Of a stretch of DNA of 64,000 nt, positions 1 to 64,000 are shown in pieces (positions within the stretch are counted from its first letter, which is position 1; each line of letters opens with the position of its first letter). Under the pieces are notes generated by a model that was not told the DNA's origin, ran no database searches, and worked only from the letters and a program-made list of their open reading frames with translations. The position numbers and the translations under genes were made by a program. Source of the stretch: Faecalibacterium duncaniae (lineage in GTDB: Bacteria > Bacillota > Clostridia > Oscillospirales > Ruminococcaceae); assembly GCF_010509575.1 (NCBI RefSeq), contig NZ_CP048437.1, forward strand, positions 3,038,001 through 3,102,000, read 5' to 3'.

Positions 1-455
1 AGCAGCACCCGGACGATACCGCACAGCACGATGACCGAGATGAAGTTGGGCATATACAGCACCAGCTGCACCTTCTGCTTGATCTTCTTGCTCTCAATAC
101 GGTTGAGCAGGAATGCCAGCAGAATGGGGATCGGGAAGCCCCACAGCAGACCGTAGACGCTCAGCTTCAGGGTGTTGATCAGATAGCGCTGGAAATCCGG
201 CGAGGACATGAAGCGGGTAAAGTTTTTGAAGCCTACCCACTCGCTGCCCCAGATACCTTTGAAGGGATTGTACTTCTGGAACGCGATCAGCACACCGCCC
301 ATGGGAGCGTACTTGAACACCAGCGTCAGCACCACAGCAGGCAGCAGGAACAACAGGTAAAGCTGCCAATGCCGTTTGATGTAGACCCATGTGTTGTGCA
401 GCTTGCGTTCTGCTGCCAGCACAGCCGTTTCCGACGAGGCTGTCTTTGCTTTCAT
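1..455 (-). CDS. Sugar ABC transporter permease, LplB type (partial)
   Basis: Inner-membrane permease of a carbohydrate ABC importer; the C-terminal part lies beyond the window edge. The minus-strand frame starting MKAKTASSETAVLAAERK stays open for 151 codons. It contains a first membrane segment (LYLLFLLPAVVLTLVF), the LplB-like stretch APMGGVLIAFQKYNPFKG, the element WVGFKNFTRF and two further hydrophobic segments. The ATG at 455 follows GGAGGAG with good spacing. An overlapping frame starting at 462 gives a non-membrane, Gly/Cys-rich product and is not the gene. A promoter lies at 569-597. It diverges from a LacI regulator and a sucrose-cleaving enzyme, so import of sucrose or a related glucoside is inferred. 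Confidence 0.88.
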   Translation of the reverse strand, partial: MKAKTASSETAVLAAERKLHNTWVYIKRHWQLYLLFLLPAVVLTLVFKYAPMGGVLIAFQKYNPFKGIWGSEWVGFKNFTRFMSSPDFQRYLINTLKLSVYGLLWGFPIPILLAFLLNRIESKKIKQKVQLVLYMPNFISVIVLCGIVRVL

Positions 456-500
456 GAATCATTCTCCTCCTTTTTGATTTGCTTGCCGCTTGATTTGCAT

Positions 501-722
501 TTTACATTTGCACCTTTGAATCTTGCACTTTTTACTTTGATTGTGCAAATGTAAAACTCTGTAATTCATTTATACCACGCAAGCAAGCGAATGTCAACGA
601 TAATTCATAGTATATATCAAGAAATACTGTGGATTTGTACAGATGCACAAATTCGAAAGTGCGCAAATATGCAAAATGATGATTTGCATTTTTACGTTTG
701 ACTAATTTGTGCATTTGCACTA
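501..722. promoter_or_regulatory. Four repeated operator-like motifs in the divergent control region
   Basis: Related copies of TTTGTGCATTTGCAC occur at 501-513 (reverse sense), 541-554 (TTGTGCAAATGTAA), 634-652 (reverse sense) and 705-722. The last contains the inverted repeat GTGCA-TT-TGCAC and fills the spacer of the lacI promoter; the 541-554 copy sits at the start of the ABC transcript. The placement suggests binding by the LacI protein encoded alongside. Unlike classical LacI-family operators there is no central CG. The rest of the 456-812 gap holds only the two promoters. Confidence 0.6.
569..597 (-). promoter_or_regulatory. Sigma-A promoter of the ABC transporter operon
   Basis: TTGACA (597-592), 17-base spacer and TATAAA (574-569) on the minus strand, upstream of the permease gene. 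An operator-like motif at 541-554 lies just past the expected start of transcription. Confidence 0.85.
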
Positions 723-726
723 TACT
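698..726 (+). promoter_or_regulatory. Promoter of the lacI-sucrose operon
   Basis: TTGACT (698-703), a 17-base spacer containing the GTGCA-TT-TGCAC inverted repeat, and TATACT (721-726). Binding there would block polymerase, consistent with autoregulation. Confidence 0.82.
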
Positions 727-812
727 GGAGTCATAGAACAAGATCCGTCACCAGACTTTATCGATAAAAGAGGGAACATCCGCCTCTATACTGTAAAGAA
801 AGAGGATGACTT

Positions 813-1868
813 ATGACAACCAAGGTCACCATTCAGGATATTGCAAACGAACTGCAGCTTTCCCGCAACACAGTTTCAAAGGCCATCAACAACACCGGTG
901 TGCTGGCAGATGCCACACGGGAGAAGATCCTGCGCAAAGCCGCCGAAATGGGCTATAAGCAGTTCGCCTATCTGCCGCTGTTTCAGGAAGACGCTGCAAA
1001 AACAGCAGCGCCTTCCATTCTGCCGAGTGACAAACGGGAGATCGCCATGCTGACGACCCGGTTTCTGAACAGCTCTCACTTTTCCTCCACGATGCTGGAT
1101 CGTTTCCAGTCGGAAATCGACCATCTGCATAGCTGCATGACCATTCATCGCATTTCTCTCATAGAGCTGAAAGAGAAAAAACTTCCATCTTCTCTCAACA
1201 TCCAGCGCACAGCCGGCATCATCTGCTTTGAAGTATTCGACTATGACTACGCACAGATGTTGTGCGATCTGGATGTTCCGCTGCTGTTTGTAGACAGCCC
1301 TGTGATGAATATGCGTCCTCCTCTTAAAGCTGACCGCCTTTATATGGAAAACCGCATTGAGATCCAGAATGCGGTGACCCACATGGTCCAGCGCGGCAAA
1401 AAACGCATCAGCTTTGCGGGGGATAAAAACCACTGTCAGTCCTTCTTTGAGCGTTATATGGCTTATAGGGATGCAGTGGAGCACTTTGGTCTGACAGAGG
1501 GCCTGAGCACCTGTGCGATGCCATCTGGACAGCAGAACTATCCGGTATCCCTGTACGAAACCATCCGTCGGTTCAAAACGATGCCGGATGCCTTTGTCTG
1601 CGCCAATGACTTTGTTGCCATGGATCTGGTCAAGGCATTGGATGAGCTGGGGTATTCGGTTCCCGATGATATCTGGGTCTGCGGTTTCGATGACAGTCAG
1701 GAGGCTTCCTACTTTGCCCCCCGTCTGACTTCGATCCATATCCATGGACAGATCATGGGCTACACCGCTGCCAATCTGCTTATGACCCGCATCGAAGAGC
1801 CATCGCTGAACTATCGCACCGTCTATACGGAAACCAACCTGATCCTGCGCGAATCCACAGGAGATTGA
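813..1868 (+). CDS. LacI-family transcriptional regulator
   Basis: DNA-binding repressor of 351 residues, normal for the family. Residues 5-25 form the LacI helix-turn-helix (VTIQDIANELQLSRNTVSKA), followed by the hinge region and a periplasmic-binding-protein-like effector domain ending with the conserved element WVCGFDDSQEASYFAPRLTS. The start follows AGAGG at 801-805. It is the first gene of a run of five on the plus strand, ending at the GH13 enzyme. Because it lies between divergent sugar-transport and sucrose-cleavage genes it probably senses sucrose or a derivative; the effector is an inference. Confidence 0.92.
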   Translation: MTTKVTIQDIANELQLSRNTVSKAINNTGVLADATREKILRKAAEMGYKQFAYLPLFQEDAAKTAAPSILPSDKREIAMLTTRFLNSSHFSSTMLDRFQSEIDHLHSCMTIHRISLIELKEKKLPSSLNIQRTAGIICFEVFDYDYAQMLCDLDVPLLFVDSPVMNMRPPLKADRLYMENRIEIQNAVTHMVQRGKKRISFAGDKNHCQSFFERYMAYRDAVEHFGLTEGLSTCAMPSGQQNYPVSLYETIRRFKTMPDAFVCANDFVAMDLVKALDELGYSVPDDIWVCGFDDSQEASYFAPRLTSIHIHGQIMGYTAANLLMTRIEEPSLNYRTVYTETNLILRESTGD

Positions 1869-1885
1869 GCGAAAGGAGAACCCCC

Positions 1886-2536
1886 ATGCGTGACCTGTGC
1901 AATACGGACAAGCCGCTGTTTGCTGTGCTGACGAAATTGACTTACAGTGCTTACCTGAACATCTTATGGCTCGTGTGCAGCCTGCCCATCGTTACCATAG
2001 GAGCTTCTACGACCGCATTGTTCTACGTCACGCTCAAAATGGCGGAAGATCGGGACGATGGTCTGACCCGGATGTTTTTTAAGGCGTTCCGGGAAAATTT
2101 TAAGCCTGCCACAAAACTCTGGCTGATCCTGCTGGCAGTCGGCAGTTTCCTGGCTGCGGATGGCTTTGTGCTGCGCCGAATGTGGAGCGAAAACATTTTC
2201 TGGACGCTGCTCACTGCAGTGCTTATTGGTGCGGCAGTTCTGTACGGCATCGTTCTGCTGTATGCCTTTCCTCTGCTGGCACGGTTTGAAAACACCACCT
2301 TCGGCATCCTGAAAACAGCGTTTCTCGTGGGTGTCCGGTATCTGTTTTGCACCCTGCTGATGGCGGCGATCTATGGCATCATGGGGTACGTCATAGTGTT
2401 TGTGTTCACGCCTGCATTCCTGCTGGGCATGGGCTTCTGCGCCATGCTCTGCTCCTTTCTGATGCTTCGGATCCTCTATCTGATCGGTGGAGACCCTGAT
2501 GCAGTACACGAGGAATACGACCATGACGAAAACTGA
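1886..2536 (+). CDS. YesL/DUF624-family membrane protein
   Basis: Membrane protein of 216 residues with about five hydrophobic segments, resembling the YesL (DUF624) family, which is commonly encoded with carbohydrate ABC importers in Firmicutes and has no settled biochemical role. The ATG at 1886 was chosen because AAGGAG lies just upstream (1873-1878); a TTG at 1865 overlapping the lacI stop is possible but lacks a ribosome site. The C-terminus (DPDAVHEEYDHDEN) is acidic. The end overlaps the next gene by 14 bases, indicating translational coupling. Confidence 0.8.
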   Translation: MRDLCNTDKPLFAVLTKLTYSAYLNILWLVCSLPIVTIGASTTALFYVTLKMAEDRDDGLTRMFFKAFRENFKPATKLWLILLAVGSFLAADGFVLRRMWSENIFWTLLTAVLIGAAVLYGIVLLYAFPLLARFENTTFGILKTAFLVGVRYLFCTLLMAAIYGIMGYVIVFVFTPAFLLGMGFCAMLCSFLMLRILYLIGGDPDAVHEEYDHDEN

Positions 2537-3140
2537 CCGGGATACGCTCCGCTCCCTCCATGGGCGCAAAAAGTGGGAGCACATCTGGGCATATTACAAG
2601 CTGCCCATTGCGATCGTGCTCATCATCGTCTATATCCTTGGCTATGCAGCCTACCGTCATGTGACGAAAAAAGAGGATGTGCTTTACCTTGGTCTGGTAA
2701 ATATCACTGCCGGGTCTGATCTGACGGAACAGCTTACCACCGGCTTTGCCGAGGCGCAGGGTTTGACCAAAAAGCAACAGGTCGATCTGCTGTCCGGCTT
2801 GCTGCTCAGCGAAAGCGAACGCGCAGAGGAGCAGTATGTATATGCTTCGGAGATGAAGCTGCTGGGTGCAGTCAGTGCCCAGCGGTTAGATGTTGTTCTG
2901 ATGGACGAATATGCACGGGATCGACTGTTGGCAGATGATTATTTTCTCGATCTGCGGACACTGGATGCGTCTTTCCATGCACTGCCGGGTCTGAACGCCG
3001 GTGGGACCGTGCTGGATATTTCGGACACGCCGTTTGTCAGGCAGGCAGGTTTTTCTGGCAAGGTCTATCTTGGGGTAGTGCAGAATGCACCGCACCCGGA
3101 GCGTGCAGCCGCTTACATTCATTATCTGTTCCAGCGGTGA
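2523..3140 (+). CDS. Single-pass membrane protein of the sucrose operon, unknown function
   Basis: I do not recognise a named family. The 205-residue product has a basic cytoplasmic N-terminus, one membrane anchor at about residues 26-46 (LPIAIVLIIVYILGYAAYRH), and a soluble C-terminal domain of about 155 residues facing outside. The start at 2523 follows GAGGAA (2510-2515); upstream in-frame starts lie deeper in the preceding gene. It overlaps the yesL-like gene and is followed after 36 bases by the fructokinase gene, so a role linked to the transporter or YesL partner is plausible but unproven. Confidence 0.75.
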   Translation: MTKTDRDTLRSLHGRKKWEHIWAYYKLPIAIVLIIVYILGYAAYRHVTKKEDVLYLGLVNITAGSDLTEQLTTGFAEAQGLTKKQQVDLLSGLLLSESERAEEQYVYASEMKLLGAVSAQRLDVVLMDEYARDRLLADDYFLDLRTLDASFHALPGLNAGGTVLDISDTPFVRQAGFSGKVYLGVVQNAPHPERAAAYIHYLFQR

Positions 3141-3176
3141 TCGTTGGGTTTCACATCAAGAATAAGGAGAATTATC

Positions 3177-4109
3177 ATGGACATTTTAACGATTGGTGAA
3201 GTTTTGATCGACCTGACCCAGACCGGCAAGGATGCGCGCGGCATTCCTCAGTTTGCCGCAAACCCCGGCGGTGCCCCGGCCAATCTGGCGGTGGCTGCCG
3301 CCCGGCTGGGGGCACAGACCGCCTTTATCGGCAAGGTGGGTGTGGATGCCTTTGGCCGCTACCTGAAAGAGGTTCTGGCAGAGAACAAGGTGGACGTTTC
3401 CGGCATGGCGGTGGATGCAGACCACCCCACCACCATGGCAGTCGTCTCGGTGGATGCCACTGGCGAGCGGGATTTCAGCTTCTACCGCAGCGCCAACGCT
3501 GATGTGATGCTGTGCAAAGAGGACATTTCGGAGGGCGCTCTGAAAGCTGCCAAAATCGTCCACTTCGGCTCTGTCAGCCTGACCGCTGACCCCTCTCGCA
3601 CTGCCACGCTGGACGCTGCTGCCCGTGCCAAAAAGCTGGGTGCTGTCATTACTTATGACCCGAATTACCGTGCAAACCTCTGGAAGAACAAGGAGGAAGC
3701 CATTGCCCAGATGAAAGCACCCCTGCCGCTGGTGGATATTCTGAAAGTTTCCGATGAGGAGCTGCCCCTGCTCACCGGCACCACCGACTGCGAAAGCGGC
3801 ACGGCACAACTGGCACAGAACGGAATCCGGCTGATTTTTGTCACCCTGGGTGCAAACGGCGTATTCTACCGCTTTGGGGAGAAAACCGGCCATGTGGCTG
3901 GCGTTCCCTGCAAGGTGGGCGACACCAACGGCGCAGGCGATACCTTCTTTGGGGCTGCCCTATCCAAGCTCTGCATGGAGGAGCTGGACACCCTGACGGT
4001 GGACAAGCTGGAAGGCATTCTTGCCTTTGCCAACAAGGCGGCAAGCATTACCACCAGCCGCCACGGCGCTATCCCCGCCATGCCCACCCTTGCAGAAGTG
4101 GAGGGCTGA
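3177..4109 (+). CDS. scrK: Fructokinase, PfkB/ribokinase family
   Basis: Cytoplasmic ATP-dependent sugar kinase of 310 residues, expected to phosphorylate fructose released from sucrose. The family signatures are present: the N-terminal GGAPANLAVAAARLG element and, near the C-terminus, DTNGAGDTFFGA, which holds the catalytic aspartate and anion hole. ATG 3177 is preceded by AAGGAGA (3164-3170); an upstream in-frame start at 3144 lacks a ribosome site. The following amylosucrase-type gene starts 3 bases after the stop, which supports fructose as substrate. Other PfkB sugars cannot be excluded from sequence alone. Confidence 0.88.
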   Translation: MDILTIGEVLIDLTQTGKDARGIPQFAANPGGAPANLAVAAARLGAQTAFIGKVGVDAFGRYLKEVLAENKVDVSGMAVDADHPTTMAVVSVDATGERDFSFYRSANADVMLCKEDISEGALKAAKIVHFGSVSLTADPSRTATLDAAARAKKLGAVITYDPNYRANLWKNKEEAIAQMKAPLPLVDILKVSDEELPLLTGTTDCESGTAQLAQNGIRLIFVTLGANGVFYRFGEKTGHVAGVPCKVGDTNGAGDTFFGAALSKLCMEELDTLTVDKLEGILAFANKAASITTSRHGAIPAMPTLAEVEG

Positions 4110-4112
4110 ATC

Positions 4113-5942
4113 ATGGCAGCAAAACAGGAATTTGAGTCCCGGTTTGCCAAGCACAAGGACGAGCTGGAATGGCTGTTCATGGAACTGTACCACAACCGGG
4201 AAGGGCTGGAAGTTCTGGAGCGGGAGATGGCTGAAGCCTACAATGCCCGCAGTGCCGAGCTGAAAGCACTGGACAAGGCACGCTCTGCCGACCCGGAGTG
4301 GTACAAGCGGGGCAATATGTTCGGCATGACCATGTACACCGACCTCTTTGCCGGAAATCTGAAAGAACTGGTAAAGAAGCTGCCCTACCTGAAGGAGCAG
4401 AAGCTGACCTATCTGCACCTGATGCCCCTGCTGCAGATGCCCCACCCCCACAACGATGGCGGCTATGCGGTGGAGGATTTCGATACCGTAGACCCGGCTC
4501 TTGGCACCAACAAAGATCTGGAAAACCTGACCCGGGAGCTGCGGAAAGCCGGCATCAGCCTGTGTCTGGATTTTGTCATGAACCACACCGCCAGCACCCA
4601 CCGCTGGGCCATGGCGGCAAAGGCGGGTGACCCGTGGTTTCAGGCCTATTACCACCTCTATGACGACCGCACCATCCCCGACCAATACGAGCAGACTGTG
4701 CCGCAGGTGTTCCCCAACACTGCGCCCGGCAACTTTACCTGGTGTGAGGAGATGCACAAGTGGGTGCTGACCACCTTCCACGACTACCAGTGGGACCTGA
4801 ACTACGCAAACCCGGCGGTGTTCGTGGACATGACCAAGAGCATCCTGCATCTGGCAAATCTCGGTGTGGAAGTGTTCCGCATTGATGCGGTGCCTTATAT
4901 CTGGAAGCAGCTGGGCACCACCTGCCGCAATCTGCCGCAGGTGCACACCATCGTGCGGATGCTCCGCATGGTGCTGGAATGTGTCTGCCCGGCGGTCATC
5001 CTCAAGGGCGAGGTGGTCATGGCTCCCAAGGAGCTGGCAGCTTATTTCGGCACCCCGGAAAAGCCGGAATGCCACATGCTCTACAACGTGTCCACCATGG
5101 TCAACCTGTGGGGTGCCCTTGCCAGCCGGGACACCCGGCTGCTGAAGGCCCAGCTGGATGCCCTCCACGCTCTGCCGAAGAATTGCTGGTTCGTGAACTA
5201 TCTGCGCTGTCACGATGATATCGGCTGGGGTCTGGACGAGGCGGTGGAAAACCGGCTTGGCATCGACCCGCAGAAGCATAAAGAATATCTGTATCACTTC
5301 TATGAGGGCAATTTCCCCGGCAGCTGGGCAAAGGGTGAGCTGTACAACTACGACCCCGCTACTGGCGATGCCCGAAGCTGCGGCACCACTGCCAGCCTGT
5401 GCGGCGTGGAGCAGGCACTGGAAAAAGGCGATAAAACCGCACTGGACTACGCCGTGAAGCGCGACCTGCTGCTGCACACTGCTATGGCGTTTTTGCAAGG
5501 CTTCCCCATGCTGAACTGCGGCGATGAAATTGCACAGCTCAATGGCTGGGACTACAAAAACGACCCCGACCGTGTGGAGGACAGCCGCAACCTGCACCGC
5601 AGCAAATTCAACTGGGAAGATGCCAAACAGCGCACCCGGAAGGGCACGCTGCAAAACGCTTTGTGGCAGGGCATGGAGCAGCTGCGCCAAATGCGGGCAG
5701 ACCCCTGCTTTGCCCCGGATGCGTGGGTAACAACTTGGGACAGCCACAACCCCGGCGTGCTGGCACTGGTACGCAAGCGCGGCGAGGAAACGCTGGTGGG
5801 CTTGTTCAACTTTACCGAGTACCCGGCAGGAGCCAGTCTGGATGCTCTGGGCGGCGAGTATCACACCCCGGAGGGCACTTCCGTCTGGTTGGCGGATGTG
5901 GAACTGGAACCCTATCAGGCGCTGCTGGTAAAAAACAAATAA
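4113..5942 (+). CDS. GH13 subfamily 4 amylosucrase or sucrose hydrolase
   Basis: Alpha-glucosidase-fold enzyme of 609 residues acting on sucrose. GH13 motifs are in order: DFVMNHTA (153-160), VFRIDAV with nucleophile D258, LKGEV with acid/base E300, and RCHDD with D368 as the third catalytic residue. HNDGGYAV (D115) and EDSRNLHR match the aspartate-arginine pair that closes the sucrose pocket in Neisseria amylosucrase, as does the IWKQLGTTC.NLPQ stretch. An N-terminal helical domain and a C-terminal beta domain are present, and the length fits the family. Whether it builds alpha-glucan or simply hydrolyses sucrose cannot be told. The start is close behind scrK, with GGAGGG at 4099-4104. No signal peptide, so cytoplasmic. 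Confidence 0.85.
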   Translation: MAAKQEFESRFAKHKDELEWLFMELYHNREGLEVLEREMAEAYNARSAELKALDKARSADPEWYKRGNMFGMTMYTDLFAGNLKELVKKLPYLKEQKLTYLHLMPLLQMPHPHNDGGYAVEDFDTVDPALGTNKDLENLTRELRKAGISLCLDFVMNHTASTHRWAMAAKAGDPWFQAYYHLYDDRTIPDQYEQTVPQVFPNTAPGNFTWCEEMHKWVLTTFHDYQWDLNYANPAVFVDMTKSILHLANLGVEVFRIDAVPYIWKQLGTTCRNLPQVHTIVRMLRMVLECVCPAVILKGEVVMAPKELAAYFGTPEKPECHMLYNVSTMVNLWGALASRDTRLLKAQLDALHALPKNCWFVNYLRCHDDIGWGLDEAVENRLGIDPQKHKEYLYHFYEGNFPGSWAKGELYNYDPATGDARSCGTTASLCGVEQALEKGDKTALDYAVKRDLLLHTAMAFLQGFPMLNCGDEIAQLNGWDYKNDPDRVEDSRNLHRSKFNWEDAKQRTRKGTLQNALWQGMEQLRQMRADPCFAPDAWVTTWDSHNPGVLALVRKRGEETLVGLFNFTEYPAGASLDALGGEYHTPEGTSVWLADVELEPYQALLVKNK

Positions 5943-6091
5943 GCAAAACGAGTCATCCGGCTCTCTCTTTTTATCAAAGTTTTCATTGTTTTCTCTTGCA
6001 CACTGCCGAAAGTGGCGTGTTCTCAAAAGTTCGCGTTTGCGCAGCGCAGCAGAGCAAGTTTTTAACTTTCTGATCGCTACATAGCAAACCC

Positions 6092-6126
6092 GAACCAAGG
6101 CCATCCCAGAAGGGATGGTCAGGTTC
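6092..6126 (+). terminator. Possible terminator after the sucrose operon
   Basis: GAACC and GGTTC arms enclose the inner stem CCATCCC-AGAA-GGGATGG. The T-rich stretch begins only about 18 bases later, so termination is uncertain. Confidence 0.4.
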
Positions 6127-6200
6127 AGGTTGTTGTGTGGCGATTTTTTATTGCCAAATTCAGCACCGTACCTTGACAACCGCATGACCGTCTGCATGGG

Positions 6201-6707
6201 ATAAAGGAAGAACTGCTGGCATAGCTTGAAAAGTTGAAGCAGGACGAGCAGAACACCCCGGAGAAATACAGCAACTGCGGGCAGCTGTTCCGGCTGCCGG
6301 ACGGCTTGCCCATTGCACCGGAGCTGCTGACGAAATGGTACCGCCTGTGGAGAGCCGAGCACCCGGAGTTTGAGCAGATCGTGTTCCATGGTCTGCGGCA
6401 CTCCAGTGCCACCTACCAGCTCTTGCAGTCGGACGGTGACTTCAAGTCGGTGCAGGGCAACACAGGTCATGCAACGGCATCTGTCCTGATGGACGCCTAC
6501 GCTCACACGCAGGACAAGCCCCGGTTGGAGCTGACCGAGAAGATCGAAGCAAACTTCTACTCCCAAGACCTGACCTCGGCAGCATCCCAGCCCCGGCAAA
6601 ACGAAAAGCCGGCGGCAACAAAAATCTCCGGTAGGGAGATCCTTGAAGCCATCCGGCTGATGGACGCAGACGAACGCAGAGAATTGACGAGAGCCTTGTT
6701 CGCCTAA
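6201..6707 (+). pseudogene. Remnant of a phage-type tyrosine recombinase (integrase)
   Basis: Only the C-terminal catalytic part remains. HGLRHSSATY carries the catalytic His-x-x-Arg-His, and GNTGHATASVLMDAYAHT carries the last His region and probable nucleophile Tyr. Upstream in the same frame the sequence reads KEELLA, a TAG stop at 6222-6224, then LEKLKQDEQ. The coherent sequence on both sides of the stop marks a decayed gene rather than a short intact one, and no N-terminal arm or core-binding domain is found before it. It lies just beyond the 3' end of tRNA-Lys, a usual integrase target, so it is probably the scar of a lost integrative element. Confidence 0.8.
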
Positions 6708-6820
6708 AATTTCTTCTTTTTATGCAAAGGAAAGCAGGCTGTGCAAACCTTGCGCAGAAACGCCCTTGATTCGGGCAAATGTGTAAACGGTGTGCAGAAA
6801 GTGTGCAGCCGCTTTCCCAC

Positions 6821-6856
6821 ATAAAGAAAGAACGCCAAATCTTACGATTTGACGTT
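6821..6856 (-). terminator. Terminator of the rRNA operon
   Basis: Downstream of tRNA-Lys on the minus strand: GAACG and CAAATC arms pair with GATTTG and CGTTC around a TTAC loop (6830-6856), followed by TTTCTTTAT. Confidence 0.75.
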
Positions 6857-6863
6857 CTATATC

Positions 6864-6939
6864 TGGTGCACCTCCAGGGACTCGAACCCTGGGCCCACTG
6901 ATTAAGAGTCAGTTGCTCTACCAACTGAGCTAGAGGTGC
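6864..6939 (-). tRNA. tRNA-Lys (CTT)
   Basis: Cloverleaf with acceptor GCACCTC/GAGGTGC, discriminator A and encoded CCA. The anticodon loop CTCTTAA gives anticodon CTT. It lies about 38 bases after the 5S gene and is probably cotranscribed with it. Confidence 0.95.
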
Positions 6940-6977
6940 ATATTGTCGAGATGCGGTTTCAAACATCCCGACATTTG

Positions 6978-7095
<118 letters not shown>

Positions 7096-7218
7096 AATAT
7101 GACTGGTTCAGTATAACATTTCTGTTCTACTTTGTCCAGTGTTTCTTGAAGGACGTGCCTTCAAAACTGAATAATCACTGCTCACATTTTATCATTGACT
7201 TGAGAATTCAAGCGAATT

Positions 7219-11832
<4,614 letters not shown>

Positions 11833-12028
11833 AAATGATATTTATCACTTAAAAAGTGTTAAATCTTTTTCGCTCAGCACGCAATCGCTTGCGTCCTGTG
11901 TGAATTACTTTGTTTGGAATTGTTTAACGTGTTTTTCCAACACGAAAATAGGTTCCGTTACAAGTTTTTCGATATTGTTCAATTTTCAAGGTCCTGTGCG
12001 CCTCAGCCTTGCAGCTGACGACTTGATT

Positions 12029-12057
12029 ATTTTACCACAGAAGTGATTTTTTGTCAA
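12029..12057 (-). promoter_or_regulatory. rRNA promoter P2
   Basis: TTGACA (12057-12052), 17 bases, TAAAAT (12034-12029) on the minus strand. It is the promoter nearer the 16S gene, about 200 bases upstream of it. Confidence 0.88.
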
Positions 12058-12188
12058 GCACTTTTTTCAGAAGCTTTTCGATCTTTTCGAACTTGTGGCT
12101 CGTTTTTCAACGTATCCATATTGGTTCTTTCGCTTTGCTTCTGCCGCTTTCAGAAGTCATTCTTTCCGGCGGCCCTTGGCGCTCAAGT

Positions 12189-12217
12189 ATAATACCATAT
12201 CCATGAGCTTCTGTCAA
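12189..12217 (-). promoter_or_regulatory. rRNA promoter P1
   Basis: TTGACA (12217-12212), 17 bases, TATTAT (12194-12189), about 160 bases upstream of P2. Tandem promoters are usual for rRNA operons. The rest of 11833-12286 shows no gene. Confidence 0.88.
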
Positions 12218-12286
12218 CACCTTTTTGCATCTTTTTTGAGTTTTTTTCTATATTTCGCAAAAGGAGTGCTTCCGGGCAGGTTTTTG

Positions 12287-12346
12287 AACCCCTCCGAAAT
12301 GGCCACGGCCATTTCGTCTCCCCTTTGCCAAGGGGAGAGCCCTTGC
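12287..12346 (+). repeat. Palindromic intergenic repeat, copy 1
   Basis: Starts AACCCCTCCG, then the hairpin AAATGGCC-ACGGCCATTT, then TCTCCCC-TTTGCCAA-GGGGAGA and a CCTTGC end. Same layout as the copies at 41771, 49641, 53203, 56949 and 62893. Its last bases supply the -35 of the next promoter. Confidence 0.75.
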
Positions 12347-12371
12347 AGTTTCCGGGGCGGTGTTATATTAT
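12343..12371 (+). promoter_or_regulatory. Promoter of the coaX-like gene
   Basis: TTGCAG (12343-12348), 17 bases, TATTAT (12366-12371). The -35 lies in the tail of the palindromic repeat. Confidence 0.7.
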
Positions 12372-12405
12372 ATAATTACATTATAGAGCGGAGGAGGCCC
12401 CAACC

Positions 12406-13182
12406 ATGATCCTTACGGTCAACATCGGCAACACACACATCACGATTGCCGGCTACGAACACGACACCCTGCAGTTCAGCGGGCGGCTGCATTCCAGCCC
12501 GGCCGCAACGGTGGACGAATACGCCATGAATCTGCTGAATCTGCTCTCCTTATATCAGGTTGCCCCCGAGCGGATCGAGGGCGGCATTCTGGGCAGTGTG
12601 GTGCCCGCACTGACAGGCCGGGTATTGGATGCGCTGCGGATGTTCTGCTCTGCCCGCTTCCTGACCGTTGGCCCCGGCCTGAAAAGCGGCATCAAACTGC
12701 GGCTGGACAACCCGGCCCAGCTGGGCGCAGAACTGCTGTGCGGTGCGGTGGCCGCACTGGAGGAGGGGCCCGGACCGCTGGCGGTCATCTCGGCAGATAC
12801 CGCCATCTCCATCATGGCAGTCAACGGCAAACAGGAGCTGGTGGGCGGTGTCATCCTGCCCGGGCCGCAGCTTTCCCTTTCCGCGCTGGTGCAAAAAACT
12901 GCCCAGCTGCCCCAGATCGACCTCTCCGCTCCAGCTTCCTCCTCGATCTTGGGCAAGAACACCTCTGCCTGCTTACAGAACGGTTTTGTGCTGGGCACCG
13001 CCGGGCTGCTGGATGGGCTGGCCGAGCGTTTTCAGGCAGAGCTTGGCCCGGATATCCGCTTTTATGCCACCGGCAACCTGCCCCGCACCATCCGGGAGGC
13101 CTGCCGCACGCCGATCGAATACCGGGAGTATCTGATCACGGACGGCCTATACCGCATCTGGCAGAAAAATCGGAAAGGGTAA
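12406..13182 (+). CDS. coaX: Type III pantothenate kinase-like protein, active-site motifs altered
   Basis: 258 residues, the usual CoaX length. The fold-level features are kept: GGVILPGPQLSLSAL near residue 147 and ILGKNTSACLQNG with the following glycines. The catalytic motifs are not: the first phosphate motif DxGNT reads NIGNT at 6-10, the pantothenate-binding GADR reads GAEL at 107-110 (so the catalytic Asp becomes Glu and the Arg Leu), and the usual DFGTATT reads SADTAIS at 129-135. CoaX normally phosphorylates pantothenate in the first step of CoA synthesis; this copy may be inactive or have another role. Ribosome site GGAGGAGG precedes the start. The S41 gene follows 27 bases later. 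Confidence 0.8.
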   Translation: MILTVNIGNTHITIAGYEHDTLQFSGRLHSSPAATVDEYAMNLLNLLSLYQVAPERIEGGILGSVVPALTGRVLDALRMFCSARFLTVGPGLKSGIKLRLDNPAQLGAELLCGAVAALEEGPGPLAVISADTAISIMAVNGKQELVGGVILPGPQLSLSALVQKTAQLPQIDLSAPASSSILGKNTSACLQNGFVLGTAGLLDGLAERFQAELGPDIRFYATGNLPRTIREACRTPIEYREYLITDGLYRIWQKNRKG

Positions 13183-13209
13183 TATCAAAATCAAAAGGAG
13201 TCCTACACC

Positions 13210-14610
13210 ATGAAGTCCAAACTTGCATCTCTGCTCTGCTGTCTGATCGTGCTCATAAACCTTTCTGGCTGTACCAAAGTCACCCAGCTTGTGAAGGATT
13301 CTCAGCCCACAAAGGCCGAACTGTTGGATGAGATCAATACAGAGCATCAGCGTTGGGAAGCGGCTCCTGCCGCCGACCCGACACCCTATCTGCGGCATTA
13401 CGATGACCCCGCCGATGCACAGAAAGATACAGATTACTTTACCGATACCTACAGCGAATACGATGCCGAAAAGGAACTTACCGTAGATGAAGCGAAAGCA
13501 GATGTGAATTACCTCTTCGACGCGCTCTACTATGATTATGCTCTCTACGATTATTTTGGCGGACACGCTGTATTCGATCAGGCAAAGGCTGATACTCTGC
13601 AGGAAGTCCAAAGCAGGGACAGCCTGACCTGTGAAGATTTGCAGAAGATTCTGGTAAGTCATCTTACCTTTATCAAGGACGGTCACTTCAACATCAATCA
13701 GGACTATCCGTCGGAAAAAGACATTCCGTTTTTCTTCCGTCAGGTGATGTTCGTAAAAACGGATTCGGGCTATCAGAATGCCAATGGAAAAGTCGTTGCA
13801 TCCGTGGACGATCATCCCGATCTGGATGAACTGTTCAAGCGTTCAATCTCTGAGCAGGGGTATCTGGTGTATTATCCGGTCCTGCTGAAGCCTGCTACAT
13901 TTGATGGGACAGAATGGGAAAAGCACACCTGTGATGAAACGCTGACGGTGCACTATACAGACGGCAGTACCGACACACTGACAGCAGACGCATGGAGCCA
14001 GTATTACAAAGAGCTTCCCAAAGACCAGAATACCGATCTTCGCCAGACAGATGGAATCCCGGTATTCCAGTTCAACAGCTTTGAGGTCTCTTTTCTACAG
14101 GAGGTCAATGCTGCGGCAGCACAAATGAGTGATGCTGCGATCTCCATGCTGGATCTGCGCTTCAATGTCGGCGGATATGAAGAAGTAGCTCATCAGTGGA
14201 TCACCCGATACAGCCGCCAGCGTGTACAGGGCAATGGAGTCCGCTATGACGTTGTTAATCCGGTATCCGTAGCGATACAAGCTCATCGGTGGCAAACGCA
14301 CGACAACATTCTGATTCTTTTAAGCGGAAAATGCTCTGCCTCTTCTGCAGAAATCACAATGGACCTTGCCTATAATCTGGAAAACAGCCTGATCATCGGA
14401 GAAAACACAAATGGATGTATGATCGGAAATGGTGGGCATGTGGAACTGCCGAACAGCAAATGCTCGGTTATAATGACATCCGTATGTGTCTATCTGCTGC
14501 CGGAGGGTACAGATTATTTTGAAGAAATGCGTGGCCTTTCTCCGGATATCTGGGTCCCGGCCAAAGAAGCCGAAACGCTGGCCGCAAAACTTATGGAAAA
14601 TCTAAAGTAA
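13210..14610 (+). CDS. S41-family peptidase lipoprotein
   Basis: Probably secreted and membrane-anchored: a signal peptide ends in the lipobox LSGC at residues 18-21. The 466-residue protein has a helical N-terminal half and a C-terminal S41 (tail-specific protease) domain with MLDLRFNVGGY, the nucleophile region GKCSASSAEI (serine in SASSAE) and GENTNGCMIGNGG. No PDZ domain is evident between them, so it resembles the short PDZ-less S41 proteins. The substrate is unknown. Ribosome site AAAGGAG lies ahead of the start. It is probably cotranscribed with the coaX-like gene and ends at the terminator at 14637. Confidence 0.83.
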   Translation: MKSKLASLLCCLIVLINLSGCTKVTQLVKDSQPTKAELLDEINTEHQRWEAAPAADPTPYLRHYDDPADAQKDTDYFTDTYSEYDAEKELTVDEAKADVNYLFDALYYDYALYDYFGGHAVFDQAKADTLQEVQSRDSLTCEDLQKILVSHLTFIKDGHFNINQDYPSEKDIPFFFRQVMFVKTDSGYQNANGKVVASVDDHPDLDELFKRSISEQGYLVYYPVLLKPATFDGTEWEKHTCDETLTVHYTDGSTDTLTADAWSQYYKELPKDQNTDLRQTDGIPVFQFNSFEVSFLQEVNAAAAQMSDAAISMLDLRFNVGGYEEVAHQWITRYSRQRVQGNGVRYDVVNPVSVAIQAHRWQTHDNILILLSGKCSASSAEITMDLAYNLENSLIIGENTNGCMIGNGGHVELPNSKCSVIMTSVCVYLLPEGTDYFEEMRGLSPDIWVPAKEAETLAAKLMENLK

Positions 14611-14636
14611 GGTCTGACCCTCCCGGCCACAAAGAA

Positions 14637-14673
14637 AAATCCCCGGCGCACTTTTGTGTACCGGGGATTTTAT
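14637..14673. terminator. Terminator between the S41 gene and tRNA-Arg
   Basis: AAATCCCCGG and CCGGGGATTT arms with a 14-base loop. T-runs on both sides allow use from both strands. Confidence 0.8.
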
Positions 14674-14680
14674 TAACACA

Positions 14681-14754
14681 TGCGACCGGGAGGATTCGAA
14701 CCTCTGGCCTTCCGGGTCGGAGCCGAACGCTCTATCCAGCTGAGCTACGATCGC
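14681..14754 (-). tRNA. tRNA-Arg (CCG)
   Basis: Acceptor GCGATCG/CGGTCGC with one G-U pair and discriminator A. The anticodon loop CTCCGAC gives CCG, reading codon CGG. CCA is not encoded, unlike the other three tRNA genes here. Confidence 0.93.
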
Positions 14755-14780
14755 ACATTACTGGCAAACCAGTGTAATGT

Positions 14781-14809
14781 AGTATAGCACAGCCGGAGGC
14801 AAAAATCAA
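14781..14809 (-). promoter_or_regulatory. Promoter of tRNA-Arg
   Basis: TTGATT (14809-14804), 17 bases, TATACT (14786-14781), about 27 bases before the tRNA. Confidence 0.75.
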
Positions 14810-14901
14810 GCCGTCTGGCGGCTCTGTATCCGGATTCCGTGTCCGATCCCGCGCCAGCAAGACACTGATGCATTCTGTTCTTCCTTTTTGAAAGATTCAT
14901 C

Positions 14902-14929
14902 TTGCAAAAGTGTGCGCATCTCTTATAAT
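14902..14929 (+). promoter_or_regulatory. Promoter of the first MATE gene
   Basis: TTGCAA (14902-14907), 16 bases, TATAAT (14924-14929), 60 bases before the start codon. Confidence 0.7.
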
Positions 14930-14988
14930 AGGTGTTGTGCCCCGGTATGCGCGGGCACGGTTTAGGACTGGAAAAGGAAAAAGAGAAC

Positions 14989-16356
14989 ATGAAATCTAGC
15001 ACAAGATCCCTGACAGAAGGCCCTCTGGCAAAGCAGATCCTTCTGGTCAGCCTGCCGCTGGCATTATCCAACCTGCTGCAGGTCTTATTCAATATGTCGG
15101 ACGTGGCCGTGGTGGGGCGGTTTGCGGGCTCCACAGCGCTGGGCGCGGTGGGCTCCACCAGCATCTTTGTCACGCTGTTCACTGGCTTTCTCATCGGCCT
15201 GGGCAACGGCATCAACGTGCTGGTGGCCCGCTTCTACGGAGCCAGACACCCGGACGATGTCCACGACACCGTCCACTCGGCCCTGATCGTCAGCCTGATC
15301 GCAGGCGTGATCCTGCTGGTTGTGGGGCTGCTGGGCTCCCCTGCCATGCTGCGGCTGCTGAACACCAAGGTGGACCTGCTGCCGGGTGCGATCCTCTACC
15401 TGCGGGTGTATTTTCTGGGTATGCCGGCACTGGCTCTGTACAATTTCGGCAACGCCGTGTTCAGCGCCATCGGGGAGACCAAAAAGCCGCTGTACATCCT
15501 GAGCTTTGCCGGTGTGCTGAATATCCTTCTGAACCTGTTCTTTGTCATCGTCTGCAACCTGGACGTGGCAGGCGTGGCGCTGGCCAGTGCCATTTCCCAG
15601 TGTGTTTCTGCCGGGCTCATCCTCCACGCTCTGACCAGGGTGCAGGACTGCTACGCCCTTCATTTCAAGGAAGCAAAGCTCGACCCCGCCATGACCAAAA
15701 GCATTCTGGCGCTGGGCCTGCCTGCCGGATTCCAGAACGCCATTTTCGCCATCGCAAACCTGTTCATCCAGGCCGGTGTCAACTCCTTTGATTCCCTCAT
15801 GGTCAAGGGCAACAGCGCCGCCGCAAATGCTGACCCGCTCATCTACGACTGCATGGCCGCCTTCTACATGGCCTGTGCCAGCTTTATGAGCCAGAACTAC
15901 GGCGCAGGCAAGCCCGACCGTGTCAAGAAAAGCTACTTCATCTCGCTGGCCTATTCCTTCGGTGTGGGTCTGGCGCTGGGCGGCGGCCTGTTCCTGTTCG
16001 GGCGGCAGTTCCTCGCCCTTTTCACCACCGAAAGCGCCGTTATTGATGCCGGTATGAAGCGTGTGGGTGTCATGGCGCTGGCCTACTGCATTTCCGCCTT
16101 TATGGACTGCACCATTGCCGCTTCCCGCGGTCTGGGCAAGACCGTGGTGCCCACTGTCATCGTCATCATGGGTTCCTGTGTGTTCCGGGTGATCTGGGTA
16201 TACACCATCTTCGCCCACTTCCATACCATCCCCTCGCTTTACCTGCTCTACCCCTGCTCCTGGGCTCTGACCGCCATTGCGGAGATCCTCTATTTCATCC
16301 GCTGCTACAAGCAGGCCATGAAGATCTTCCGGGAGCCGATCCTCTCTTCGCTGTAA
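14989..16356 (+). CDS. MATE-family efflux transporter
   Basis: Cation-coupled exporter of the multidrug and toxin extrusion family; 455 residues with about 12 hydrophobic segments in two homologous halves. The N-terminal element GPLAKQILLVSLPLALSNLL, then DVAVVGRFAGSTALGAVG, is typical. ATG 14989 was chosen because AAAGAG lies just upstream and the protein then starts with the usual short hydrophilic lead; the frame opens earlier at 14932. Monocistronic between its promoter and the terminator at 16361. The substrate cannot be predicted. Two further MATE genes lie at 24303 and 35887. Confidence 0.88.
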   Translation: MKSSTRSLTEGPLAKQILLVSLPLALSNLLQVLFNMSDVAVVGRFAGSTALGAVGSTSIFVTLFTGFLIGLGNGINVLVARFYGARHPDDVHDTVHSALIVSLIAGVILLVVGLLGSPAMLRLLNTKVDLLPGAILYLRVYFLGMPALALYNFGNAVFSAIGETKKPLYILSFAGVLNILLNLFFVIVCNLDVAGVALASAISQCVSAGLILHALTRVQDCYALHFKEAKLDPAMTKSILALGLPAGFQNAIFAIANLFIQAGVNSFDSLMVKGNSAAANADPLIYDCMAAFYMACASFMSQNYGAGKPDRVKKSYFISLAYSFGVGLALGGGLFLFGRQFLALFTTESAVIDAGMKRVGVMALAYCISAFMDCTIAASRGLGKTVVPTVIVIMGSCVFRVIWVYTIFAHFHTIPSLYLLYPCSWALTAIAEILYFIRCYKQAMKIFREPILSSL

Positions 16357-16360
16357 AACA

Positions 16361-16394
16361 AAAAGATGGATGTCGTGCGGCATCCATCTTTTTT
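16361..16394. terminator. Bidirectional terminator
   Basis: AAAAGATGGATG and CATCCATCTTTT arms with loop TCGTGCGG. Serves the MATE gene and, on the other strand, the aldo/keto reductase gene. Confidence 0.85.
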
Positions 16395-16404
16395 GTTTTC
16401 TCTG

Positions 16405-17430
16405 TTACACCTTGACTTCCCCGGCCAGGACCCGCTTGTAGTCCTCATAGTTGCGGGCCAGCAGGGCGGGCGTATCCAGCCCGTAGGGGCACTTGGCCTT
16501 GCACTGGTTGCAGTGCAGGCAGCCCTCGATCTTCTTCATCTTGGCCTGACCGGCAGGGCTCAGATGCTCTGCCGAGGGCGAGCGCCGGAGCAGCAGGCTC
16601 ATGCGGGCGCAGTTGTTGATTTCGATGCCAGCCGGGCAGGGCATACAGTAACCGCAGCCACGGCAGAACTCACCGCACAGCTCCTCCCGGTCGTGGGCGA
16701 TGACCGCAGACAGCTCTGCGTCCATCCGGGGCGGGTTATCAATGTAGGAGAGGAACTCGTCCAGTTCCTTTTCCCGCTGAACGCCCCAGATGGGCAGAAC
16801 GCCCTCGAACTGCGCTTCAAAGGCATAGGCTGCGGCGCTGTTGGTAATGAGACCGCCGGACAGACCCTTCATGGCGATAAAGCCCATCTCGTGCTCTTTG
16901 CACAGCTGCACCAGCTCCAGCTCCTGCTCACCGGAAATATAGCTGAACGGAAACTGCAGGGTCTCGTACAGGCCGCTCTCAATGGCTTCCTTGGCCACGG
17001 ACAGGCGGTGGTTGGTGATGCCGATGTGTCGGATCATCCCCTTTCCCTTGGCCTCCAGTGCGGCTTCGTACAGGCCGGAGCCGTCACAGGGCTTGGGGCA
17101 GAAGGACGGGTTGTGGAACTGGTAGAGGTCCACATAGTCGGTGCGCAGATTGTTCAGGGAGGTGTGCAGGTCCTTCCAGAACTCCTCCACGTTCTGGGCG
17201 GCGGTCTTGGTGGCGATGTAGACCTCGGAGCGGATGCCGTCAAAGGCTTCGCCCAGCTTCACCTCGCTGTCGGTGTAGGCGCGGGCGGTATCAAAGAAGC
17301 GGATGCCCGCCCTGTAAGCCTTGCGGGCCAGAAAGACTGCGTCCTCCTGGGAAATGCGCTGGATGGGCAGAGCACCAAAGCCATTTTTGTTCACGGTGAT
17401 GCCGGTGCGCCCCAATGTGACCATATCCAT
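16405..17430 (-). CDS. Aldo/keto reductase with C-terminal ferredoxin domain
   Basis: Probable NAD(P)H-linked oxidoreductase of 341 residues. Residues 1-255 form the AKR barrel (LGRTGITVNKNGFGALP, FFDTARAYTDSEVKLGEAF, then the TDYVDLYQFHN strand), keeping the Asp and Tyr of the AKR tetrad. The C-terminus carries cysteine clusters CRGCGYCMPCPAGI and CLHCNQCKAKCPYG for two 4Fe-4S clusters, a combination common in Clostridia. Start 17430 follows CAGGAGG; the frame extends to 17532 without a ribosome site. Physiological substrate unknown. Confidence 0.87.
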   Translation of the reverse strand: MDMVTLGRTGITVNKNGFGALPIQRISQEDAVFLARKAYRAGIRFFDTARAYTDSEVKLGEAFDGIRSEVYIATKTAAQNVEEFWKDLHTSLNNLRTDYVDLYQFHNPSFCPKPCDGSGLYEAALEAKGKGMIRHIGITNHRLSVAKEAIESGLYETLQFPFSYISGEQELELVQLCKEHEMGFIAMKGLSGGLITNSAAAYAFEAQFEGVLPIWGVQREKELDEFLSYIDNPPRMDAELSAVIAHDREELCGEFCRGCGYCMPCPAGIEINNCARMSLLLRRSPSAEHLSPAGQAKMKKIEGCLHCNQCKAKCPYGLDTPALLARNYEDYKRVLAGEVKV

Positions 17431-17469
17431 AGGGAACCTCCTGTTTTTTCCAAAATACTCTCTGTGCTC

Positions 17470-17498
17470 ATTATAAGACGAAGCGCCCCACAACGCAA
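17470..17498 (-). promoter_or_regulatory. Promoter of the aldo/keto reductase gene
   Basis: TTGCGT (17498-17493), 17 bases, TATAAT (17475-17470). Confidence 0.65.
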
Positions 17499-17503
17499 GA
17501 AAA

Positions 17504-17550
17504 ACCCTCTCCATCAAAGCGTGGCAGTGCACAGCGATGACAGAGAGGGT
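17504..17550 (-). terminator. Terminator of the membrane-protein gene
   Basis: ACCCTCTC and GAGAGGGT arms followed on the minus strand by TTTTTCTT. It lies 6 bases past the stop of the gene at 17556. Confidence 0.75.
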
Positions 17551-17555
17551 CAGTT

Positions 17556-18572
17556 TTATTGATAATCGTGGTTCAGGAACAGCGCTTTGATGGCGACGAT
17601 CTCGTCGTACTCCTCCTGCTCCACCTGCACATCCGCATTGACAGCCTGCAGGCGGGCCTTGACGGCATCCAGCGCCTCGGCGGTGGTCACGGCCTGACCT
17701 TCCTCCACGGCATCGATCATCCGCTTGAGGACGATCGGGTGGGCGTAACAGCTGGGCACCGGGAAGCTGCCGTTGGGGTAGTGCTTCACATACTCCGCCA
17801 TGGCGGCATCGGCCTGATCGGCCCGCTTCATAATGGCGCTGTTGTTATTGTGCGCAGTGGGCAGCATGTTGTAGCTGGAAAAGAGGAAGATGGCTGCAAA
17901 GCCGAACAGTGCAAAGTACACGCCGTAGCTGCCGGTGTGGGTGAACACCGCGTACAGGCCGTAGGCCGCGGCGGCCGTGCCGAACAGGAAGATGGCAAGG
18001 GCCACATAGCGGTAGACCGGCTTGCTCTTGAGCTGGGCGCGCTTGCGGCGCTGGGCAGTACTGAGCTCATTGGAAAGCTCGGGCTTTGCGTCCAGATACT
18101 CCTTTGCCCTGCGCAGGATCGTCACGGTGTGTTTGGCATCATCAGACAGCTCCGGCAGCTTGCGGGCGGCCTTTTCCTCAGCCTTTTTCTGCAGCGCCTG
18201 CTCCCCGGCGGCACTCAGCAGCCGGATCTGGGGCTGCTGCTTTGCCAGCAGCTCCAGCAGGGCATCCACGTCCCGCTCATCCTTGAAGTTGCACTGCTTC
18301 TGTTTGCCGCCGTCGTACTCCACCACAAGGTAAGCCATGGAGGCAAACATTCCCTTGCCGGTAAAGCCGCCCGCACTCATGGCCACCCGCTTGAACACGC
18401 GGGTGATGCTGGTGTAGGGCAGGTAGTAGCGGCGGTCGATGTAAAAGCTGTTCAGATACAGGGCTTTTTTGCCCACGCCGCAGGGGCCGATCTTTTTGCA
18501 GGCTTTCCGGTCAGCCGCCAACTCGGCGGGGTCGAGCCTGGCAAGGCCCAATTGTGCAGGTTTGAAGAGCAT
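17556..18572 (-). CDS. Membrane protein of unknown function
   Basis: Not recognised. The 338-residue product has an N-terminal soluble part (about 1-185) whose pattern of short strands followed by a helix (DERDVDALLELLAKQQ) recalls bacterial PH domains. A charged stretch and two adjacent membrane segments follow (about 205-250, YVALAIFLFGTAAAAYGLYA and YFALFGFAAIFLF), then an acidic C-terminal helical tail ending NHDYQ. The ATG at 18572 is favoured because AGAGGG then sits 9 bases away; the ATG at 18581 is too close to it. Flanked by terminators on both sides, so it is transcribed alone. Confidence 0.72.
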   Translation of the reverse strand: MLFKPAQLGLARLDPAELAADRKACKKIGPCGVGKKALYLNSFYIDRRYYLPYTSITRVFKRVAMSAGGFTGKGMFASMAYLVVEYDGGKQKQCNFKDERDVDALLELLAKQQPQIRLLSAAGEQALQKKAEEKAARKLPELSDDAKHTVTILRRAKEYLDAKPELSNELSTAQRRKRAQLKSKPVYRYVALAIFLFGTAAAAYGLYAVFTHTGSYGVYFALFGFAAIFLFSSYNMLPTAHNNNSAIMKRADQADAAMAEYVKHYPNGSFPVPSCYAHPIVLKRMIDAVEEGQAVTTAEALDAVKARLQAVNADVQVEQEEYDEIVAIKALFLNHDYQ

Positions 18573-18668
18573 AACGTTCATCCCTCTTTTGCGTTTTTGT
18601 TTGTACCCATTTTCCCACTCCGGCAAAGAAAATGCAAGGCCCAACCCGCACTCTTAGCCAAAAACAGG

Positions 18669-18700
18669 AAACCGGCCGCTGAGCTGACAGCGGCCGGTTT
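18669..18700 (-). terminator. Terminator of the first cstA gene
   Basis: AAACCGGCCGCTG and CAGCGGCCGGTTT arms, perfect 13-base stem. The following tract on the minus strand is CCTGTTTTTGG. Confidence 0.8.
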
Positions 18701-18731
18701 GTTTTACTGAGAAATTGCCGCTATGAATGGG

Positions 18732-20237
18732 TTATGCGGCTTTCTTCTCGGTGTTCTTCTTGGTTGCATGGATGAACAGCGCCAGCATAGCAATTGCAAA
18801 GACGATGCCGATGGGATATGCAACTGCGGTGTTGTAAGCCACCAGCTTGCCGTCTGCATAGGTGTTGATCATCTTGCCCAGGCACTCAGGAGCCAGCACG
18901 AAGTAGGTGCAGGACACAGCGCTCATAAAGGTAGCGGGCACTGCGGTGATCCAGAAGTTCTTCTTCTCCTTGAACAGGTACATGGAAGCAGCCCACAGGA
19001 CGATCATAGCCAGCGTCTGGTTGGTCCAGCTGAAGTAACGCCAGATGACGGTGTAGTCGATGAAGCCCAGTGCATTGCCGATGCCCAGGAATGCGCCCAC
19101 GCCCAGAACGGGAACGCAGAGCTTCAGGCGGTTTGCGTAGCTGTCCTGATCGATCTTGAGCCAGTCGGACAAGGTCAGACGAGCGGAACGGAAGGCGGTA
19201 TCACCAGAGGTGATGGGGCAGATAACGACACCGATCATAGCCAGTGCCACGCCAACCTTACCCATGGTCTTGAGGCAGACGTCGTAGATAGCGGCAGACT
19301 GACCGGCAGCCAGAGCCTCGGCCAGACCGACCATCTTGCCGTCGGTGATGGTGTACAGTGCGCAGCCGGCAGCGGCCCAGATCAGAGCGATAACGCCCTC
19401 GCTGACCATTGCACCGTAGAATACGAAGTGGCCCTGCTTCTCACTCTTCATGCAGCGAGCCATCAGAGGCGACTGGGTTGAGTGGAAGCCGGAGATAGCA
19501 CCACAGGCAACGGTGATGAACATGAAGCTCCAGATGGGGGTGTTGGAGGGGTGCATATTGCTGAAGTTTGCCCAGATCTCGGGGATGGTGTAGGCGGGGT
19601 TGGTGAAGATACCAAAGATAACGCCCACTGCCATGATGATCAGGCAGATGCCGAACAGGGGGTAGATCTTACCGATGATGGCATCGATGGAGATAAAGGT
19701 TGCGATGAAGTAGTAGGCCAGAATGATGATCAGCCAGAACAGGGTGGTGGTCAGCAGACCGGACATACCGCCGTTCTTGCACAGGGTCACGATCAGGCCT
19801 GCGGGACCCACTGCGAACACGGTACCGACCATGATCAGCAGCACCACAGAGAACACACGCATGATGTTCTGCATCACGGGGCCCAGATAGCGGCCGGTGA
19901 CCTCAGCGATGGAAGCGCCGTCGTTGCGCTCGCTCATCATGCCGGAGAAGTAGTCATGCACGCCGCCGGCAAAGATGGTGCCGAAGGTGATCCACAGGAA
20001 CACCACGGGGCCCCACAGAGCACCCTGCAGTGCACCAAAGATGGGTCCCAGACCTGCAATGTTCAGCAGCTGGACGAGGAACAGCTTCCACTGGGGCATC
20101 ACAACGTAGTCAACGCCATCGTTGATGCGCACAGCAGGAGTTTCGCGGTCGTCCGGTCCGAACGTATTGTCAACGATCTTGCCATAGACAAAGTAGCCGA
20201 TGATCAGGAGCGCCAGACAGAGTAAGAAACTAATCAT
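18732..20237 (-). CDS. cstA: CstA-type carbon starvation protein / pyruvate transporter, copy 1
   Basis: Polytopic membrane protein of 501 residues with many hydrophobic segments. CstA and BtsT of E. coli are pyruvate/proton symporters; peptide uptake has also been proposed. Hallmarks: VQLLNIAGLGPIFGALQGAL, GGVHDYFSGMMSERNDGAS and CPITSGDTAFRSARL. The ATG at 20237 follows AAAAGGAGG. It is nearly identical to the gene at 20649 and lies in tandem with it; the two starts and ribosome sites are also alike. The gap contains a terminator, so the copies have separate transcripts. Confidence 0.92.
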   Translation of the reverse strand: MISFLLCLALLIIGYFVYGKIVDNTFGPDDRETPAVRINDGVDYVVMPQWKLFLVQLLNIAGLGPIFGALQGALWGPVVFLWITFGTIFAGGVHDYFSGMMSERNDGASIAEVTGRYLGPVMQNIMRVFSVVLLIMVGTVFAVGPAGLIVTLCKNGGMSGLLTTTLFWLIIILAYYFIATFISIDAIIGKIYPLFGICLIIMAVGVIFGIFTNPAYTIPEIWANFSNMHPSNTPIWSFMFITVACGAISGFHSTQSPLMARCMKSEKQGHFVFYGAMVSEGVIALIWAAAGCALYTITDGKMVGLAEALAAGQSAAIYDVCLKTMGKVGVALAMIGVVICPITSGDTAFRSARLTLSDWLKIDQDSYANRLKLCVPVLGVGAFLGIGNALGFIDYTVIWRYFSWTNQTLAMIVLWAASMYLFKEKKNFWITAVPATFMSAVSCTYFVLAPECLGKMINTYADGKLVAYNTAVAYPIGIVFAIAMLALFIHATKKNTEKKAA

Positions 20238-20648
20238 ACCAGAAACCTCCTTTTATCGTCCGTGCCCGGAGCCCCATTCTGCCCCGTCACGGCCATTCCT
20301 TAGCCCTATATTAACACAATCTTCATAAATCTGGTAATATCCTTCCAGAATGGCCCTTATATCAAAAACTATATAAGTCAGCCGTTCCCGGGAATCCCGG
20401 CAAATATTTTTTAACGTATCCTCGGCAAAACTTCTTTGCCGAAATCGTTTCAGCGGGTGTTTTTTCGTTTTTAGTGCACCCTGCCAAACTTTTTTGCATA
20501 TTTTTGTGCATCTTGTCTGCATTCCTGTTCTTTTTGCCGCAATTCGTTGTTTCTCTGCACAAGCAAAAGCCGCCTGCCGGACGGCCCGGCAGACGGCTTT
20601 TGCGGTTGTGAATGGGTATCGAGAAGGTTGAAGAGGGGGAAATGTCAA
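20238..20648 (-). other. Spacer between the two cstA genes
   Basis: A 411-base gap with no gene. It holds the terminator at 20563-20603, a short hairpin TCGGCAAAACTTCTTTGCCGA near 20424, a TTCCCGGGAA palindrome at 20385-20394 resembling a Noc box, and a possible minus-strand promoter TTACCA-18-TAATAT near 20305-20335 that would start a leader of about 65 bases for copy 1. Confidence 0.5.
20563..20603 (-). terminator. Terminator of the second cstA gene
   Basis: GCAAAAGCCGCCTGCCGG pairs with CCGGCAGACGGCTTTTGC with one mismatch. It lies about 45 bases past the stop. Confidence 0.8.
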
Positions 20649-22154
20649 TTATGCAGTCTTTTTCACCGTCTGCTTTTTGGTTGCATAGAGGAACAGCGCC
20701 AGCATGGCGATCGCAAAGAGGATGCCCACCGGGTAAGCAACTGCGGTGTTATAGACGATAGCGCCCTCAGCAGTCTTATGGTTCAGCAGGCCGCCCAGGC
20801 ACTCGGGAGCCAGCACGAAGTAGGTAGCGGACACAGCGCTCATAAAGGTAGCGGGCACTGCGGTGATCCAGAAGTTCTTCTTCTCCTTGAACAGGTACAT
20901 GGAAGCGGCCCACAGAACGATCATGGCCAGCGTCTGGTTGGTCCAGCTGAAGTAGCGCCAGATCACGGTGTAGTTGATGAAGCCCAGTGCATTGCCGATG
21001 CCCAGGAAAGCGCCCACGCCCAGCACGGGAACGCAGAGCTTCAGGCGGTTGCCGTAGCTGTCCTGATCGATCTTGAACCAATCGGCCAAGGTCAGGCGGG
21101 CGGAACGGAAGGCGGTATCGCCGGAGGTGATGGGGCAGACGACCACGCCGATCATGGCCAGTGCGATGCCCACGCCGCCCATGGTCTTGGAGCAGACATC
21201 ATAGATGGCCTTGGACTGACCCATTGCCAGTGCCTGGGCCAGACCGGTGTTCAGGCCATCAGTGACCTCGTACAGAGAGCAGCCTGCAGCGGCCCAAATC
21301 AGGGCAATGACACCCTCGCAGACCATGGCACCGTAGAACACAAAGTGGCCCTGCTTCTCACTCTTCATACAGCGGGCCATCAGAGGCGACTGGGTGGAGT
21401 GGAAGCCGGAGATCGCGCCGCAGGCAACCGTGATGAACATGAAGCTCCAGATGGGCGTGCCCGACGGGTGCATGCTGCCGAAGTGATCCCAGATCTCGGG
21501 GATGGTATAGGCAGGGTTGGTGAAGATGCCAAAGATGACACCGATGGCCATGATGATGAGGCAGATGCCGAACACGGGGTAGATCTTGCCGATGACCGCA
21601 TCGATGGAGATAAAGGTCGCGATGAAGTAGTAGGTCAGAATGATGACCAGCCAGAACAGCAGCGAAGTCATCACGCCGGATGCGCCGCTCTGGCTGCACA
21701 GCTCAACGATCAGACCGGCAGGGCCGACGGCGAACACGGTGCCCACCATGATCAGCAGCACAACAGAGAACACACGCATCACGTTCTGCATCACGGGGCC
21801 TAAGTATTTGCCGGTGATCTCTGCGATGGAAGCACCGTCGTTGCGCTCACTCATCATGCCGGAGAAGTAGTCATGCACACCACCGGCAAAGATGGTGCCG
21901 AAGGTGATCCACAGGAACACCACGGGGCCCCACAAAGCGCCCTGCATGGCACCAAAGATGGGGCCAAGGCCCGCAATGTTCAGCAGCTGGACGAGGAACA
22001 GCTTCCACTGGGGCATCACGACATAGTCCACGCCGTCATTGATGCGCACAGCAGGCGTTTCACGGTCGTCCGGGCCGAAGGTATTGTCCACGATCTTGCC
22101 ATAGACGAAGTATCCGCCCACCAGGATCGCAAGACAGAGCAGGAAACTAATCAT
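20649..22154 (-). CDS. cstA: CstA-type carbon starvation protein / pyruvate transporter, copy 2
   Basis: 501 residues, colinear with copy 1 and identical over most of its length. Differences cluster in a few loops, for example around SQSGASGVM, DGLNTGLAQALAMGQS and the C-terminal HKTAEGAIVYNT. The start at 22154 (MISFLLC) follows the same AAAAGGAGG-TTTCTGGT context as copy 1; the frame opens 17 codons earlier without a ribosome site. A LysR gene lies upstream on the same strand and could control it, though a terminator at 22356 separates them. The pair may allow different expression or substrate preference. Confidence 0.92.
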   Translation of the reverse strand: MISFLLCLAILVGGYFVYGKIVDNTFGPDDRETPAVRINDGVDYVVMPQWKLFLVQLLNIAGLGPIFGAMQGALWGPVVFLWITFGTIFAGGVHDYFSGMMSERNDGASIAEITGKYLGPVMQNVMRVFSVVLLIMVGTVFAVGPAGLIVELCSQSGASGVMTSLLFWLVIILTYYFIATFISIDAVIGKIYPVFGICLIIMAIGVIFGIFTNPAYTIPEIWDHFGSMHPSGTPIWSFMFITVACGAISGFHSTQSPLMARCMKSEKQGHFVFYGAMVCEGVIALIWAAAGCSLYEVTDGLNTGLAQALAMGQSKAIYDVCSKTMGGVGIALAMIGVVVCPITSGDTAFRSARLTLADWFKIDQDSYGNRLKLCVPVLGVGAFLGIGNALGFINYTVIWRYFSWTNQTLAMIVLWAASMYLFKEKKNFWITAVPATFMSAVSATYFVLAPECLGGLLNHKTAEGAIVYNTAVAYPVGILFAIAMLALFLYATKKQTVKKTA

Positions 22155-22355
22155 ACCAGAAACCTCCTTTTTGCCCCTGCCGGCCGCGGCCCCATTCTGC
22201 CGCATACCCGGGGCTCTTTTCTGGCCTCATGGTAGCATACTTTTTTCCAGCAGAGAAATATCTTTCCGGCATGGGGCCATATGGTTTCCGATATAGCTGC
22301 AAAGAATTTTTGCCGCTTTTCCGTTTATTTTTTGACCATTTATCAGCAAAAATAA

Positions 22356-22384
22356 AACCGGGCGCTCATTTTCGCCCGGTTTTT
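22356..22384. terminator. Terminator after the LysR gene
   Basis: AAACCGGGCG and CGCCCGGTTT arms with an 8-base loop; T/A runs on both sides. The rest of 22155-22455 holds the leader of cstA copy 2. Confidence 0.78.
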
Positions 22385-22455
22385 CATCCATTTATTGGTT
22401 TTTCTGTCAATTCCGAAGGGAGCAACCTTTGCCGTGCCTTAGCCGGAAAGCCCCT

Positions 22456-23376
22456 TTATTTTACGGTGGAAGCCGCTTCCTTGTGGAGCAGATCCACAAA
22501 GGCCTGCTCCTCGGGGCGCAGGCGGCCCTTGTCCGGGTAGACCAGCACATCCCGCATCTGCTGGCGCTGGGCCGGGCACTTCTTCAGCACCAGATGGTAC
22601 TGCTCCAGTGCCCTGCGGGGCATGGGCGATGCCCACATGTAGGCCGTGGGCAGCCGCTGCAGGATCGAGAACTGGCTGCACCGCTCATACACATGAATGC
22701 GGCGCTCCGGGTTGACATGCCAGCGCACACCGTCGCCGCCCTCCTCGCCGGGCAGCTGGAAATCATCGTGGAGGATCTCCATATACTTGTCCAGCTCAGA
22801 CAGGTCGCGGATCGCCTTCCGGGCCAGTGGGCCGTCCCGGTTGGTCAGCAGACTGTATTCAAAATCCATAATGGGTTCCATTTTCAGGCCCCGCCGGGCG
22901 CAGTAATGGGTATAGTGCTCGTCATCCTCCACGGCGTACCGCAGCAGAGCCAGATGATACCCCTGCCGCAGGACATGATCCAGTGCCTCCATGGAGCCGC
23001 CCTCCCGGATGTGGATGTGGAGCCGCTCAATGGAGGCCGCCTGCTCCAGATAATCCACCGCCGCATAGGAGGCATAGGTGGCGTGGGGGATCATTACCCG
23101 CAGTTCGGCGCAGCGCTCCTGCTCCTCCTGCACGCTCCGGTCCAGCCGGTCCACCTCCCGCAGCACCCGCTCGGCCTGCTCAATGAAGTGCCGCCCCTGC
23201 TCCGTGGGGATCATGCCGGTGGATGACCGCTCAAAAATGCGGAGATGGTATTCTTCTTCCAGATTTTTCAGCGCCTTGCTCACATTGGGCTGAGCGGCAT
23301 ACAGCCGCTTTGCCGCCGCACTCACAGATCCGCATTCCATGATGGCGACGAGATACCGCAGTTCTGTAATGTTCAA
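22456..23376 (-). CDS. LysR-family transcriptional regulator
   Basis: 306 residues. The N-terminal winged helix-turn-helix (MNITELRYLVAIMECGSVSA, then AAQPNVSKALKNLEEEY) is followed by a helical linker and an effector-binding domain that diverges from common subgroups. The start codon is TTG at 23376, fixed by AAGGAGAG six bases upstream; no ATG or GTG lies in a suitable place. Its promoter abuts that of the divergent phosphatase gene. The nearest downstream gene on the same strand is the second cstA. The effector is unknown. Confidence 0.9.
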   Translation of the reverse strand: MNITELRYLVAIMECGSVSAAAKRLYAAQPNVSKALKNLEEEYHLRIFERSSTGMIPTEQGRHFIEQAERVLREVDRLDRSVQEEQERCAELRVMIPHATYASYAAVDYLEQAASIERLHIHIREGGSMEALDHVLRQGYHLALLRYAVEDDEHYTHYCARRGLKMEPIMDFEYSLLTNRDGPLARKAIRDLSELDKYMEILHDDFQLPGEEGGDGVRWHVNPERRIHVYERCSQFSILQRLPTAYMWASPMPRRALEQYHLVLKKCPAQRQQMRDVLVYPDKGRLRPEEQAFVDLLHKEAASTVK

Positions 23377-23414
23377 CTTTTTCTCTCCTTTTGGCGTTTT
23401 TATCCCTTGCGCCT

Positions 23415-23444
23415 AGTTTATCAGGCGGCACACGGGGCTGTCAA
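23415..23444 (-). promoter_or_regulatory. Promoter of the LysR gene
   Basis: TTGACA (23444-23439), 18 bases, TAAACT (23420-23415). The -35 is four bases from that of the divergent promoter. Confidence 0.75.
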
Positions 23445-23447
23445 GCG

Positions 23448-23476
23448 TTGACGGGGCCCCGCTGCCGTTTTATAAT
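23448..23476 (+). promoter_or_regulatory. Promoter of the histidine phosphatase gene
   Basis: TTGACG (23448-23453), 17 bases, TATAAT (23471-23476), back to back with the LysR promoter. Confidence 0.8.
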
Positions 23477-23511
23477 GTAAGAAACAATCTGCCCGAAAGA
23501 GGTCGAAGAGG

Positions 23512-24261
23512 ATGGAAGAAAAAAACTACCGCGTTCTGCGCATTGAGGAGCAGCTTTATGGCTGCGAGGAGCTGCCCGAGGGCCAGCCCGTGCTCTGTGA
23601 TGTCCTGCTGGAGGCTGCCGACGGCACGCAGCGGGTTCTCCCCTACCCGGATGCCGAGCTGACCCGGCTGGACATCAACGAGGGCAGCACTGTCACCCTG
23701 CAGGATCACAGGCTGACCAAGGCGGCGCACAAGGTCTATTTCACCCGCCACGGCGAGACCGTGTGGAACGTGGAAAACAAGATCTGCGGCATGACCGACA
23801 GCCCCCTGACCGAAAAAGGCCGCGCCCAGGCTCGGGAGCTGGGCGAAAAGCTCAGGACCAGCGGTCTCCGGATCGATGAGATCCTGTACTCTCCCCTGTC
23901 CCGCTCCGCCGACACCGCCCGGGCCATTGCGGAGGCCACCGGCATTCCTGCCCGGTGTGAGCCCCGGCTCCGGGAGCAGTGCTTTGGCCGCTACGAGGGC
24001 ACGCCCCGGGACGGCGAAGAGTTCCGCATTTCCAAGACCCACTTTGCCGACCGCTACTCCGGCGGCGAGAGCATGATGCAGCTGGCCCAGCGCATCTACA
24101 ACCTGCTGGACGAGCTCCGGGCCGACACCGACAAGACCTACCTGCTGGTGGCCCACAACGGCATTGCCCGGGTGGTGCAGTCCTATTTTTACGATATGAC
24201 CAACGAGGAGTACGCGGCGGCAGGCATCAAAAACTGCGAGTTCGTGGAGTTTACATTCTGA
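23512..24261 (+). CDS. Histidine phosphatase family protein with N-terminal extension
   Basis: 249 residues. Residues 75-249 form a phosphoglycerate-mutase-like histidine phosphatase: FTRHGETVWN with catalytic His80, SPLSRSADTARAI with the phosphate-binding Arg, the acid residue region REQCFGRYEG, and the second catalytic His in VAHNGIARV. The first 70 residues are an additional domain of short strands (RIEEQLYGCEEL, then PYPDAELTRLDINEGSTVTL) that recalls the small DUF3006 fold, unusual in this family. Start 23512 lies 9 bases after AAAGAGG. Substrate unknown; sugar phosphates or other phosphomonoesters are likely. Confidence 0.85.
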   Translation: MEEKNYRVLRIEEQLYGCEELPEGQPVLCDVLLEAADGTQRVLPYPDAELTRLDINEGSTVTLQDHRLTKAAHKVYFTRHGETVWNVENKICGMTDSPLTEKGRAQARELGEKLRTSGLRIDEILYSPLSRSADTARAIAEATGIPARCEPRLREQCFGRYEGTPRDGEEFRISKTHFADRYSGGESMMQLAQRIYNLLDELRADTDKTYLLVAHNGIARVVQSYFYDMTNEEYAAAGIKNCEFVEFTF

Positions 24262-24297
24262 ACAAAGAAAGGACCCGCCGAGGGTCCTTTCTTTGTT
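24261..24297. terminator. Bidirectional terminator
   Basis: AACAAAGAAAGGACC and GGTCCTTTCTTTGTT, a 15-base perfect stem, between convergent genes. Confidence 0.85.
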
Positions 24298-24302
24298 TGC
24301 GG

Positions 24303-25655
24303 TTATTCTGCCTTGCGGTAATGGAACTGCTGGTCTCTGGTGATGAACATGCCGATGCTGACCAGCAGAGCGGCCAGCTCGGCGGCTGTCACAGCCAGCC
24401 AGATGCCGTCAATGCCCAGCAGGAGCGGCAGCAGCAGAACCGCCGCCACCTGGAACAGCAGGGTGCGCAGGAACGAGATGAGCGCACTGGTCACACCATC
24501 GCCCAGGGCCGTGAAGAAGGAGGACGCATAGACATTGAACCCCATGATGAGGAAGCTCAGGCCATAGAGCCGGAAGGCCCGGGTGGTCAGAATGAGCAGG
24601 TTTTCATCATAGCCCACAAAGAAGCGGGCCACATGGGGGATGATGAACATGGAGCCGATGGTCATTACCACCGCAACCACACCGATGAGCTTCAGGCTCT
24701 TGCGGTAGAGGTTGTTGACCTCTTTGCGGTTATTGGCACCATAGTGGTAGCTGACGATGGGCGCACTGCCCACGGCGTAGCCCACAAACACCGCCACGAA
24801 CAGGAAGGATGCATACATGATCACACCATAGGCGGCCACACCATCCTCGCCCGCAAAGCGGAGCAGCTGATAGTTGTACAGGATGTTCACCAGCGACATG
24901 GAAAGGTTGGTCATCAGCTCAGAGGAGCCGTTCACACAGGCTTTCAGCAGCACACCGCCCTCAAACTGCGGGCGGCAGAGGTGGAGCAGGCTGGTGTTTT
25001 TCCGGTTGAGGAAGTAGAACACCGGCAGCAGGCCGCCCACCACCTGGCTGAGCATGGTGGCAATGGCGGCACCCTCCACGCTCCAGTGCAGGATGCCCAC
25101 AAGTAGCACGTCCAGCACCATGTTGGTGCAGCCCGCGCCCACCGTGAAATAAAAGCCCAGATGCGGCTTTTCGGCGGTAACAAAAAAGCTCTGGAACATA
25201 TTCTGCAGGATAAAGGTGGGCAGGCTGAGCATCAGCACCCGGCCATAGCGCAGGGCGTAGTCCAGCATCTCGCCTTCTGCACCCAGCATCAGGGCCACCG
25301 GCCGGAGCAGCAGCATCCCCAGCACAGACAGCACGATGCCGGCGATCAGCGCCGTTGACATAAACAGGCTGAAATAGCGGTCGGCACGGGCTTTATCGCC
25401 CTCACCCAGCGTGATGCCCACAATGGCGCTGCCGCCGGTGCCCAGCATAAAGCCCACTGTACCCACCAGCATGGGCACGGGCATGATGAGGTTGACTGCC
25501 GCAAAGGCCGTTTTGCCCACAAAGTTCGAGACACACAGGCCGTCCACAATGCCGTAAATGGAAGTAAACAGCATGGTGCCGATGCAGGGCAATACAAACC
25601 GGATCAGCCGGGAATAATCAAAGTGGTCGGATAATTGGATCATATTCTTTGACAT
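24303..25655 (-). CDS. MATE-family efflux transporter with structured leader
   Basis: 450 residues, about 12 membrane segments. The N-terminal pattern IRFVLPCIGTMLFTSIYGIV and the duplicated half with NLSMSLVNILYNYQLLRF fit the DinF/NorM-like MATE group. ATG 25655 follows AAAGGAGA. The gene sits behind a promoter at 25830 and a 111-base folded leader ending in a U-run, which suggests that expression is set by transcription attenuation; the signal is unknown. The related MATE genes at 14989 and 35887 have no such leader. Confidence 0.88.
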   Translation of the reverse strand: MSKNMIQLSDHFDYSRLIRFVLPCIGTMLFTSIYGIVDGLCVSNFVGKTAFAAVNLIMPVPMLVGTVGFMLGTGGSAIVGITLGEGDKARADRYFSLFMSTALIAGIVLSVLGMLLLRPVALMLGAEGEMLDYALRYGRVLMLSLPTFILQNMFQSFFVTAEKPHLGFYFTVGAGCTNMVLDVLLVGILHWSVEGAAIATMLSQVVGGLLPVFYFLNRKNTSLLHLCRPQFEGGVLLKACVNGSSELMTNLSMSLVNILYNYQLLRFAGEDGVAAYGVIMYASFLFVAVFVGYAVGSAPIVSYHYGANNRKEVNNLYRKSLKLIGVVAVVMTIGSMFIIPHVARFFVGYDENLLILTTRAFRLYGLSFLIMGFNVYASSFFTALGDGVTSALISFLRTLLFQVAAVLLLPLLLGIDGIWLAVTAAELAALLVSIGMFITRDQQFHYRKAE

Positions 25656-25681
25656 GATTTCTCCTTTCGATCAGAACATAC

Positions 25682-25792
25682 AAAAAAGGCCGGATAAGTT
25701 TCGCAGCTCCGGTGTTTCTCCTTGTCTGCTGAGATGCTACGGCCATTCTCAGCCTCCGGGGAACACGAACTGCGACATCTTATCCGGCCTTT
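25682..25792 (-). ncRNA. Structured leader RNA of the MATE gene, unassigned class
   Basis: On the minus strand an 11-base closing stem GGCCGGATAAG/CTTATCCGGCC (25789-25779 with 25698-25688) encloses nested stems TCGCAG/CTGCGA, GTGTT/AACAC and CTGAGA/TCTCAG, with purine-rich internal loops containing GGAGG and AAGGAGA. The closing stem is followed directly by TTTTTTG, so it can act as a terminator 26 bases before the MATE ribosome site. It starts about 30 bases downstream of a strong promoter. It matches none of the riboswitch consensus sequences I could compare by eye (purine, TPP, SAM, guanidine, preQ1, THF). It could instead be a separate small RNA. Confidence 0.65.
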
Positions 25793-25829
25793 CAATTACG
25801 TTGAAACAGCCCTCCGATGAGCAAAAAAG

Positions 25830-25858
25830 AGTATACCAAAGTTTATTTTTTATGTCAA
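25830..25858 (-). promoter_or_regulatory. Promoter of the MATE leader
   Basis: TTGACA (25858-25853), 17 bases, TATACT (25835-25830). Transcription would start near 25823. Confidence 0.88.
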
Positions 25859-25866
25859 GGCTTTCT

Positions 25867-26106
25867 TTACATCATTCCGCCGGGCCGCCAGCCGGTGCAG
25901 TAGCGGGCGTAATCGCGGTCGGCCTGTTTGACGTAAAGGAGGAACTGTTCCCTGCCTTCCTTGTCCGTGACCTGACGGACTTTGGTGGGCAGGCTCTGGC
26001 GCTGGAGCAGCTCCAGCTCATCGTTGAGCTCCTCCTCGGTATCAAAAGCATCCAGCTTGGTCCAGTGGGTGGCAAAGAGCCAGATGTTTGCAAGGGTGTT
26101 ATTCAT
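25867..26106 (-). CDS. 79-residue protein at the jetD position of the SMC operon, unknown function
   Basis: Not recognised. The product MNNTLANIWLFATHWTKLDA... has 79 residues: an aromatic N-terminus, an acidic predicted helix (FDTEEELNDELELLQRQS), a basic middle (TKVRQVTDKEGREQF) and a C-terminus with RYCTGWRPGGMM. No membrane segment or signal peptide. ATG 26106 follows AAAGGAG and overlaps the end of the SMC gene by 8 bases, so it is translated with the operon. In Wadjet operons the next gene is the JetD nuclease; this protein is far too small and has no toprim-like motif. It may be a subunit or regulator of the complex. Confidence 0.7.
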   Translation of the reverse strand: MNNTLANIWLFATHWTKLDAFDTEEELNDELELLQRQSLPTKVRQVTDKEGREQFLLYVKQADRDYARYCTGWRPGGMM

Positions 26107-29100
26107 ATTCAGTCTCCTTTTCCGGAGCATCGGCACGGATGCCGGCCCGGTAGAACGGCGCAATGGCGTTGGCATCGCCGTGGCGCACGATGGAATAGGT
26201 AATGTCGCAGTAGGGCTGGATGGCCGTGCTCTTTTCCACGGTGGAGATGAGCAGCACCTGCAGCTGCAGGCGGCGGAACAGCTCCATCATGGGGCGGATG
26301 CGGTCACTGGTCATCTTGCTGAAGGCCTCGTCCAGTAGGACAAGGCGGATGCTGTTCTCGCTCTTCTGGTAGATCTGCAGCAGGCTGGCGCAGATGGCCA
26401 CATAGAAGGGAGCCTGATTCTCGCCGCCGGAGGAATCGCGGCTGACGCGGGAAAGATAGGCCTGCTGGCCCGAGACGGTGTTGGTCACCTTGATGTCATA
26501 GTCCAGATAGGTGCGGTAGTCCACATAATCCGAGAGGGTGGCACCGGAGGTGGTGCGGCCCTCCTGCCGGGCCCGGGTGTTCTCGTCCACATCGGCCATG
26601 ATCTTTTCCATCAGCGCGTCCACCTGCCGCTCGTAGACGGGGTCAGCGGTGGCGGCAAGGTTGTCCAGCGAGTCGCCATCGGTCATCTGCTGGTTGCCCT
26701 TGTCCACAATGACCTGATAGAAGGCGGCCAGCTGGGGGTCACGGCTGGGCTCCAGCTCAAAGCGGTAGACTTCCTCGCCGTAGGTCAGCTGCTCCATCAC
26801 CTTGTTCAGCTCCCGGAACTGGCGGCGGGCGTTGAAGATATCATCCTTCATCCGGAAGAGGATATCCTTGCGGAAGCGATCCTTGCAGTCCCGCTGTGCC
26901 TGCTCCAGCCGGGCGGCGTAGCGTTCCAGATCAATGCGGACAAGGCTGTCGTGCTGGGCGCGGTACTGCTCCACCCCGGCCAGACCCAGCGGATAATCGC
27001 AGACGTAGTGCTCGTTGTAATCCCTCTGGGCGGGTTCCAGCGTGGAAGTGAGATACGCTCGCAGGGCATCGTCCAGCCTGGTCTGTGCCTTTTCGGCAGT
27101 CTGTGCGGCGGCACGGGCCGTACGCCCGCCCGTCATCAGGCCCTTTTTGCGCTCCTGTGCCAGAGGCTCCAGCAGCGGGTGCTGTGCAAAGAATGCCTCT
27201 GCCGCCGCCCTGCTCTGTGCAGCGGTCTCCACCGCCTTACCCTGCTCTGCCTCGCAGGATGCGATCTGCTTTTCGCAGACGCGGATATCGCCGCCCACCT
27301 GCTCCACGGCCTTGCGGGCAGTCTCCCATGCGGCTTCCCGGGCTTCTTCCTCGCGGTAGAGCTGCTGCAGCATGGGGTTCTCGCGGCAGTCCGCCAGCTT
27401 CTGCTCCTGCGCGGCGTAGTCGGCACGGGCGGCATCCAGCGCGGCCCGGCTGGCCCAGAGTTCGGCCAGCTGTTCCAGCGCATGGCCCCGCAGGACGTTC
27501 TGGTACTGGTCGTAGGCAGATTTCAGGGTCTTTTCGGTCTGGGCGGCTTCGCGGCAGCGGTCGGCCTGGGCGGCAAGCTGTGCTTCCAGCGCTTCGGCAC
27601 GCTCCCTGCGGGCATCCAGCCCGATATAGCGCTGGGGCCTGCGCAGGCGTTCCAGCCGGAAGGGATGGTGGCGCAGCAGGTCCCGGGTGGCGCTGTCGGG
27701 GAAATGCTCCAGCGTGTCGGGGGTGTCGCAGCAGACGATGCGGCGCAGGATGGTGTCCGCATACTGTGCGGCCAGCGGGTTTTCGCTGGTGACCTGGGCG
27801 GCAAGGCTGTCGGCGGGGGCCGTCTCTGCATGGCGGTCCGCCTTGCGGATGCCCGGGGTATCCAGCAGGCTGATGGGTCCCACCCGGTCACCCAGCGCCA
27901 CAAAGGCGCTCTTGGCGGCGGCGTAGTGGGCAGGCGGCACAAGGATATCAAACCGGCGGTCACCCAGGCAGGCTTCCACACAGTCCTGCCAGCTCTCATC
28001 AGCCACAGTCAGCAGTTCACAGAAGATCTTTGCATCCGCCGTCATGCCGCGGCTTTTCAGCTCAGCGTTCACGGCATCCCGCACTTTGGTGGCGGCATCG
28101 CCGTGGGGGTAGACCCACTTGCCGCCGGACACGGCGTTCAGCTCGGCCCGCAGGCCCTCCTGCTCTTTTGCCAGATCCGCCGAAGCCTGCCGGGCAGCAA
28201 AATACTGCTCCTCCAGCGGCTTTTCGATGCAGGCCAGCGCCTCGGTCAGGGCGGGGAGATGTTCCGCCGTCAGGCGCTGGGGCCAGAGCTCCTTCTCCAC
28301 CGCAAAGCCGCTGCGGTTCAGCTGGGTCAGCAGGCCGGTGATGGTATCCGCAGTCGCTTCCAGACTATTCCTTGTCCGGGCCGCTGCATCCAGCGCGCTC
28401 TTTTTCCGGGCCAGCTCCTCGGTCAGGGCATCCAGCGCCCGGCCCACGCCGCTGTCACCGGCCGCACCGTGGGCCGCCAGATAGGCCCGGCGGGCTTCGG
28501 CTTCGGCGTTCTTGGCGGCCTCGTATTTTGCGTTCAGGTCGGCCAGCTGGCGGCGGCCTGCATCCAAATGGCTCTGCCAGGAGGCATCCTCACCGGCATC
28601 CGCTTCGGCGCGGGCCAGCAGGGCCGCACCCCGGTTGACAAGGGCATCCGTTTCTTTGGCAGCAGCTTCCCGGCCATACGCCACGATCTGTTCCAGCGCG
28701 GCGGCACGGGTCTGGGCCTCGGCCAGAACGGCGTGGAGGTTTTCCAGCTCCACCCGGTCGCCCTGCAGCGCTTCCAGATCCAGTTCAGGCTGGGGCAGGA
28801 TGTACTGGTACAGGAACTCCCGGAAGTTGGGGATTTCGTCCATGCTGGTACCCATCTGGAACACTTCGTTGAACTTTTTGCCCAGCGGGCTGGAGGCGCG
28901 GCCAATGCCCAGGGCACGGCAGATGCGGTCCCGGGCCTCGCTGGGGCTGCGGGTGTAGGACAGGCGGCCCACAGCGGGCTTGAAGTCCTCCTTGGCGCTG
29001 GGGGCACCGGTGCGCGGATCAAGGAAGGGCAGCTTTTCCAGCGTGATGCCGTCCTCGGAGATGTACCAGGTCTGATCGCCGGGGTGAAGCTCCTGCATGG

Positions 29101-29437
29101 GGCCCTCGGATTCCACCCGGACAGCGATGACAAAGTTTGTCCGCTTGACGGTATCCCAGAACTCGGCTCCGATATACGCCACTGTGCGGCCTGGGCGGCG
29201 GTAGGCGTTCTCGCCGCGCTGCTTGGCGTGGACAGAGCCCTGCAGGGTGCGGCCGCTCTTTTTATTGCCCAGGGCATTGAAATTGCGGTTGGTGGTCAGG
29301 CAGTAGCGGATGGCATCCAGAATGGTGGTCTTGCCCACCGCGTTGACACCGATCATATAAGTCAGACGGGCACAATCGAAGGTGACATTTTCAAAGTTGT
29401 GCCAGTTGATGAGCTTCAGGCGCTTTAATTCGATCAT
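26099..29437 (-). CDS. jetC: SMC-type ATPase of a Wadjet/MksBEF complex (JetC/MksB-like)
   Basis: DNA-loop-forming ATPase subunit of 1112 residues. Walker A is GVNAVGKT at 30-37 in an N-terminal SMC/SbcC-like head starting MIELKRLKLINWHNF. Long coiled coils rich in Ala, Glu and Arg run from about 225 to 900 with a less regular hinge region near 440-600. The C-terminal head has the ABC signature SSGGENQ near 1002 and Walker B LVLLDEAFSKM near 1032. All ATPase motifs look intact. It starts with a 4-base overlap of jetB and probably works with JetA and JetB to extrude or compact DNA; in Wadjet systems the complex restricts plasmids. Confidence 0.9.
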   Translation of the reverse strand: MIELKRLKLINWHNFENVTFDCARLTYMIGVNAVGKTTILDAIRYCLTTNRNFNALGNKKSGRTLQGSVHAKQRGENAYRRPGRTVAYIGAEFWDTVKRTNFVIAVRVESEGPMQELHPGDQTWYISEDGITLEKLPFLDPRTGAPSAKEDFKPAVGRLSYTRSPSEARDRICRALGIGRASSPLGKKFNEVFQMGTSMDEIPNFREFLYQYILPQPELDLEALQGDRVELENLHAVLAEAQTRAAALEQIVAYGREAAAKETDALVNRGAALLARAEADAGEDASWQSHLDAGRRQLADLNAKYEAAKNAEAEARRAYLAAHGAAGDSGVGRALDALTEELARKKSALDAAARTRNSLEATADTITGLLTQLNRSGFAVEKELWPQRLTAEHLPALTEALACIEKPLEEQYFAARQASADLAKEQEGLRAELNAVSGGKWVYPHGDAATKVRDAVNAELKSRGMTADAKIFCELLTVADESWQDCVEACLGDRRFDILVPPAHYAAAKSAFVALGDRVGPISLLDTPGIRKADRHAETAPADSLAAQVTSENPLAAQYADTILRRIVCCDTPDTLEHFPDSATRDLLRHHPFRLERLRRPQRYIGLDARRERAEALEAQLAAQADRCREAAQTEKTLKSAYDQYQNVLRGHALEQLAELWASRAALDAARADYAAQEQKLADCRENPMLQQLYREEEAREAAWETARKAVEQVGGDIRVCEKQIASCEAEQGKAVETAAQSRAAAEAFFAQHPLLEPLAQERKKGLMTGGRTARAAAQTAEKAQTRLDDALRAYLTSTLEPAQRDYNEHYVCDYPLGLAGVEQYRAQHDSLVRIDLERYAARLEQAQRDCKDRFRKDILFRMKDDIFNARRQFRELNKVMEQLTYGEEVYRFELEPSRDPQLAAFYQVIVDKGNQQMTDGDSLDNLAATADPVYERQVDALMEKIMADVDENTRARQEGRTTSGATLSDYVDYRTYLDYDIKVTNTVSGQQAYLSRVSRDSSGGENQAPFYVAICASLLQIYQKSENSIRLVLLDEAFSKMTSDRIRPMMELFRRLQLQVLLISTVEKSTAIQPYCDITYSIVRHGDANAIAPFYRAGIRADAPEKETEYE

Positions 29438-30039
29438 TCTTCTTCCTCCCCGCTGGCATCTCCGTCAGGCCGCTCGTAGAGGGCCAGTTCTTCCCGGGTG
29501 CGGCTGCTCTCGGCGGCGGCATCGGCAAGGTCTGCATCCGGCAGGGCCAGCAGCACAGTGGGAAACACCTCGATGCGGCTGTCCAGACCGGTCAGCCGCC
29601 CCACCGGGCGGGCCAGATTATACCTGCGCAGGGTGCGCATGAGCTCCTCCAGCGTGCGCTGATCCAGCCGCCGGGGCAGGTTCATCTTCTGCAGCTCTGT
29701 CTGCACCTCTTCCACCGTGACCAGCACCTGATCGGCGCTGGCGGCAAGGCTCTCCCGCTTTTGCAGGTAGAGCAGGCGGAGCACCAGCAGCAGGATGCTC
29801 TCGTATTTCAGCAGCCGGGCCTGGCTGCCCTCATGCTCGTTGACCAGCGCCGCCGCCTGCAGCGGCGCCGGGTAAAGCGTTACCGCATAGCCCAGCGGCG
29901 CGAACACGGCCCGCACCTCGGGCAGATGATCCTGCACATAGAGATATTTTGCCCGCTGATCCTCCACGCCGCCCAGCACAAAGCAGTGGTTGAGCAGATA
30001 GTTTGCGGTCTCTTCCAGCATTTTATTCGGTTCGGCCAT
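29434..30039 (-). CDS. jetB: DUF4194 protein, JetB/MksE-like subunit
   Basis: 201 residues, the usual length of the kleisin-associated winged-helix subunit (DUF4194) of MksBEF and Wadjet complexes. The sequence has the early helix ETANYLLNHCFVLGG, a beta-containing middle (VRAVFAPLGYAVTLYP), the family stretch KYESILLLVLRLLYLQKRE, a winged-helix part (LDQRTLEELMRTLRRYNLAR) and an acidic tail. It overlaps the end of jetA by 17 bases and the start of jetC by 4, so the three are tightly coupled. Family assignment is by eye from pattern and context. Confidence 0.82.
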   Translation of the reverse strand: MAEPNKMLEETANYLLNHCFVLGGVEDQRAKYLYVQDHLPEVRAVFAPLGYAVTLYPAPLQAAALVNEHEGSQARLLKYESILLLVLRLLYLQKRESLAASADQVLVTVEEVQTELQKMNLPRRLDQRTLEELMRTLRRYNLARPVGRLTGLDSRIEVFPTVLLALPDADLADAAAESSRTREELALYERPDGDASGEEEE

Positions 30040-31456
30040 GGTCAGCGTCCTCCCTGCGGGGTGTCAGAATAAACTCTTCAAACCGGAAGCCGCCCCGTTC
30101 GACCCAGTTTCCGGTAAGGGTGATATCGTAAGCCCGGCGCGGCGACTGCGAGTAGGTGTGCAGGCCGATGATGCGGGCAAAATCGCGGGGGTATTCCTCC
30201 GCCAGTGTGGAGGCAGCCACCGCACTGCGGGCGGCAAGGGCCTGTTTTGCCAGCAGGCCCACGTTCTCCTCAGTCACGGCCATCCGGGCGTAGTCCAGCA
30301 GCAGCTGCTGTTCTTTGCGCAGCTGCTCCTCGTCCAGCCCGGCCTGCCGCACCGGAGCCAGCGGCGTTTCGCTGCGGGGCGCGGCGGGCGGGTAGAGGGG
30401 CTTTGCCCCGAACACCGCCGCCGGGTAGAGGTGCAGGTGCTTTGCCACCGGGCCGTCATCCGGCGCGAACAGCTGATCGGGCGTTTTGATCTCCTCGGCA
30501 TAACGGCGGAGCAGGGCGGTGACACTGCCCTGCGAGGAGCGGTCGCTCAGCAGCAGGAACTGTGCCCGCTGCACGGCCCGCTTGCGGTAGCGGATGTGGC
30601 TCTGGTCGATCTGGCACATCAGGGTGCTCATCTCTTCCAGCGAATCCCGCAGTTTCTGGATGAGGGCACGCACGGCAGGGGCTGCCTCGCCGGGGGCACA
30701 GCGCTCCACCCGGGCGTAATCCAGCGCCAGCCGGGGCAGGTGTTCTGCCTCGCAGTCGTCCAGCTCCTCTTCCAGATAAGCGCGGTAATTGAACAGGTTA
30801 TCGCTGGTCTTGAAGCGGTGGTAAGCGGCGGCCACCACCTTTTCCTCGTACTGGTCGAAGAGCTCCAGCACCTCCTGCGGGGTACGGTTGCGGGTAAGCC
30901 GGTCGATATAATGCCCGATGGATGCGTTCAGCGCCCGCAGGGACTTGTTCAGTGCTTCCAGATCGGAGGCCACCTCCCGCAGAACATTCTCATAGGGGCT
31001 CTTTTCCTCCCCGATGTTCTGCAGCAGCTGCCATGCCTTGTACAGCTTGCCGGTGTAGGTGACAACACGCGGGTTCAGGATCTCTTCCAGCGCTTCCAGC
31101 AGAGGGGCCACCTCAGGCACAAAGGCAAGGGCAGGCTCTTCCTCATAGCTGCCGGGCTGCTCTTCCAGCCAGCCGGTGCGGCGCAGGCGGAGCAGAAAGC
31201 CCAACGCAAGGGTATGGGGATCCCGGGTGGGCTGTTCGGCTTCGTCGCCCGCGTCATCGGCATCCAGTGCCAGCGGCTTTGCCAGCGCCGCAAAGTAATC
31301 CTCGGCCCGGCTCACCGCTTCTGCCCGGGAGATGGAGTAATCCGCCGTGTGGCGGCACTCCTCCCACAGCAGGAGCAGCAGCTCCGCATAAAACGCCCGG
31401 TTGGGCCCCGCCAGCGGGCGGAACAGCCGCGGGCTGACCAGTTCAAACAGCTGCAT
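30023..31456 (-). CDS. jetA: JetA/MksF-like kleisin of the Wadjet-type operon
   Basis: 477 residues, first gene of the operon. It starts MQLFELVSPRLFRPLAGPNR, resembling the Wadjet JetA (DUF5716) proteins, with a winged-helix-like N-terminus (AFYAELLLLLWEEC), a long helical middle including NVLREVASDLEALNKSLRAL and RNRTPQEVLELFDQYEEKVV, and a C-terminal domain. As kleisin it should bridge the two heads of the SMC protein. ATG 31456 was preferred over an upstream TTG at 31480 because AAAGG lies at good spacing. An extended -10 (TGGTACAAT) is present at 31493-31501. Confidence 0.8.
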   Translation of the reverse strand: MQLFELVSPRLFRPLAGPNRAFYAELLLLLWEECRHTADYSISRAEAVSRAEDYFAALAKPLALDADDAGDEAEQPTRDPHTLALGFLLRLRRTGWLEEQPGSYEEEPALAFVPEVAPLLEALEEILNPRVVTYTGKLYKAWQLLQNIGEEKSPYENVLREVASDLEALNKSLRALNASIGHYIDRLTRNRTPQEVLELFDQYEEKVVAAAYHRFKTSDNLFNYRAYLEEELDDCEAEHLPRLALDYARVERCAPGEAAPAVRALIQKLRDSLEEMSTLMCQIDQSHIRYRKRAVQRAQFLLLSDRSSQGSVTALLRRYAEEIKTPDQLFAPDDGPVAKHLHLYPAAVFGAKPLYPPAAPRSETPLAPVRQAGLDEEQLRKEQQLLLDYARMAVTEENVGLLAKQALAARSAVAASTLAEEYPRDFARIIGLHTYSQSPRRAYDITLTGNWVERGGFRFEEFILTPRREDADHGRTE

Positions 31457-31492
31457 CCAAAGGTTCCTTTCTTTCGACAAAATCTATCTTTT

Positions 31493-31501
31493 ATTGTACC
31501 A
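31493..31501 (-). promoter_or_regulatory. Possible extended -10 promoter of the jetABC operon
   Basis: TGGTACAAT on the minus strand, 37 bases before the jetA start. The -35 region is poor. Confidence 0.45.
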
Positions 31502-31530
31502 CAATCAGAAGGATTTTGCCACAAATACAA

Positions 31531-31573
31531 AAAGCCCCGGAGGGCGGCCTTTCAGCCACGCTCCGGGGAAAAA
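31531..31573 (-). terminator. Terminator of the CAP-like lipoprotein gene
   Basis: CCCCGGAG and CTCCGGGG arms with an inner GGC/GCC stem, followed by CTTTTTG on the minus strand. Confidence 0.75.
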
Positions 31574-31591
31574 TCATATAATTTGTTTTGC

Positions 31592-32092
31592 TCAGGCATT
31601 TGTATCAATAGCCACCGAGATAGCCATGTAGGTCTGACCATTCACAGCTTTGACAACAACGCCAACCTGTGTCCATTTCGTGCTCTGTGCAATATTCACG
31701 TTTCCAAGATTGCCGCCTTCGGCAATTTTCTGAACGAACTTATTCAGCTTTGTGCCATCATAGTCAAATGTCGTCACAAATGTAGCTGCACACTTACCAT
31801 CTTTGGGGCCATCAATTTTGAACCAAACCTTAGACGAATAGCCAAACAGATTCAGCGAGAAGTTCAAATCTCCATTTGCTGCCTCATCAATACTTTGGCT
31901 TGCAATCGCTCTGCACTGTGCGTTGTTTTCCAGTTTCTTTCCCTCTGGGCGATTTGCATTGATTGCACTCATTACCTGATTTTCCGCCTGAGCCTCGGGG
32001 CTCTGGGCGGTATCGCCGCCGCAGGCGGTGAACAGAACAAGTACCATGGTCGCCGCCAGAATCAAAGCGGCCAGTTTTTTCAGCATTTTCAT
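31592..32092 (-). CDS. Lipoprotein with CAP-like domain
   Basis: Cell-surface lipoprotein of 166 residues; the signal peptide MKMLKKLAALILAATMVLVL leads to a lipobox ending TAC. The mature part has a low-complexity start and a domain in which AINANRPEGKKLENNAQCRA and the final STKWTQVGVVVKAVNGQTY are reminiscent of the CAP/SCP fold (compare the usual WTxVGVGV ending), but the catalytic His and Glu of CAP proteins are not evident. ATG 32092 follows GGAGG. Monocistronic with promoter at 32176. Role unknown. Confidence 0.7.
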   Translation of the reverse strand: MKMLKKLAALILAATMVLVLFTACGGDTAQSPEAQAENQVMSAINANRPEGKKLENNAQCRAIASQSIDEAANGDLNFSLNLFGYSSKVWFKIDGPKDGKCAATFVTTFDYDGTKLNKFVQKIAEGGNLGNVNIAQSTKWTQVGVVVKAVNGQTYMAISVAIDTNA

Positions 32093-32175
32093 GTCGGGAC
32101 CTCCAGTCGTTTTGTTGTGTTTTTCATAATATGCAGGGTGCCTTTTCATTTTGAAACAGGACCCTTTCTGGCTTT

Positions 32176-32205
32176 ATTTTATCCAACGACTGTCGCTTTT
32201 GTCAA
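32176..32205 (-). promoter_or_regulatory. Promoter of the CAP-like lipoprotein gene
   Basis: TTGACA (32205-32200), 18 bases, TAAAAT (32181-32176). The rest of the 32093-32405 gap shows no gene; a weak plus-strand promoter near 32316-32348 may serve the next gene. Confidence 0.75.
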
Positions 32206-32405
32206 TTGCCAGCTTCACCAAACATTTTCTCCTGCTTTTGTTGTTTTTTCCAGAACGAATCTTCGCAAAGATCCTTTGCCATGCCCGAGGCAAAAACCGG
32301 AAAATATTTCCGGCGTTTACACAATTCTACCACGATTTGGTGCTAAACTTAAAGCAATGGGAACCGCCGGGTGCCGTTCCTGAACAAGGAAAAGGAGTTT
32401 GCCCC

Positions 32406-33074
32406 ATGCAGCATGGTTCCCTGCGCGCTCCGGTGCGCGTTTTCATGGCAGCAGTTCTGCTGTGCCTGAGCTTTCTGGCCGCGCCAAAGGCTGCGGCGGC
32501 ACAATTGCAGGATGTAAACGGCATCATGCTGCTGTCCTTCGACAGCCAGCAGATCGTCTCCATCGGCAACCAGACCTCGGGCCGGTGCAGCTGGTACGCC
32601 CTGCGCTACGCCCGCACCATTCTGGATGGCAAGCCCTGCTCAGGCAGCGGGATGTGGTCGAACGGCGCGGTATGGTCTGCCGCCGGGTACTACGCTTACA
32701 GCGGCTCCCTTTCCGGCTGCCTTTCCCGCCTGTATGAAGAGCTGCAGGCCGGGCGGCCCGTCATCGTACATCTGAAAAACACCGCTGTCAGCGGCGTGTC
32801 CAAGCACACCAACCGCGTGACGAGCTATGAATACCACCTCTCCGGCTCCGGCTGGAAAGAGGTCAATTACCCCCACATCGCCACCAGCAGCACCTACGGA
32901 CACTGGGTGTGCGTGGTGGGCATCTCCCCCACGGCAGACCCCGAAAACCTGCGGGAGAGCGATTTCTATGCGCTGGACCCCGCGCGGGTCAGCGTGAACG
33001 GTACACTGGCCGTAACAAAGCTTTTGGATGGCACCATCTGGACTGATAACTCTCCCTTAAAAGTCGCAGCCTGA
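32406..33074 (+). CDS. Secreted C39-like cysteine peptidase-like protein
   Basis: 222 residues with a Sec signal peptide (RVFMAAVLLCLSFLAAPKA, cleavage near AAA-AQ). The mature domain has the papain-like order of a C39-type peptidase: Cys in GRCSWYALRYARTILDG, His in YGHWVCVVGIS about 130 residues later, and an Asp near YALDPARV. It probably acts outside the cell on peptides or the wall; no wall-binding domain is seen. ATG 32406 follows AAGGAG; the frame extends upstream to 32151 but that part lacks coding character. Confidence 0.72.
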   Translation: MQHGSLRAPVRVFMAAVLLCLSFLAAPKAAAAQLQDVNGIMLLSFDSQQIVSIGNQTSGRCSWYALRYARTILDGKPCSGSGMWSNGAVWSAAGYYAYSGSLSGCLSRLYEELQAGRPVIVHLKNTAVSGVSKHTNRVTSYEYHLSGSGWKEVNYPHIATSSTYGHWVCVVGISPTADPENLRESDFYALDPARVSVNGTLAVTKLLDGTIWTDNSPLKVAA

Positions 33075-33084
33075 CGCTCCCTTA

Positions 33085-33136
33085 CAAAACACAACAGCCC
33101 CCGGAACATGCAGGGTTCCGGGGGCTTCGTGTTTTG
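33085..33136. terminator. Bidirectional terminator
   Basis: CAAAACAC/GTGTTTTG arms around the inner stem GCCCCCGGAAC/GGTTCCGGGGGC, between convergent genes. Confidence 0.85.
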
Positions 33137-33146
33137 TATCGGGGGG

Positions 33147-34802
33147 TTACAGCTCCTGATAGGCGCTCATCATGGCGGGGATGAATTGCTTTTTGCGGCT
33201 GACCACGCCGGGCAGCGTCCAGCTGCCGTCGGCAGCGGGCCGGCTCTCAAAGCCGTTGCTCAACACCTCGGCGGCGTAGCGGCCGGTGCAGATGACCACG
33301 CTCTCCTCCTTGGGCACATCGGTCAGCAGCATGTAGAGGTCCTCCACGTTCTGCTTGTTGCGGGCCTCCTCCAGATAAGGCTGGAGCAGCGCCTGGGCGG
33401 CCTGCAGGTTTTTGCGGGTCATGTAGCTGCCCTGCGCCACGCCAAAGCGGATATCGCCGCACATGAACACCTTGAAGTCCTGCAAAAAGACCTCTTCGGG
33501 GGTCTTGCCGTCCAGTTTTTCACCAGCCTCGAACATTTCGGTGGAAAACTCTTCGATATCCACGCCTGCGATCTTGGCCAGACGTTTGGCGGCGTTTTCA
33601 TCCACGGGGGTGCAGGTGGGGCTGCGGAAGGCCAGCGTATCCGAGAGGATGGCCGCCAGCAGCAGGCCCGCGATCTGGGGCGGGATGTCCACACCGTTTT
33701 CATCGTACATCTGGGTGATGATGGTGGCGGTGCAGCCCACGGGCTGGTTGCGGAAGTAGACCGGCCCGCTGGTCTCCAGACTGCCGATGCGGTGGTGGTC
33801 AATGATCTCCAGGATCTCGGCCTGATCAAAGCCCTCCACGGCCTGGGTGGCCTCGTTGTGGTCCACCAGAATGATGCGCCGCTTGCGCAGGGCAATGACG
33901 TTGCGGCGGCTGACCATGCCGCAGTATTTGCCTTCCTCATCGAGGATGGGGAAATAGCGGTGGCGCACCTTTGCCATCACCCGCAGCACATCGGCCACGG
34001 GGGTGACGAGGGTGAATTTGAGGATGTTGTCCCGGGTCATATAATAGGAGATGGGGGCGCACTGGCTGATGAGCTTGCCCGCCGCGTAGGTATCCACGGG
34101 GGTGGTCATAATGGCAACGCCGGTCTCATCGGCAATGCGCTGGATGGTGCGGCCCACCTTGGCCCCATTGCAGATGATGAGCAGGGAGGCTTCCTTTTCA
34201 ATGGCGCAGAGCTGGCTTTCGTACCGGTTGCTCAGAATGACGATATCCCCCTTTTCCACGCTGCTTTCCAGCATCTCGGGGGTGGCGGTGCCGATCTTGA
34301 TGTGGCCGGTGGTGCAGACCGCGTCGGCATTGCCCACCACCATGGTGCCGTTCAGCGTTTCAAGGATGTTCTTATAAGAGGTACGGCTCTTGGCCAGCAC
34401 AGCGGTATCGAACACGTCCATGTTGGCGGTGGCAAGATCCTTCACGGTGATGATGCCCTCCAGCTCGTTGTCCGCGCTGGTGATGGACAGGGTGTCGATC
34501 TGCTGGTCGCGCATGATCTTCCATGCGCGGCGCAGGCTGGTGGAGCCCGGGATGCCCGGCATCTCGCGGTAATCCACGTCCCGGATCTTGGGGTTCACGT
34601 CGGTGCACATCCGGGGCGGCGTGACACCGAATTTTTTCAGGACGAACTCGGTCTCCTGATTCATTTTACCGGCACGGCGCGGCTCGCAGACCAGCGTGCT
34701 GGTGCGGTTTTTGAGCTCCGCATAGGCAATGGCGGAGCAGATGGAATCGGTATCGGGGTTGCGGTGCCCGATGACCACGACCTTGTGTGCTTCTTTTGGC
34801 AT
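33147..34802 (-). CDS. ppaC: Manganese-dependent inorganic pyrophosphatase with CBS and DRTGG domains
   Basis: Cytoplasmic family II pyrophosphatase of 551 residues, hydrolysing PPi to phosphate. The DHH core shows GHRNPDTDSICSAIAYA, VDHNE, EIIDHHRIGSLE and the substrate-side SDTLAFRSPT. Inserted between the first and second motifs (about residues 65-290) is a regulatory block with a CBS domain pair split by a DRTGG domain, as in the nucleotide-regulated Clostridium perfringens enzyme, so control by adenine nucleotides or diadenosine polyphosphates is expected from the family. Start 34802 follows GAGAGGGG; an upstream in-frame ATG at 34832 has no ribosome site. Single gene. Confidence 0.92.
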   Translation of the reverse strand: MPKEAHKVVVIGHRNPDTDSICSAIAYAELKNRTSTLVCEPRRAGKMNQETEFVLKKFGVTPPRMCTDVNPKIRDVDYREMPGIPGSTSLRRAWKIMRDQQIDTLSITSADNELEGIITVKDLATANMDVFDTAVLAKSRTSYKNILETLNGTMVVGNADAVCTTGHIKIGTATPEMLESSVEKGDIVILSNRYESQLCAIEKEASLLIICNGAKVGRTIQRIADETGVAIMTTPVDTYAAGKLISQCAPISYYMTRDNILKFTLVTPVADVLRVMAKVRHRYFPILDEEGKYCGMVSRRNVIALRKRRIILVDHNEATQAVEGFDQAEILEIIDHHRIGSLETSGPVYFRNQPVGCTATIITQMYDENGVDIPPQIAGLLLAAILSDTLAFRSPTCTPVDENAAKRLAKIAGVDIEEFSTEMFEAGEKLDGKTPEEVFLQDFKVFMCGDIRFGVAQGSYMTRKNLQAAQALLQPYLEEARNKQNVEDLYMLLTDVPKEESVVICTGRYAAEVLSNGFESRPAADGSWTLPGVVSRKKQFIPAMMSAYQEL

Positions 34803-34933
34803 AGGTTGTTCCCCTCTCTGGGTCAGATTCATTTACCTTCCGAACGGCCCCATACCCCAAACCACCGGGCACGGCTGCCAGCTACATTTTAACACAACCG
34901 GCCCCGGGGGTAAAGGCGGCAGATATCTTTTTC

Positions 34934-34962
34934 TTGACAGCGCCCCAAAAATCATCTATTCT
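34934..34962 (+). promoter_or_regulatory. Promoter of the secreted protein gene at 34998
   Basis: TTGACA (34934-34939), 17 bases, TATTCT (34957-34962). Confidence 0.8.
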
Positions 34963-34997
34963 TGACCTGAATTTTTTTTCTCTTTGGAGGTCACCCC

Positions 34998-35795
34998 ATG
35001 AAAAAGCTGTTCCGCGCCCTTTCCCTCTGCCTGACGCTGGCCCTGTGCGTGTCCGGCAGCACCGCCGTGCTGGCCGAGGCTCCCGCCGCCACGCCCGCCC
35101 CCCAGGACGAACGTGTCATCACCGATGTAAGCCCCCTTGAGGATCAGATCCGCAACATCGTCGGCTTTACCACCAGCACCGGCGGCCCCTACGATTTTGA
35201 GCAGGCCGATCATAAATCTGCCGTGCAGGCCTACGGTGCAGAACCCGCCGAGGGTGTCGTGGCCCTGCTGCGCATCTACGCCCGGGCCGAGGACCGGGGC
35301 GATGCCTCCATCAATTCCAGCGGCCACTCCTTCCTCTCGGTGCGGAACGTCTCTGACCATGACATCGAGGTGGGCGGCCTGCGGATCGTGCCCAACACCG
35401 AGATGACCTTCAGCCCCCGCGGCAACCGCTGGGAACACACCGGCATCTGGTACAATCTGGAGGGCTACTACAAGCGCTATCTGGCCGATTCCTACTACCA
35501 GAACATCTATGCTGTCCAGACCTCACTGGATCAGAGCCAGCTGGACGTGGTCAACCGCAACCTTGCCAAATCTGACCACTGGTCGGCCTACTTCAACTGC
35601 GCCGCCTTTACCGAGAGCATGTGGAACGCTGTCTGCGCCGACACCCTTTCCGCCGGGCAGCCCTACACCCCGGAGAACCTGCGGAACGACATTCTGGCCA
35701 AGTACGGCGATCTGGCCGCGTACAATCCCCAGGTCCCCTACGACTACATTGTTTATTACGGCACCAGCCTGACCCCCAGCAAAGAGTTTGCCTGA
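34998..35795 (+). CDS. Secreted protein with permuted papain-like (NlpC/P60-LRAT type) motif order
   Basis: 265 residues. Signal peptide MKKLFRALSLCLTLALCVSG, cleavage near VLA-EA, then a Pro/Ala-rich linker. In the mature domain a His in SSGHSFLSVRN precedes a Cys in FNCAAFTESMWNAV, the reverse of normal papain order and typical of permuted NlpC/P60-like proteins. The substrate could be wall peptide, lipid or amide. Start 34998 follows TGGAGG. Monocistronic. The assignment rests on motif order and is tentative. Confidence 0.62.
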   Translation: MKKLFRALSLCLTLALCVSGSTAVLAEAPAATPAPQDERVITDVSPLEDQIRNIVGFTTSTGGPYDFEQADHKSAVQAYGAEPAEGVVALLRIYARAEDRGDASINSSGHSFLSVRNVSDHDIEVGGLRIVPNTEMTFSPRGNRWEHTGIWYNLEGYYKRYLADSYYQNIYAVQTSLDQSQLDVVNRNLAKSDHWSAYFNCAAFTESMWNAVCADTLSAGQPYTPENLRNDILAKYGDLAAYNPQVPYDYIVYYGTSLTPSKEFA

Positions 35796-35821
35796 TTTCC
35801 GGGTTTGTTGGATACAACATC

Positions 35822-35850
35822 TTGATTTTCACGTCATTCCGCGCTATCAT
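35822..35850 (+). promoter_or_regulatory. Promoter of the third MATE gene
   Basis: TTGATT (35822-35827), 17 bases, TATCAT (35845-35850). Confidence 0.65.
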
Positions 35851-35886
35851 GGGTGTGTTTGAATCCACGCGCCAAGGGAGGACACC

Positions 35887-37245
35887 ATGACAGACGCATC
35901 GACCACATCAAGACCGCTGTTCAACCGTCAACAGCTCATCTCACTTTTCCTGCCGCTGGTGGCAGAGCAGGCCCTCAGCATCTCCATCGGTCTGGCGGAC
36001 ACCCTGATGGTCTCCTCGGTGGGCGAAGCCGCCGTTTCGGGCGTGAGCCTGGTGGACTCCTTCAATGTGCTGATGATCCAGCTGCTCAGCGCACTGGCCA
36101 CCGGCGGCGCGGTGGTCGCCAGCCAGTACATCGGCCACCGGGAGCCCAAACGGGCCAAGGCCAGCGCCGCACAGATCATGTTCATTATGATCTCGCTCAG
36201 CGTGGTCACCGCCGTCATCGTGGCGGTGGGACGGCACGCCATCCTGCGGGGCATCTTCGGCTCCATTGACGCGGATGTGATGCGCTACGCCGAGACCTAT
36301 TTCCTGCTCTCGGCCCTGAGCTATCCTTTTATTGGCGTGTACAACGCCGGTGCGGCCCTGTTCCGCGCCCAGGGCAACAGTAAGATCAGTATGCTTTCCA
36401 GCCTGGTGATGAACGTGGTGAACATTGGCGGCAACGCCATCCTGATCTACCGGTTCGGCATGGGCGTGATGGGTGCGGCCACCGCCAGCCTCGTGAGCCG
36501 GATGATCGCCTGCTTCACCGTGATGTTCCTGCTGCAGAAGCCGGACTGTGCGCTGCGCATCGACCACCTCACCGACCTGAAGCCTGACCTCGACCTCATC
36601 AAGCGCATCCTGAAAGTCGGCATCCCCGCCGGCATCGAGAACGGCATGTTCCAGATCGGCAAGCTGTCGGTCTCCAGCCTGACCAGCACGCTGGGCACCG
36701 CCGCCATTGCCGCAAACGCCGTGGCAGGCAACATCTCCAGCTTCCTGAACGTGCCCGCCTCCGCCGTTGGCATCGGCGCGCTGACCGTTGTGGGCCAGTG
36801 TCTGGGTGCCGGGGAAAAGGTGCAGGCCAAGCGCTATTCTCGCCTGCTGCTCCTGACCGCCTACGCCGGGGACTGGCTGATGAACCTTTCCGGCCTGTTC
36901 TTCCTGAACAAGCTGGCGCTCTCCTGGTTCAACCTCTCGCCGGATGCCTACGGCATGGCGCTGGAGCTGATGGTCTGGTTCAACGCTGTATCGCTGATCC
37001 TGTGGCCCTCCAGCTTCACCCTGCCCAACATCCTGCGCGCCGCCGGAGATGCCGCCTTTACCATGACGGTCAGCGTCATCTCCATGTGGGTGTTCCGGGT
37101 GGCCTTCTGCTACCTGATGGTGCTCAAGTTCCACTGCGGCCTGCTGTTCATCTGGATTGGCATGTTCCTGGATTGGGCCATGCGCTCGCTGTTCTTCTGC
37201 GTCCGCTTTGTCCACGGCAGGTGGATGGAACAAAAGGTGATCTGA
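35887..37245 (+). CDS. MATE-family efflux transporter
   Basis: 452 residues, about 12 membrane segments: LFLPLVAEQALSISIGLADT, the QYIGHREPKRAK cytoplasmic loop, and a second half starting RILKVGIPAGIENGMFQIGK. It differs clearly from the MATE proteins at 14989 and 24303 and belongs to a separate subgroup. Start 35887 follows GGGAGG. Monocistronic; ends at the terminator at 37260. Substrate unknown. Confidence 0.88.
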   Translation: MTDASTTSRPLFNRQQLISLFLPLVAEQALSISIGLADTLMVSSVGEAAVSGVSLVDSFNVLMIQLLSALATGGAVVASQYIGHREPKRAKASAAQIMFIMISLSVVTAVIVAVGRHAILRGIFGSIDADVMRYAETYFLLSALSYPFIGVYNAGAALFRAQGNSKISMLSSLVMNVVNIGGNAILIYRFGMGVMGAATASLVSRMIACFTVMFLLQKPDCALRIDHLTDLKPDLDLIKRILKVGIPAGIENGMFQIGKLSVSSLTSTLGTAAIAANAVAGNISSFLNVPASAVGIGALTVVGQCLGAGEKVQAKRYSRLLLLTAYAGDWLMNLSGLFFLNKLALSWFNLSPDAYGMALELMVWFNAVSLILWPSSFTLPNILRAAGDAAFTMTVSVISMWVFRVAFCYLMVLKFHCGLLFIWIGMFLDWAMRSLFFCVRFVHGRWMEQKVI

Positions 37246-37259
37246 GTTTCCGTATATCC

Positions 37260-37301
37260 GGCCCTCTCCACCATTGCAGTTTTGGCGGGGAGGGCCTTTT
37301 T
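37260..37301 (+). terminator. Terminator of the third MATE gene
   Basis: GGCCCTCTCC and GGGGAGGGCC arms followed by TTTTT. Confidence 0.82.
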
Positions 37302-37422
37302 GTGCAGGAAACCCGCATCCTGTCTCGTATCAATAGGCAGAAGCTTCTCTCCCCTGCATCCGCTTCCCCAAAGCATACCAAATTCCACGCGGATGTGTTC
37401 ACGATTTTGTCAGCTTTTTGTC

Positions 37423-37451
37423 TTGTTTTCTTCGTCTTTGCGCGGTATAAT
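37423..37451 (+). promoter_or_regulatory. Promoter of the PAP2-like gene
   Basis: TTGTTT (37423-37428), 17 bases, TATAAT (37446-37451). Confidence 0.7.
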
Positions 37452-37514
37452 CATACGCTGCAAAGAACTTTAGACGGGGCTGCGGCCCCCATTCCAGAAA
37501 AGGAAGTGTGTTCC

Positions 37515-38168
37515 ATGCGCAACTGGTTTTCCCGCCATCCCGTTTCGTTCATGGCGTTTTATCTCCTGTTTTACCTTTCGGCGTTCCATTGGCTCGAAGT
37601 CCATATTGCCGTGCCCGATGTTCTGGTGCACTGCCATCTGGACGACCTGATCCCCTTTTGCAAATATGCCATCGTGCCCTACTTTGCGTGGTTTTTGTGG
37701 ATCCCGTTCACCCTGTTCTACCTGCTGTGGAAAGCGCCCCGGGCCGACTTCTGGCGGCTCTGCCTGCCCCTGTTTGCGGGCATGACCATTGCGCTGGCCT
37801 GCTATGTCATCCTGCCCACCGGGCTGGATCTGCGGCCCTACCGGGTATACGGCAGCGACCTCTTTGCTCAGGCCGTGCGGATGCTCTATGCCACCGACAC
37901 GCCCCTCAACGTCTGCCCCTCCATCCATGTGTTCAACTCGGTCACCCTGATGATGGCCTACTACCGCAGCCGCATCTTTGAAACGCCGGGCCGCCGCTGG
38001 ATGCGGCCTGCTTCGGCGGTACTGTGTATGTCCATCATTGCGTCCACCGTTCTGCTCAAGCAACACAGCTGCATTGATGTATTGCTGGGCATCCTCCTGG
38101 CCATGGCGCTGGATACCGGCATGACCGCACTGGAACGCAGCGACGCAAGAGCCTTGCAGCGGCTGTGA
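37515..38168 (+). CDS. PAP2-superfamily membrane phosphatase
   Basis: 217 residues with about six membrane segments. The late motifs CPSIHVFNS (the PSxH phosphatase motif with His) and KQHSCIDVLLG (His and Asp of the last motif) match the inositol-phosphorylceramide-synthase-like branch (PAP2_3); the PSIH variant replaces the common PSGH. It probably dephosphorylates a membrane lipid phosphate or transfers a head group. ATG 37515 lies after AAAAGGAA and a good promoter; the frame stays open further upstream by chance. Monocistronic. Confidence 0.82.
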   Translation: MRNWFSRHPVSFMAFYLLFYLSAFHWLEVHIAVPDVLVHCHLDDLIPFCKYAIVPYFAWFLWIPFTLFYLLWKAPRADFWRLCLPLFAGMTIALACYVILPTGLDLRPYRVYGSDLFAQAVRMLYATDTPLNVCPSIHVFNSVTLMMAYYRSRIFETPGRRWMRPASAVLCMSIIASTVLLKQHSCIDVLLGILLAMALDTGMTALERSDARALQRL

Positions 38169-38178
38169 ATCCACATAG

Positions 38179-38213
38179 AAAAAACGCCTCTGTCGGCCGA
38201 CAGAGGCGTTTTT
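38179..38213. terminator. Bidirectional terminator
   Basis: AAAAACGCCTCTGTCGG and CCGACAGAGGCGTTTTT, a 17-base stem with almost no loop, between convergent genes. Confidence 0.85.
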
Positions 38214-38226
38214 GCATTTTGGGGCA

Positions 38227-39360
38227 TTACGGAGCCGGAGCAGTGAACTCTTTCAGGTGCGCTGTATCCAGCTCTTCGGCATCTTTGGCCGCTGATGTAT
38301 AGGAAATTTTCAGATATTTCAGGGCTGTATCGTTTGCCAGCAATTTTTTGCAGGTTTCCGTATCAAACGTGATGTTGTTGGTCAGATCCAGCCAGATCAG
38401 CTGCGGCATCTGGGTCAGGGGAGTATAATCCATGTCCTTGTAGGCTTCCTGTGCACCCTGAGAGAGAGACATACTCAGATACTGCACACTGCTCTCCGCC
38501 AGCGGGGCAAAGCTGTCGATCTCCGGCCCTTGGCACAGCTGCAGAAAGCTCAGATTTTCCATCTGCTTCAGCGGTTCCAGCGAACCGATCCGGGTCACGT
38601 CCAGTCTCAGGACCCGCAAGTCAGCTCCGGCCAGCTGGGTCAGATCGACCTCACTGCCGGTGATCCACAGCATCTTCAGCGACTTCATCTGCGCCAGCGC
38701 CGAAAGGTCGGAGACATTGGAATCCGCCCGGATCCCGTCACTGCCATACTTCAGCTCTACCACAGAATCCAGCTTTGCAAAGGTCGGGAATGCGCTGCTC
38801 TCCACACTGGGCACACTCAAAAGCATCAGATTTTTGCATTCCTCCAGACCTGTCAGATCTGTAATGGGTGGGGCTCCCCTTCTATTATTGACCGACAATA
38901 CCTGCAAGCTGTCAAAATGCCGCAGGTCTGCCAGAGAGGTCACCGGATCATACGTTCCCTCTACGCTGACTGCGCAGGCTGCCAGCTGCTCATTGCTGTT
39001 GACGTTTCTTCCAATGTCCACCCCATCCGGTGCATCTTTGACGATGAGATCCCCTACGCCGGTTCCGGAATTTATCGAGACCCGCTGATAATCCCAGACA
39101 TCGCTGTGATAGATATCTCCCTTCGGGCGGTCAAGCCATTTCCGGACGTGCTTTTCCATCACAGGGTCCTGCCACTCAATGACATAATCCTCCCCATGCT
39201 CGGCGTGACTGGCCGGAACCGTAAGTGTCGTCTGCTGAACGAAAACATCCTGCATTTCCGAACGGAAAGGTCCCGGTCTCAGATTCAAAGAGCCTGCACA
39301 TGCGCTGAACAAAAGCATTGCACAGATCAACAAACTCGACGCTTTTAACATTTTACGCAT
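38227..39360 (-). CDS. Leucine-rich-repeat lipoprotein
   Basis: 377 residues, probably anchored outside the membrane: signal peptide with lipobox ending FSAC. After about 130 residues come irregular leucine-rich repeats of roughly 22 residues, recognisable in ADLRHFDSLQVLSVNN, ITDLTGLEECKNLMLLSV, LSALAQMKSLKMLWITG, LEPLKQMENLSFLQL and LTQMPQLIWLDLTNN. Such proteins usually bind other proteins; no enzyme motif is seen. ATG 39360 follows AAAGGAG. Function unknown. Confidence 0.78.
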   Translation of the reverse strand: MRKMLKASSLLICAMLLFSACAGSLNLRPGPFRSEMQDVFVQQTTLTVPASHAEHGEDYVIEWQDPVMEKHVRKWLDRPKGDIYHSDVWDYQRVSINSGTGVGDLIVKDAPDGVDIGRNVNSNEQLAACAVSVEGTYDPVTSLADLRHFDSLQVLSVNNRRGAPPITDLTGLEECKNLMLLSVPSVESSAFPTFAKLDSVVELKYGSDGIRADSNVSDLSALAQMKSLKMLWITGSEVDLTQLAGADLRVLRLDVTRIGSLEPLKQMENLSFLQLCQGPEIDSFAPLAESSVQYLSMSLSQGAQEAYKDMDYTPLTQMPQLIWLDLTNNITFDTETCKKLLANDTALKYLKISYTSAAKDAEELDTAHLKEFTAPAP

Positions 39361-39398
39361 AACAGGCTCCTTTCTGTTTCAGCAAAATCTCTAGTTAT

Positions 39399-39426
39399 AT
39401 TCTACCATAGATTGTTTTTTTGTAAA
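39399..39426 (-). promoter_or_regulatory. Promoter of the LRR lipoprotein gene
   Basis: TTTACA (39426-39421), 16 bases, TAGAAT (39404-39399). Confidence 0.55.
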
Positions 39427-39430
39427 GAAA

Positions 39431-39473
39431 AAACCCACGATCTTTGCACAGGCATGGCAAAAATCGTGGGTTT
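39431..39473 (-). terminator. Terminator after gluQ
   Basis: AAACCCACGAT and ATCGTGGGTTT arms; TTTTTTC follows on the minus strand. Directly downstream of the gluQ stop. Confidence 0.78.
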
Positions 39474-39475
39474 GC

Positions 39476-40420
39476 TTAAAACAGATTTTCCGGCAGGTAG
39501 ATATCCTGCTTGGGCACCTTGTCCCAGGAAAAGTCTGGGATCAGGCTTTCCGGGGTGCGGGGAGCCGGTTCAGGTTGGAGACCATAGGCAAAGGCAAGCC
39601 TGCCCACGATCTCTTCCGCCGTATACTTTGCCCGGAGATTTTCCAGGCTCTGGTCGCCGTCCCGTTTGGACAGGCGGCGGCCATCGGGAGCCAGCAGGAG
39701 CGGGCAATGGGCAAACTTTGGGGCGGGCAGGCCCAGCAGACGGTAGAGGTAAAGCTGCCGCGCGGTCGAAGAGAGCAGGTCCGCGCCCCGCACCACCTCC
39801 GTGACCCCCATCCGGGCATCATCCACCACCACAGCCAGCTGGTAGGCAAACACGCCATCGGCGCGGCGGAGGTAGAAATCCCCGCAGTCGCGGAGCAGGT
39901 TCTCGGTGTGGGGGCCCATACAGCCATCGGTGAAGGTGATGTCCTCGTCAGGCACCATGAGACGGTAGGCCGGGGCTTTCTTTTTGCGCTTTTCGGCGAT
40001 CTGCTCCGCCGTCAGCCCCCGGCAGGTGCCGGGATAGATCACATTGCCGTCGGAGGTGTGGGGTGCACTGGCGGCATGGAGCTGGGCACGGGAGCAGAAA
40101 CAGGGGTAAACAAGGCCCTGTGCTTCCAGTTTGTTATAGCTCTCGGTGTAGATGGCGGCGCACTCGCTCTGGTAATAGGGGCCGTTGGGGCCGCCGCTGC
40201 TGCCGCCCTCGTCCCAGACAAGGCCCAGCCAGCGCAGGTCCTCTTCCAGTGCGTCGGCATATTTGCGGGGGCAGCGCTCGGCATCCAGATCCTCAATGCG
40301 CAGAACGATGCGCCCGCCCTGACTTCTGGCGCTGAGCCAGGCCAGCAGGCTGCAGGCCAGATTGCCCAGATGCAGCCGCCCGCTGGGGCTGGGGGCAAAG
40401 CGCCCGGTCACAGCGCTCAC
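39476..40420 (-). CDS. gluQ: Glutamyl-Q tRNA(Asp) synthetase
   Basis: 314 residues: a class I glutamyl-tRNA synthetase catalytic core without the anticodon-binding domain, as in GluQ-RS, which attaches glutamate to the queuosine base of tRNA-Asp. Motifs: RFAPSPSGRLHLGN (HIGH-type), the zinc ligands CFC and YPGTC, and RLSKRDG (KMSKS-type). The start is GTG at 40420, overlapping the stop of the upstream aminopeptidase gene as GTGA; other in-frame GTG codons lie at 40435 and 40411. The two genes form an operon. Confidence 0.85.
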   Translation of the reverse strand: MSAVTGRFAPSPSGRLHLGNLACSLLAWLSARSQGGRIVLRIEDLDAERCPRKYADALEEDLRWLGLVWDEGGSSGGPNGPYYQSECAAIYTESYNKLEAQGLVYPCFCSRAQLHAASAPHTSDGNVIYPGTCRGLTAEQIAEKRKKKAPAYRLMVPDEDITFTDGCMGPHTENLLRDCGDFYLRRADGVFAYQLAVVVDDARMGVTEVVRGADLLSSTARQLYLYRLLGLPAPKFAHCPLLLAPDGRRLSKRDGDQSLENLRAKYTAEEIVGRLAFAYGLQPEPAPRTPESLIPDFSWDKVPKQDIYLPENLF

Positions 40421-41733
40421 AGGCCCAGCTTCCACTCGCCGTCCACAGGCTGGGAGATGGGCGTGTTATAGAACTCGGCCACGGCCTTTGCCATGTACTC
40501 GGCATCCTTGCAGCTGGCGGTCTCCATTGCGGAATGCATGGCCAGCTGTGCCAGACCGATATCCACCATGGGGATCAGGATCTGGTGGCCCAGCAGGTTG
40601 CCCAGCGTGGAGCCGCCGGGAACATCCGCGCGGTTTGCGGCCACCTGCACCGGCACACCGGCCTTTTTGCAGATCTCGGCAAAGGCAGCGCCGGTAAAGC
40701 CGCTGGTGGTGTAGGTCTGGCGGGCATTGTACTTCAGCAGCACACCGCCGCCCATGACCGCCACATTGGCGGGATCGCTCTTTTCGGGGTGGTTGGGGTG
40801 GGTGGCGTGGCCATTGTCGGCGCTCAGCAGCAGGCTGTTGGTGCAGGCACGGATGCTCTGCTCCCGGGTGACCCCCAGCTTTTCCTCAATGCGGGCCAGC
40901 ACATTGGCCATCAGGGTGCCCTGTGCGCCCTGCCGGCTGGAGGAGCCCACCTCCTCGTTGTCGAACATGACCCACATGTCGCCCCGGCCTTCCTCCTCGC
41001 CGCGGCCCTGCAGGAAGCCCCACAGGGTGGTGTAGGCGCATTCCAGGTCATCGATGCGGCCGGACATGAAGTATTCGCCCTTCAGGCCCACGCGCTCGGC
41101 CTTTTCGCGGGTGCAGAGCACCAAGTCAGCGTCCACGATGTCCTCAGCCTTGACCCCGGCCTCCTCAGCCAGAGCATCCCGCAGGGTGGAGCCTGCCTCA
41201 CCAAAGATGGGCTGCAGATCCACCTGAGGGTTGTACTTCATGCCGTTGTTCAGGTCATGGTTGAAGTGGATGCAGAGGTTGGGGATGACAGCCAGCGCCC
41301 GGTCGGGGTGGAGCAGCAGGCTCCGGATGCCGTTCTCCGTGCGGACCAGAATGCGGCCCGCCACGCTCAGGGGACGGTCCAGCCAGGTGGGCATGATCAT
41401 GCCGCCGTAGCCCTCGGTCTCCGCCTTGGCAAAGACTGCGTCCTTGCCGCCGTCCAGCTGCTTGATGCGCCAGGTGGGAGAATCGCTGTGGCTGGCGGTG
41501 ACATGCCAGCCGGTCAGCTCGCCCTTGGGCATCCGCCATGCCAGCACGGCAGAGCCGTTGCGGGTGGTGTAATATCTGCCGCCGGGCACCAGCTCCCAGG
41601 CTGCGCTCTCGGGGCAGTTCTGGTAGCCGTTTTCCTCCAGGAGCTTCACAGCCGCAGCCGTGGAGTGGAAGGCGCTGACACCGGCGTTCAGAAAGTCGAA
41701 GAGACCTTCGACGGAAAAGGTGTTATTCTGCAT
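40417..41733 (-). CDS. M18-family aminopeptidase
   Basis: Cytoplasmic metallo-aminopeptidase of 438 residues, the usual M18 length. Metal ligands and catalytic residues lie in TASHSDSPTWRIK (His), SGRIDDLECAY (Asp), FDNEEVGSSSRQGA (Glu-Glu) and the C-terminal AQLAMHSAMETA (His). The family removes N-terminal residues, often acidic ones. ATG 41733 follows AAAGGAG. Translationally coupled to gluQ. Confidence 0.9.
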   Translation of the reverse strand: MQNNTFSVEGLFDFLNAGVSAFHSTAAAVKLLEENGYQNCPESAAWELVPGGRYYTTRNGSAVLAWRMPKGELTGWHVTASHSDSPTWRIKQLDGGKDAVFAKAETEGYGGMIMPTWLDRPLSVAGRILVRTENGIRSLLLHPDRALAVIPNLCIHFNHDLNNGMKYNPQVDLQPIFGEAGSTLRDALAEEAGVKAEDIVDADLVLCTREKAERVGLKGEYFMSGRIDDLECAYTTLWGFLQGRGEEEGRGDMWVMFDNEEVGSSSRQGAQGTLMANVLARIEEKLGVTREQSIRACTNSLLLSADNGHATHPNHPEKSDPANVAVMGGGVLLKYNARQTYTTSGFTGAAFAEICKKAGVPVQVAANRADVPGGSTLGNLLGHQILIPMVDIGLAQLAMHSAMETASCKDAEYMAKAVAEFYNTPISQPVDGEWKLGL

Positions 41734-41770
41734 TTTATGTTCTCCTTTATTTTTAGGTTATCCATTGCTA

Positions 41771-41852
41771 AACCTCTCCGTCATTGCTTCGCAATGCCAC
41801 CTTTCTTGGCTCCCCTGTTAGGGGAGCTGTCGCCGCAGGCGACTGAGAGGTT
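41771..41852. repeat. Palindromic intergenic repeat, copy 2
   Basis: Ends AACCTCTC and GAGAGGTT. Inside are the hairpins ATTGC-TTC-GCAAT, GCTCCCC-TGTTA-GGGGAGC and GTCGCC-GCA-GGCGAC. Fills the gap between the M18 gene and the PTS gene. Confidence 0.85.
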
Positions 41853-41889
41853 TCGCCACAATTATACCGTTTCTCTTATCAAAATGCAA

Positions 41890-43431
41890 TCACACCGGGG
41901 CCATCTCGGCAAGCTGCTGTTCAAGCGCATGGCGGAGCTGGGCGGCGTGCAGGCCGCAGACCAGCTGGACCCGGGTGCCCTGCACCACAAGACCTTTATG
42001 GGGCAGAGAGAGCAGAGCCCCCATATCCAGCAGCGAGGCATCCCGCACCGTGAGCCGGAGGCGGGTGAAGCAGTTTCCCAGCTGGGCGATGTTCTCCGGC
42101 CCACCCAGCGCGGCGATAAACCGGCACACCTCCTGCGGGTCGGCGTACGGGGACTGGTCTGCGGAAAGGGCTGCTTCCCGGCCCGGGGTGGGCAGATCCT
42201 TTGCCTTGATGAGGACGCTGAACACGGCAAAGTAGGTCAGGGTCTCCGCAAGGCCCAGCAGATAGAGCAGCGGCATGTTCTGCAGCTGCTCCCCGGCGCT
42301 CAGGTTGAACACCAGCGACCCCAGCAGGTTGGAGGTAAAGGCCCGGACATGCAGGACATGGAGCAGCACCATAAAGCCGCCCGTAATGACCGCATGGGCC
42401 ACCCAGAGCAGGGGCGAAACGAAGCAGAACAGAAAATCAATGGGCTCGGTGATGGAGGCCACCGAGGCCGTGACCGCCAGCGGGATCATAGCGGCGGCGG
42501 TACGGGCACGGTTCTCCCTGCGGGCCGTGAAGATGAAGGCCGCTGCAATGCCCAGATAGCCAAAGGTCTTTGTGAATCCGGTGTACATCCAGACGATGCC
42601 GTCCGAGAGGGGCAGACCCATGGTGTACTCGGTCATGCAGACGGCGTAAGCGCCTGTGTAGGTCACAGAGCCTACGGTCAGGCTGCCGCCCAGCGAAGAG
42701 AACTGGAAGGGCATATAGATGAGGTGATGCAGGCCGGTGGGGATGAGCAGCCGTTCCAGAAAGCCGTAAAGGAACACACCCGCGTTCCCTGAAGCCGCGA
42801 TCCAGCCCGTGAGGGCGCTGACCGCCCGCTGCAGCGGCGGGCAGACAAAGCAGAACCCCAGCCCCAGTGCCACCGCCAGCGCCGACAGCCACAAAAACGA
42901 CCACCGCAGGCCCGAATAGAGCTGGGTGATCATGCCATAAAACTGCTTTTCGCAGGTGCGGTTGAAGAGCCACGCCGCCGCAAAGCCCAGCACGATGCCG
43001 CTTGCCACGCCGGTGTCCACCACCTGAATGCCCAGAATGGTGGTCTGGCCCGTGCCCGCAAGGCCGGTCATCCCGTTCGGCTGGGCAAGCAGTCCCAGCG
43101 CTTCCAGCGCGGTGTGGTTGGCTGTGAGGAACACAAGGTAGGCCATCAGCGCCAGCAGGGCGGCATCCTGCTTTTCGGTTTTGGCGCGCACGGCAGCCAC
43201 CCCCACGCAGAGAATGACGCTGAGGTTGTTGATGAGCACCATCATCCCGTTGTAAAGCAGCTGCCCTATCAGCTGCAGCGGAGCCCACTGCAGCACCGGC
43301 AGCGCCTGACACAAGGGCTTGCTGGTGAGCAGCGCTCCCAGCACCAGCAGCAGGCCCGCCGCCGAAAGATAAGACAGCGGCGACAGCAGCGACTGTGAAA
43401 AGCGTTCCAGCCGCCGCAGAAATTTCTGCAT
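41890..43431 (-). CDS. PTS transporter EIIC-EIIB, glucose/maltose family
   Basis: Sugar permease and phosphotransfer protein of 513 residues. Residues 1-410 are EIIC with about ten membrane segments (FLERLLIPTGLHHLIYMPFQ, then SITEPIDFLFCFVSPLLW). Residues 430-513 form EIIB with the phosphorylated cysteine in NCFTRLRL (Cys454). EIIA is not fused and not encoded nearby, so it must come from another locus. ATG 43431 follows GGGGGAG; the frame runs upstream to 44040 in non-coding sequence. Glucose, maltose or an amino sugar are possible substrates. Confidence 0.88.
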   Translation of the reverse strand: MQKFLRRLERFSQSLLSPLSYLSAAGLLLVLGALLTSKPLCQALPVLQWAPLQLIGQLLYNGMMVLINNLSVILCVGVAAVRAKTEKQDAALLALMAYLVFLTANHTALEALGLLAQPNGMTGLAGTGQTTILGIQVVDTGVASGIVLGFAAAWLFNRTCEKQFYGMITQLYSGLRWSFLWLSALAVALGLGFCFVCPPLQRAVSALTGWIAASGNAGVFLYGFLERLLIPTGLHHLIYMPFQFSSLGGSLTVGSVTYTGAYAVCMTEYTMGLPLSDGIVWMYTGFTKTFGYLGIAAAFIFTARRENRARTAAAMIPLAVTASVASITEPIDFLFCFVSPLLWVAHAVITGGFMVLLHVLHVRAFTSNLLGSLVFNLSAGEQLQNMPLLYLLGLAETLTYFAVFSVLIKAKDLPTPGREAALSADQSPYADPQEVCRFIAALGGPENIAQLGNCFTRLRLTVRDASLLDMGALLSLPHKGLVVQGTRVQLVCGLHAAQLRHALEQQLAEMAPV

Positions 43432-43489
43432 CCGTTTCTCCCCCTTTTTCCGGTTCTTCACCCGTTTCTCCCAGTTTGACCATGGCCGG

Positions 43490-43518
43490 ATTATACGCGC
43501 CAGCGCAAAAAATGTCAA
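43490..43518 (-). promoter_or_regulatory. Promoter of the PTS gene
   Basis: TTGACA (43518-43513), 17 bases, TATAAT (43495-43490). Confidence 0.88.
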
Positions 43519-43598
43519 TCCCGCCCGACTGAGAAAAAAACGACAAAAGTTTGTATAGTTTGCACAGCCGGGGTGAAAAATCGTCCTGCGCACGCCGA

Positions 43599-43627
43599 TT
43601 GACAACAGCCCGGCAGAACAGTATACT
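43599..43627 (+). promoter_or_regulatory. Promoter of the Ser-rich lipoprotein gene
   Basis: TTGACA (43599-43604), 17 bases, TATACT (43622-43627). Confidence 0.88.
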
Positions 43628-43690
43628 AGAAATGTACCAGAGCAGTTTCTCCGGCAGATGGGCCGGAACACGATAAAAGGAGGCTTTCCT

Positions 43691-44278
43691 ATGATTCGCA
43701 AGCGTATTCTTTCCCTGCTGGTCTGCGCCGCCCTGCTGTGCGGCGTGCTGGCAGGCTGCAGCACCTCTTCCGGCAGCACTGCCGCTTCCAGCTCTTCCGC
43801 TTCTGCAAGCGAGAGCATCCCCTCTTCCACCGTGACCGCCGACACCGGCAAGGTGGGCCCGCTGGACGCAGACGAGAACTCCCTGTTCTCCCTCTCTGAC
43901 CCGGACGATGCCTTTGCCCCCTGCCTCGGCTGGGGCCCCGGCGTGTCCGGCTGCTCGCTGAAATCCGTCATTGCGGCGGCTTCCCTGCTGAAATGGGCCG
44001 ATGGCTGCAACATGAGCATCCAGCCGGTCAGCGACATCAAAGATGCCTATACCCAGTGGTTCGACAGCCTGAGCGCCGATGACCAGCAGAGCTTTGCCGA
44101 TGCCTGGCCGCTCATCAAGGCCGATGCCGAGACCCTGCTGACCGACAAGGACAGCATGACCGGCCGCATCGAGGATGCCGGTCTGGATGCCAAAGAGCTG
44201 CCCGGCTGTTCCGAGGAAAACTGGAAATCCCTGGCCGATGTCATTGACGTACTGGTCCCGGCTTCCAGCGAGTATTGA
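43691..44278 (+). CDS. Lipoprotein of unknown function
   Basis: 195 residues. Signal peptide with lipobox LAGC, then a Ser/Ala-rich linker (STSSGSTAASSSSASASES) as in many Gram-positive lipoproteins, then an all-helical domain of about 130 residues with LSADDQQSFADAWPLIKADA. No known domain recognised. ATG 43691 follows AAAGGAGG; an upstream in-frame start at 43658 would spoil the signal peptide. Divergent from the PTS gene, with independent promoters. Confidence 0.78.
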   Translation: MIRKRILSLLVCAALLCGVLAGCSTSSGSTAASSSSASASESIPSSTVTADTGKVGPLDADENSLFSLSDPDDAFAPCLGWGPGVSGCSLKSVIAAASLLKWADGCNMSIQPVSDIKDAYTQWFDSLSADDQQSFADAWPLIKADAETLLTDKDSMTGRIEDAGLDAKELPGCSEENWKSLADVIDVLVPASSEY

Positions 44279-44306
44279 TCGTTCCGTCTGCCCCTGAATG
44301 CAAGAG

Positions 44307-44347
44307 ACATAAAAATAAGCCCGACGTTGTCGGGCTTATTTTTATGT
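44307..44347. terminator. Bidirectional terminator
   Basis: ACATAAAAATAAGCCCGAC and GTCGGGCTTATTTTTATGT, a 19-base perfect stem with a 3-base loop. Confidence 0.85.
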
Positions 44348-45473
44348 TCAGATCTTCTTCAGGGTGTACTGGCGGGTGCCCATGCCGATCTTTTCGGCCT
44401 GCTCCAGCGTTGCCTTCCACTCGACATTGGGGTTGGAATCCTTGAAGTTGTCGTGGTGGCAGTTCCAGCCGGGCTTTGCAAGGTTCTGGCCCAGCTGGCT
44501 GTTGGGCAGGGGCTGTGCGTTCAGGCAGGCATCGGCACAGGCCTGATCCAGCGCCACGGGGTCAAAGGAGGCGAACATGCCGATATCCGGCAGGATGGGG
44601 GCATCGTTCTCGCCGTGGCAGTCACAGTTGGGGCTGATATCCTGCACCAGACTGATGTGGAAGCAGGGGCGGTCTGCACAGACGGCGGCGGCGTACTCTG
44701 CCATCTTGCGGTCCAGCTCCTCGTTGGCGCTGCTGTCGATGGAATAGATGGCATCGAAGTTGCAGGCACCGATGCAGCGGCCGCAGCCCTTGCACTTTTC
44801 GTAATCAATGACCGCCTTGTTGTTCTCATTGTAGCGGATGGCATCGGAGCCGCACTCCTTAGCGCAGCGGTGGCAGCCGCGGCAGAGCTCCTCCTGCACG
44901 GCGGGCTTACCGGAGGAGTGCTGCTCCATCTTGCCCGCACGGGAACCGCAGCCCATGCCGATGTTCTTGATGGCTCCGCCGAAACCGGTCGCTTCGTGGC
45001 CCTTGAAGTGGGTCAGGCTGATGAAGATGTCGGCATCCATAATGGCGCGGCCGATCTTGGCGGTCTTGCAGTATTCGCCGTTGGGCACGGGCACCTCAAG
45101 CTCATCGGTACCGCGCAGGCCATCGCCAATGATGATCTGGCAGCCGGTGGTCATGGGCCAGAAGCCGTTTTCCTGCGCGCAGCTCAGGTGCTCCAGCGCG
45201 TTCTTACGGCTGCCCGGGTACAGCGTGTTGCAGTCGGTCAGGAAGGGCTGCCCCCCCCTGCTCCTTGCACAGGTCTGCCACTACCTTGGCGTAGTTCGGG
45301 CGCAGGAAAGCCAGGTTGCCCAGCTCGCCAAAGTGCATCTTGATGGCCACGAACTTGCCGTCCATATCAATGCTCTTGATGCCCGCCGCAATGCACAGGC
45401 GGCGCAGTTTTTCGGTCAGGCTGGTGCCCACAGGACACCGGAAGTCGGTGTAATATACAGTCGATGCTTCCAT
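44348..45473 (-). pseudogene. DUF362 ferredoxin-type protein, frameshifted in a G8 tract
   Basis: The gene begins at ATG 45473 (after GGAGGAG) and codes MEASTVYYTDFRCPVGTSL through DLCKEQGG. It then meets eight G on the minus strand (45258-45251) and shifts frame. With seven G it would continue QPFLTDCNTLYPGSRKNAL and join the downstream frame ending at 44348. The total length, 1126, is one more than a multiple of three. The downstream part has two 4Fe-4S motifs (CRGCHRCAKECGSDAI and CKGCGRCIGACNFDAI) in a DUF362 protein of unknown function. The cause may be a sequencing error, a mutation or phase variation. Confidence 0.88.
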
Positions 45474-45545
45474 AGGGATCTCCTCCGTTTTTGACAATTT
45501 CAGGCGCGGCACTTTCCCGCTGCCGGGTTCTCTCTTTATGGCTCC

Positions 45546-45574
45546 AGTATAGCACAAGGCCGGGGCCGGTGCAA
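45546..45574 (-). promoter_or_regulatory. Promoter of the DUF362 gene
   Basis: TTGCAC (45574-45569), 17 bases, TATACT (45551-45546). Confidence 0.72.
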
Positions 45575-45589
45575 TTGCCCCAGGGCGCA

Positions 45590-45613
45590 AAAAAGCCGCC
45601 CGGGCGGGCGGCT
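45590..45613 (-). terminator. Terminator of uppP
   Basis: AGCCGCC and GGCGGCT arms followed by TTTTTTG on the minus strand. Confidence 0.78.
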
Positions 45614-45630
45614 GGGGGGTTGGGAGGGAT

Positions 45631-46461
45631 TTACGCAATGGCGGTGATAGCGGCCACAGCCAGGACGATTAGGCCCAGCACGATGCGGTAGAGGCCGAAG
45701 AACTTGAAGTTATGGCGCTTGACGTAATCCATCAGGAAGCGGATAGCGGCAAGGCTGACCACAAAGGCGACCACGCAACCCACCACGAGGACAGCGATCT
45801 CGGTGCCGGTCATCGCAGCGCCGGAGAGGACGAACTTGACCACCTTGAGCAGGGACGCGCCCGCCATAACCGGGATGGCGAGGAAGAAGGTGAACTCGGC
45901 CACGCAGGCACGGGACAGACCCAGCAGCAGGCCGCCCACGATGGTGGCACCGGAGCGGGAGGTGCCGGGGATGATGGCCAGCATCTGCCACACGCCAACG
46001 ATGAAGGCTTCGCGGTAGGTGATCTGTTCCAGCCGGGTGACATGCGGGGCGGTGCGGCGGTTCTCCACAAGGATGAAGAGGACACCGTACAGGATCAGCA
46101 TGGCGGCGACCGTGATGTAATTGTAGAAGCGGGTCTCAAACCAGTCGTCCAGCGGGCTGATGATGAGCACCGGGATGGTGGCGGCCACCACCTTGAACCA
46201 GAGCTGCCAGACGGCAGGTTTGGAGCAGACGCGGCCATGGCGCAGGCCGAAGGGCCAGAGCTTATTCCAGAACAGCACCACCACAGCCAGAATGGCACCC
46301 AGCTGGATGACCACGCGGAACATGGACATAAACTCCTCGCTGGCGTTGAACTTGACCACCTGCTCCACCAGGATCATGTGACCGGTGGACGAGATGGGCA
46401 GCCACTCGGTAATGCCCTCCACAATGCCCATCAGGATGGCTTTCAGTATTTCAAGAAACAT
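45631..46461 (-). CDS. uppP: Undecaprenyl-diphosphatase (BacA/UppP)
   Basis: Membrane enzyme of 276 residues that converts undecaprenyl diphosphate to the monophosphate, recycling the carrier lipid for wall synthesis; overproduction gives bacitracin resistance. The two signature motifs are present: EGITEWLPISSTGHMIL near residue 17 and IIPGTSRSGATIVGGLLLG near 165, among about eight membrane segments. ATG 46461 follows GGGAGGAG; the frame opens earlier at 46500 without a ribosome site. Single gene. Confidence 0.95.
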   Translation of the reverse strand: MFLEILKAILMGIVEGITEWLPISSTGHMILVEQVVKFNASEEFMSMFRVVIQLGAILAVVVLFWNKLWPFGLRHGRVCSKPAVWQLWFKVVAATIPVLIISPLDDWFETRFYNYITVAAMLILYGVLFILVENRRTAPHVTRLEQITYREAFIVGVWQMLAIIPGTSRSGATIVGGLLLGLSRACVAEFTFFLAIPVMAGASLLKVVKFVLSGAAMTGTEIAVLVVGCVVAFVVSLAAIRFLMDYVKRHNFKFFGLYRIVLGLIVLAVAAITAIA

Positions 46462-46599
46462 GGGTTCTCCTCCCTGCAAAGCGGCACAGGCGCTCTGCAC
46501 ACATTCAGATTGGGTTCGCTTTCCAGTATATCATATTCTGAGAGCCTGCGCACGAAAAATCACAAATTTTATATAGGAGCGCTGTCTGCTTTTTCTGTA

Positions 46600-46628
46600 T
46601 TTATCTGCCGCCGGAAATATGCTATACT
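46600..46628 (+). promoter_or_regulatory. Probable promoter of the trkA-like genes
   Basis: TTTATC (46600-46605), 17 bases, TATACT (46623-46628). The -35 is weak. Confidence 0.5.
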
Positions 46629-46713
46629 GGACACAACGCTTTTCCCGGTGTTTCCTTCTGACGCGGAATGCCGGGCCAGATAAAAACAGATTTTGAACAA
46701 TGAGGTGACATCC

Positions 46714-47127
46714 ATGAATATTCTGGTGATCGGCTGCGACCAGGTGGGCGCGGCACTGGTGCGGGATCTGGAACGCATCGGCCATGATATTTCCCTGATC
46801 GAAAAGGACCCCGAGCAGCTCAAGCGGCTGGACAGCTTTGATGATTATTCCTTTGGCGGCACGGCCCTTGTGGGCGACCCCACCGATCCCGACATCCTCA
46901 AGCAGGGCGGCGTGGAGAACTGCGACGCTGTGGCCGCCGTGAGCGAGGATGACTCCGTGAACCTGATGGCTGCACAGATCGCAAAGAACATCTTCCGGCG
47001 CGAAAAGGTCATCTGCCGCGTCTCTGACCCGCATTTGCAGGTGCTCTACCACAAGACCTACGAGCTGGACACGATCTGCCCCACCATCCTGACAGAGCAG
47101 GCAGTGTTCCGTGCGCTGGCGAAGTGA
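46714..47127 (+). CDS. TrkA-N (RCK) domain protein, short form
   Basis: 137 residues, a lone Rossmann-type RCK domain as used by regulatory subunits of Trk/Ktr potassium transporters. The nucleotide loop reads VIGCDQVGAALVRDLERIGH, a variant of GxGxxG, followed by the acidic residue in SLIEKD and the stretch CDAVAAVSEDDSVNLMAAQI. No TrkA-C domain follows. ATG 46714 lies after GAGGTG. A second RCK protein follows 47 bases later, and the two may form a heteromer. No TrkH/KtrB membrane subunit is encoded in the window. Confidence 0.85.
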   Translation: MNILVIGCDQVGAALVRDLERIGHDISLIEKDPEQLKRLDSFDDYSFGGTALVGDPTDPDILKQGGVENCDAVAAVSEDDSVNLMAAQIAKNIFRREKVICRVSDPHLQVLYHKTYELDTICPTILTEQAVFRALAK

Positions 47128-47174
47128 GGTTTTATCCCAAAATAGTTTTACCCAAAGTAATACGAGGTGTCAAT

Positions 47175-47840
47175 ATGAAAGTTTGTATTGCAGGCGGCGG
47201 GCGTGTTGGGCGGTATCTGGCCCAGAGCCTGCTGACGAACCACCATTCGGTGGTCATCATTGAACCCATCGAGGCCCAGTGCCGGATGCTGGCAGATTCG
47301 CTGGACATCCCCGTGATCTGCGGCGATTCCATCAGCGTGGACACCCTGCGCACCGCCGATGTTGGCAGCTGCAACGCCTTTGTGGCCGTGACCGGCTCGG
47401 ATGAGGACAACCTCGTGGCCTGTCAGATCGCCAAGCGGGAGTTCGGCGTGGACCGCACCGTGGCCCGGGCCTCCAACCCGAAAAACCGGGAGCTGCTGCA
47501 CACCTTAGGCGTGGACACCGTGGTCTGCGGCACCGACAACCTGAGCCACATTCTGGAACGGGAGATCGAGACGGATACCATCCGCCAGCTGCTCAGCCTG
47601 GGCGGCGGCACGGCCAGCCTGAACGAGATCCTGCTGCCCGAGAACTTCAAGTTTGCGGGCAAGGCCATCATGGATGTGCCCATTCCCGGCGATGCCATTC
47701 TGGTCAGCATCACCCGCGACACCGAGTTCATCATCCCCCACGGCAACACCGTTCTGCTGCCCTGGGACCGCATCCTGGTGCTGACGCAGGACGATACCTT
47801 GCACCTGCTGACCGATGCCTGGGAGCTGAACAGCAAGTGA
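47175..47840 (+). CDS. trkA: TrkA-family potassium channel/transport regulator
   Basis: 221 residues. Residues 1-130 are TrkA-N with a canonical nucleotide loop (CIAGGGRVGRYLAQSLL, then VVIIEP). Residues 140-221 are TrkA-C (LNEILLPENFKFAGKAIMDV and the last strands HGNTVLLPWDRILVLTQDD). It probably gates a potassium transporter in response to NAD(H) or cyclic di-AMP, as in the family. ATG 47175 follows GAGGTG; the frame opens at 47124 without a good ribosome site. The next gene overlaps by 4 bases. Confidence 0.88.
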   Translation: MKVCIAGGGRVGRYLAQSLLTNHHSVVIIEPIEAQCRMLADSLDIPVICGDSISVDTLRTADVGSCNAFVAVTGSDEDNLVACQIAKREFGVDRTVARASNPKNRELLHTLGVDTVVCGTDNLSHILEREIETDTIRQLLSLGGGTASLNEILLPENFKFAGKAIMDVPIPGDAILVSITRDTEFIIPHGNTVLLPWDRILVLTQDDTLHLLTDAWELNSK

Positions 47841-48268
47841 CGGAGCGGGAGCTGCGCCGCACGGCGCTCATCATCCCGCCCCGGGGCCGGGCTGTGCTCT
47901 GCTGCTGGGCCGCCATCCCGGGCCTGTTGGCGGCTCCCTTTGTGTTCTGGCAGAGCCTGCCTGCCGGGGTGGTGTTCTGCCTGCTCTGGGCCGCACTGGT
48001 GGCGGTGGTGTACCAGCGCGCCTGCAGCTATGCCGCCGCGCTGGGCGCGGAGACCCTGACGGTGTACTCCGGCATCGTCTTCCCGCTGCGGCGGGCGATC
48101 CGATGCAGGGCCGTAACAGGGCTGTTCCAGCTGCGCACGCCGCTGCTCCGGCTGGCAGGGGTATCGGTGGTCGTCATCACGGCACCGGGCACGCGGCTTA
48201 TTTTACCGGCGGTCCCGGCAGAGCAGGCCGCTGCCCTCACCCATGCCCTTGCGGAGGAGATCCGATGA
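47837..48268 (+). CDS. PH-domain membrane protein, YdbS-like
   Basis: 143 residues. Two membrane segments (about 20-60, VLCCWAAIPGLLAAPFVFW and GVVFCLLWAALVAVVY) precede a bacterial PH (bPH2) domain containing ETLTVYSGIVFPLRRAI and LRLAGVSVVVITAPGTRL. The start is GTG 47837, overlapping the trkA stop as GTGA. Together with the next gene it resembles the YdbS/YdbT pair of Bacillus, membrane proteins of uncertain role. Confidence 0.72.
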   Translation: MTERELRRTALIIPPRGRAVLCCWAAIPGLLAAPFVFWQSLPAGVVFCLLWAALVAVVYQRACSYAAALGAETLTVYSGIVFPLRRAIRCRAVTGLFQLRTPLLRLAGVSVVVITAPGTRLILPAVPAEQAAALTHALAEEIR

Positions 48269-49641
48269 ATGAACGCCGCCTGCACCCCTTTACCGTCCTG
48301 CGGTTTCTGCGCAAGACGCTGGTGGTCTATCTGCTGCCGCTGGTTCAGGTGCTGTTTGAGCGGAACTGGACAGCCCTGCACACGGCTCTGCGGCAGGATG
48401 CGCTGCTGTTCCTCTTACTCTGCGCAGTGAGCTGGGGCATCCTGCGTGTGAGCAGCTGGAGCATGGATGACACCGGAGTCTTTCATCTGTACTGGCGGCT
48501 GGGCATCCGGCTGGATCGTGCCCTGCGGGGCGAGATGCTGGCGGCACTGACCATCGACCGGCCCCTGCTCTACCGGATGGCCGGGGCAAGCCGCCTGACC
48601 CTTTACCCGGTGGGCGCGGTGCAAAAGCACACCCTTTCGGTCTGCCTGCCCAAAGCCGATGCCGAGGCGGTGGCAGACCAGCTGATGCCTCTAGTAAATC
48701 CTACCCTGCACCGGCCCGCCGGAGGGGAACGGGCGGCACTGGGCTTTCTGGGGGCCAACGGCCTCTCCACGCTGGCCCTGTTCGTGCTGGCCGTACGCCA
48801 GACCCGGGATGTTCCGGACTGGAACCCTGCCGTTTTTGCCCAGATCCAGGTGAACTTTCTGGCCCAATTCGCGGCGCGGTGGCTCCCTGCAGGCGCGGCG
48901 TGGCTGCTGGCGGCCGCAGGCTTTCTGCTGGGGGCCAGCCTGATGCGCAGCTTTGCCCAGACCGTGCACTACACTGTCTGGCACACGGCCGACCAGATCG
49001 GCAGCCGGGGCGGCTGGCTGGGGCACTTCGAGTGCCGGGTGCGGACAAGCGAGATCAGCTTTGCAGATGTCCGCATCTCCCCCGCCGCCCGGCTGATGAA
49101 ACGCTGGCCGGTCTTTGTAACCGCGGGCGGCTGCTCCCCCGAGCTGCCGCTGTTCGTCTACCGCAGCGGCGAGGAGGCATTGTTCCGGGAGCTGCTGCCG
49201 GAGTTCCGGATGCCGCCTGACCTGCTGGCCCGCACCGAGCAGCGCAGTCTCATCTTTTTTGCACCGGCAGGCATTCCCTTTGCCCTCTGCCTCCTGCTGA
49301 CGCTGGTCTCGGCCACAGTGCTGCCCCAGCTGACCGTGACCCTGCTCATCCCCACGCTCTTCTTTGGGGCACTGCTGGCCGGGGCCGCGGCCGGCTACCG
49401 ACGGGAGGGCCTCTGGCTGCGGGAGGGCCGCATGACCCTGCGGCGGCAGCAGGGGCTCTACCTGCACTGCATCTGTGTGTTTCACCCGGATGTCTGCCTG
49501 ACCGCAGCACAAAGCCCCTGGGCTGCCAGCGTTGGCCGCACCAACCTGACCCTGACCTTTCCCGGCTGGGTAAAGCTCAAGGTGAGGAGCGTGCCGCTGC
49601 GGGATGCGGAGAATTTTTTCAGATTTATGGAAACGAATTAA
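48265..49641 (+). CDS. PH-domain membrane protein, YdbT-like
   Basis: 458 residues with three membrane regions: near the N-terminus (LVVYLLPLVQVLF with ALLFLLLCAVSWGIL), in the middle (WLLAAAGFLLGASL) and near residue 340 (FALCLLLTLVSATVLP). Between them are bacterial PH domain repeats, as in GVFHLYWRLGIRLDRALRGE and the final GWVKLKVRSVPLRDAENFF. The start ATG 48265 overlaps the previous stop as ATGA, so the pair is cotranslated. A palindromic repeat begins directly at the stop codon. Function unknown. Confidence 0.75.
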   Translation: MNERRLHPFTVLRFLRKTLVVYLLPLVQVLFERNWTALHTALRQDALLFLLLCAVSWGILRVSSWSMDDTGVFHLYWRLGIRLDRALRGEMLAALTIDRPLLYRMAGASRLTLYPVGAVQKHTLSVCLPKADAEAVADQLMPLVNPTLHRPAGGERAALGFLGANGLSTLALFVLAVRQTRDVPDWNPAVFAQIQVNFLAQFAARWLPAGAAWLLAAAGFLLGASLMRSFAQTVHYTVWHTADQIGSRGGWLGHFECRVRTSEISFADVRISPAARLMKRWPVFVTAGGCSPELPLFVYRSGEEALFRELLPEFRMPPDLLARTEQRSLIFFAPAGIPFALCLLLTLVSATVLPQLTVTLLIPTLFFGALLAGAAAGYRREGLWLREGRMTLRRQQGLYLHCICVFHPDVCLTAAQSPWAASVGRTNLTLTFPGWVKLKVRSVPLRDAENFFRFMETN

Positions 49642-49695
49642 ACCTCTCAGCCGCCGATCGGCGACAGCTCTCCCAATAGGGGGAGTCCTTGGCAT
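49641..49695 (+). repeat. Palindromic intergenic repeat, copy 3
   Basis: Starts AACCTCTCAG at the last base of the TAA stop of the preceding gene, then GCCGATCGGC and GCTCTCCC-AATA-GGGGGAGTCC and TTGGC. A half-length copy without the right terminal repeat. Confidence 0.75.
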
Positions 49696-49735
49696 AAAGA
49701 TAAAGCTATTTGTTTTTAGGGGAAGTAAAATTGTT

Positions 49736-50392
49736 ATGATTCATACGGTATTATTTGATTTGGACGGCACTTTGCTGAACACCATCGATGACCTGGCCGA
49801 TGCAGGCAACTGGGTGTGCGCACAGCACGGGTGGCCGGAGTTTACGGTGGAGCAGTTCAAGCACATGGTGGGCAACGGCATCCCGAAGCTCGTGGAGCGG
49901 TTTTCGCCCGCCGATGCCCGCACACCGGAGCAGCTGGCCGCTACGCTGGCGGAGTTTACCGCCCGGTACGATGCCCACAAGGAGGACAAGACCGCGCCTT
50001 ACCCGGGCATTGCTGCCCTCATTGACGCGCTGAACACCGCGGGCGTGCAGTGCGCAGTGTTCTCCAACAAGGCTGACCCGCTGTGCGGCAAGATCATCGA
50101 GCATTATTTCGGGGCAGGTCGGTTTGTTCTGGTGCGGGGCAGCCGCCCGGGCGTGCCCACCAAGCCCGACCCCACCGGTGTTTACAGCCTGATGCAGGAC
50201 CTGCACGCAGACCCTGCCAGCACCCTGTTTGTGGGCGACAGCGATGTAGATATCCTGACCGGGCACAATGCCGGTCTACCTGCCATGGGGGCGCTGTGGG
50301 GCTTCCGGGGCCGCGCAGAACTGACTGCTGCCGGAGCCGATGCACTGGCCGGCGTGCCTGAGGATATTTTAGAATACGTTAGAACACATTAA
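49736..50392 (+). CDS. gph: HAD-family hydrolase, phosphoglycolate phosphatase-like
   Basis: Cytoplasmic phosphatase of 218 residues. HAD motifs: FDLDGTLLNT (nucleophile Asp8, acid/base Asp10), VFSNKAD (motif II), the Lys in VPTKPDPTG, and VGDSDVDILTGHNAG (motif IV), with a four-helix cap (DLADAGNWVCAQHG onwards). The pattern fits the phosphoglycolate phosphatase group, but specificity is uncertain. ATG 49736 follows AGGGGAAG. Monocistronic, ends at the terminator at 50401. Confidence 0.87.
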   Translation: MIHTVLFDLDGTLLNTIDDLADAGNWVCAQHGWPEFTVEQFKHMVGNGIPKLVERFSPADARTPEQLAATLAEFTARYDAHKEDKTAPYPGIAALIDALNTAGVQCAVFSNKADPLCGKIIEHYFGAGRFVLVRGSRPGVPTKPDPTGVYSLMQDLHADPASTLFVGDSDVDILTGHNAGLPAMGALWGFRGRAELTAAGADALAGVPEDILEYVRTH

Positions 50393-50400
50393 AGGAACGA

Positions 50401-50445
50401 CCCTCTCCGGTGCTGTGAAGCACGGACGGAGAGGGCCGATTTTTA
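50401..50445 (+). terminator. Terminator of the HAD phosphatase gene
   Basis: CCCTCTCCG and CGGAGAGGG arms with inner GTGCT/AGCAC stem, then TTTTTATTT. Confidence 0.82.
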
Positions 50446-50471
50446 TTTGCAGACTGTTCACAGGATGTTTC

Positions 50472-50500
50472 TTGCATAAATTCCCCTGTTTTCCTATAAT
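50472..50500 (+). promoter_or_regulatory. Promoter of the TIM-barrel protein gene
   Basis: TTGCAT (50472-50477), 17 bases, TATAAT (50495-50500). Confidence 0.8.
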
Positions 50501-50544
50501 ATAGTTCCTATTTGAAACAATTGAGAAACGGAGGACTTGCCCCC

Positions 50545-51213
50545 ATGGCAGCTGAAAAGAAAACTTCCCCCAACGTAGAGAGCCGCCTGCGCCACAACAT
50601 CCTGAAAATGCCCCAGGAGGTGTATGCCGCCAGCGGCATCGTCATCAACGGGCGGCGGCTGAAAAGCTTTGTATTCACCACCGACCTTGCCATCATCCGC
50701 AACTGCGACGCGGACGCGGTGTTCGCGGTCTATCCTTTCACGCCACAGCAGGCCATCAGCGATGCCATCATCAAGGCATCCTACATCCCGGTGTTCTGCG
50801 GTGTGGGCGGCGGCACCACCCATGGCGTGCGCACCCTGAACCTTGCCCGCGACGTGGAGAGCCAGGGTGCCATGGGCGTGGTGCTCAATTCCCCCATCTC
50901 TGACCTGAACCTGCTGGCGGTCTCGCGGGTGGTGGACATCCCGGTCATCATCACAGTAACAAAAGAGAACACCAACATCCAGAGCCGCATTGATTCCGGG
51001 GCATCCATCCTGAATGTGGCCTGCAGCACCGACACGCCCCGGGTGGTGGCAAAGATCCGGGAGCAGTTCCCGGATGTGCCCATCATCGCCAGCGGCGGCA
51101 AAACCGGCGAGAGCATTTCCGCCACCATTGCGGCGGGTGCCAACGCCATTACCTACACGCCGCCCTCTCCGGCTGTGCTGTTCAAGGAAATGATGGAGAA
51201 ATATCGGGAATGA
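50545..51213 (+). CDS. TIM-barrel-fold protein of uncertain function
   Basis: 222 residues. The pattern of alternating strands and helices, and the phosphate-binding-like end PIIASGGKTGESISATIAAG then ANAITYTPPS, point to a beta/alpha barrel related to NanE, KDPG aldolase or quinolinate phosphoribosyltransferase. The stretch YIPVFCGVGGGTTHGVRTLN is unusual. No catalytic residue set can be assigned with confidence. ATG 50545 lies after GGAGG; an earlier in-frame start at 50512 lies upstream of that site. Monocistronic between its promoter and terminator. Confidence 0.7.
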   Translation: MAAEKKTSPNVESRLRHNILKMPQEVYAASGIVINGRRLKSFVFTTDLAIIRNCDADAVFAVYPFTPQQAISDAIIKASYIPVFCGVGGGTTHGVRTLNLARDVESQGAMGVVLNSPISDLNLLAVSRVVDIPVIITVTKENTNIQSRIDSGASILNVACSTDTPRVVAKIREQFPDVPIIASGGKTGESISATIAAGANAITYTPPSPAVLFKEMMEKYRE

Positions 51214-51220
51214 TTTACGC

Positions 51221-51258
51221 AAGACGCTGTAACTTTTTTCTGTTACAGCGTCTTTTTT
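51221..51258 (+). terminator. Terminator of the TIM-barrel protein gene
   Basis: AAGACGCTGTAAC and GTTACAGCGTCTT arms, then TTTT. Confidence 0.85.
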
Positions 51259-51310
51259 ACGCCATGAAAGGAGATATTTCAGAAATTTTTGAATTTTTGC
51301 GAAATAATTG

Positions 51311-51339
51311 TTGACAAATCGCGGTCGATTGGCTATAAT
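51311..51339 (+). promoter_or_regulatory. Promoter of the tRNA-Met/tRNA-Glu unit
   Basis: TTGACA (51311-51316), 17 bases, TATAAT (51334-51339): perfect consensus, 35 bases before tRNA-Met. Confidence 0.9.
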
Positions 51340-51373
51340 AATAAAGCACTGTTCAAGTGCACAAAATAAATAT

Positions 51374-51450
51374 GGCGGTATAGCTCAGTTGGCTAGAGCA
51401 TTCGGTTCATACCCGAAGTGTCACCGGTTCAAATCCAGTTACCGCTACCA
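51374..51450 (+). tRNA. tRNA-Met (CAT)
   Basis: Cloverleaf with anticodon stem TTCGG/CCGAA, loop TTCATAC giving CAT, and encoded CCA. The acceptor ends in a G-U pair. The T-loop TTCAAATC fits the elongator class; initiator is less likely because the anticodon stem lacks the GGG/CCC pairs. Confidence 0.93.
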
Positions 51451-51454
51451 CGTT

Positions 51455-51538
51455 ACAGAGTTTCGCTAAGATAAGGGGGACGGTCGTCCGCAGTAGTGGA
51501 TGATGGATGTCGGAGGTTTTAGCGAAGCTCTGTGTTTT
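51455..51538 (+). other. Large stem-loop between tRNA-Met and tRNA-Glu
   Basis: 15-base arms at 51455-51469 and 51519-51533 (ACAGAGTTTCGCTAA with TTAGCGAAGCTCTGT, one G-U pair) enclose 49 bases that contain a GGAC/GTCC hairpin. GTTTTTG follows the stem, so it can terminate transcription or be the 3' end of a small RNA, three bases before tRNA-Glu. Confidence 0.6.
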
Positions 51539-51541
51539 TGA

Positions 51542-51616
51542 GGCCCGTTGGTCAAGCGGTTAAGACACGGCCCTTTCACGGCTGTAACATGGGTTCGATT
51601 CCCGTACGGGTCACCA
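51542..51616 (+). tRNA. tRNA-Glu (TTC)
   Basis: Acceptor GGCCCGT/ACGGGTC, anticodon loop CTTTCAC giving TTC, encoded CCA. Confidence 0.95.
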
Positions 51617-51650
51617 AAAAGCTTCTGATTGAAAAATCAGGAGCTTTTTT
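51617..51650 (+). terminator. Terminator after tRNA-Glu
   Basis: AAAAGCTTCTGATT and AATCAGGAGCTTTTTT arms with a GAAA loop. Confidence 0.85.
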
Positions 51651-51672
51651 CTTTTTGTTTTTTCTACACAAC

Positions 51673-51711
51673 AAAACCCCGCCGTCTGCATCACGCGGAC
51701 GGCGGGGTTTT
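51673..51711 (-). terminator. Terminator of serS
   Basis: AAAACCCCGCCGTC and GACGGCGGGGTTTT arms, followed by TGTTGTG on the minus strand. Confidence 0.82.
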
Positions 51712-51747
51712 CAACATTTTATGAGTGCTTTGTGGAAAAGCTCAGGC

Positions 51748-53079
51748 TCAGCCCTTCTTGTGGGTAGGAACCATAACTTCCAGGCCGCCCATGTAGGGCT
51801 GCAGCACCTTGGGGATGGTCACGGAGCCATCGGCCTGCAGATGATTCTCCAGGAAGGCGATCAGCATACGCGGAGGAGCCACGCAGGTGTTGTTCAGGGT
51901 GTGGGCCAGATAGGTCTTGCCGTCCTTGCCCTTGACGCGGATGTGCAGGCGGCGTGCCTGTGCATCGCCCAGGTTGGAGCAGGAGCAGACCTCGAAGTAC
52001 TTCTGCTGGCGGGGGCTCCAGGCCTCGATATCGCAGCTCTTGACCTTCAGGTCAGCCAGATCGCCGGAGCAGCAGTTCAGCTGGCGCACGGGGATCTCCA
52101 TGCTGCGGAACAGCTCCACAGAGTTCTTCCAGAGCTTCTCGTACCAGTCGGCGCTCTCCTCGGGACGGCAGACCACGATCATCTCCTGCTTCTCGAACTG
52201 ATGGATGCGGTAGATGCCGCGCTCCTCGATGCCGTGTGCGCCCTTCTCCTTGCGGAAGCAGGGGCTGTAGGAGGTCAGGGTCAGGGGCAGAGTTGCCTCG
52301 TCCAGGGTCTGGTCGATGAAGCGGCCGATCATGGTGTGCTCACTGGTACCGATCAGGTACAGATCCTCGCCCTCGATCTTGTACATCATGGCATCCATTT
52401 CGGGGAAGGACATCACGCCCTGCACCACGTTGCCGTGCATCATAAAGGGAGGAATGACATAGGTGAAGCCCTTGTCGATCATAAAGTCGCGGGCATAAGC
52501 CAGCACAGCCTCGTGCAGGCGGGCAATGTTGCCCAGCAGGTAGTAGAAGCCATTGCCGGCAACGCGGCCTGCAGCATCCATATCGATGCCGTCAAAGCTC
52601 TCCATGATCTCGGTGTGGTACGGGATGGGGAAATCGGGCACCACAGGCTCGCCAAAGCGCTGAGCCTCCACGTTGTAGGTGTCATCGGGGCCGATGGGCA
52701 CGCTGGGGTCGATCATCTGGGGGATGGTGTACATGATCTCCTGGATGCGGTCAGCCAGCTTGGCTTCCTCGGCTTCCAGCTCTGCCATCTTGTCCGCGTC
52801 GGCCTTGACGGCGGCATTGTTGGCATCGATCTGTGCCTGCAGCTGGGCCTTCTGGGCCTCATCGGTGCACTTCTTCAGCTGACCGAACAGGGGGCCGTTG
52901 GCCTTGCTCAGCTTGTTGCGGGCAGCCTTCAGGCTCTCAACTTCCTTCAGGCACTCGCGGTACTTTGCGTCCTTCTCGATGACTTCATCCACCAGAGGGA
53001 GCTTGGCATCCTGGAACTTCTTCTTGATGTTTTCCTTGACAGCATCCGGGTTGTCACGGACAAATTTGATATCAAGCAT
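51748..53079 (-). CDS. serS: Seryl-tRNA synthetase
   Basis: 443 residues, normal length for the bacterial enzyme that charges tRNA-Ser. The N-terminal antiparallel coiled-coil arm (about residues 30-105, rich in Lys, Glu and Ala) binds the tRNA long arm. Class II motifs follow: SPCFRKEKGAHG (motif 2 region), the serine-binding stretch IGTSEHTMIGRF, and the C-terminal LNNTCVAPPRMLIAFLENH (motif 3). ATG 53079 follows AAGGAG. It is transcribed alone, and separated from parB by a palindromic repeat. Confidence 0.96.
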   Translation of the reverse strand: MLDIKFVRDNPDAVKENIKKKFQDAKLPLVDEVIEKDAKYRECLKEVESLKAARNKLSKANGPLFGQLKKCTDEAQKAQLQAQIDANNAAVKADADKMAELEAEEAKLADRIQEIMYTIPQMIDPSVPIGPDDTYNVEAQRFGEPVVPDFPIPYHTEIMESFDGIDMDAAGRVAGNGFYYLLGNIARLHEAVLAYARDFMIDKGFTYVIPPFMMHGNVVQGVMSFPEMDAMMYKIEGEDLYLIGTSEHTMIGRFIDQTLDEATLPLTLTSYSPCFRKEKGAHGIEERGIYRIHQFEKQEMIVVCRPEESADWYEKLWKNSVELFRSMEIPVRQLNCCSGDLADLKVKSCDIEAWSPRQQKYFEVCSCSNLGDAQARRLHIRVKGKDGKTYLAHTLNNTCVAPPRMLIAFLENHLQADGSVTIPKVLQPYMGGLEVMVPTHKKG

Positions 53080-53202
53080 GATTTACTCTCCTTACTCTAT
53101 TTCGGTTCGCATGGGGCGGGTAAGCCCTTTCCCATGCCGTTCAAAGGCGGCGTGCGCCTTAGATCGCTATGTTTTTCTTCTCGGGCAGGCTTGCCTTCGT
53201 AC

Positions 53203-53323
53203 AACCTCTCAGTCGGGCTTGCGCCCGCCAGCTCCCCTAGCAGGGGAGCCTCTGGCGTATACGAAAAGCTTCCATCGGCTGCCAAGGCCCCTCCTACTGG
53301 GCAACAACAATGACGGAGAGGTT
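53203..53323. repeat. Palindromic intergenic repeat, copy 4
   Basis: AACCTCTC at 53203 and GAGAGGTT ending at 53323. Contains CGGGC-TTG-CGCCCG and GCTCCCC-TAGCA-GGGGAGC. The right end touches the stop codon of parB, so the gene runs straight into the repeat. Confidence 0.85.
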
Positions 53324-54192
53324 TAATCCTCAACCTGATATTGCCCTAATAAGTTTGCAAAAGCCTTCAGCTGCTCATCTGAGTAGAAATGGACGGTCAG
53401 CTTGCCCTTGCCGTCGTGGTAGGCCACATTGACCTCACTGCCCAGTGCCTGCTTCAGGCTCTCCTCCACCTCCACAGGCAGGGTGCCGCGCGGGGCGGGC
53501 TCCACAGGCTCTTTGGGGGGCTTGGCCAGCTTTTTGCACAGGGCCTCTGCCTGCCGGACATTCAGCTCATGGTCGGCAATGATCTGTGCCGCCTGCTCCT
53601 GCAGCTCCGGGGTGGGCAGGCCCAGCACCACCTTTGCGTGGCCGGTGGTGAGGAAACCGCCCTTCAGCAGCTCCAACACCGTTTCGGGCAGGTTGAGCAG
53701 ACGCAGGCTGTTGGCCAGCGCACTGCGGCTCTTGCCCAGTTTGCGGGCGGCCTGCTCCTGGGTCAGGTCACAGCGGGTCATCAGCTCCCGGATGCCCAGT
53801 GCTTCTTCCACCGGGTCCAGATCCTCGCGCTGAAGGTTTTCCACCAGCGCCAGCTCCATGGCCTGCTCATCTGTGACATCCTTCACGACGACAGGAGCCT
53901 CGGTCAGGCCCGCCATCCGGCAGGCACGCCAACGGCGCTCACCGGCCACGATGAGATAGCGGTCCACCCCGTGGGGCCGCACCGCGATGGGCTGCAGCAA
54001 ACCGTGCTCTGAGATGCTGGCCGCCAGCTCTGCCAGCGTTTCCTCATCAAAGGTCTTGCGGGGCTGGGCCGGGTCCGGCTCGATCTCCCGCAGGGGCAGT
54101 GTCTCGATCCGGTTATCGGACTCAAAACTGGGGGCTGTGTCCTCAAACAGACTTTCCAGGCCCCGGCCCAGTCCTCCTCTTTTTTTTGCCAT
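53323..54192 (-). CDS. parB: Chromosome partitioning protein ParB (Spo0J)
   Basis: DNA-binding CTPase-type clamp protein of 289 residues that loads on parS sites for origin segregation. Motifs: N-terminal GLGRGLESLF (ParA contact), the CTP-binding stretches VAGERRWRACRMAG and ALVENLQREDLDPVEEA, then the helix-turn-helix LTQEQAARKLGKSRSALANS, and a C-terminal dimer domain. ATG 54192 lies 3 bases after the parA stop, and the two are one operon. Distinguished from noc (55241) by the N-terminal GLGRGL motif. Confidence 0.94.
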   Translation of the reverse strand: MAKKRGGLGRGLESLFEDTAPSFESDNRIETLPLREIEPDPAQPRKTFDEETLAELAASISEHGLLQPIAVRPHGVDRYLIVAGERRWRACRMAGLTEAPVVVKDVTDEQAMELALVENLQREDLDPVEEALGIRELMTRCDLTQEQAARKLGKSRSALANSLRLLNLPETVLELLKGGFLTTGHAKVVLGLPTPELQEQAAQIIADHELNVRQAEALCKKLAKPPKEPVEPAPRGTLPVEVEESLKQALGSEVNVAYHDGKGKLTVHFYSDEQLKAFANLLGQYQVED

Positions 54193-54195
54193 AGG

Positions 54196-55047
54196 TTACG
54201 CTTCCCCCTGCTTCACTTGTTCCAGTGCGCTTTTCTGCTCGGCGGGGGCACTGTTCCCTTTTGTGCGGCGGCGTGCCGGTTCATGCGGGCGGTTGTTCTT
54301 TACGAACTCAATGGCGAGATCCATATAAGCCTCGCTGCCCTTGCCCTTGGGCTCATAGAAATTGATGGGCTGGCCGTAGCTGGGCGCTTCCGAGATGCGG
54401 ATGGTACGCGGGATGGTGGTCTTGTAGACCTTGGTGCCAAAATACTTTTTGACCTGATCCACCACCTGCAGCGTCAGGTTGAACCGCCCGGAGAACATGG
54501 TGAACACCACGCCCTCGATGTCCAGATAGGGGTTGTACTTCTTGCGGATGGTCTTGAGGGTGCTGATGAGCTCCGACAGGCCCTCCAGTGCGTAATACTC
54601 ACACTGGATGGGGATAAGCACGCTGTCGCAGGCGCACAGACCGTTCAGGGTGAGCAGATCCAGGCTGGGCGGGCAGTCCACAAAGATGAAGTCGTAGTCC
54701 TTCTGCACCGAGGCCAGCGCCTTGCGCAGGCGGCTTTCGCGGCCCGGCAGGTCGATCATTTCCAGACCCGCACCCGCAAGCCGGGTGTTGGAACCGATGA
54801 CATCGGTGCGGAACTCGGTCTTGCGGATGGCATCCTTTGCCTCCGCCTCACCGATCAGCAGCTCATAAGTACCCACATCGACACTCCGCTTGGGAATGCC
54901 GTAACCGGTGGTGGTATTGCCCTGCGGGTCCAGATCGACGATGAGCGTCTTTTTGCCCAGAGCCGCAACGCAGGACGAAAGGTTCACGGCCGTGGTGGTC
55001 TTGCCCACGCCGCCTTTTTGGTTTGCAATTGCAACGATTTTAGCCAC
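54196..55047 (-). CDS. parA: Chromosome partitioning ATPase ParA (Soj)
   Basis: 283 residues. Deviant Walker A KGGVGKTT at 11-18 in MAKIVAIANQKGGVGKTTTA, Walker A' DLDPQGNTTTGYG, and Walker B FIFVDCPPSLDLLT. Works with ParB at the origin and, in Bacillus, also regulates DnaA. The basic C-terminal tail (EPARRRTKGNS) is longer than usual. ATG 55047; GGGAGG lies upstream. A parS site lies 30 bases ahead of the start, in the leader of the transcript. Confidence 0.95.
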   Translation of the reverse strand: MAKIVAIANQKGGVGKTTTAVNLSSCVAALGKKTLIVDLDPQGNTTTGYGIPKRSVDVGTYELLIGEAEAKDAIRKTEFRTDVIGSNTRLAGAGLEMIDLPGRESRLRKALASVQKDYDFIFVDCPPSLDLLTLNGLCACDSVLIPIQCEYYALEGLSELISTLKTIRKKYNPYLDIEGVVFTMFSGRFNLTLQVVDQVKKYFGTKVYKTTIPRTIRISEAPSYGQPINFYEPKGKGSEAYMDLAIEFVKNNRPHEPARRRTKGNSAPAEQKSALEQVKQGEA

Positions 55048-55076
55048 GCTCTTTGTTTCCTCCCGGGAAAATTATT

Positions 55077-55092
55077 TGTTCCACGTGGAACA
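55077..55092. promoter_or_regulatory. parS site 1
   Basis: TGTTCCACGTGGAACA, a perfect 16-base palindrome matching the ParB-binding consensus, in the parA leader. Confidence 0.95.
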
Positions 55093-55143
55093 TTCGAGGC
55101 CGGGCCCCGCTGTTTTCCCACCAGCAAAGCCCCTTTAAAGACT

Positions 55144-55172
55144 AGTATAGCACATCAGCGCGGCTTTTTGAA
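55144..55172 (-). promoter_or_regulatory. Promoter of parA-parB
   Basis: TTCAAA (55172-55167), 17 bases, TATACT (55149-55144). It lies upstream of parS site 1, so ParB bound there could affect its own transcription. Confidence 0.6.
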
Positions 55173-55240
55173 CCTGTTTCCTGATTATTTTGCGTAAAAA
55201 CCCTGTGGAATTGCATTTTTTGTGAAAATTGCGATGCGTT

Positions 55241-56035
55241 TTATCTTTGCGCGGCTGCGGTTGGAATGCGCACCGTGTATTCGATATAGCCGTCCCGCTC
55301 TTCCCTGTGGGCCGTGGCAGGCACACCGTTGTCCGTCATCAGCCGGATGGCATGGTCGATGGTGTTGACAAAGATGCGCACATCCTTGACCATGGAGATG
55401 CGGTGTCTGCCCGGGGCGGCGGCATTGAGCACCTGCTCAATGTACAGGTCGGTCTGCCGGGCATTCATCCGCCGCTTGGCAATGGTGATAAGGGCTTCGC
55501 TCCGCCGGTTCTCGGGCAGGCGCAGGACAGCCCGGGCGTGGCGCTCGGTCAGGCCATTGTCCAGCACGAACTGCCTTTGGTCGGTGGTCAGCTGCAGCAG
55601 CCGCAGCTTGTTGGCAAGGGTGGGCTGTGCCATGCCCAGCCGCTTGGCCGCCTCGGCCTGGGTGCAGTCCCAAAGGGCGATCACATCCCGCAGCCCTTGT
55701 GCCTGCTCAAAGGGGTTCAGATCTTCCCGCTGGATGTTTTCCAGCAGACCCAGCGCCGCAGTCCGCTGGTCGCCGCAGTCGCAGAGGATGGCCGGGATGG
55801 TCTCCATCCTGGCCAGCTTGCAGGCACGGAGCCGCCGCTCCCCTGCCACCAGCTCGTAACCGCCCTCGACCTTCCGCACCGAGATGGGCTGCAGCAGGCC
55901 GTTTTCCCGGATGCTCTGAGCCAGCCCCGCCAGCTCCTTTTCATCAAAAACTGTCCGAGCCTGAAACGGCGAGGGACGGATGCTTTCCACAGGCAGGGTG
56001 TAGATCTTTCCGGCAGATTTCTTCCATTCAAACAT
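55241..56035 (-). CDS. noc: Nucleoid occlusion protein Noc (ParB paralogue)
   Basis: 264 residues. Has the ParB-type core (VAGERRLRACKLARM, LENIQREDLNPFEQAQ) and a helix-turn-helix with CTQAEAAKRLGMAQPTLANK that differs from ParB in the recognition helix, as expected for Noc. The N-terminus (MFEWKKSAGKIYTLPVESI) is short and basic, fitting the membrane-targeting end of Noc. A TTTCCCGGGAAA box, the Noc site, lies 40 bases upstream of the start. In Bacillus, Noc blocks division over the chromosome. ATG 56035 follows AAAGGGGAAAG. Confidence 0.9.
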   Translation of the reverse strand: MFEWKKSAGKIYTLPVESIRPSPFQARTVFDEKELAGLAQSIRENGLLQPISVRKVEGGYELVAGERRLRACKLARMETIPAILCDCGDQRTAALGLLENIQREDLNPFEQAQGLRDVIALWDCTQAEAAKRLGMAQPTLANKLRLLQLTTDQRQFVLDNGLTERHARAVLRLPENRRSEALITIAKRRMNARQTDLYIEQVLNAAAPGRHRISMVKDVRIFVNTIDHAIRLMTDNGVPATAHREERDGYIEYTVRIPTAAAQR

Positions 56036-56068
56036 GATTCTTTCCCCTTTCGCTGAAATGTGACACGG

Positions 56069-56100
56069 TTTTCCACTGTTTCCCGGGAAACGGTGGAAAA
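56069..56100. promoter_or_regulatory. Noc-box palindrome in the noc leader
   Basis: A 32-base near-perfect palindrome: GTTTCCCGGGAAAC at 56078-56091 flanked by TTTTCCAC and GTGGAAAA, with one mismatched pair. The core matches the Noc-binding consensus ATTTCCCGGGAAAT. It sits just downstream of an extended -10 (TGGTACACT, about 56120) and probably gives autoregulation. Confidence 0.8.
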
Positions 56101-56136
56101 CTCACTCATTGCAGTTCCAGTGTACCAGAAATCAAA

Positions 56137-56169
56137 AAGCCCTGCCAGAAGAATCGTTCGGCAGGGCTT
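56137..56169 (-). terminator. Terminator of rsmG
   Basis: AAGCCCTGCC and GGCAGGGCTT arms followed by TTTTGATTT on the minus strand. Confidence 0.82.
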
Positions 56170-56192
56170 GGCATTTATCTTGCGGTTTTGCG

Positions 56193-56900
56193 TTATTTCA
56201 GCGGAGACTTTGCGATCTTTCCACCGTTTCTGGGGTAGGCTGTCGGAGTTTGCGAAATCTTTTTGCAGAGGATGAGGGTGCGGGTATCGCCGCCCGGCAG
56301 ATGCAGGGTGCGGGTCTCCTTATACTCACCGCCCAGCTTCCGGATGGCACCGCGGGCTGCAGCCAGCTCCTCCTCGCCGGAAGCACCCTTCATGGCAAGG
56401 AAGCTGCCACCCACCTTGACCAGCGGTAAGCAGTACTCGGCCAGCATGGGCAGAGCCGCCACCGCACGGGCAGAGGCCAGATCAAACTGCTCCCGCCATG
56501 CTTTGCGGGCGGCTTCCTCAGCGCGCTCCTTGGCAAACTCCACCCCGGTCAGGCCCAGCTGAGCGCAGGCATACTTCAAGAACTCCACCCGCTTGCCGGT
56601 GGGCTCCATCAGGGTCAGCTCCAGCTCGGGCTTGTAGATCTTTGTCACGATGCCCGGGAATCCGGCACCGGCACCCACGTCCACCATCTTCCCTGCCACC
56701 TCGGGCTGGCTGGCAAACAGCAGGCTGTCGAGGAAGTGCTTGTCCTCAATGCCCTCTGGGTCGGTAATGGCGGTCAGATTGACCTTCTGGTTGTAGTCCA
56801 CCAGGATCTGCGCAAAGGCATCCAGCTGGTCCAGCTGTTCCCCGGTCAGCGCAATGTTCCACATGGAACATTTTTGCTCTAATCTGTTCTTGTCGATCAT
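56193..56900 (-). CDS. rsmG: 16S rRNA m7G527 methyltransferase RsmG (GidB)
   Basis: 235 residues, methylates G527 of 16S rRNA using S-adenosylmethionine. Shows DYNQKVNLTAITDPEGIEDKH, the SAM-binding motif VDVGAGAGFPGI, then LMEPTGKRVEFLK and ASARAVAALP. ATG 56900. The C-terminal residues after LILCKKI extend about 20 beyond the usual end. It is preceded by mnmG with a palindromic repeat between them. A second parS site lies within the 5' end of this gene. Confidence 0.94.
   Translation of the reverse strand: MIDKNRLEQKCSMWNIALTGEQLDQLDAFAQILVDYNQKVNLTAITDPEGIEDKHFLDSLLFASQPEVAGKMVDVGAGAGFPGIVTKIYKPELELTLMEPTGKRVEFLKYACAQLGLTGVEFAKERAEEAARKAWREQFDLASARAVAALPMLAEYCLPLVKVGGSFLAMKGASGEEELAAARGAIRKLGGEYKETRTLHLPGGDTRTLILCKKISQTPTAYPRNGGKIAKSPLK
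56855..56870. promoter_or_regulatory. parS site 2
   Basis: TGTTCCACATGGAACA differs from site 1 at one central base. Located in codons 11-16 of rsmG. Confidence 0.85.
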
Positions 56901-56948
56901 TTATCTGTCCCTTTTCGTTTTAGGCAATTCTTTTATCTTTCTACCAAT

Positions 56949-57032
56949 GGCTCTCCTATCAGGGGAGCTGTCGCCGCAGGCGACTGAGAGGTTGTACAGA
57001 GGTTCTGCCCTCCTTCGTCCAACCTCTCCGTC
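56949..57032. repeat. Palindromic intergenic repeat, copy 5
   Basis: GGCTCTCC-TATC-AGGGGAGC and GTCGCC-GCA-GGCGAC then GAGAGGTT (56949-56994), plus a separate AACCTCTCCGTCA end at 57020-57032 next to the mnmG stop. Confidence 0.78.
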
Positions 57033-57038
57033 AGTTCA

Positions 57039-58913
57039 TTAGGTTTTCTCTCTCACTGTTAAAGCAATGCTCAGCTGCGCCACATCGGAGGGCGACACAC
57101 CGGGGATGCGGCCCGCCTGCCCCAGATTCTTCGGGCGGATGCGGGTCAGCTTCTCACGGGCCTCCAGCGTCAGGCCGGTCAGGTCAGCATACTCAAAATC
57201 TGCGGGAATCAGGGTCTTTTCGTGGCGGGCCACGTCACGGATCATCCGATCCTGCCGGGCAATGTAGCCTGCGTACTTGATTTCGGTCTCCAGCCGCTCG
57301 GCCAGCATGGGGGTGATACCCTCACCCCAGCCGATCACCCCCGCCAACAGCGGGTAGCTGATCTCGGGGCGGCGGAGCAGCTCCTCGGCAATGCCGCCCT
57401 CAGCGGCAGGGGTCAGCCCGGCTGCTTCCATGGCAGCGCGCAGGTCAGCGGTGCGCAGGTGGGTCTCGTGCAGGCGGCGGCGCTCCGCCTCCAGAATGCT
57501 CTGGGTGTGCTGGTATTTTGCCCAGCGGTCATCCTGCACCAGACCATACTCCCGGCCAATGGGGGTCAGCCGCTGATCGGCGTTGTCCTGCCGCAGGGTC
57601 AGGCGGTACTCGCTCCGGCTGGTCATCATGCGGTAAGGGTCCATGACACCCTTGGTGACAAGGTCATCCACCAGCGTACCCAGATAGCTGGTCTGACGCT
57701 CCAGGATGAGCTGGCTCTCCCCTTTTGCACTGCGGGCAGCGTTCAGACCGGCCAGCAGACCCTGCGCGGCGGCTTCCTCGTAGCCGGAGGTGCCGTTGAA
57801 CTGGCCTGCACCATACAGGCCCCGCACCACCTTGCTCTCCAGCGTGGCTTCCAGGCTGGTCGGATCTACGCAGTCATACTCGATGGCGTAGGCCGGGCGC
57901 ATGATCTCAATGTGTTCAAAGCCCTGAATGCTCCGGTAAAAGGCATTCTGCACATCCTCAGGCAGGCTGCTGGACGCACCCTGCAGATACATCTCCTCTG
58001 TGTTCTCGCCGCAGGGCTCCACAAAGATGGGGTGCCGGTCCTTGCCCGCAAAGCGCACCACCTTATCCTCAATGGAGGGGCAGTACCGGGGGCCAACCCC
58101 CTCGATCATGCCGCCATAGAGCGGGCTGCGCTGGATGTTGTCCAAAATGATCCGGTGGGTCTCAGGGTTGGTATAGGCGATCCAGCATTCCACCTTGTTG
58201 TGCATGGGTGCATCCGTCAGAAAGCTGAATGGCTGCAGCTCGCTGTCCGGGTCGCCGGGCTGGCATTCCAGCTTGGAGAAGTCGATGCTTCTCCGGTGGA
58301 CACGGGCGGGGGTACCGGTCTTGAACCGCCGCAGAGGCAGACCGGCGGCTTTCAGGCTTTCGGTCAGGGCATTGGCGGCGTGCATCCCGTCAGGGCCGGA
58401 AGCATACCACGCATCACCGACAAAAATTTTGCCGCCCAGATTGGTACCCGTGGCAATGACCACACACTTTGCGCTGTACTCCCCGTTCAGCTGGGTCACA
58501 ACGCCCTTGACATGGCCGTTCTCCACCTCAATGCCCACCACCTCGGCCTGATGGATGGCAAGGCCGGGTGTGAGCTCAAGGGCGTGTTTCATATATTCGT
58601 GGTAGCGCTTGCGGTCGGTCTGAACGCGCAGGGCATGAACGGCAGGGCCTTTGCCCTTGTTCAGCATCCGGCTCTGCAGGTAGGTAGCATCCGCCGCAAG
58701 GCCCATCACACCGCCCAACGCATCCAATTCACGTACCAGCGTTCCTTTTGCAGTTCCGCCGATGCTGGGATTGCAGGGCATGTTTCCAATGGCATCCAGG
58801 CTCATGGTAAACACCGCCGTTTTGGCACCCAGCGTGGCAGCAGCGTGGGCCGCTTCAATGCCAGCGTGGCCCGCGCCTATTACGATCACATCGTAATCTC
58901 CAAGATGATTCAT
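57039..58913 (-). CDS. mnmG: tRNA uridine-5-carboxymethylaminomethyl modification enzyme MnmG (GidA)
   Basis: 624 residues, usual length. FAD-binding DVIVIGAGHAGIEAAHAAA at the start, the GidA signatures GNMPCNPSIGGTAKGTLVRE and VECWIAYTNPETHRIILDN, NGTSGYEEAAAQGLLAGLNA, and the C-terminal helical domain that binds MnmE. With MnmE it builds the cmnm5 group at U34 of tRNAs. ATG 58913 follows AGGAAA; the frame runs further upstream into the spacer. Next gene upstream is mnmE. Confidence 0.96.
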   Translation of the reverse strand: MNHLGDYDVIVIGAGHAGIEAAHAAATLGAKTAVFTMSLDAIGNMPCNPSIGGTAKGTLVRELDALGGVMGLAADATYLQSRMLNKGKGPAVHALRVQTDRKRYHEYMKHALELTPGLAIHQAEVVGIEVENGHVKGVVTQLNGEYSAKCVVIATGTNLGGKIFVGDAWYASGPDGMHAANALTESLKAAGLPLRRFKTGTPARVHRRSIDFSKLECQPGDPDSELQPFSFLTDAPMHNKVECWIAYTNPETHRIILDNIQRSPLYGGMIEGVGPRYCPSIEDKVVRFAGKDRHPIFVEPCGENTEEMYLQGASSSLPEDVQNAFYRSIQGFEHIEIMRPAYAIEYDCVDPTSLEATLESKVVRGLYGAGQFNGTSGYEEAAAQGLLAGLNAARSAKGESQLILERQTSYLGTLVDDLVTKGVMDPYRMMTSRSEYRLTLRQDNADQRLTPIGREYGLVQDDRWAKYQHTQSILEAERRRLHETHLRTADLRAAMEAAGLTPAAEGGIAEELLRRPEISYPLLAGVIGWGEGITPMLAERLETEIKYAGYIARQDRMIRDVARHEKTLIPADFEYADLTGLTLEAREKLTRIRPKNLGQAGRIPGVSPSDVAQLSIALTVREKT

Positions 58914-59087
58914 ACTTTTCCTATACTTTCCTCTATGGTTCAATCTGCTGTTACCCGGCAGAGCGGCTGGAAGTTTCTCCGAGGACCGTCCGCTGGGGTG
59001 GGACCCTGTTGCCGCAGGCAATAGGGCGGGCGATGGAATGGCCCGTTTCGTGTCCGAGGAGAAAGCTGCCAGACGGGCTGCCCTCCG
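58914..59087 (-). other. mnmE-mnmG spacer with nested inverted repeats
   Basis: Outer arms CTGGAAGTTTCTCCGAGGAC and GTCCGAGGAGAAAGCTGCCAG are imperfectly complementary; inside lies CCCTGTTGCC-GCA-GGCAATAGGG (about 58998-59020). It may serve as mnmE terminator or be a diverged repeat. No gene is seen. Confidence 0.5.
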
Positions 59088-60458
59088 TTACTTCCCCACA
59101 CAGAACCGCTCAAACACTTCATTGATGACATTCTCCGACGCATTTTCGCCGGTGAGGTCACAGAGGGCATCCAGCGCATCGTCCACACAGACCGATACGG
59201 CATCCAGCCCGAACCCGCCGCTGACCGCATCCAGCGCACCAGCCACTGCATCCCGGGCGCGGGTGGCGGCGGCAAGCTGGCGCTGGCCCGAGAGGCTGGC
59301 AGCGTGGGGGTCGATGTTGTTGGTGCCCAGCAGGCGGGCAACGGCAGCGGTGATCACCCTGCGGCTCCCCTCTTCCTGGCAGCAGACCGGGAGCACCATG
59401 GCAAAATCGCCTGCAATGATCTCTGCGTCAAACTGAGTGGGCTTGTCCACTTTGTTGACCAGTGCAATGGCCGGGCGACCGGCGCACCGCTGCGCCAACG
59501 CAAGATCCTCCCGGATCAGGGGCTCAGAGCCATCGAACACCGCCAGGATCAGCCCCGCCTCGTCCAGCTTTTTCCAGCTGCGGCGGATGCCCTCGGCCTC
59601 AATCGCATCCTCGGTCTCCCGCAGACCGGCCGTGTCGAACAGGTTCAGCCGGATGTCCCCCAGCCGGACGGCCTGCTCCACCACATCCCGGGTGGTGCCC
59701 GCCACGGGGGTGACGATGGCCCGGTCGAACCCGGCCAGCAGATTGAGCAGGGTGGACTTGCCCGCATTGGGCCGCCCCACGATGGCACAGTCCACACCCT
59801 CCCGCAGGACTGCACCGGCATCATAATTCCGGATGAGGGTGTCCAGCTCTCCCTTCACGGCAGTCAGGGTGGATACCAGCTGAGCATCCTCCAGCGCGGG
59901 AACGTCCTCCTCGGGGAAATCCACCCAGGCAGTCAGATGGGCCTGCAGGGCGGTCAGGGCATCCTTTTCAGCCCCGATCTTCTTCGCCAGCGCGCCGTTC
60001 AGGGAGGCATTGGCCAGCGCCGCACCCTGTCTGCCATCGGCAGAGATCAGGTCCATAACGGCCTCGGCCTGGGTCAGCCCCAGCTTGCCGTTGAGGAAGG
60101 CGCGGCGGGTGTACTCGCCGGGTGCGGCGGGGGCGGCACCGGCTGCGATGCAGCTTTCCACCAGCCGCCGGGCCACCGCACTGCCGCCGTGGCAGGAAAG
60201 CTCCACCACATCCTCGCCGGTGTAGCTGTGGGGTGCCCGGAAGAAGAGGGCCACGCCCTCGTCAAAGGCTTCCTCCCCTTCCATGAAATGCCCAAACAGG
60301 GCAGTATAGCCTTTGGCCTCCTCCACCCGCTTTGCCGGGTTGGCCGGGCAGAACACCTTTGCCGCCACGGCATAGCTCTCCGGGCCGGAAAGACGCACCA
60401 CGGCAATGCCGCCTGCGCCGGGCGCGGTTGCAATGGCCGCGATCGTTGAATGTTCCAT
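59088..60458 (-). CDS. mnmE: tRNA modification GTPase MnmE (TrmE)
   Basis: 456 residues. N-terminal formyl-THF-binding domain (IAAIATAPGAGGIAVVRLSG), a helical domain, and an inserted G domain with G1 VGRPNAGKSTLLN, G2 region AGTTRDVVEQ, G3 DTAGLRETED and G4 NKVD. The conserved C-terminus is FCVGK, whose cysteine is needed for the reaction. Partner of MnmG. ATG 60458 follows GGAGGGAG. Confidence 0.96.
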   Translation of the reverse strand: MEHSTIAAIATAPGAGGIAVVRLSGPESYAVAAKVFCPANPAKRVEEAKGYTALFGHFMEGEEAFDEGVALFFRAPHSYTGEDVVELSCHGGSAVARRLVESCIAAGAAPAAPGEYTRRAFLNGKLGLTQAEAVMDLISADGRQGAALANASLNGALAKKIGAEKDALTALQAHLTAWVDFPEEDVPALEDAQLVSTLTAVKGELDTLIRNYDAGAVLREGVDCAIVGRPNAGKSTLLNLLAGFDRAIVTPVAGTTRDVVEQAVRLGDIRLNLFDTAGLRETEDAIEAEGIRRSWKKLDEAGLILAVFDGSEPLIREDLALAQRCAGRPAIALVNKVDKPTQFDAEIIAGDFAMVLPVCCQEEGSRRVITAAVARLLGTNNIDPHAASLSGQRQLAAATRARDAVAGALDAVSGGFGLDAVSVCVDDALDALCDLTGENASENVINEVFERFCVGK

Positions 60459-60529
60459 GTTGGTGCTCTCCCTCCGCTCTCAAATCAGAATTATTGTATC
60501 ACGAAGCGACGAAAAAGGAAAGAGACAAA

Positions 60530-60563
60530 AAGCCCCCTTCCAGTTTTCCACCGGAAGGGGGCA
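60530..60563 (-). terminator. Terminator of jag
   Basis: GCCCCCTTCC and GGAAGGGGGC arms followed by TTTTTG on the minus strand, separating the yidC-jag and mnmE units. Confidence 0.82.
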
Positions 60564-60587
60564 GCATTGTGCAAAACTCAGCGGAGT

Positions 60588-61709
60588 TTACAGCTCGATC
60601 TTGCCGAAGCTGAAATCGGCAAAATCATCCACGCGCTCGGTGCGCTTGGGTGCCACGGGTGCGGCAGTCTCCGCGTCACGGGGAGCATAGGTGCGCTCGG
60701 GCACGCTGGAAGGACGGGGACCGCGGCTGCCTGCGGGGCGGCCATTGCGGGGACCGCCATTCCGGGGGCTGCTGCCGCGTCCGCCGCGGAAGCCGCCATT
60801 GCGGCTGCCGCCGGGGCGGCGGCCGTTGCCCCGCGGGCGGCGCTCGCCGTAGGTGTTGTCGGTCTGGGCATCGGGAGCAGTGGAGTAGATGACCACACGG
60901 CGGTCACGGCCCTCCCCCTTGCTCTCGCTGCGCACACCCTCCATCTTGCCGATGGCAGAGTGGATGATGCGGCGCTCGTAGGGGTTCATGGGCTCCATGG
61001 CAAAGCTGCGGCCGGTCTTGCGCACCTTGTTGCCAATGCGCTGTGCCAGCACGGTCAGGTCATTTTCACGCTTATCGCGGTAGCCGGCCACATCCAGGCC
61101 CAGCTTGATGTAATCGCCTTCCAGGCGGTTGGCCACCAGGCTTGCCAGATAGGACAGGCTCTCCATGGTCTCGCCGCGGCGGCCGATCAGGGCACCCAGC
61201 TTCTCGCCATCCAGACGGATGATGGTGGCCTCGCCCTTCTGCACGGCGCTGAAGGTGACATTCTCCACGCCCATCAGAGCAATGACTTCCTTCAGGTAGT
61301 CCACAGCAGCCTTGACCTTGGCGTTCTCTTCGATGTTGATGGGAACTTCCGGCTCCTCACCCTCTGCGGCGGGGTCAGCAGTCTCCTCAACGGGAGCGGC
61401 CTCCTCTGCCACAGGGGCAGCGGCAGGCTCCTCGGCCTTGGGTTCCTCAGCGGGAGTTTCCTCCACAACAGGCTTCACCTCAGGCTCCACCTTCTCCTCC
61501 ACCACGGGAGCGGCCGGGGCATCGGGCTCTTCCACGCTCACACGCACCTTGGCGGGGGTGGTCTTCAGGCCCAGAAAACCGGTTTTCTGGGGCATTTCGA
61601 GCACTTCATAGCTCACATTCAGGTCGTCGGCCTGCACGCCCAGCAGGGCGCAGGCTTTTGCGCGGGCTTCATCGACCGTCTTGCCGGTCGCTTCCTGAGT
61701 ACGGATCAT
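60588..61709 (-). CDS. khpB: Jag/KhpB RNA-binding protein with RGG-like tail
   Basis: 373 residues, longer than the usual 200-280. Jag-N domain at 1-50 (TGKTVDEARAKACALLGVQ), a Glu/Pro/Ala-rich linker at about 60-125, a KH domain (GEKLGALIGRRGETMESLSY) and an R3H domain (SFAMEPMNPYERRIIHSAI). The remaining 100 residues include an Arg/Gly-rich segment (GGSRNGGFRGGRGSSPRNGG) resembling eukaryotic RGG boxes. Jag/KhpB binds RNA with KhpA and affects division and wall synthesis. The ATG at 61709 is favoured over TTG 61718, which is too near AAGGAGG. Follows yidC after 5 bases. Confidence 0.9.
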   Translation of the reverse strand: MIRTQEATGKTVDEARAKACALLGVQADDLNVSYEVLEMPQKTGFLGLKTTPAKVRVSVEEPDAPAAPVVEEKVEPEVKPVVEETPAEEPKAEEPAAAPVAEEAAPVEETADPAAEGEEPEVPINIEENAKVKAAVDYLKEVIALMGVENVTFSAVQKGEATIIRLDGEKLGALIGRRGETMESLSYLASLVANRLEGDYIKLGLDVAGYRDKRENDLTVLAQRIGNKVRKTGRSFAMEPMNPYERRIIHSAIGKMEGVRSESKGEGRDRRVVIYSTAPDAQTDNTYGERRPRGNGRRPGGSRNGGFRGGRGSSPRNGGPRNGRPAGSRGPRPSSVPERTYAPRDAETAAPVAPKRTERVDDFADFSFGKIEL

Positions 61710-61714
61710 AACCG

Positions 61715-62797
61715 TCAATCCTCCTTCTTGTTTTCCAGCTCGCTCAGCGGAACGGTGCGCTCGTCCTTATAGCGCTCCTCATCCAGCTTGCGGGCATACT
61801 CCAGGCGGCGCTTGTTCATTTCGCTGGCGGAGATATTTTTCTCCACGACCTCGCCGGTCTTTTCATCCGTGACCTTGATGGTGGTGCTCTTTACACCGCG
61901 CTTCTGCTCCTTCTTGCGGGCAGCCATCTCGGCGGCGACCTCTGCCTTCATCTTTTCAGGGTCGTAGATCTTCTTCATCAACAGGCTCTGCACGGTCATC
62001 AGGATGTTGGAAACAACGTAGTACAGAGAGAAAGCGCTGGGCACGGTGAAGCAGAAGAAGACGTACATCAGCGGCATCATATACATGGTCAGCTTCATGC
62101 TGCCCTGCATCTCCTGGCCGCTGGCCTTCATGCTGATGTGGGTGGACAGGAACATGGTCACGATTGCCAGGACCGGGAGGATCAGCAGGGGCAGATTCTC
62201 TGCAGCCAGGCTGTACTGGGGCACACGGGTCAGGTCGATGCCAAAGAAATCCATGTGCTGGCCGAACTCGGTGATGGTAGCCACCTGATCCGGGGTGAAG
62301 CAGGAGGAAACGGTGCTCTCGCCTGAAATGACCTGTGCAATGATGTTGGTGTCGCGGGTCACGGTGGTAAAGCTGATGCCCATGGCAGTCAGGGCCTCAC
62401 CTGCGGCGGTCAGGGCATCGGCACCAATGTGGAAGATGCGCTGCAGCGGGCGGTACACCACCTCGATAACGCCGAACATGACCAGGAAGTTGACCAGCAT
62501 GGGCATACAGCCTGCGGTGGGCTTGTAGCCCTGCTCCTGCAGCTTCATCAGCTCTTCCTGCTGCTTTTCGGGCTTGTCGCGGTACTTTTTCTGGATCTCG
62601 GCCACCATGGGCTGGAAAGCGCTCATGCGGGCCATACTCTTCTGCTGGTTGAGCTGGAGGGGGATCTTGATCACGGTGATGAGCAGGGTGAACAGGATGA
62701 TGTCCCAGCCGTAGTTGGGGATCAGCTTGTAGATCCACTCCATTACATAGCCCAAGGGCCAGCCCAGGATGTACAAAGGATTCATAGTTTCGTCCAT
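61715..62797 (-). CDS. yidC: Membrane protein insertase YidC (Oxa1/SpoIIIJ)
   Basis: 360 residues. Inserts membrane proteins with or without SecYEG. Five membrane segments of the short Gram-positive type: WPLGYVMEWIYKLIPNYGWD with the next segment, KIPLQLNQQKSMARM containing the groove Arg area, PTAGCMPMLVNFLVMFGVIE, LILPVLAIVTMFLST and MMPLMYVFFCFTVPSAFSLYY. A 40-residue insertion (about 130-190) lies in the extracellular loop. The charged C-terminal tail fits ribosome contact. No SpoIIIJ-type signal peptide or lipobox is evident. Confidence 0.93.
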   Translation of the reverse strand: MDETMNPLYILGWPLGYVMEWIYKLIPNYGWDIILFTLLITVIKIPLQLNQQKSMARMSAFQPMVAEIQKKYRDKPEKQQEELMKLQEQGYKPTAGCMPMLVNFLVMFGVIEVVYRPLQRIFHIGADALTAAGEALTAMGISFTTVTRDTNIIAQVISGESTVSSCFTPDQVATITEFGQHMDFFGIDLTRVPQYSLAAENLPLLILPVLAIVTMFLSTHISMKASGQEMQGSMKLTMYMMPLMYVFFCFTVPSAFSLYYVVSNILMTVQSLLMKKIYDPEKMKAEVAAEMAARKKEQKRGVKSTTIKVTDEKTGEVVEKNISASEMNKRRLEYARKLDEERYKDERTVPLSELENKKED

Positions 62798-62801
62798 TCT
62801 G

Positions 62802-62867
62802 CCCCGCCTGTGGTGCGGGACGTTTAGATTTTTATGAGAAGGACACCCCGCCCACAGTGCGGAGCGT
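62802..62867 (-). repeat. Imperfect direct repeat in the yidC leader
   Basis: CCCCGCCTGTGGTGCGGGAC at 62802 and CCCCGCCCACAGTGCGGAGC at 62846; each can form a CCGC/GCGG hairpin. Located immediately upstream of the yidC start, so it may affect translation. Confidence 0.5.
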
Positions 62868-62892
62868 CACAAGAAGCAAAAAAAGCGGATGA

Positions 62893-63028
62893 AACCTCTC
62901 AGTCAACGCCTGCAGCGTTGCCAGCTCCCCTAATAGGGGAGCCCTTGGCAAAACCGTCAACTGGATCGGACTGCCAAAGCCTCCCCTACCAGGGGAGGTG
63001 GCATTGCGAAGCAATGACGGAGGGGTTG
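62893..63028. repeat. Palindromic intergenic repeat, copy 6
   Basis: AACCTCTCAGTC at 62893, hairpin CAACGC-CTGCA-GCGTTG, GCTCCCC-TAATA-GGGGAGC, then the mirrored half with CTCCCC-TACC-AGGGGAG, ATTGC-GAA-GCAAT and the end GGAGGGGTT (63028). Confidence 0.85.
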
Positions 63029-63060
63029 TACAAAGGAGCCGTGTATCATAAGCACGCTGC

Positions 63061-63360
63061 TTAACCGTGCCGCCCCCGGAACAGCTTTGCCGGGGACAGT
63101 CTCCGCTCCGGGCTCACCCAGCGGCCTTTGGGCGGCACCGGGTCAAAGCCCCACCGGCCAAGGGGGTTGCACCGGGCGATGCGCCAGGCGGTGAGCAGCA
63201 AGCCCTTGATGCAGCCATGGGTCTGGATGGCTTCTATGCCATACTGGCTGCAGGTGGGGGTAAAGCGGCAGTTGCGGCCCAGCCCCGGGCTGATAAAGCG
63301 CTGGTAGAACCGGATGGGCGCACAGAGCGCGTTCCGGCAGACGCGGGAGACGGGATTCAC
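63061..63360 (-). CDS. yidD: Membrane protein insertion efficiency factor YidD
   Basis: 99 residues. The conserved core [19 protein letters not shown] and [12 protein letters not shown], then the [13 protein letters not shown] end, match the YidD family, which assists YidC-dependent insertion. Start is GTG 63360, overlapping the rnpA stop as GTGA. A basic amphipathic N-terminus fits membrane surface binding. A palindromic repeat separates it from yidC. Confidence 0.93.
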
Positions 63361-63755
63361 TGTTTTGCGGCCCGGTCTGCGGGCGGGACCGTGGCAGGGG
63401 GCTTTGCGCCCGGCTGCTTTGCCTTGTCGGGCAGGCCAGCCTGGGCAAAGAGCCTGGCCACCACTTCGCTGAGCTGCCAGCTCTTCAGGCGGGGGGTCAT
63501 GCCCCGGGCCACGAACACCAGATCATAGCCGCCGATGTTCTGATCCAGATGCTCATCAATGGCAGCCTTCATCACGCGGCGGGCGCGGTTGCGTTGGACG
63601 GCATGGCCGATCTTTTTGGTGGCTGTCAGGCCCACGCGGGTCTTTTTGCCGCGGGTCTTGAGCACATACAGCACCAGCGCCGGGTTCACATAGGACTTGC
63701 CGCGGGCATACACGCGGCCAAACTCGCTGTTGCGGCGGATGGGACGATAGCGCAC
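63357..63755 (-). CDS. rnpA: Ribonuclease P protein component
   Basis: 132 residues, binds the RNase P RNA for tRNA 5' maturation. The RNR signature is [12 protein letters not shown], preceded by [16 protein letters not shown] and followed by the strand [11 protein letters not shown] 63755 is chosen because AAGGAGG lies 10 bases upstream; an in-frame ATG at 63815 would add 20 unlikely residues. The C-terminal 25 residues ([20 protein letters not shown]) extend beyond the usual end. In most bacteria rpmH lies directly upstream; here a terminator and a promoter do. Confidence 0.92.
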
Positions 63756-63820
63756 TGCTCCGTCGCCTCCTTTTCGGTTAAAAAATCGCAGAACTTCCCT
63801 AAAGGCAAAGTTCAAAATTC

Positions 63821-63849
63821 AGTATAGCAAAAAAACGCCGACATGAAAA
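63821..63849 (-). promoter_or_regulatory. Promoter of rnpA-yidD
   Basis: TTTTCA (63849-63844), 17 bases, TATACT (63826-63821). The -35 and spacer lie inside the hairpin of the terminator at 63829-63868. Confidence 0.6.
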
Positions 63850-63868
63850 GGCTGTCCGGGCGTTTTTT
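63829..63868 (-). terminator. Hairpin terminator upstream of rnpA
   Basis: AAAAAACGCC/GGCGTTTTTT with inner GACA/TGTC, overlapping the rnpA promoter. Confidence 0.65.
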
Positions 63869-63924
63869 GTGCCAAATCTTTTGCCAAATTTTTAGTCATT
63901 CCGCGCGCAGAACGTCCAAAATAA

Positions 63925-63959
63925 GAAAAAGACCGCCAATTCTGGATCAGCAGTCTTTT
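63925..63959 (-). terminator. Terminator of the gene beyond the window edge
   Basis: AAAAGAC and GTCTTTT arms followed by TCTTATTTT on the minus strand. The 41 bases beyond it (63960-64000) could be the 3' end of a minus-strand gene but cannot be assigned; they do not look like rpmH. Confidence 0.5.
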
Positions 63960-64000
63960 GTGCGCATGTTCAATTCTGCGCCGGATCCCTGGCAAAACGG

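Follow-up and report, generated by a model that had tools for sequence, protein, structure and literature searches.

A JetD-less Wadjet-group JetABC operon of Faecalibacterium, probably kept as a second condensin beside SMC-ScpAB

The window, the whole 64,000-nucleotide stretch of Faecalibacterium duncaniae DNA that was analysed, carries a jetA-jetB-jetC operon of the Wadjet type with no jetD gene adjoining it. We consider it probable that the operon encodes a domesticated, nuclease-free Wadjet-group condensin, which lost JetD, was then kept beside SMC-ScpAB and acts on the chromosome. The three genes overlap one another on the minus strand and span 31456-26099 (Table 1). Both this overlap and the Wadjet-type identity of the products had been proposed from the sequence, and they were confirmed by the coordinates and by matches to PF18982, DUF4194 and the PADLOC models JetA1, JetB1 and JetC1. 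The SMC ATPase had also been described as intact, and all three motifs were located in JetC: GVNAVGKTT from residue 30, SSGGENQ from residue 1002 and LVLLDEAF from residue 1032, which we take to be the Walker A, signature and Walker B motifs, respectively. Two traits of Wadjet systems, JetA, JetB and JetC encoded together and an SMC ATPase with these three motifs, are present at the locus. JetB matched MksE PF21980 at E 2.2e-4 and 22.1 bits, under the 27-bit cut-off, and no match was found for the window JetC and JetA among solved structures (phmmer, E 0.001).

Table 1. Genes of the operon and neighbouring features, in window coordinates
Feature	Position	Strand	Details
jetA (kleisin; MksF-like)	30023..31456	-	477 aa, ATG start; PF18982 E 1.6e-80, PADLOC JetA1 811 bits
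jetB (KITE; MksE-like, DUF4194)	29434..30039	-	201 aa, overlaps jetA; PF13835 E 6e-17, PADLOC JetB1 224 bits
jetC (SMC ATPase; MksB-like)	26099..29437	-	1112 aa, 4-base overlap with jetB; PADLOC JetC1 1935 bits, SbcC_Walker_B E 4.1e-22
Small ORF	25867..26106	-	79 aa, exactly 8-base overlap with jetC, as first described
Sigma-70-like promoter match	31493..31522	-	37 bases upstream of jetA ATG; consensus match only

The original prediction that JetD is missing from the operon was borne out. JetD (PF09983) was found at the JetABC locus in none of the 15 genomes that carry window-type JetABC, the locus of one of them, G011, offering only 309 bases past jetC. PF09983 does detect the JetD of the window's JetC subtype (E 1.9e-13 in G027 and E 2.2e-21 in G546), and the absence is relative to this model, a divergent nuclease unlike PF09983 being outside its reach. 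PF11795 matched none of 31 genomes, a result that is uninformative because this model also misses known JetDs. No other nuclease was recognised by eye beside the operon, and two neighbours searched against families gave no Pfam match. The IFDR motif of JetB, which a passage of PMC10586767 ties to JetD contact, was tried as a test of such contact and dropped, since the JetB N-termini inspected, those of JetD-bearing systems included, show none by eye.

A search of the whole genomes for JetD_C came back empty for 11 of the 15 that carry JetABC, and 10 of these 11 have a completeness rating of 97% or more; on this ground JetD supplied in trans was rejected as a general mechanism. The other four (G000, which is the window genome, G012, G022 and G026) have a JetD_C match, and each also encodes, next to JetD, another JetC that shares 26-38% identity with the window JetC over the aligned pieces. 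In the window genome the single match (C1:313462-313926) and the window operon are some 350 kb apart, on the assumption that the contig, the only one, forms a circle, and reading of the whole second operon placed the match in a separate, foreign-looking JetABCD operon. A jetD gene elsewhere that pairs with the window operon was therefore not found: the sole JetD comes with its own JetABC.

The closest relatives of the operon suggest how JetD came to be missing. In a Faecalibacterium metagenome-assembled genome (G027, JARHYC010000009.1), the sister JetABC, with a JetC 46% identical to that of the window, has kept jetD; so has G546 (40% identity), which branches beyond G342. Both share the JetC subtype and gene order of the window and, unlike it, carry jetD directly after jetC. 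As the sister JetABC still carries JetD, loss is the likeliest history, and it would most likely date from the first stages of the radiation of the main Faecalibacterium clade or from a time preceding it. The next relative after G027, G342, also lacks JetD and stands between two JetD-bearing relatives in the tree, so that the sequence of JetD gains and losses is drawn from few entries. In this JetC tree, which holds Clostridia only, JetD-less loci occur in at least five groups. In G671, a MYG1-type ORF (PF03690, E 2.4e-37) overlaps jetC; it is a single case, since of the 24 JetC loci found in that family all others, 23 in number, carry JetD at this position.

Window-type JetABC is present in 15 of 31 Faecalibacterium genomes, 14 of which form one clade in an SMC tree of 30 genomes (SH-aLRT 100). 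The subgroups of the JetC tree are those of the SMC tree, and JetC and SMC distances are correlated across the 15 genomes with r 0.992 (none of 2000 permutations as high), or 0.977 when G011 is omitted; JetC evolves at 0.9 times the SMC rate. GC3 is 0.79-0.80 in the window jet genes and 0.81 in SMC, compared with 0.52-0.60 in the other JetABCD of the genome. The same gene, which we labelled MATE-like, lies within 2.5 kb downstream of the operon in all 14 clade genomes, directly next to it in 10 and with one gene between in 4; it is broken in G030. In six single-contig genomes numbered from dnaA and taken as circular, the operon is 30-50 kb from dnaA. The scan of genome contigs with JetC reached Faecalibacterium only (10 loci). 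Because the operon keeps one conserved place and host codon usage, and JetC distances track those of SMC, the window JetABC looks vertically inherited. It does not stand in for a missing SMC, a possibility ruled out by SMC over the cut-off in 30 of the 31 genomes of the genus and ScpA in 31 of 31; judged on SMC and ScpA, the operon thus shows the MksBEF-type trait of an extra condensin beside SMC-ScpAB. The genus as a whole can do without window-type JetABC: 11 genomes with the small gene of Table 1 have either lost this complex or never acquired it.

These observations bear on two other readings of the operon. It could still serve defence, JetABC sensing circular DNA and then either relying on an unlinked nuclease (unrecognised, or a JetD belonging to another Wadjet) or silencing plasmids by extrusion without cutting. 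JetA, JetB and JetC are clearly proteins of the Wadjet family, and borrowing of JetD in trans is conceivable in the four genomes where another system provides one; however, that JetD has a JetC of its own beside it, most of the JetABC genomes have no JetD_C match at all, and a mobile defence operon would not be expected to keep one place, share the codon usage of its host and diverge in step with SMC. We regard a defence role as unlikely on this evidence. The notion that the operon is a decaying Wadjet remnant, drifting since JetD was lost, seems to us scarcely credible. It could appeal to the related genomes that have the small gene without window-type JetABC and to the frameshift of JetA in G030, which is either an assembly error or decay, but 12 pairs gave JetC dN/dS values of 0.03-0.18, purifying selection similar to that on SMC, and the matches were free of stop codons, for JetC in 15 genomes and for JetA in 14 (G030 left out). 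Moreover, identity to G011 is only 64% for SMC (67% for JetC), which implies a long period without decay of the operon.

The original prediction left open either a new effector or regulator, encoded by the 79-residue ORF, or a housekeeping MksBEF variant; the housekeeping half is the better supported, and the ORF as a new effector or a fourth subunit in place of JetD found no support. By sequence comparison the ORF is a real gene, since a search of 61 genomes found it in 18 (including that of the window; 48-100% identity), all of them Faecalibacterium, and dN/dS is 0.12-0.34 in the five pairs tested. It matched nothing in Pfam, PADLOC or NCBIfam, nothing better than E 0.08 in PHROGs and no solved structure at E 1. 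Its predicted structure is a small ferredoxin-like domain, for which PII/DUF2007-type domains are the closest known, and no nuclease fold was among the matches listed for the model. DUF2007 itself had no sequence support and is only loosely compatible with the predicted fold: PF09413 was found in none of the 31 genomes of the genus, and it did not appear among the matches of the 18 members even when E values as high as 5 were allowed.

A role as effector, regulator or fourth subunit of JetABC would agree with the purifying selection on this ORF and with its start within 8 bases of the jetC end in all seven genomes that have both, the distant G011 included (overlaps of 8, 8, 4, 8, 4 and 4 bases and one gap of 4), an arrangement that makes an operon partnership possible in this subset. 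However, the small gene does not always follow jetC. Among the 31 Faecalibacterium genomes, 7 have JetABC and the small gene, 8 JetABC only, 11 the small gene only and 5 neither, so that there is no positive association (Fisher odds ratio 0.40, p 0.29, in a test that ignores relatedness). The 11 genomes with the small gene only keep it in the corresponding neighbourhood, and a relaxed search of the 8 JetABC-only genomes gave no remnant better than E 0.2 among the matches listed (control E 5e-60). With the predicted fold, these counts make such a role very improbable; in all likelihood the protein does not replace JetD as the cutter, and it was judged not to be a Wadjet subunit. Its gene would rather be a separate one at genus level, with a role that does not depend on JetABC. 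We give equally little credence to a variant in which the main clade started out with a four-gene operon of jetABC and the small gene, and the ferredoxin-like protein is a condensin accessory factor, regulating JetABC in genomes that encode the two and partnering SMC-ScpAB in the 11 species without JetABC. If true, this protein would represent a novel type of SMC regulator, arisen as JetD was lost.

The preferred reading, a nuclease-free condensin, can be set against known systems. With Wadjet JetABCD (MksBEFG; PADLOC type 1) the window shares the JetA, JetB and JetC families, the gene order and the overlapping operon; it differs in having no JetD nuclease (Toprim), in its conserved chromosomal place and in its apparent vertical inheritance. 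Like MksBEF of Pseudomonas aeruginosa PAO1 and MukBEF, it is a nuclease-free kleisin-KITE-SMC set of three genes, whereas it belongs to Clostridia and has a JetA of family PF18982. MksBEF coexists with SMC-ScpAB according to passages of PMC7485682 and PMC10586767, and part of a review (PMC7617805) places P. aeruginosa MksBEF, MukBEF and "several other Wadjet group members" without JetD. The Faecalibacterium complex would consist of the JetC ATPase, the JetA kleisin and the JetB KITE protein and, after loss of JetD, would have been kept as a second condensin beside SMC-ScpAB. We infer that it still forms a dimeric loop extruder translocating on DNA, and that finished extrusion no longer sets off cutting, so that it may serve the chromosome, in compaction or segregation, like MksBEF of PAO1 and MukBEF.

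Nuclease-free Wadjet-group complexes are already known, and the Faecalibacterium JetABC is probably a further example. It appears to be a natural case of a defence machine stripped of its weapon, now passed on vertically and as well conserved as SMC, in a dominant commensal of the human gut. This one genus spans a JetD-bearing form (in a more distant member), a JetD-less form and species without the complex, so that the route proposed to lead from Wadjet to MksBEF/MukBEF can be tested here. Naming a system "Wadjet" from JetABC alone can mislead on its function.

In the window, jetA overlaps jetB and jetB overlaps jetC, with a 79-residue ORF after them (see table). Pfam and PADLOC matches, together with a motif reading that found all three ATPase motifs in JetC, bore out the original prediction of an overlapping JetA-JetB-JetC operon with ATPase motifs. 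The 79-residue ORF had no family match in Pfam, PADLOC or NCBIfam. A promoter-like sequence (consensus match only) lies 37 bases upstream of jetA. The window spans positions 3038001-3102000 of a genome assembled as one contig (3102523 bases), whose first ORF carries a DnaA motif.

Features of the window operon and of the two ORFs upstream of it (window coordinates)
Feature	Position	Strand	Evidence
jetA	31456-30023	-	PF18982 E 1.6e-80 (Pfam); JetA1 811 bits (PADLOC)
jetB	30039-29434	-	DUF4194 E 6e-17 (Pfam); JetB1 224 bits (PADLOC)
jetC	29437-26099	-	JetC1 1935 bits (PADLOC)
79-residue ORF	26106-25867	-	8-base overlap with jetC
185-residue ORF	31592-32149	-	lipoprotein-like by eye; no Pfam match
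'C39-like' gene	32406-33074	+	probable secreted protein ('C39-like' is a working label only); no Pfam match

The host genome was searched for a JetD gene elsewhere, as the original prediction had proposed, and one was found (C1:313462-313926; PF09983, E 1.8e-16, the sole JetD_C match), within its own full JetABCD operon. This second operon is complete (C1:307360-313940; locus L070, 3363-9939). In aligned pieces, the JetC encoded there shares 26-36% identity with the window JetC. Codon usage of the second operon is foreign: its GC3 is 0.52-0.60, whereas JetABC of the window and SMC have 0.79-0.81. JetC of this second kind (26-38% identity to the window's, aligned pieces) was present in 7 of the 31 genus genomes, a spread that a mobile defence system might show. 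The window-type JetC (67-100% identity) was present in 15 of the 31. Most of the Faecalibacterium loci found in a separate scan with JetC had 83-91% identity. JetD_C was detected in 8/31 genomes, and just four of the 15 with a window-type JetC had JetD (the host, G012, G022 and G026), each time elsewhere in the genome. The flank is less well tested in G011, because its contig stops 309 bases past JetC. The N-terminal JetD model PF11795 matched 0/31 genomes, a result that carries no information since this model misses known JetDs too.

Across Clostridia, JetA was present in 15 of 395 genomes of an order sample (16 loci) and, above the cut-off, in 33 of 393 genomes of a class sample (35 loci; four rows under the cut-off were dropped). 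With three loci common to both samples and the G727 pseudogene left out, 47 loci were compared. JetD was adjacent in 30 of them (in G198 by position only; in G689, locus L216, in pieces). Nine were broken or unjudgeable, owing to a contig end, to fragmentation or to an insertion within jetC (G347, G377, G423, G437, G500, G506, G561, G650 and G690); in G506 (L217), other ORFs interrupt jetC. The remaining eight had jetC complete but not followed by a JetD gene: the window, G007, G233, G342, G450, G478 (C1), G629 and G671. No common gene was seen in JetD's place among the loci of G233 (L119), G450 (L203), G478 (L204), G629 (L195) and G342 (L120).

As a detection control, 250 genomes of another family were used: JetD adjoined JetC in 23 of 24 G671-related JetC loci, the lone exception being G671 itself. 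There, a MYG1-type ORF (PF03690; L225:6026-7258) overlaps jetC by 26 bases where JetD would be. G671 relatives with 65-67% JetC identity have JetD at the corresponding place, and a swap of one nuclease for another is possible in this single case.

In a JetC tree (37 proteins, 15 from the window clade; quick method, long branches present), JetD-less rows formed five separate groups, and the starred branches force at least five changes. G027, with JetD, and G423, where the contig ends, pair up as the sister of the window clade; the next branches outward are G342, without JetD, and then G546, with JetD. On this branching order, the simplest origin of the window operon would be a JetABCD that lost jetD, G342 having undergone another such loss.

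Inheritance within the genus was compared with that of the housekeeping condensin. ScpA was found in 31/31 genus genomes and SMC, above the model cut-off, in 30/31, the SMC of G023 being split over contigs. In the SMC tree of these 30 genomes (quick method, G023 excluded), all JetABC genomes but G011, 14 in number, formed one clade (SH-aLRT 100), and the JetC tree had the same subgroups. SMC and JetC pairwise distances were correlated over 15 genomes (r 0.992) and also when G011 was omitted (r 0.977), with 0/2000 permutations as high in either case; JetC evolves at 0.9 times the SMC rate (G011 omitted). SMC and JetC identities to the host rise and fall together: 88% and 91% in G016, 82% and 83% in G006, and 64% and 67% in G011. 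G027 is off this pattern (65% and 46%), as expected of a separately acquired JetABCD. In 12 pairs, dN/dS was 0.027-0.184 for JetC and 0.027-0.183 for SMC. In the SMC tree, G011 groups among genomes that lack JetABC, but its operon lies upstream of the same small gene. We therefore favour an ancestor of the 26-genome clade that already had JetABC, followed by two or more losses; this step is unsure, since G011 is a MAG of 79% completeness and sits on a long branch.

The place of the operon is also conserved. All 14 clade genomes have the same MATE-like gene no more than 2.5 kb downstream (adjoining in 10, one gene between in four, broken in G030), and a pyrophosphatase or acylphosphatase gene lies on the opposite side, within about 4 kb, in 13/14; these labels, like Fec, polyamine and 'C39-like', are sequence readings and not family matches. 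Six of the eight single-contig JetABC genomes are numbered from dnaA, and there the operon is 30-50 kb from dnaA if the contigs are circular. The 185-residue ORF lies just upstream of jetA, and sister genomes repeatedly have diverged relatives of it (24-40% identity) close to jetA. The 'C39-like' gene adjoins the small gene or sits near JetABC in most genus loci read. G017 has two copies of the small gene (L058 and L069), with 61% and 56% identity to that of the window, and jetA is frameshifted in G030 (L079).

JetABC is described as a dimeric motor that extrudes plasmid DNA, with JetD being activated for cutting when extrusion has finished (passages of PMC12647877 and PMC10586767); JetABC without JetD would therefore be expected to extrude without cutting. 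JetD-less Wadjet-group complexes are a kind already described: a passage of PMC7617805 states that JetD is absent from MukBEF and 'several other Wadjet group members', and in Pseudomonas aeruginosa PAO1, MksBEF works beside SMC (PMC7485682). In the open-licence PMC literature, we found no published account of a JetD-less JetABC in Faecalibacterium and no paper on Faecalibacterium prausnitzii with MksB. By analogy with these complexes, and with support from its conserved location, its vertical inheritance and a constraint like that on SMC, we infer that the window JetABC has a chromosomal role, which need not mean arm alignment, because MksBEF apparently does not promote chromosome-arm juxtaposition (according to a passage of PMC10197239).
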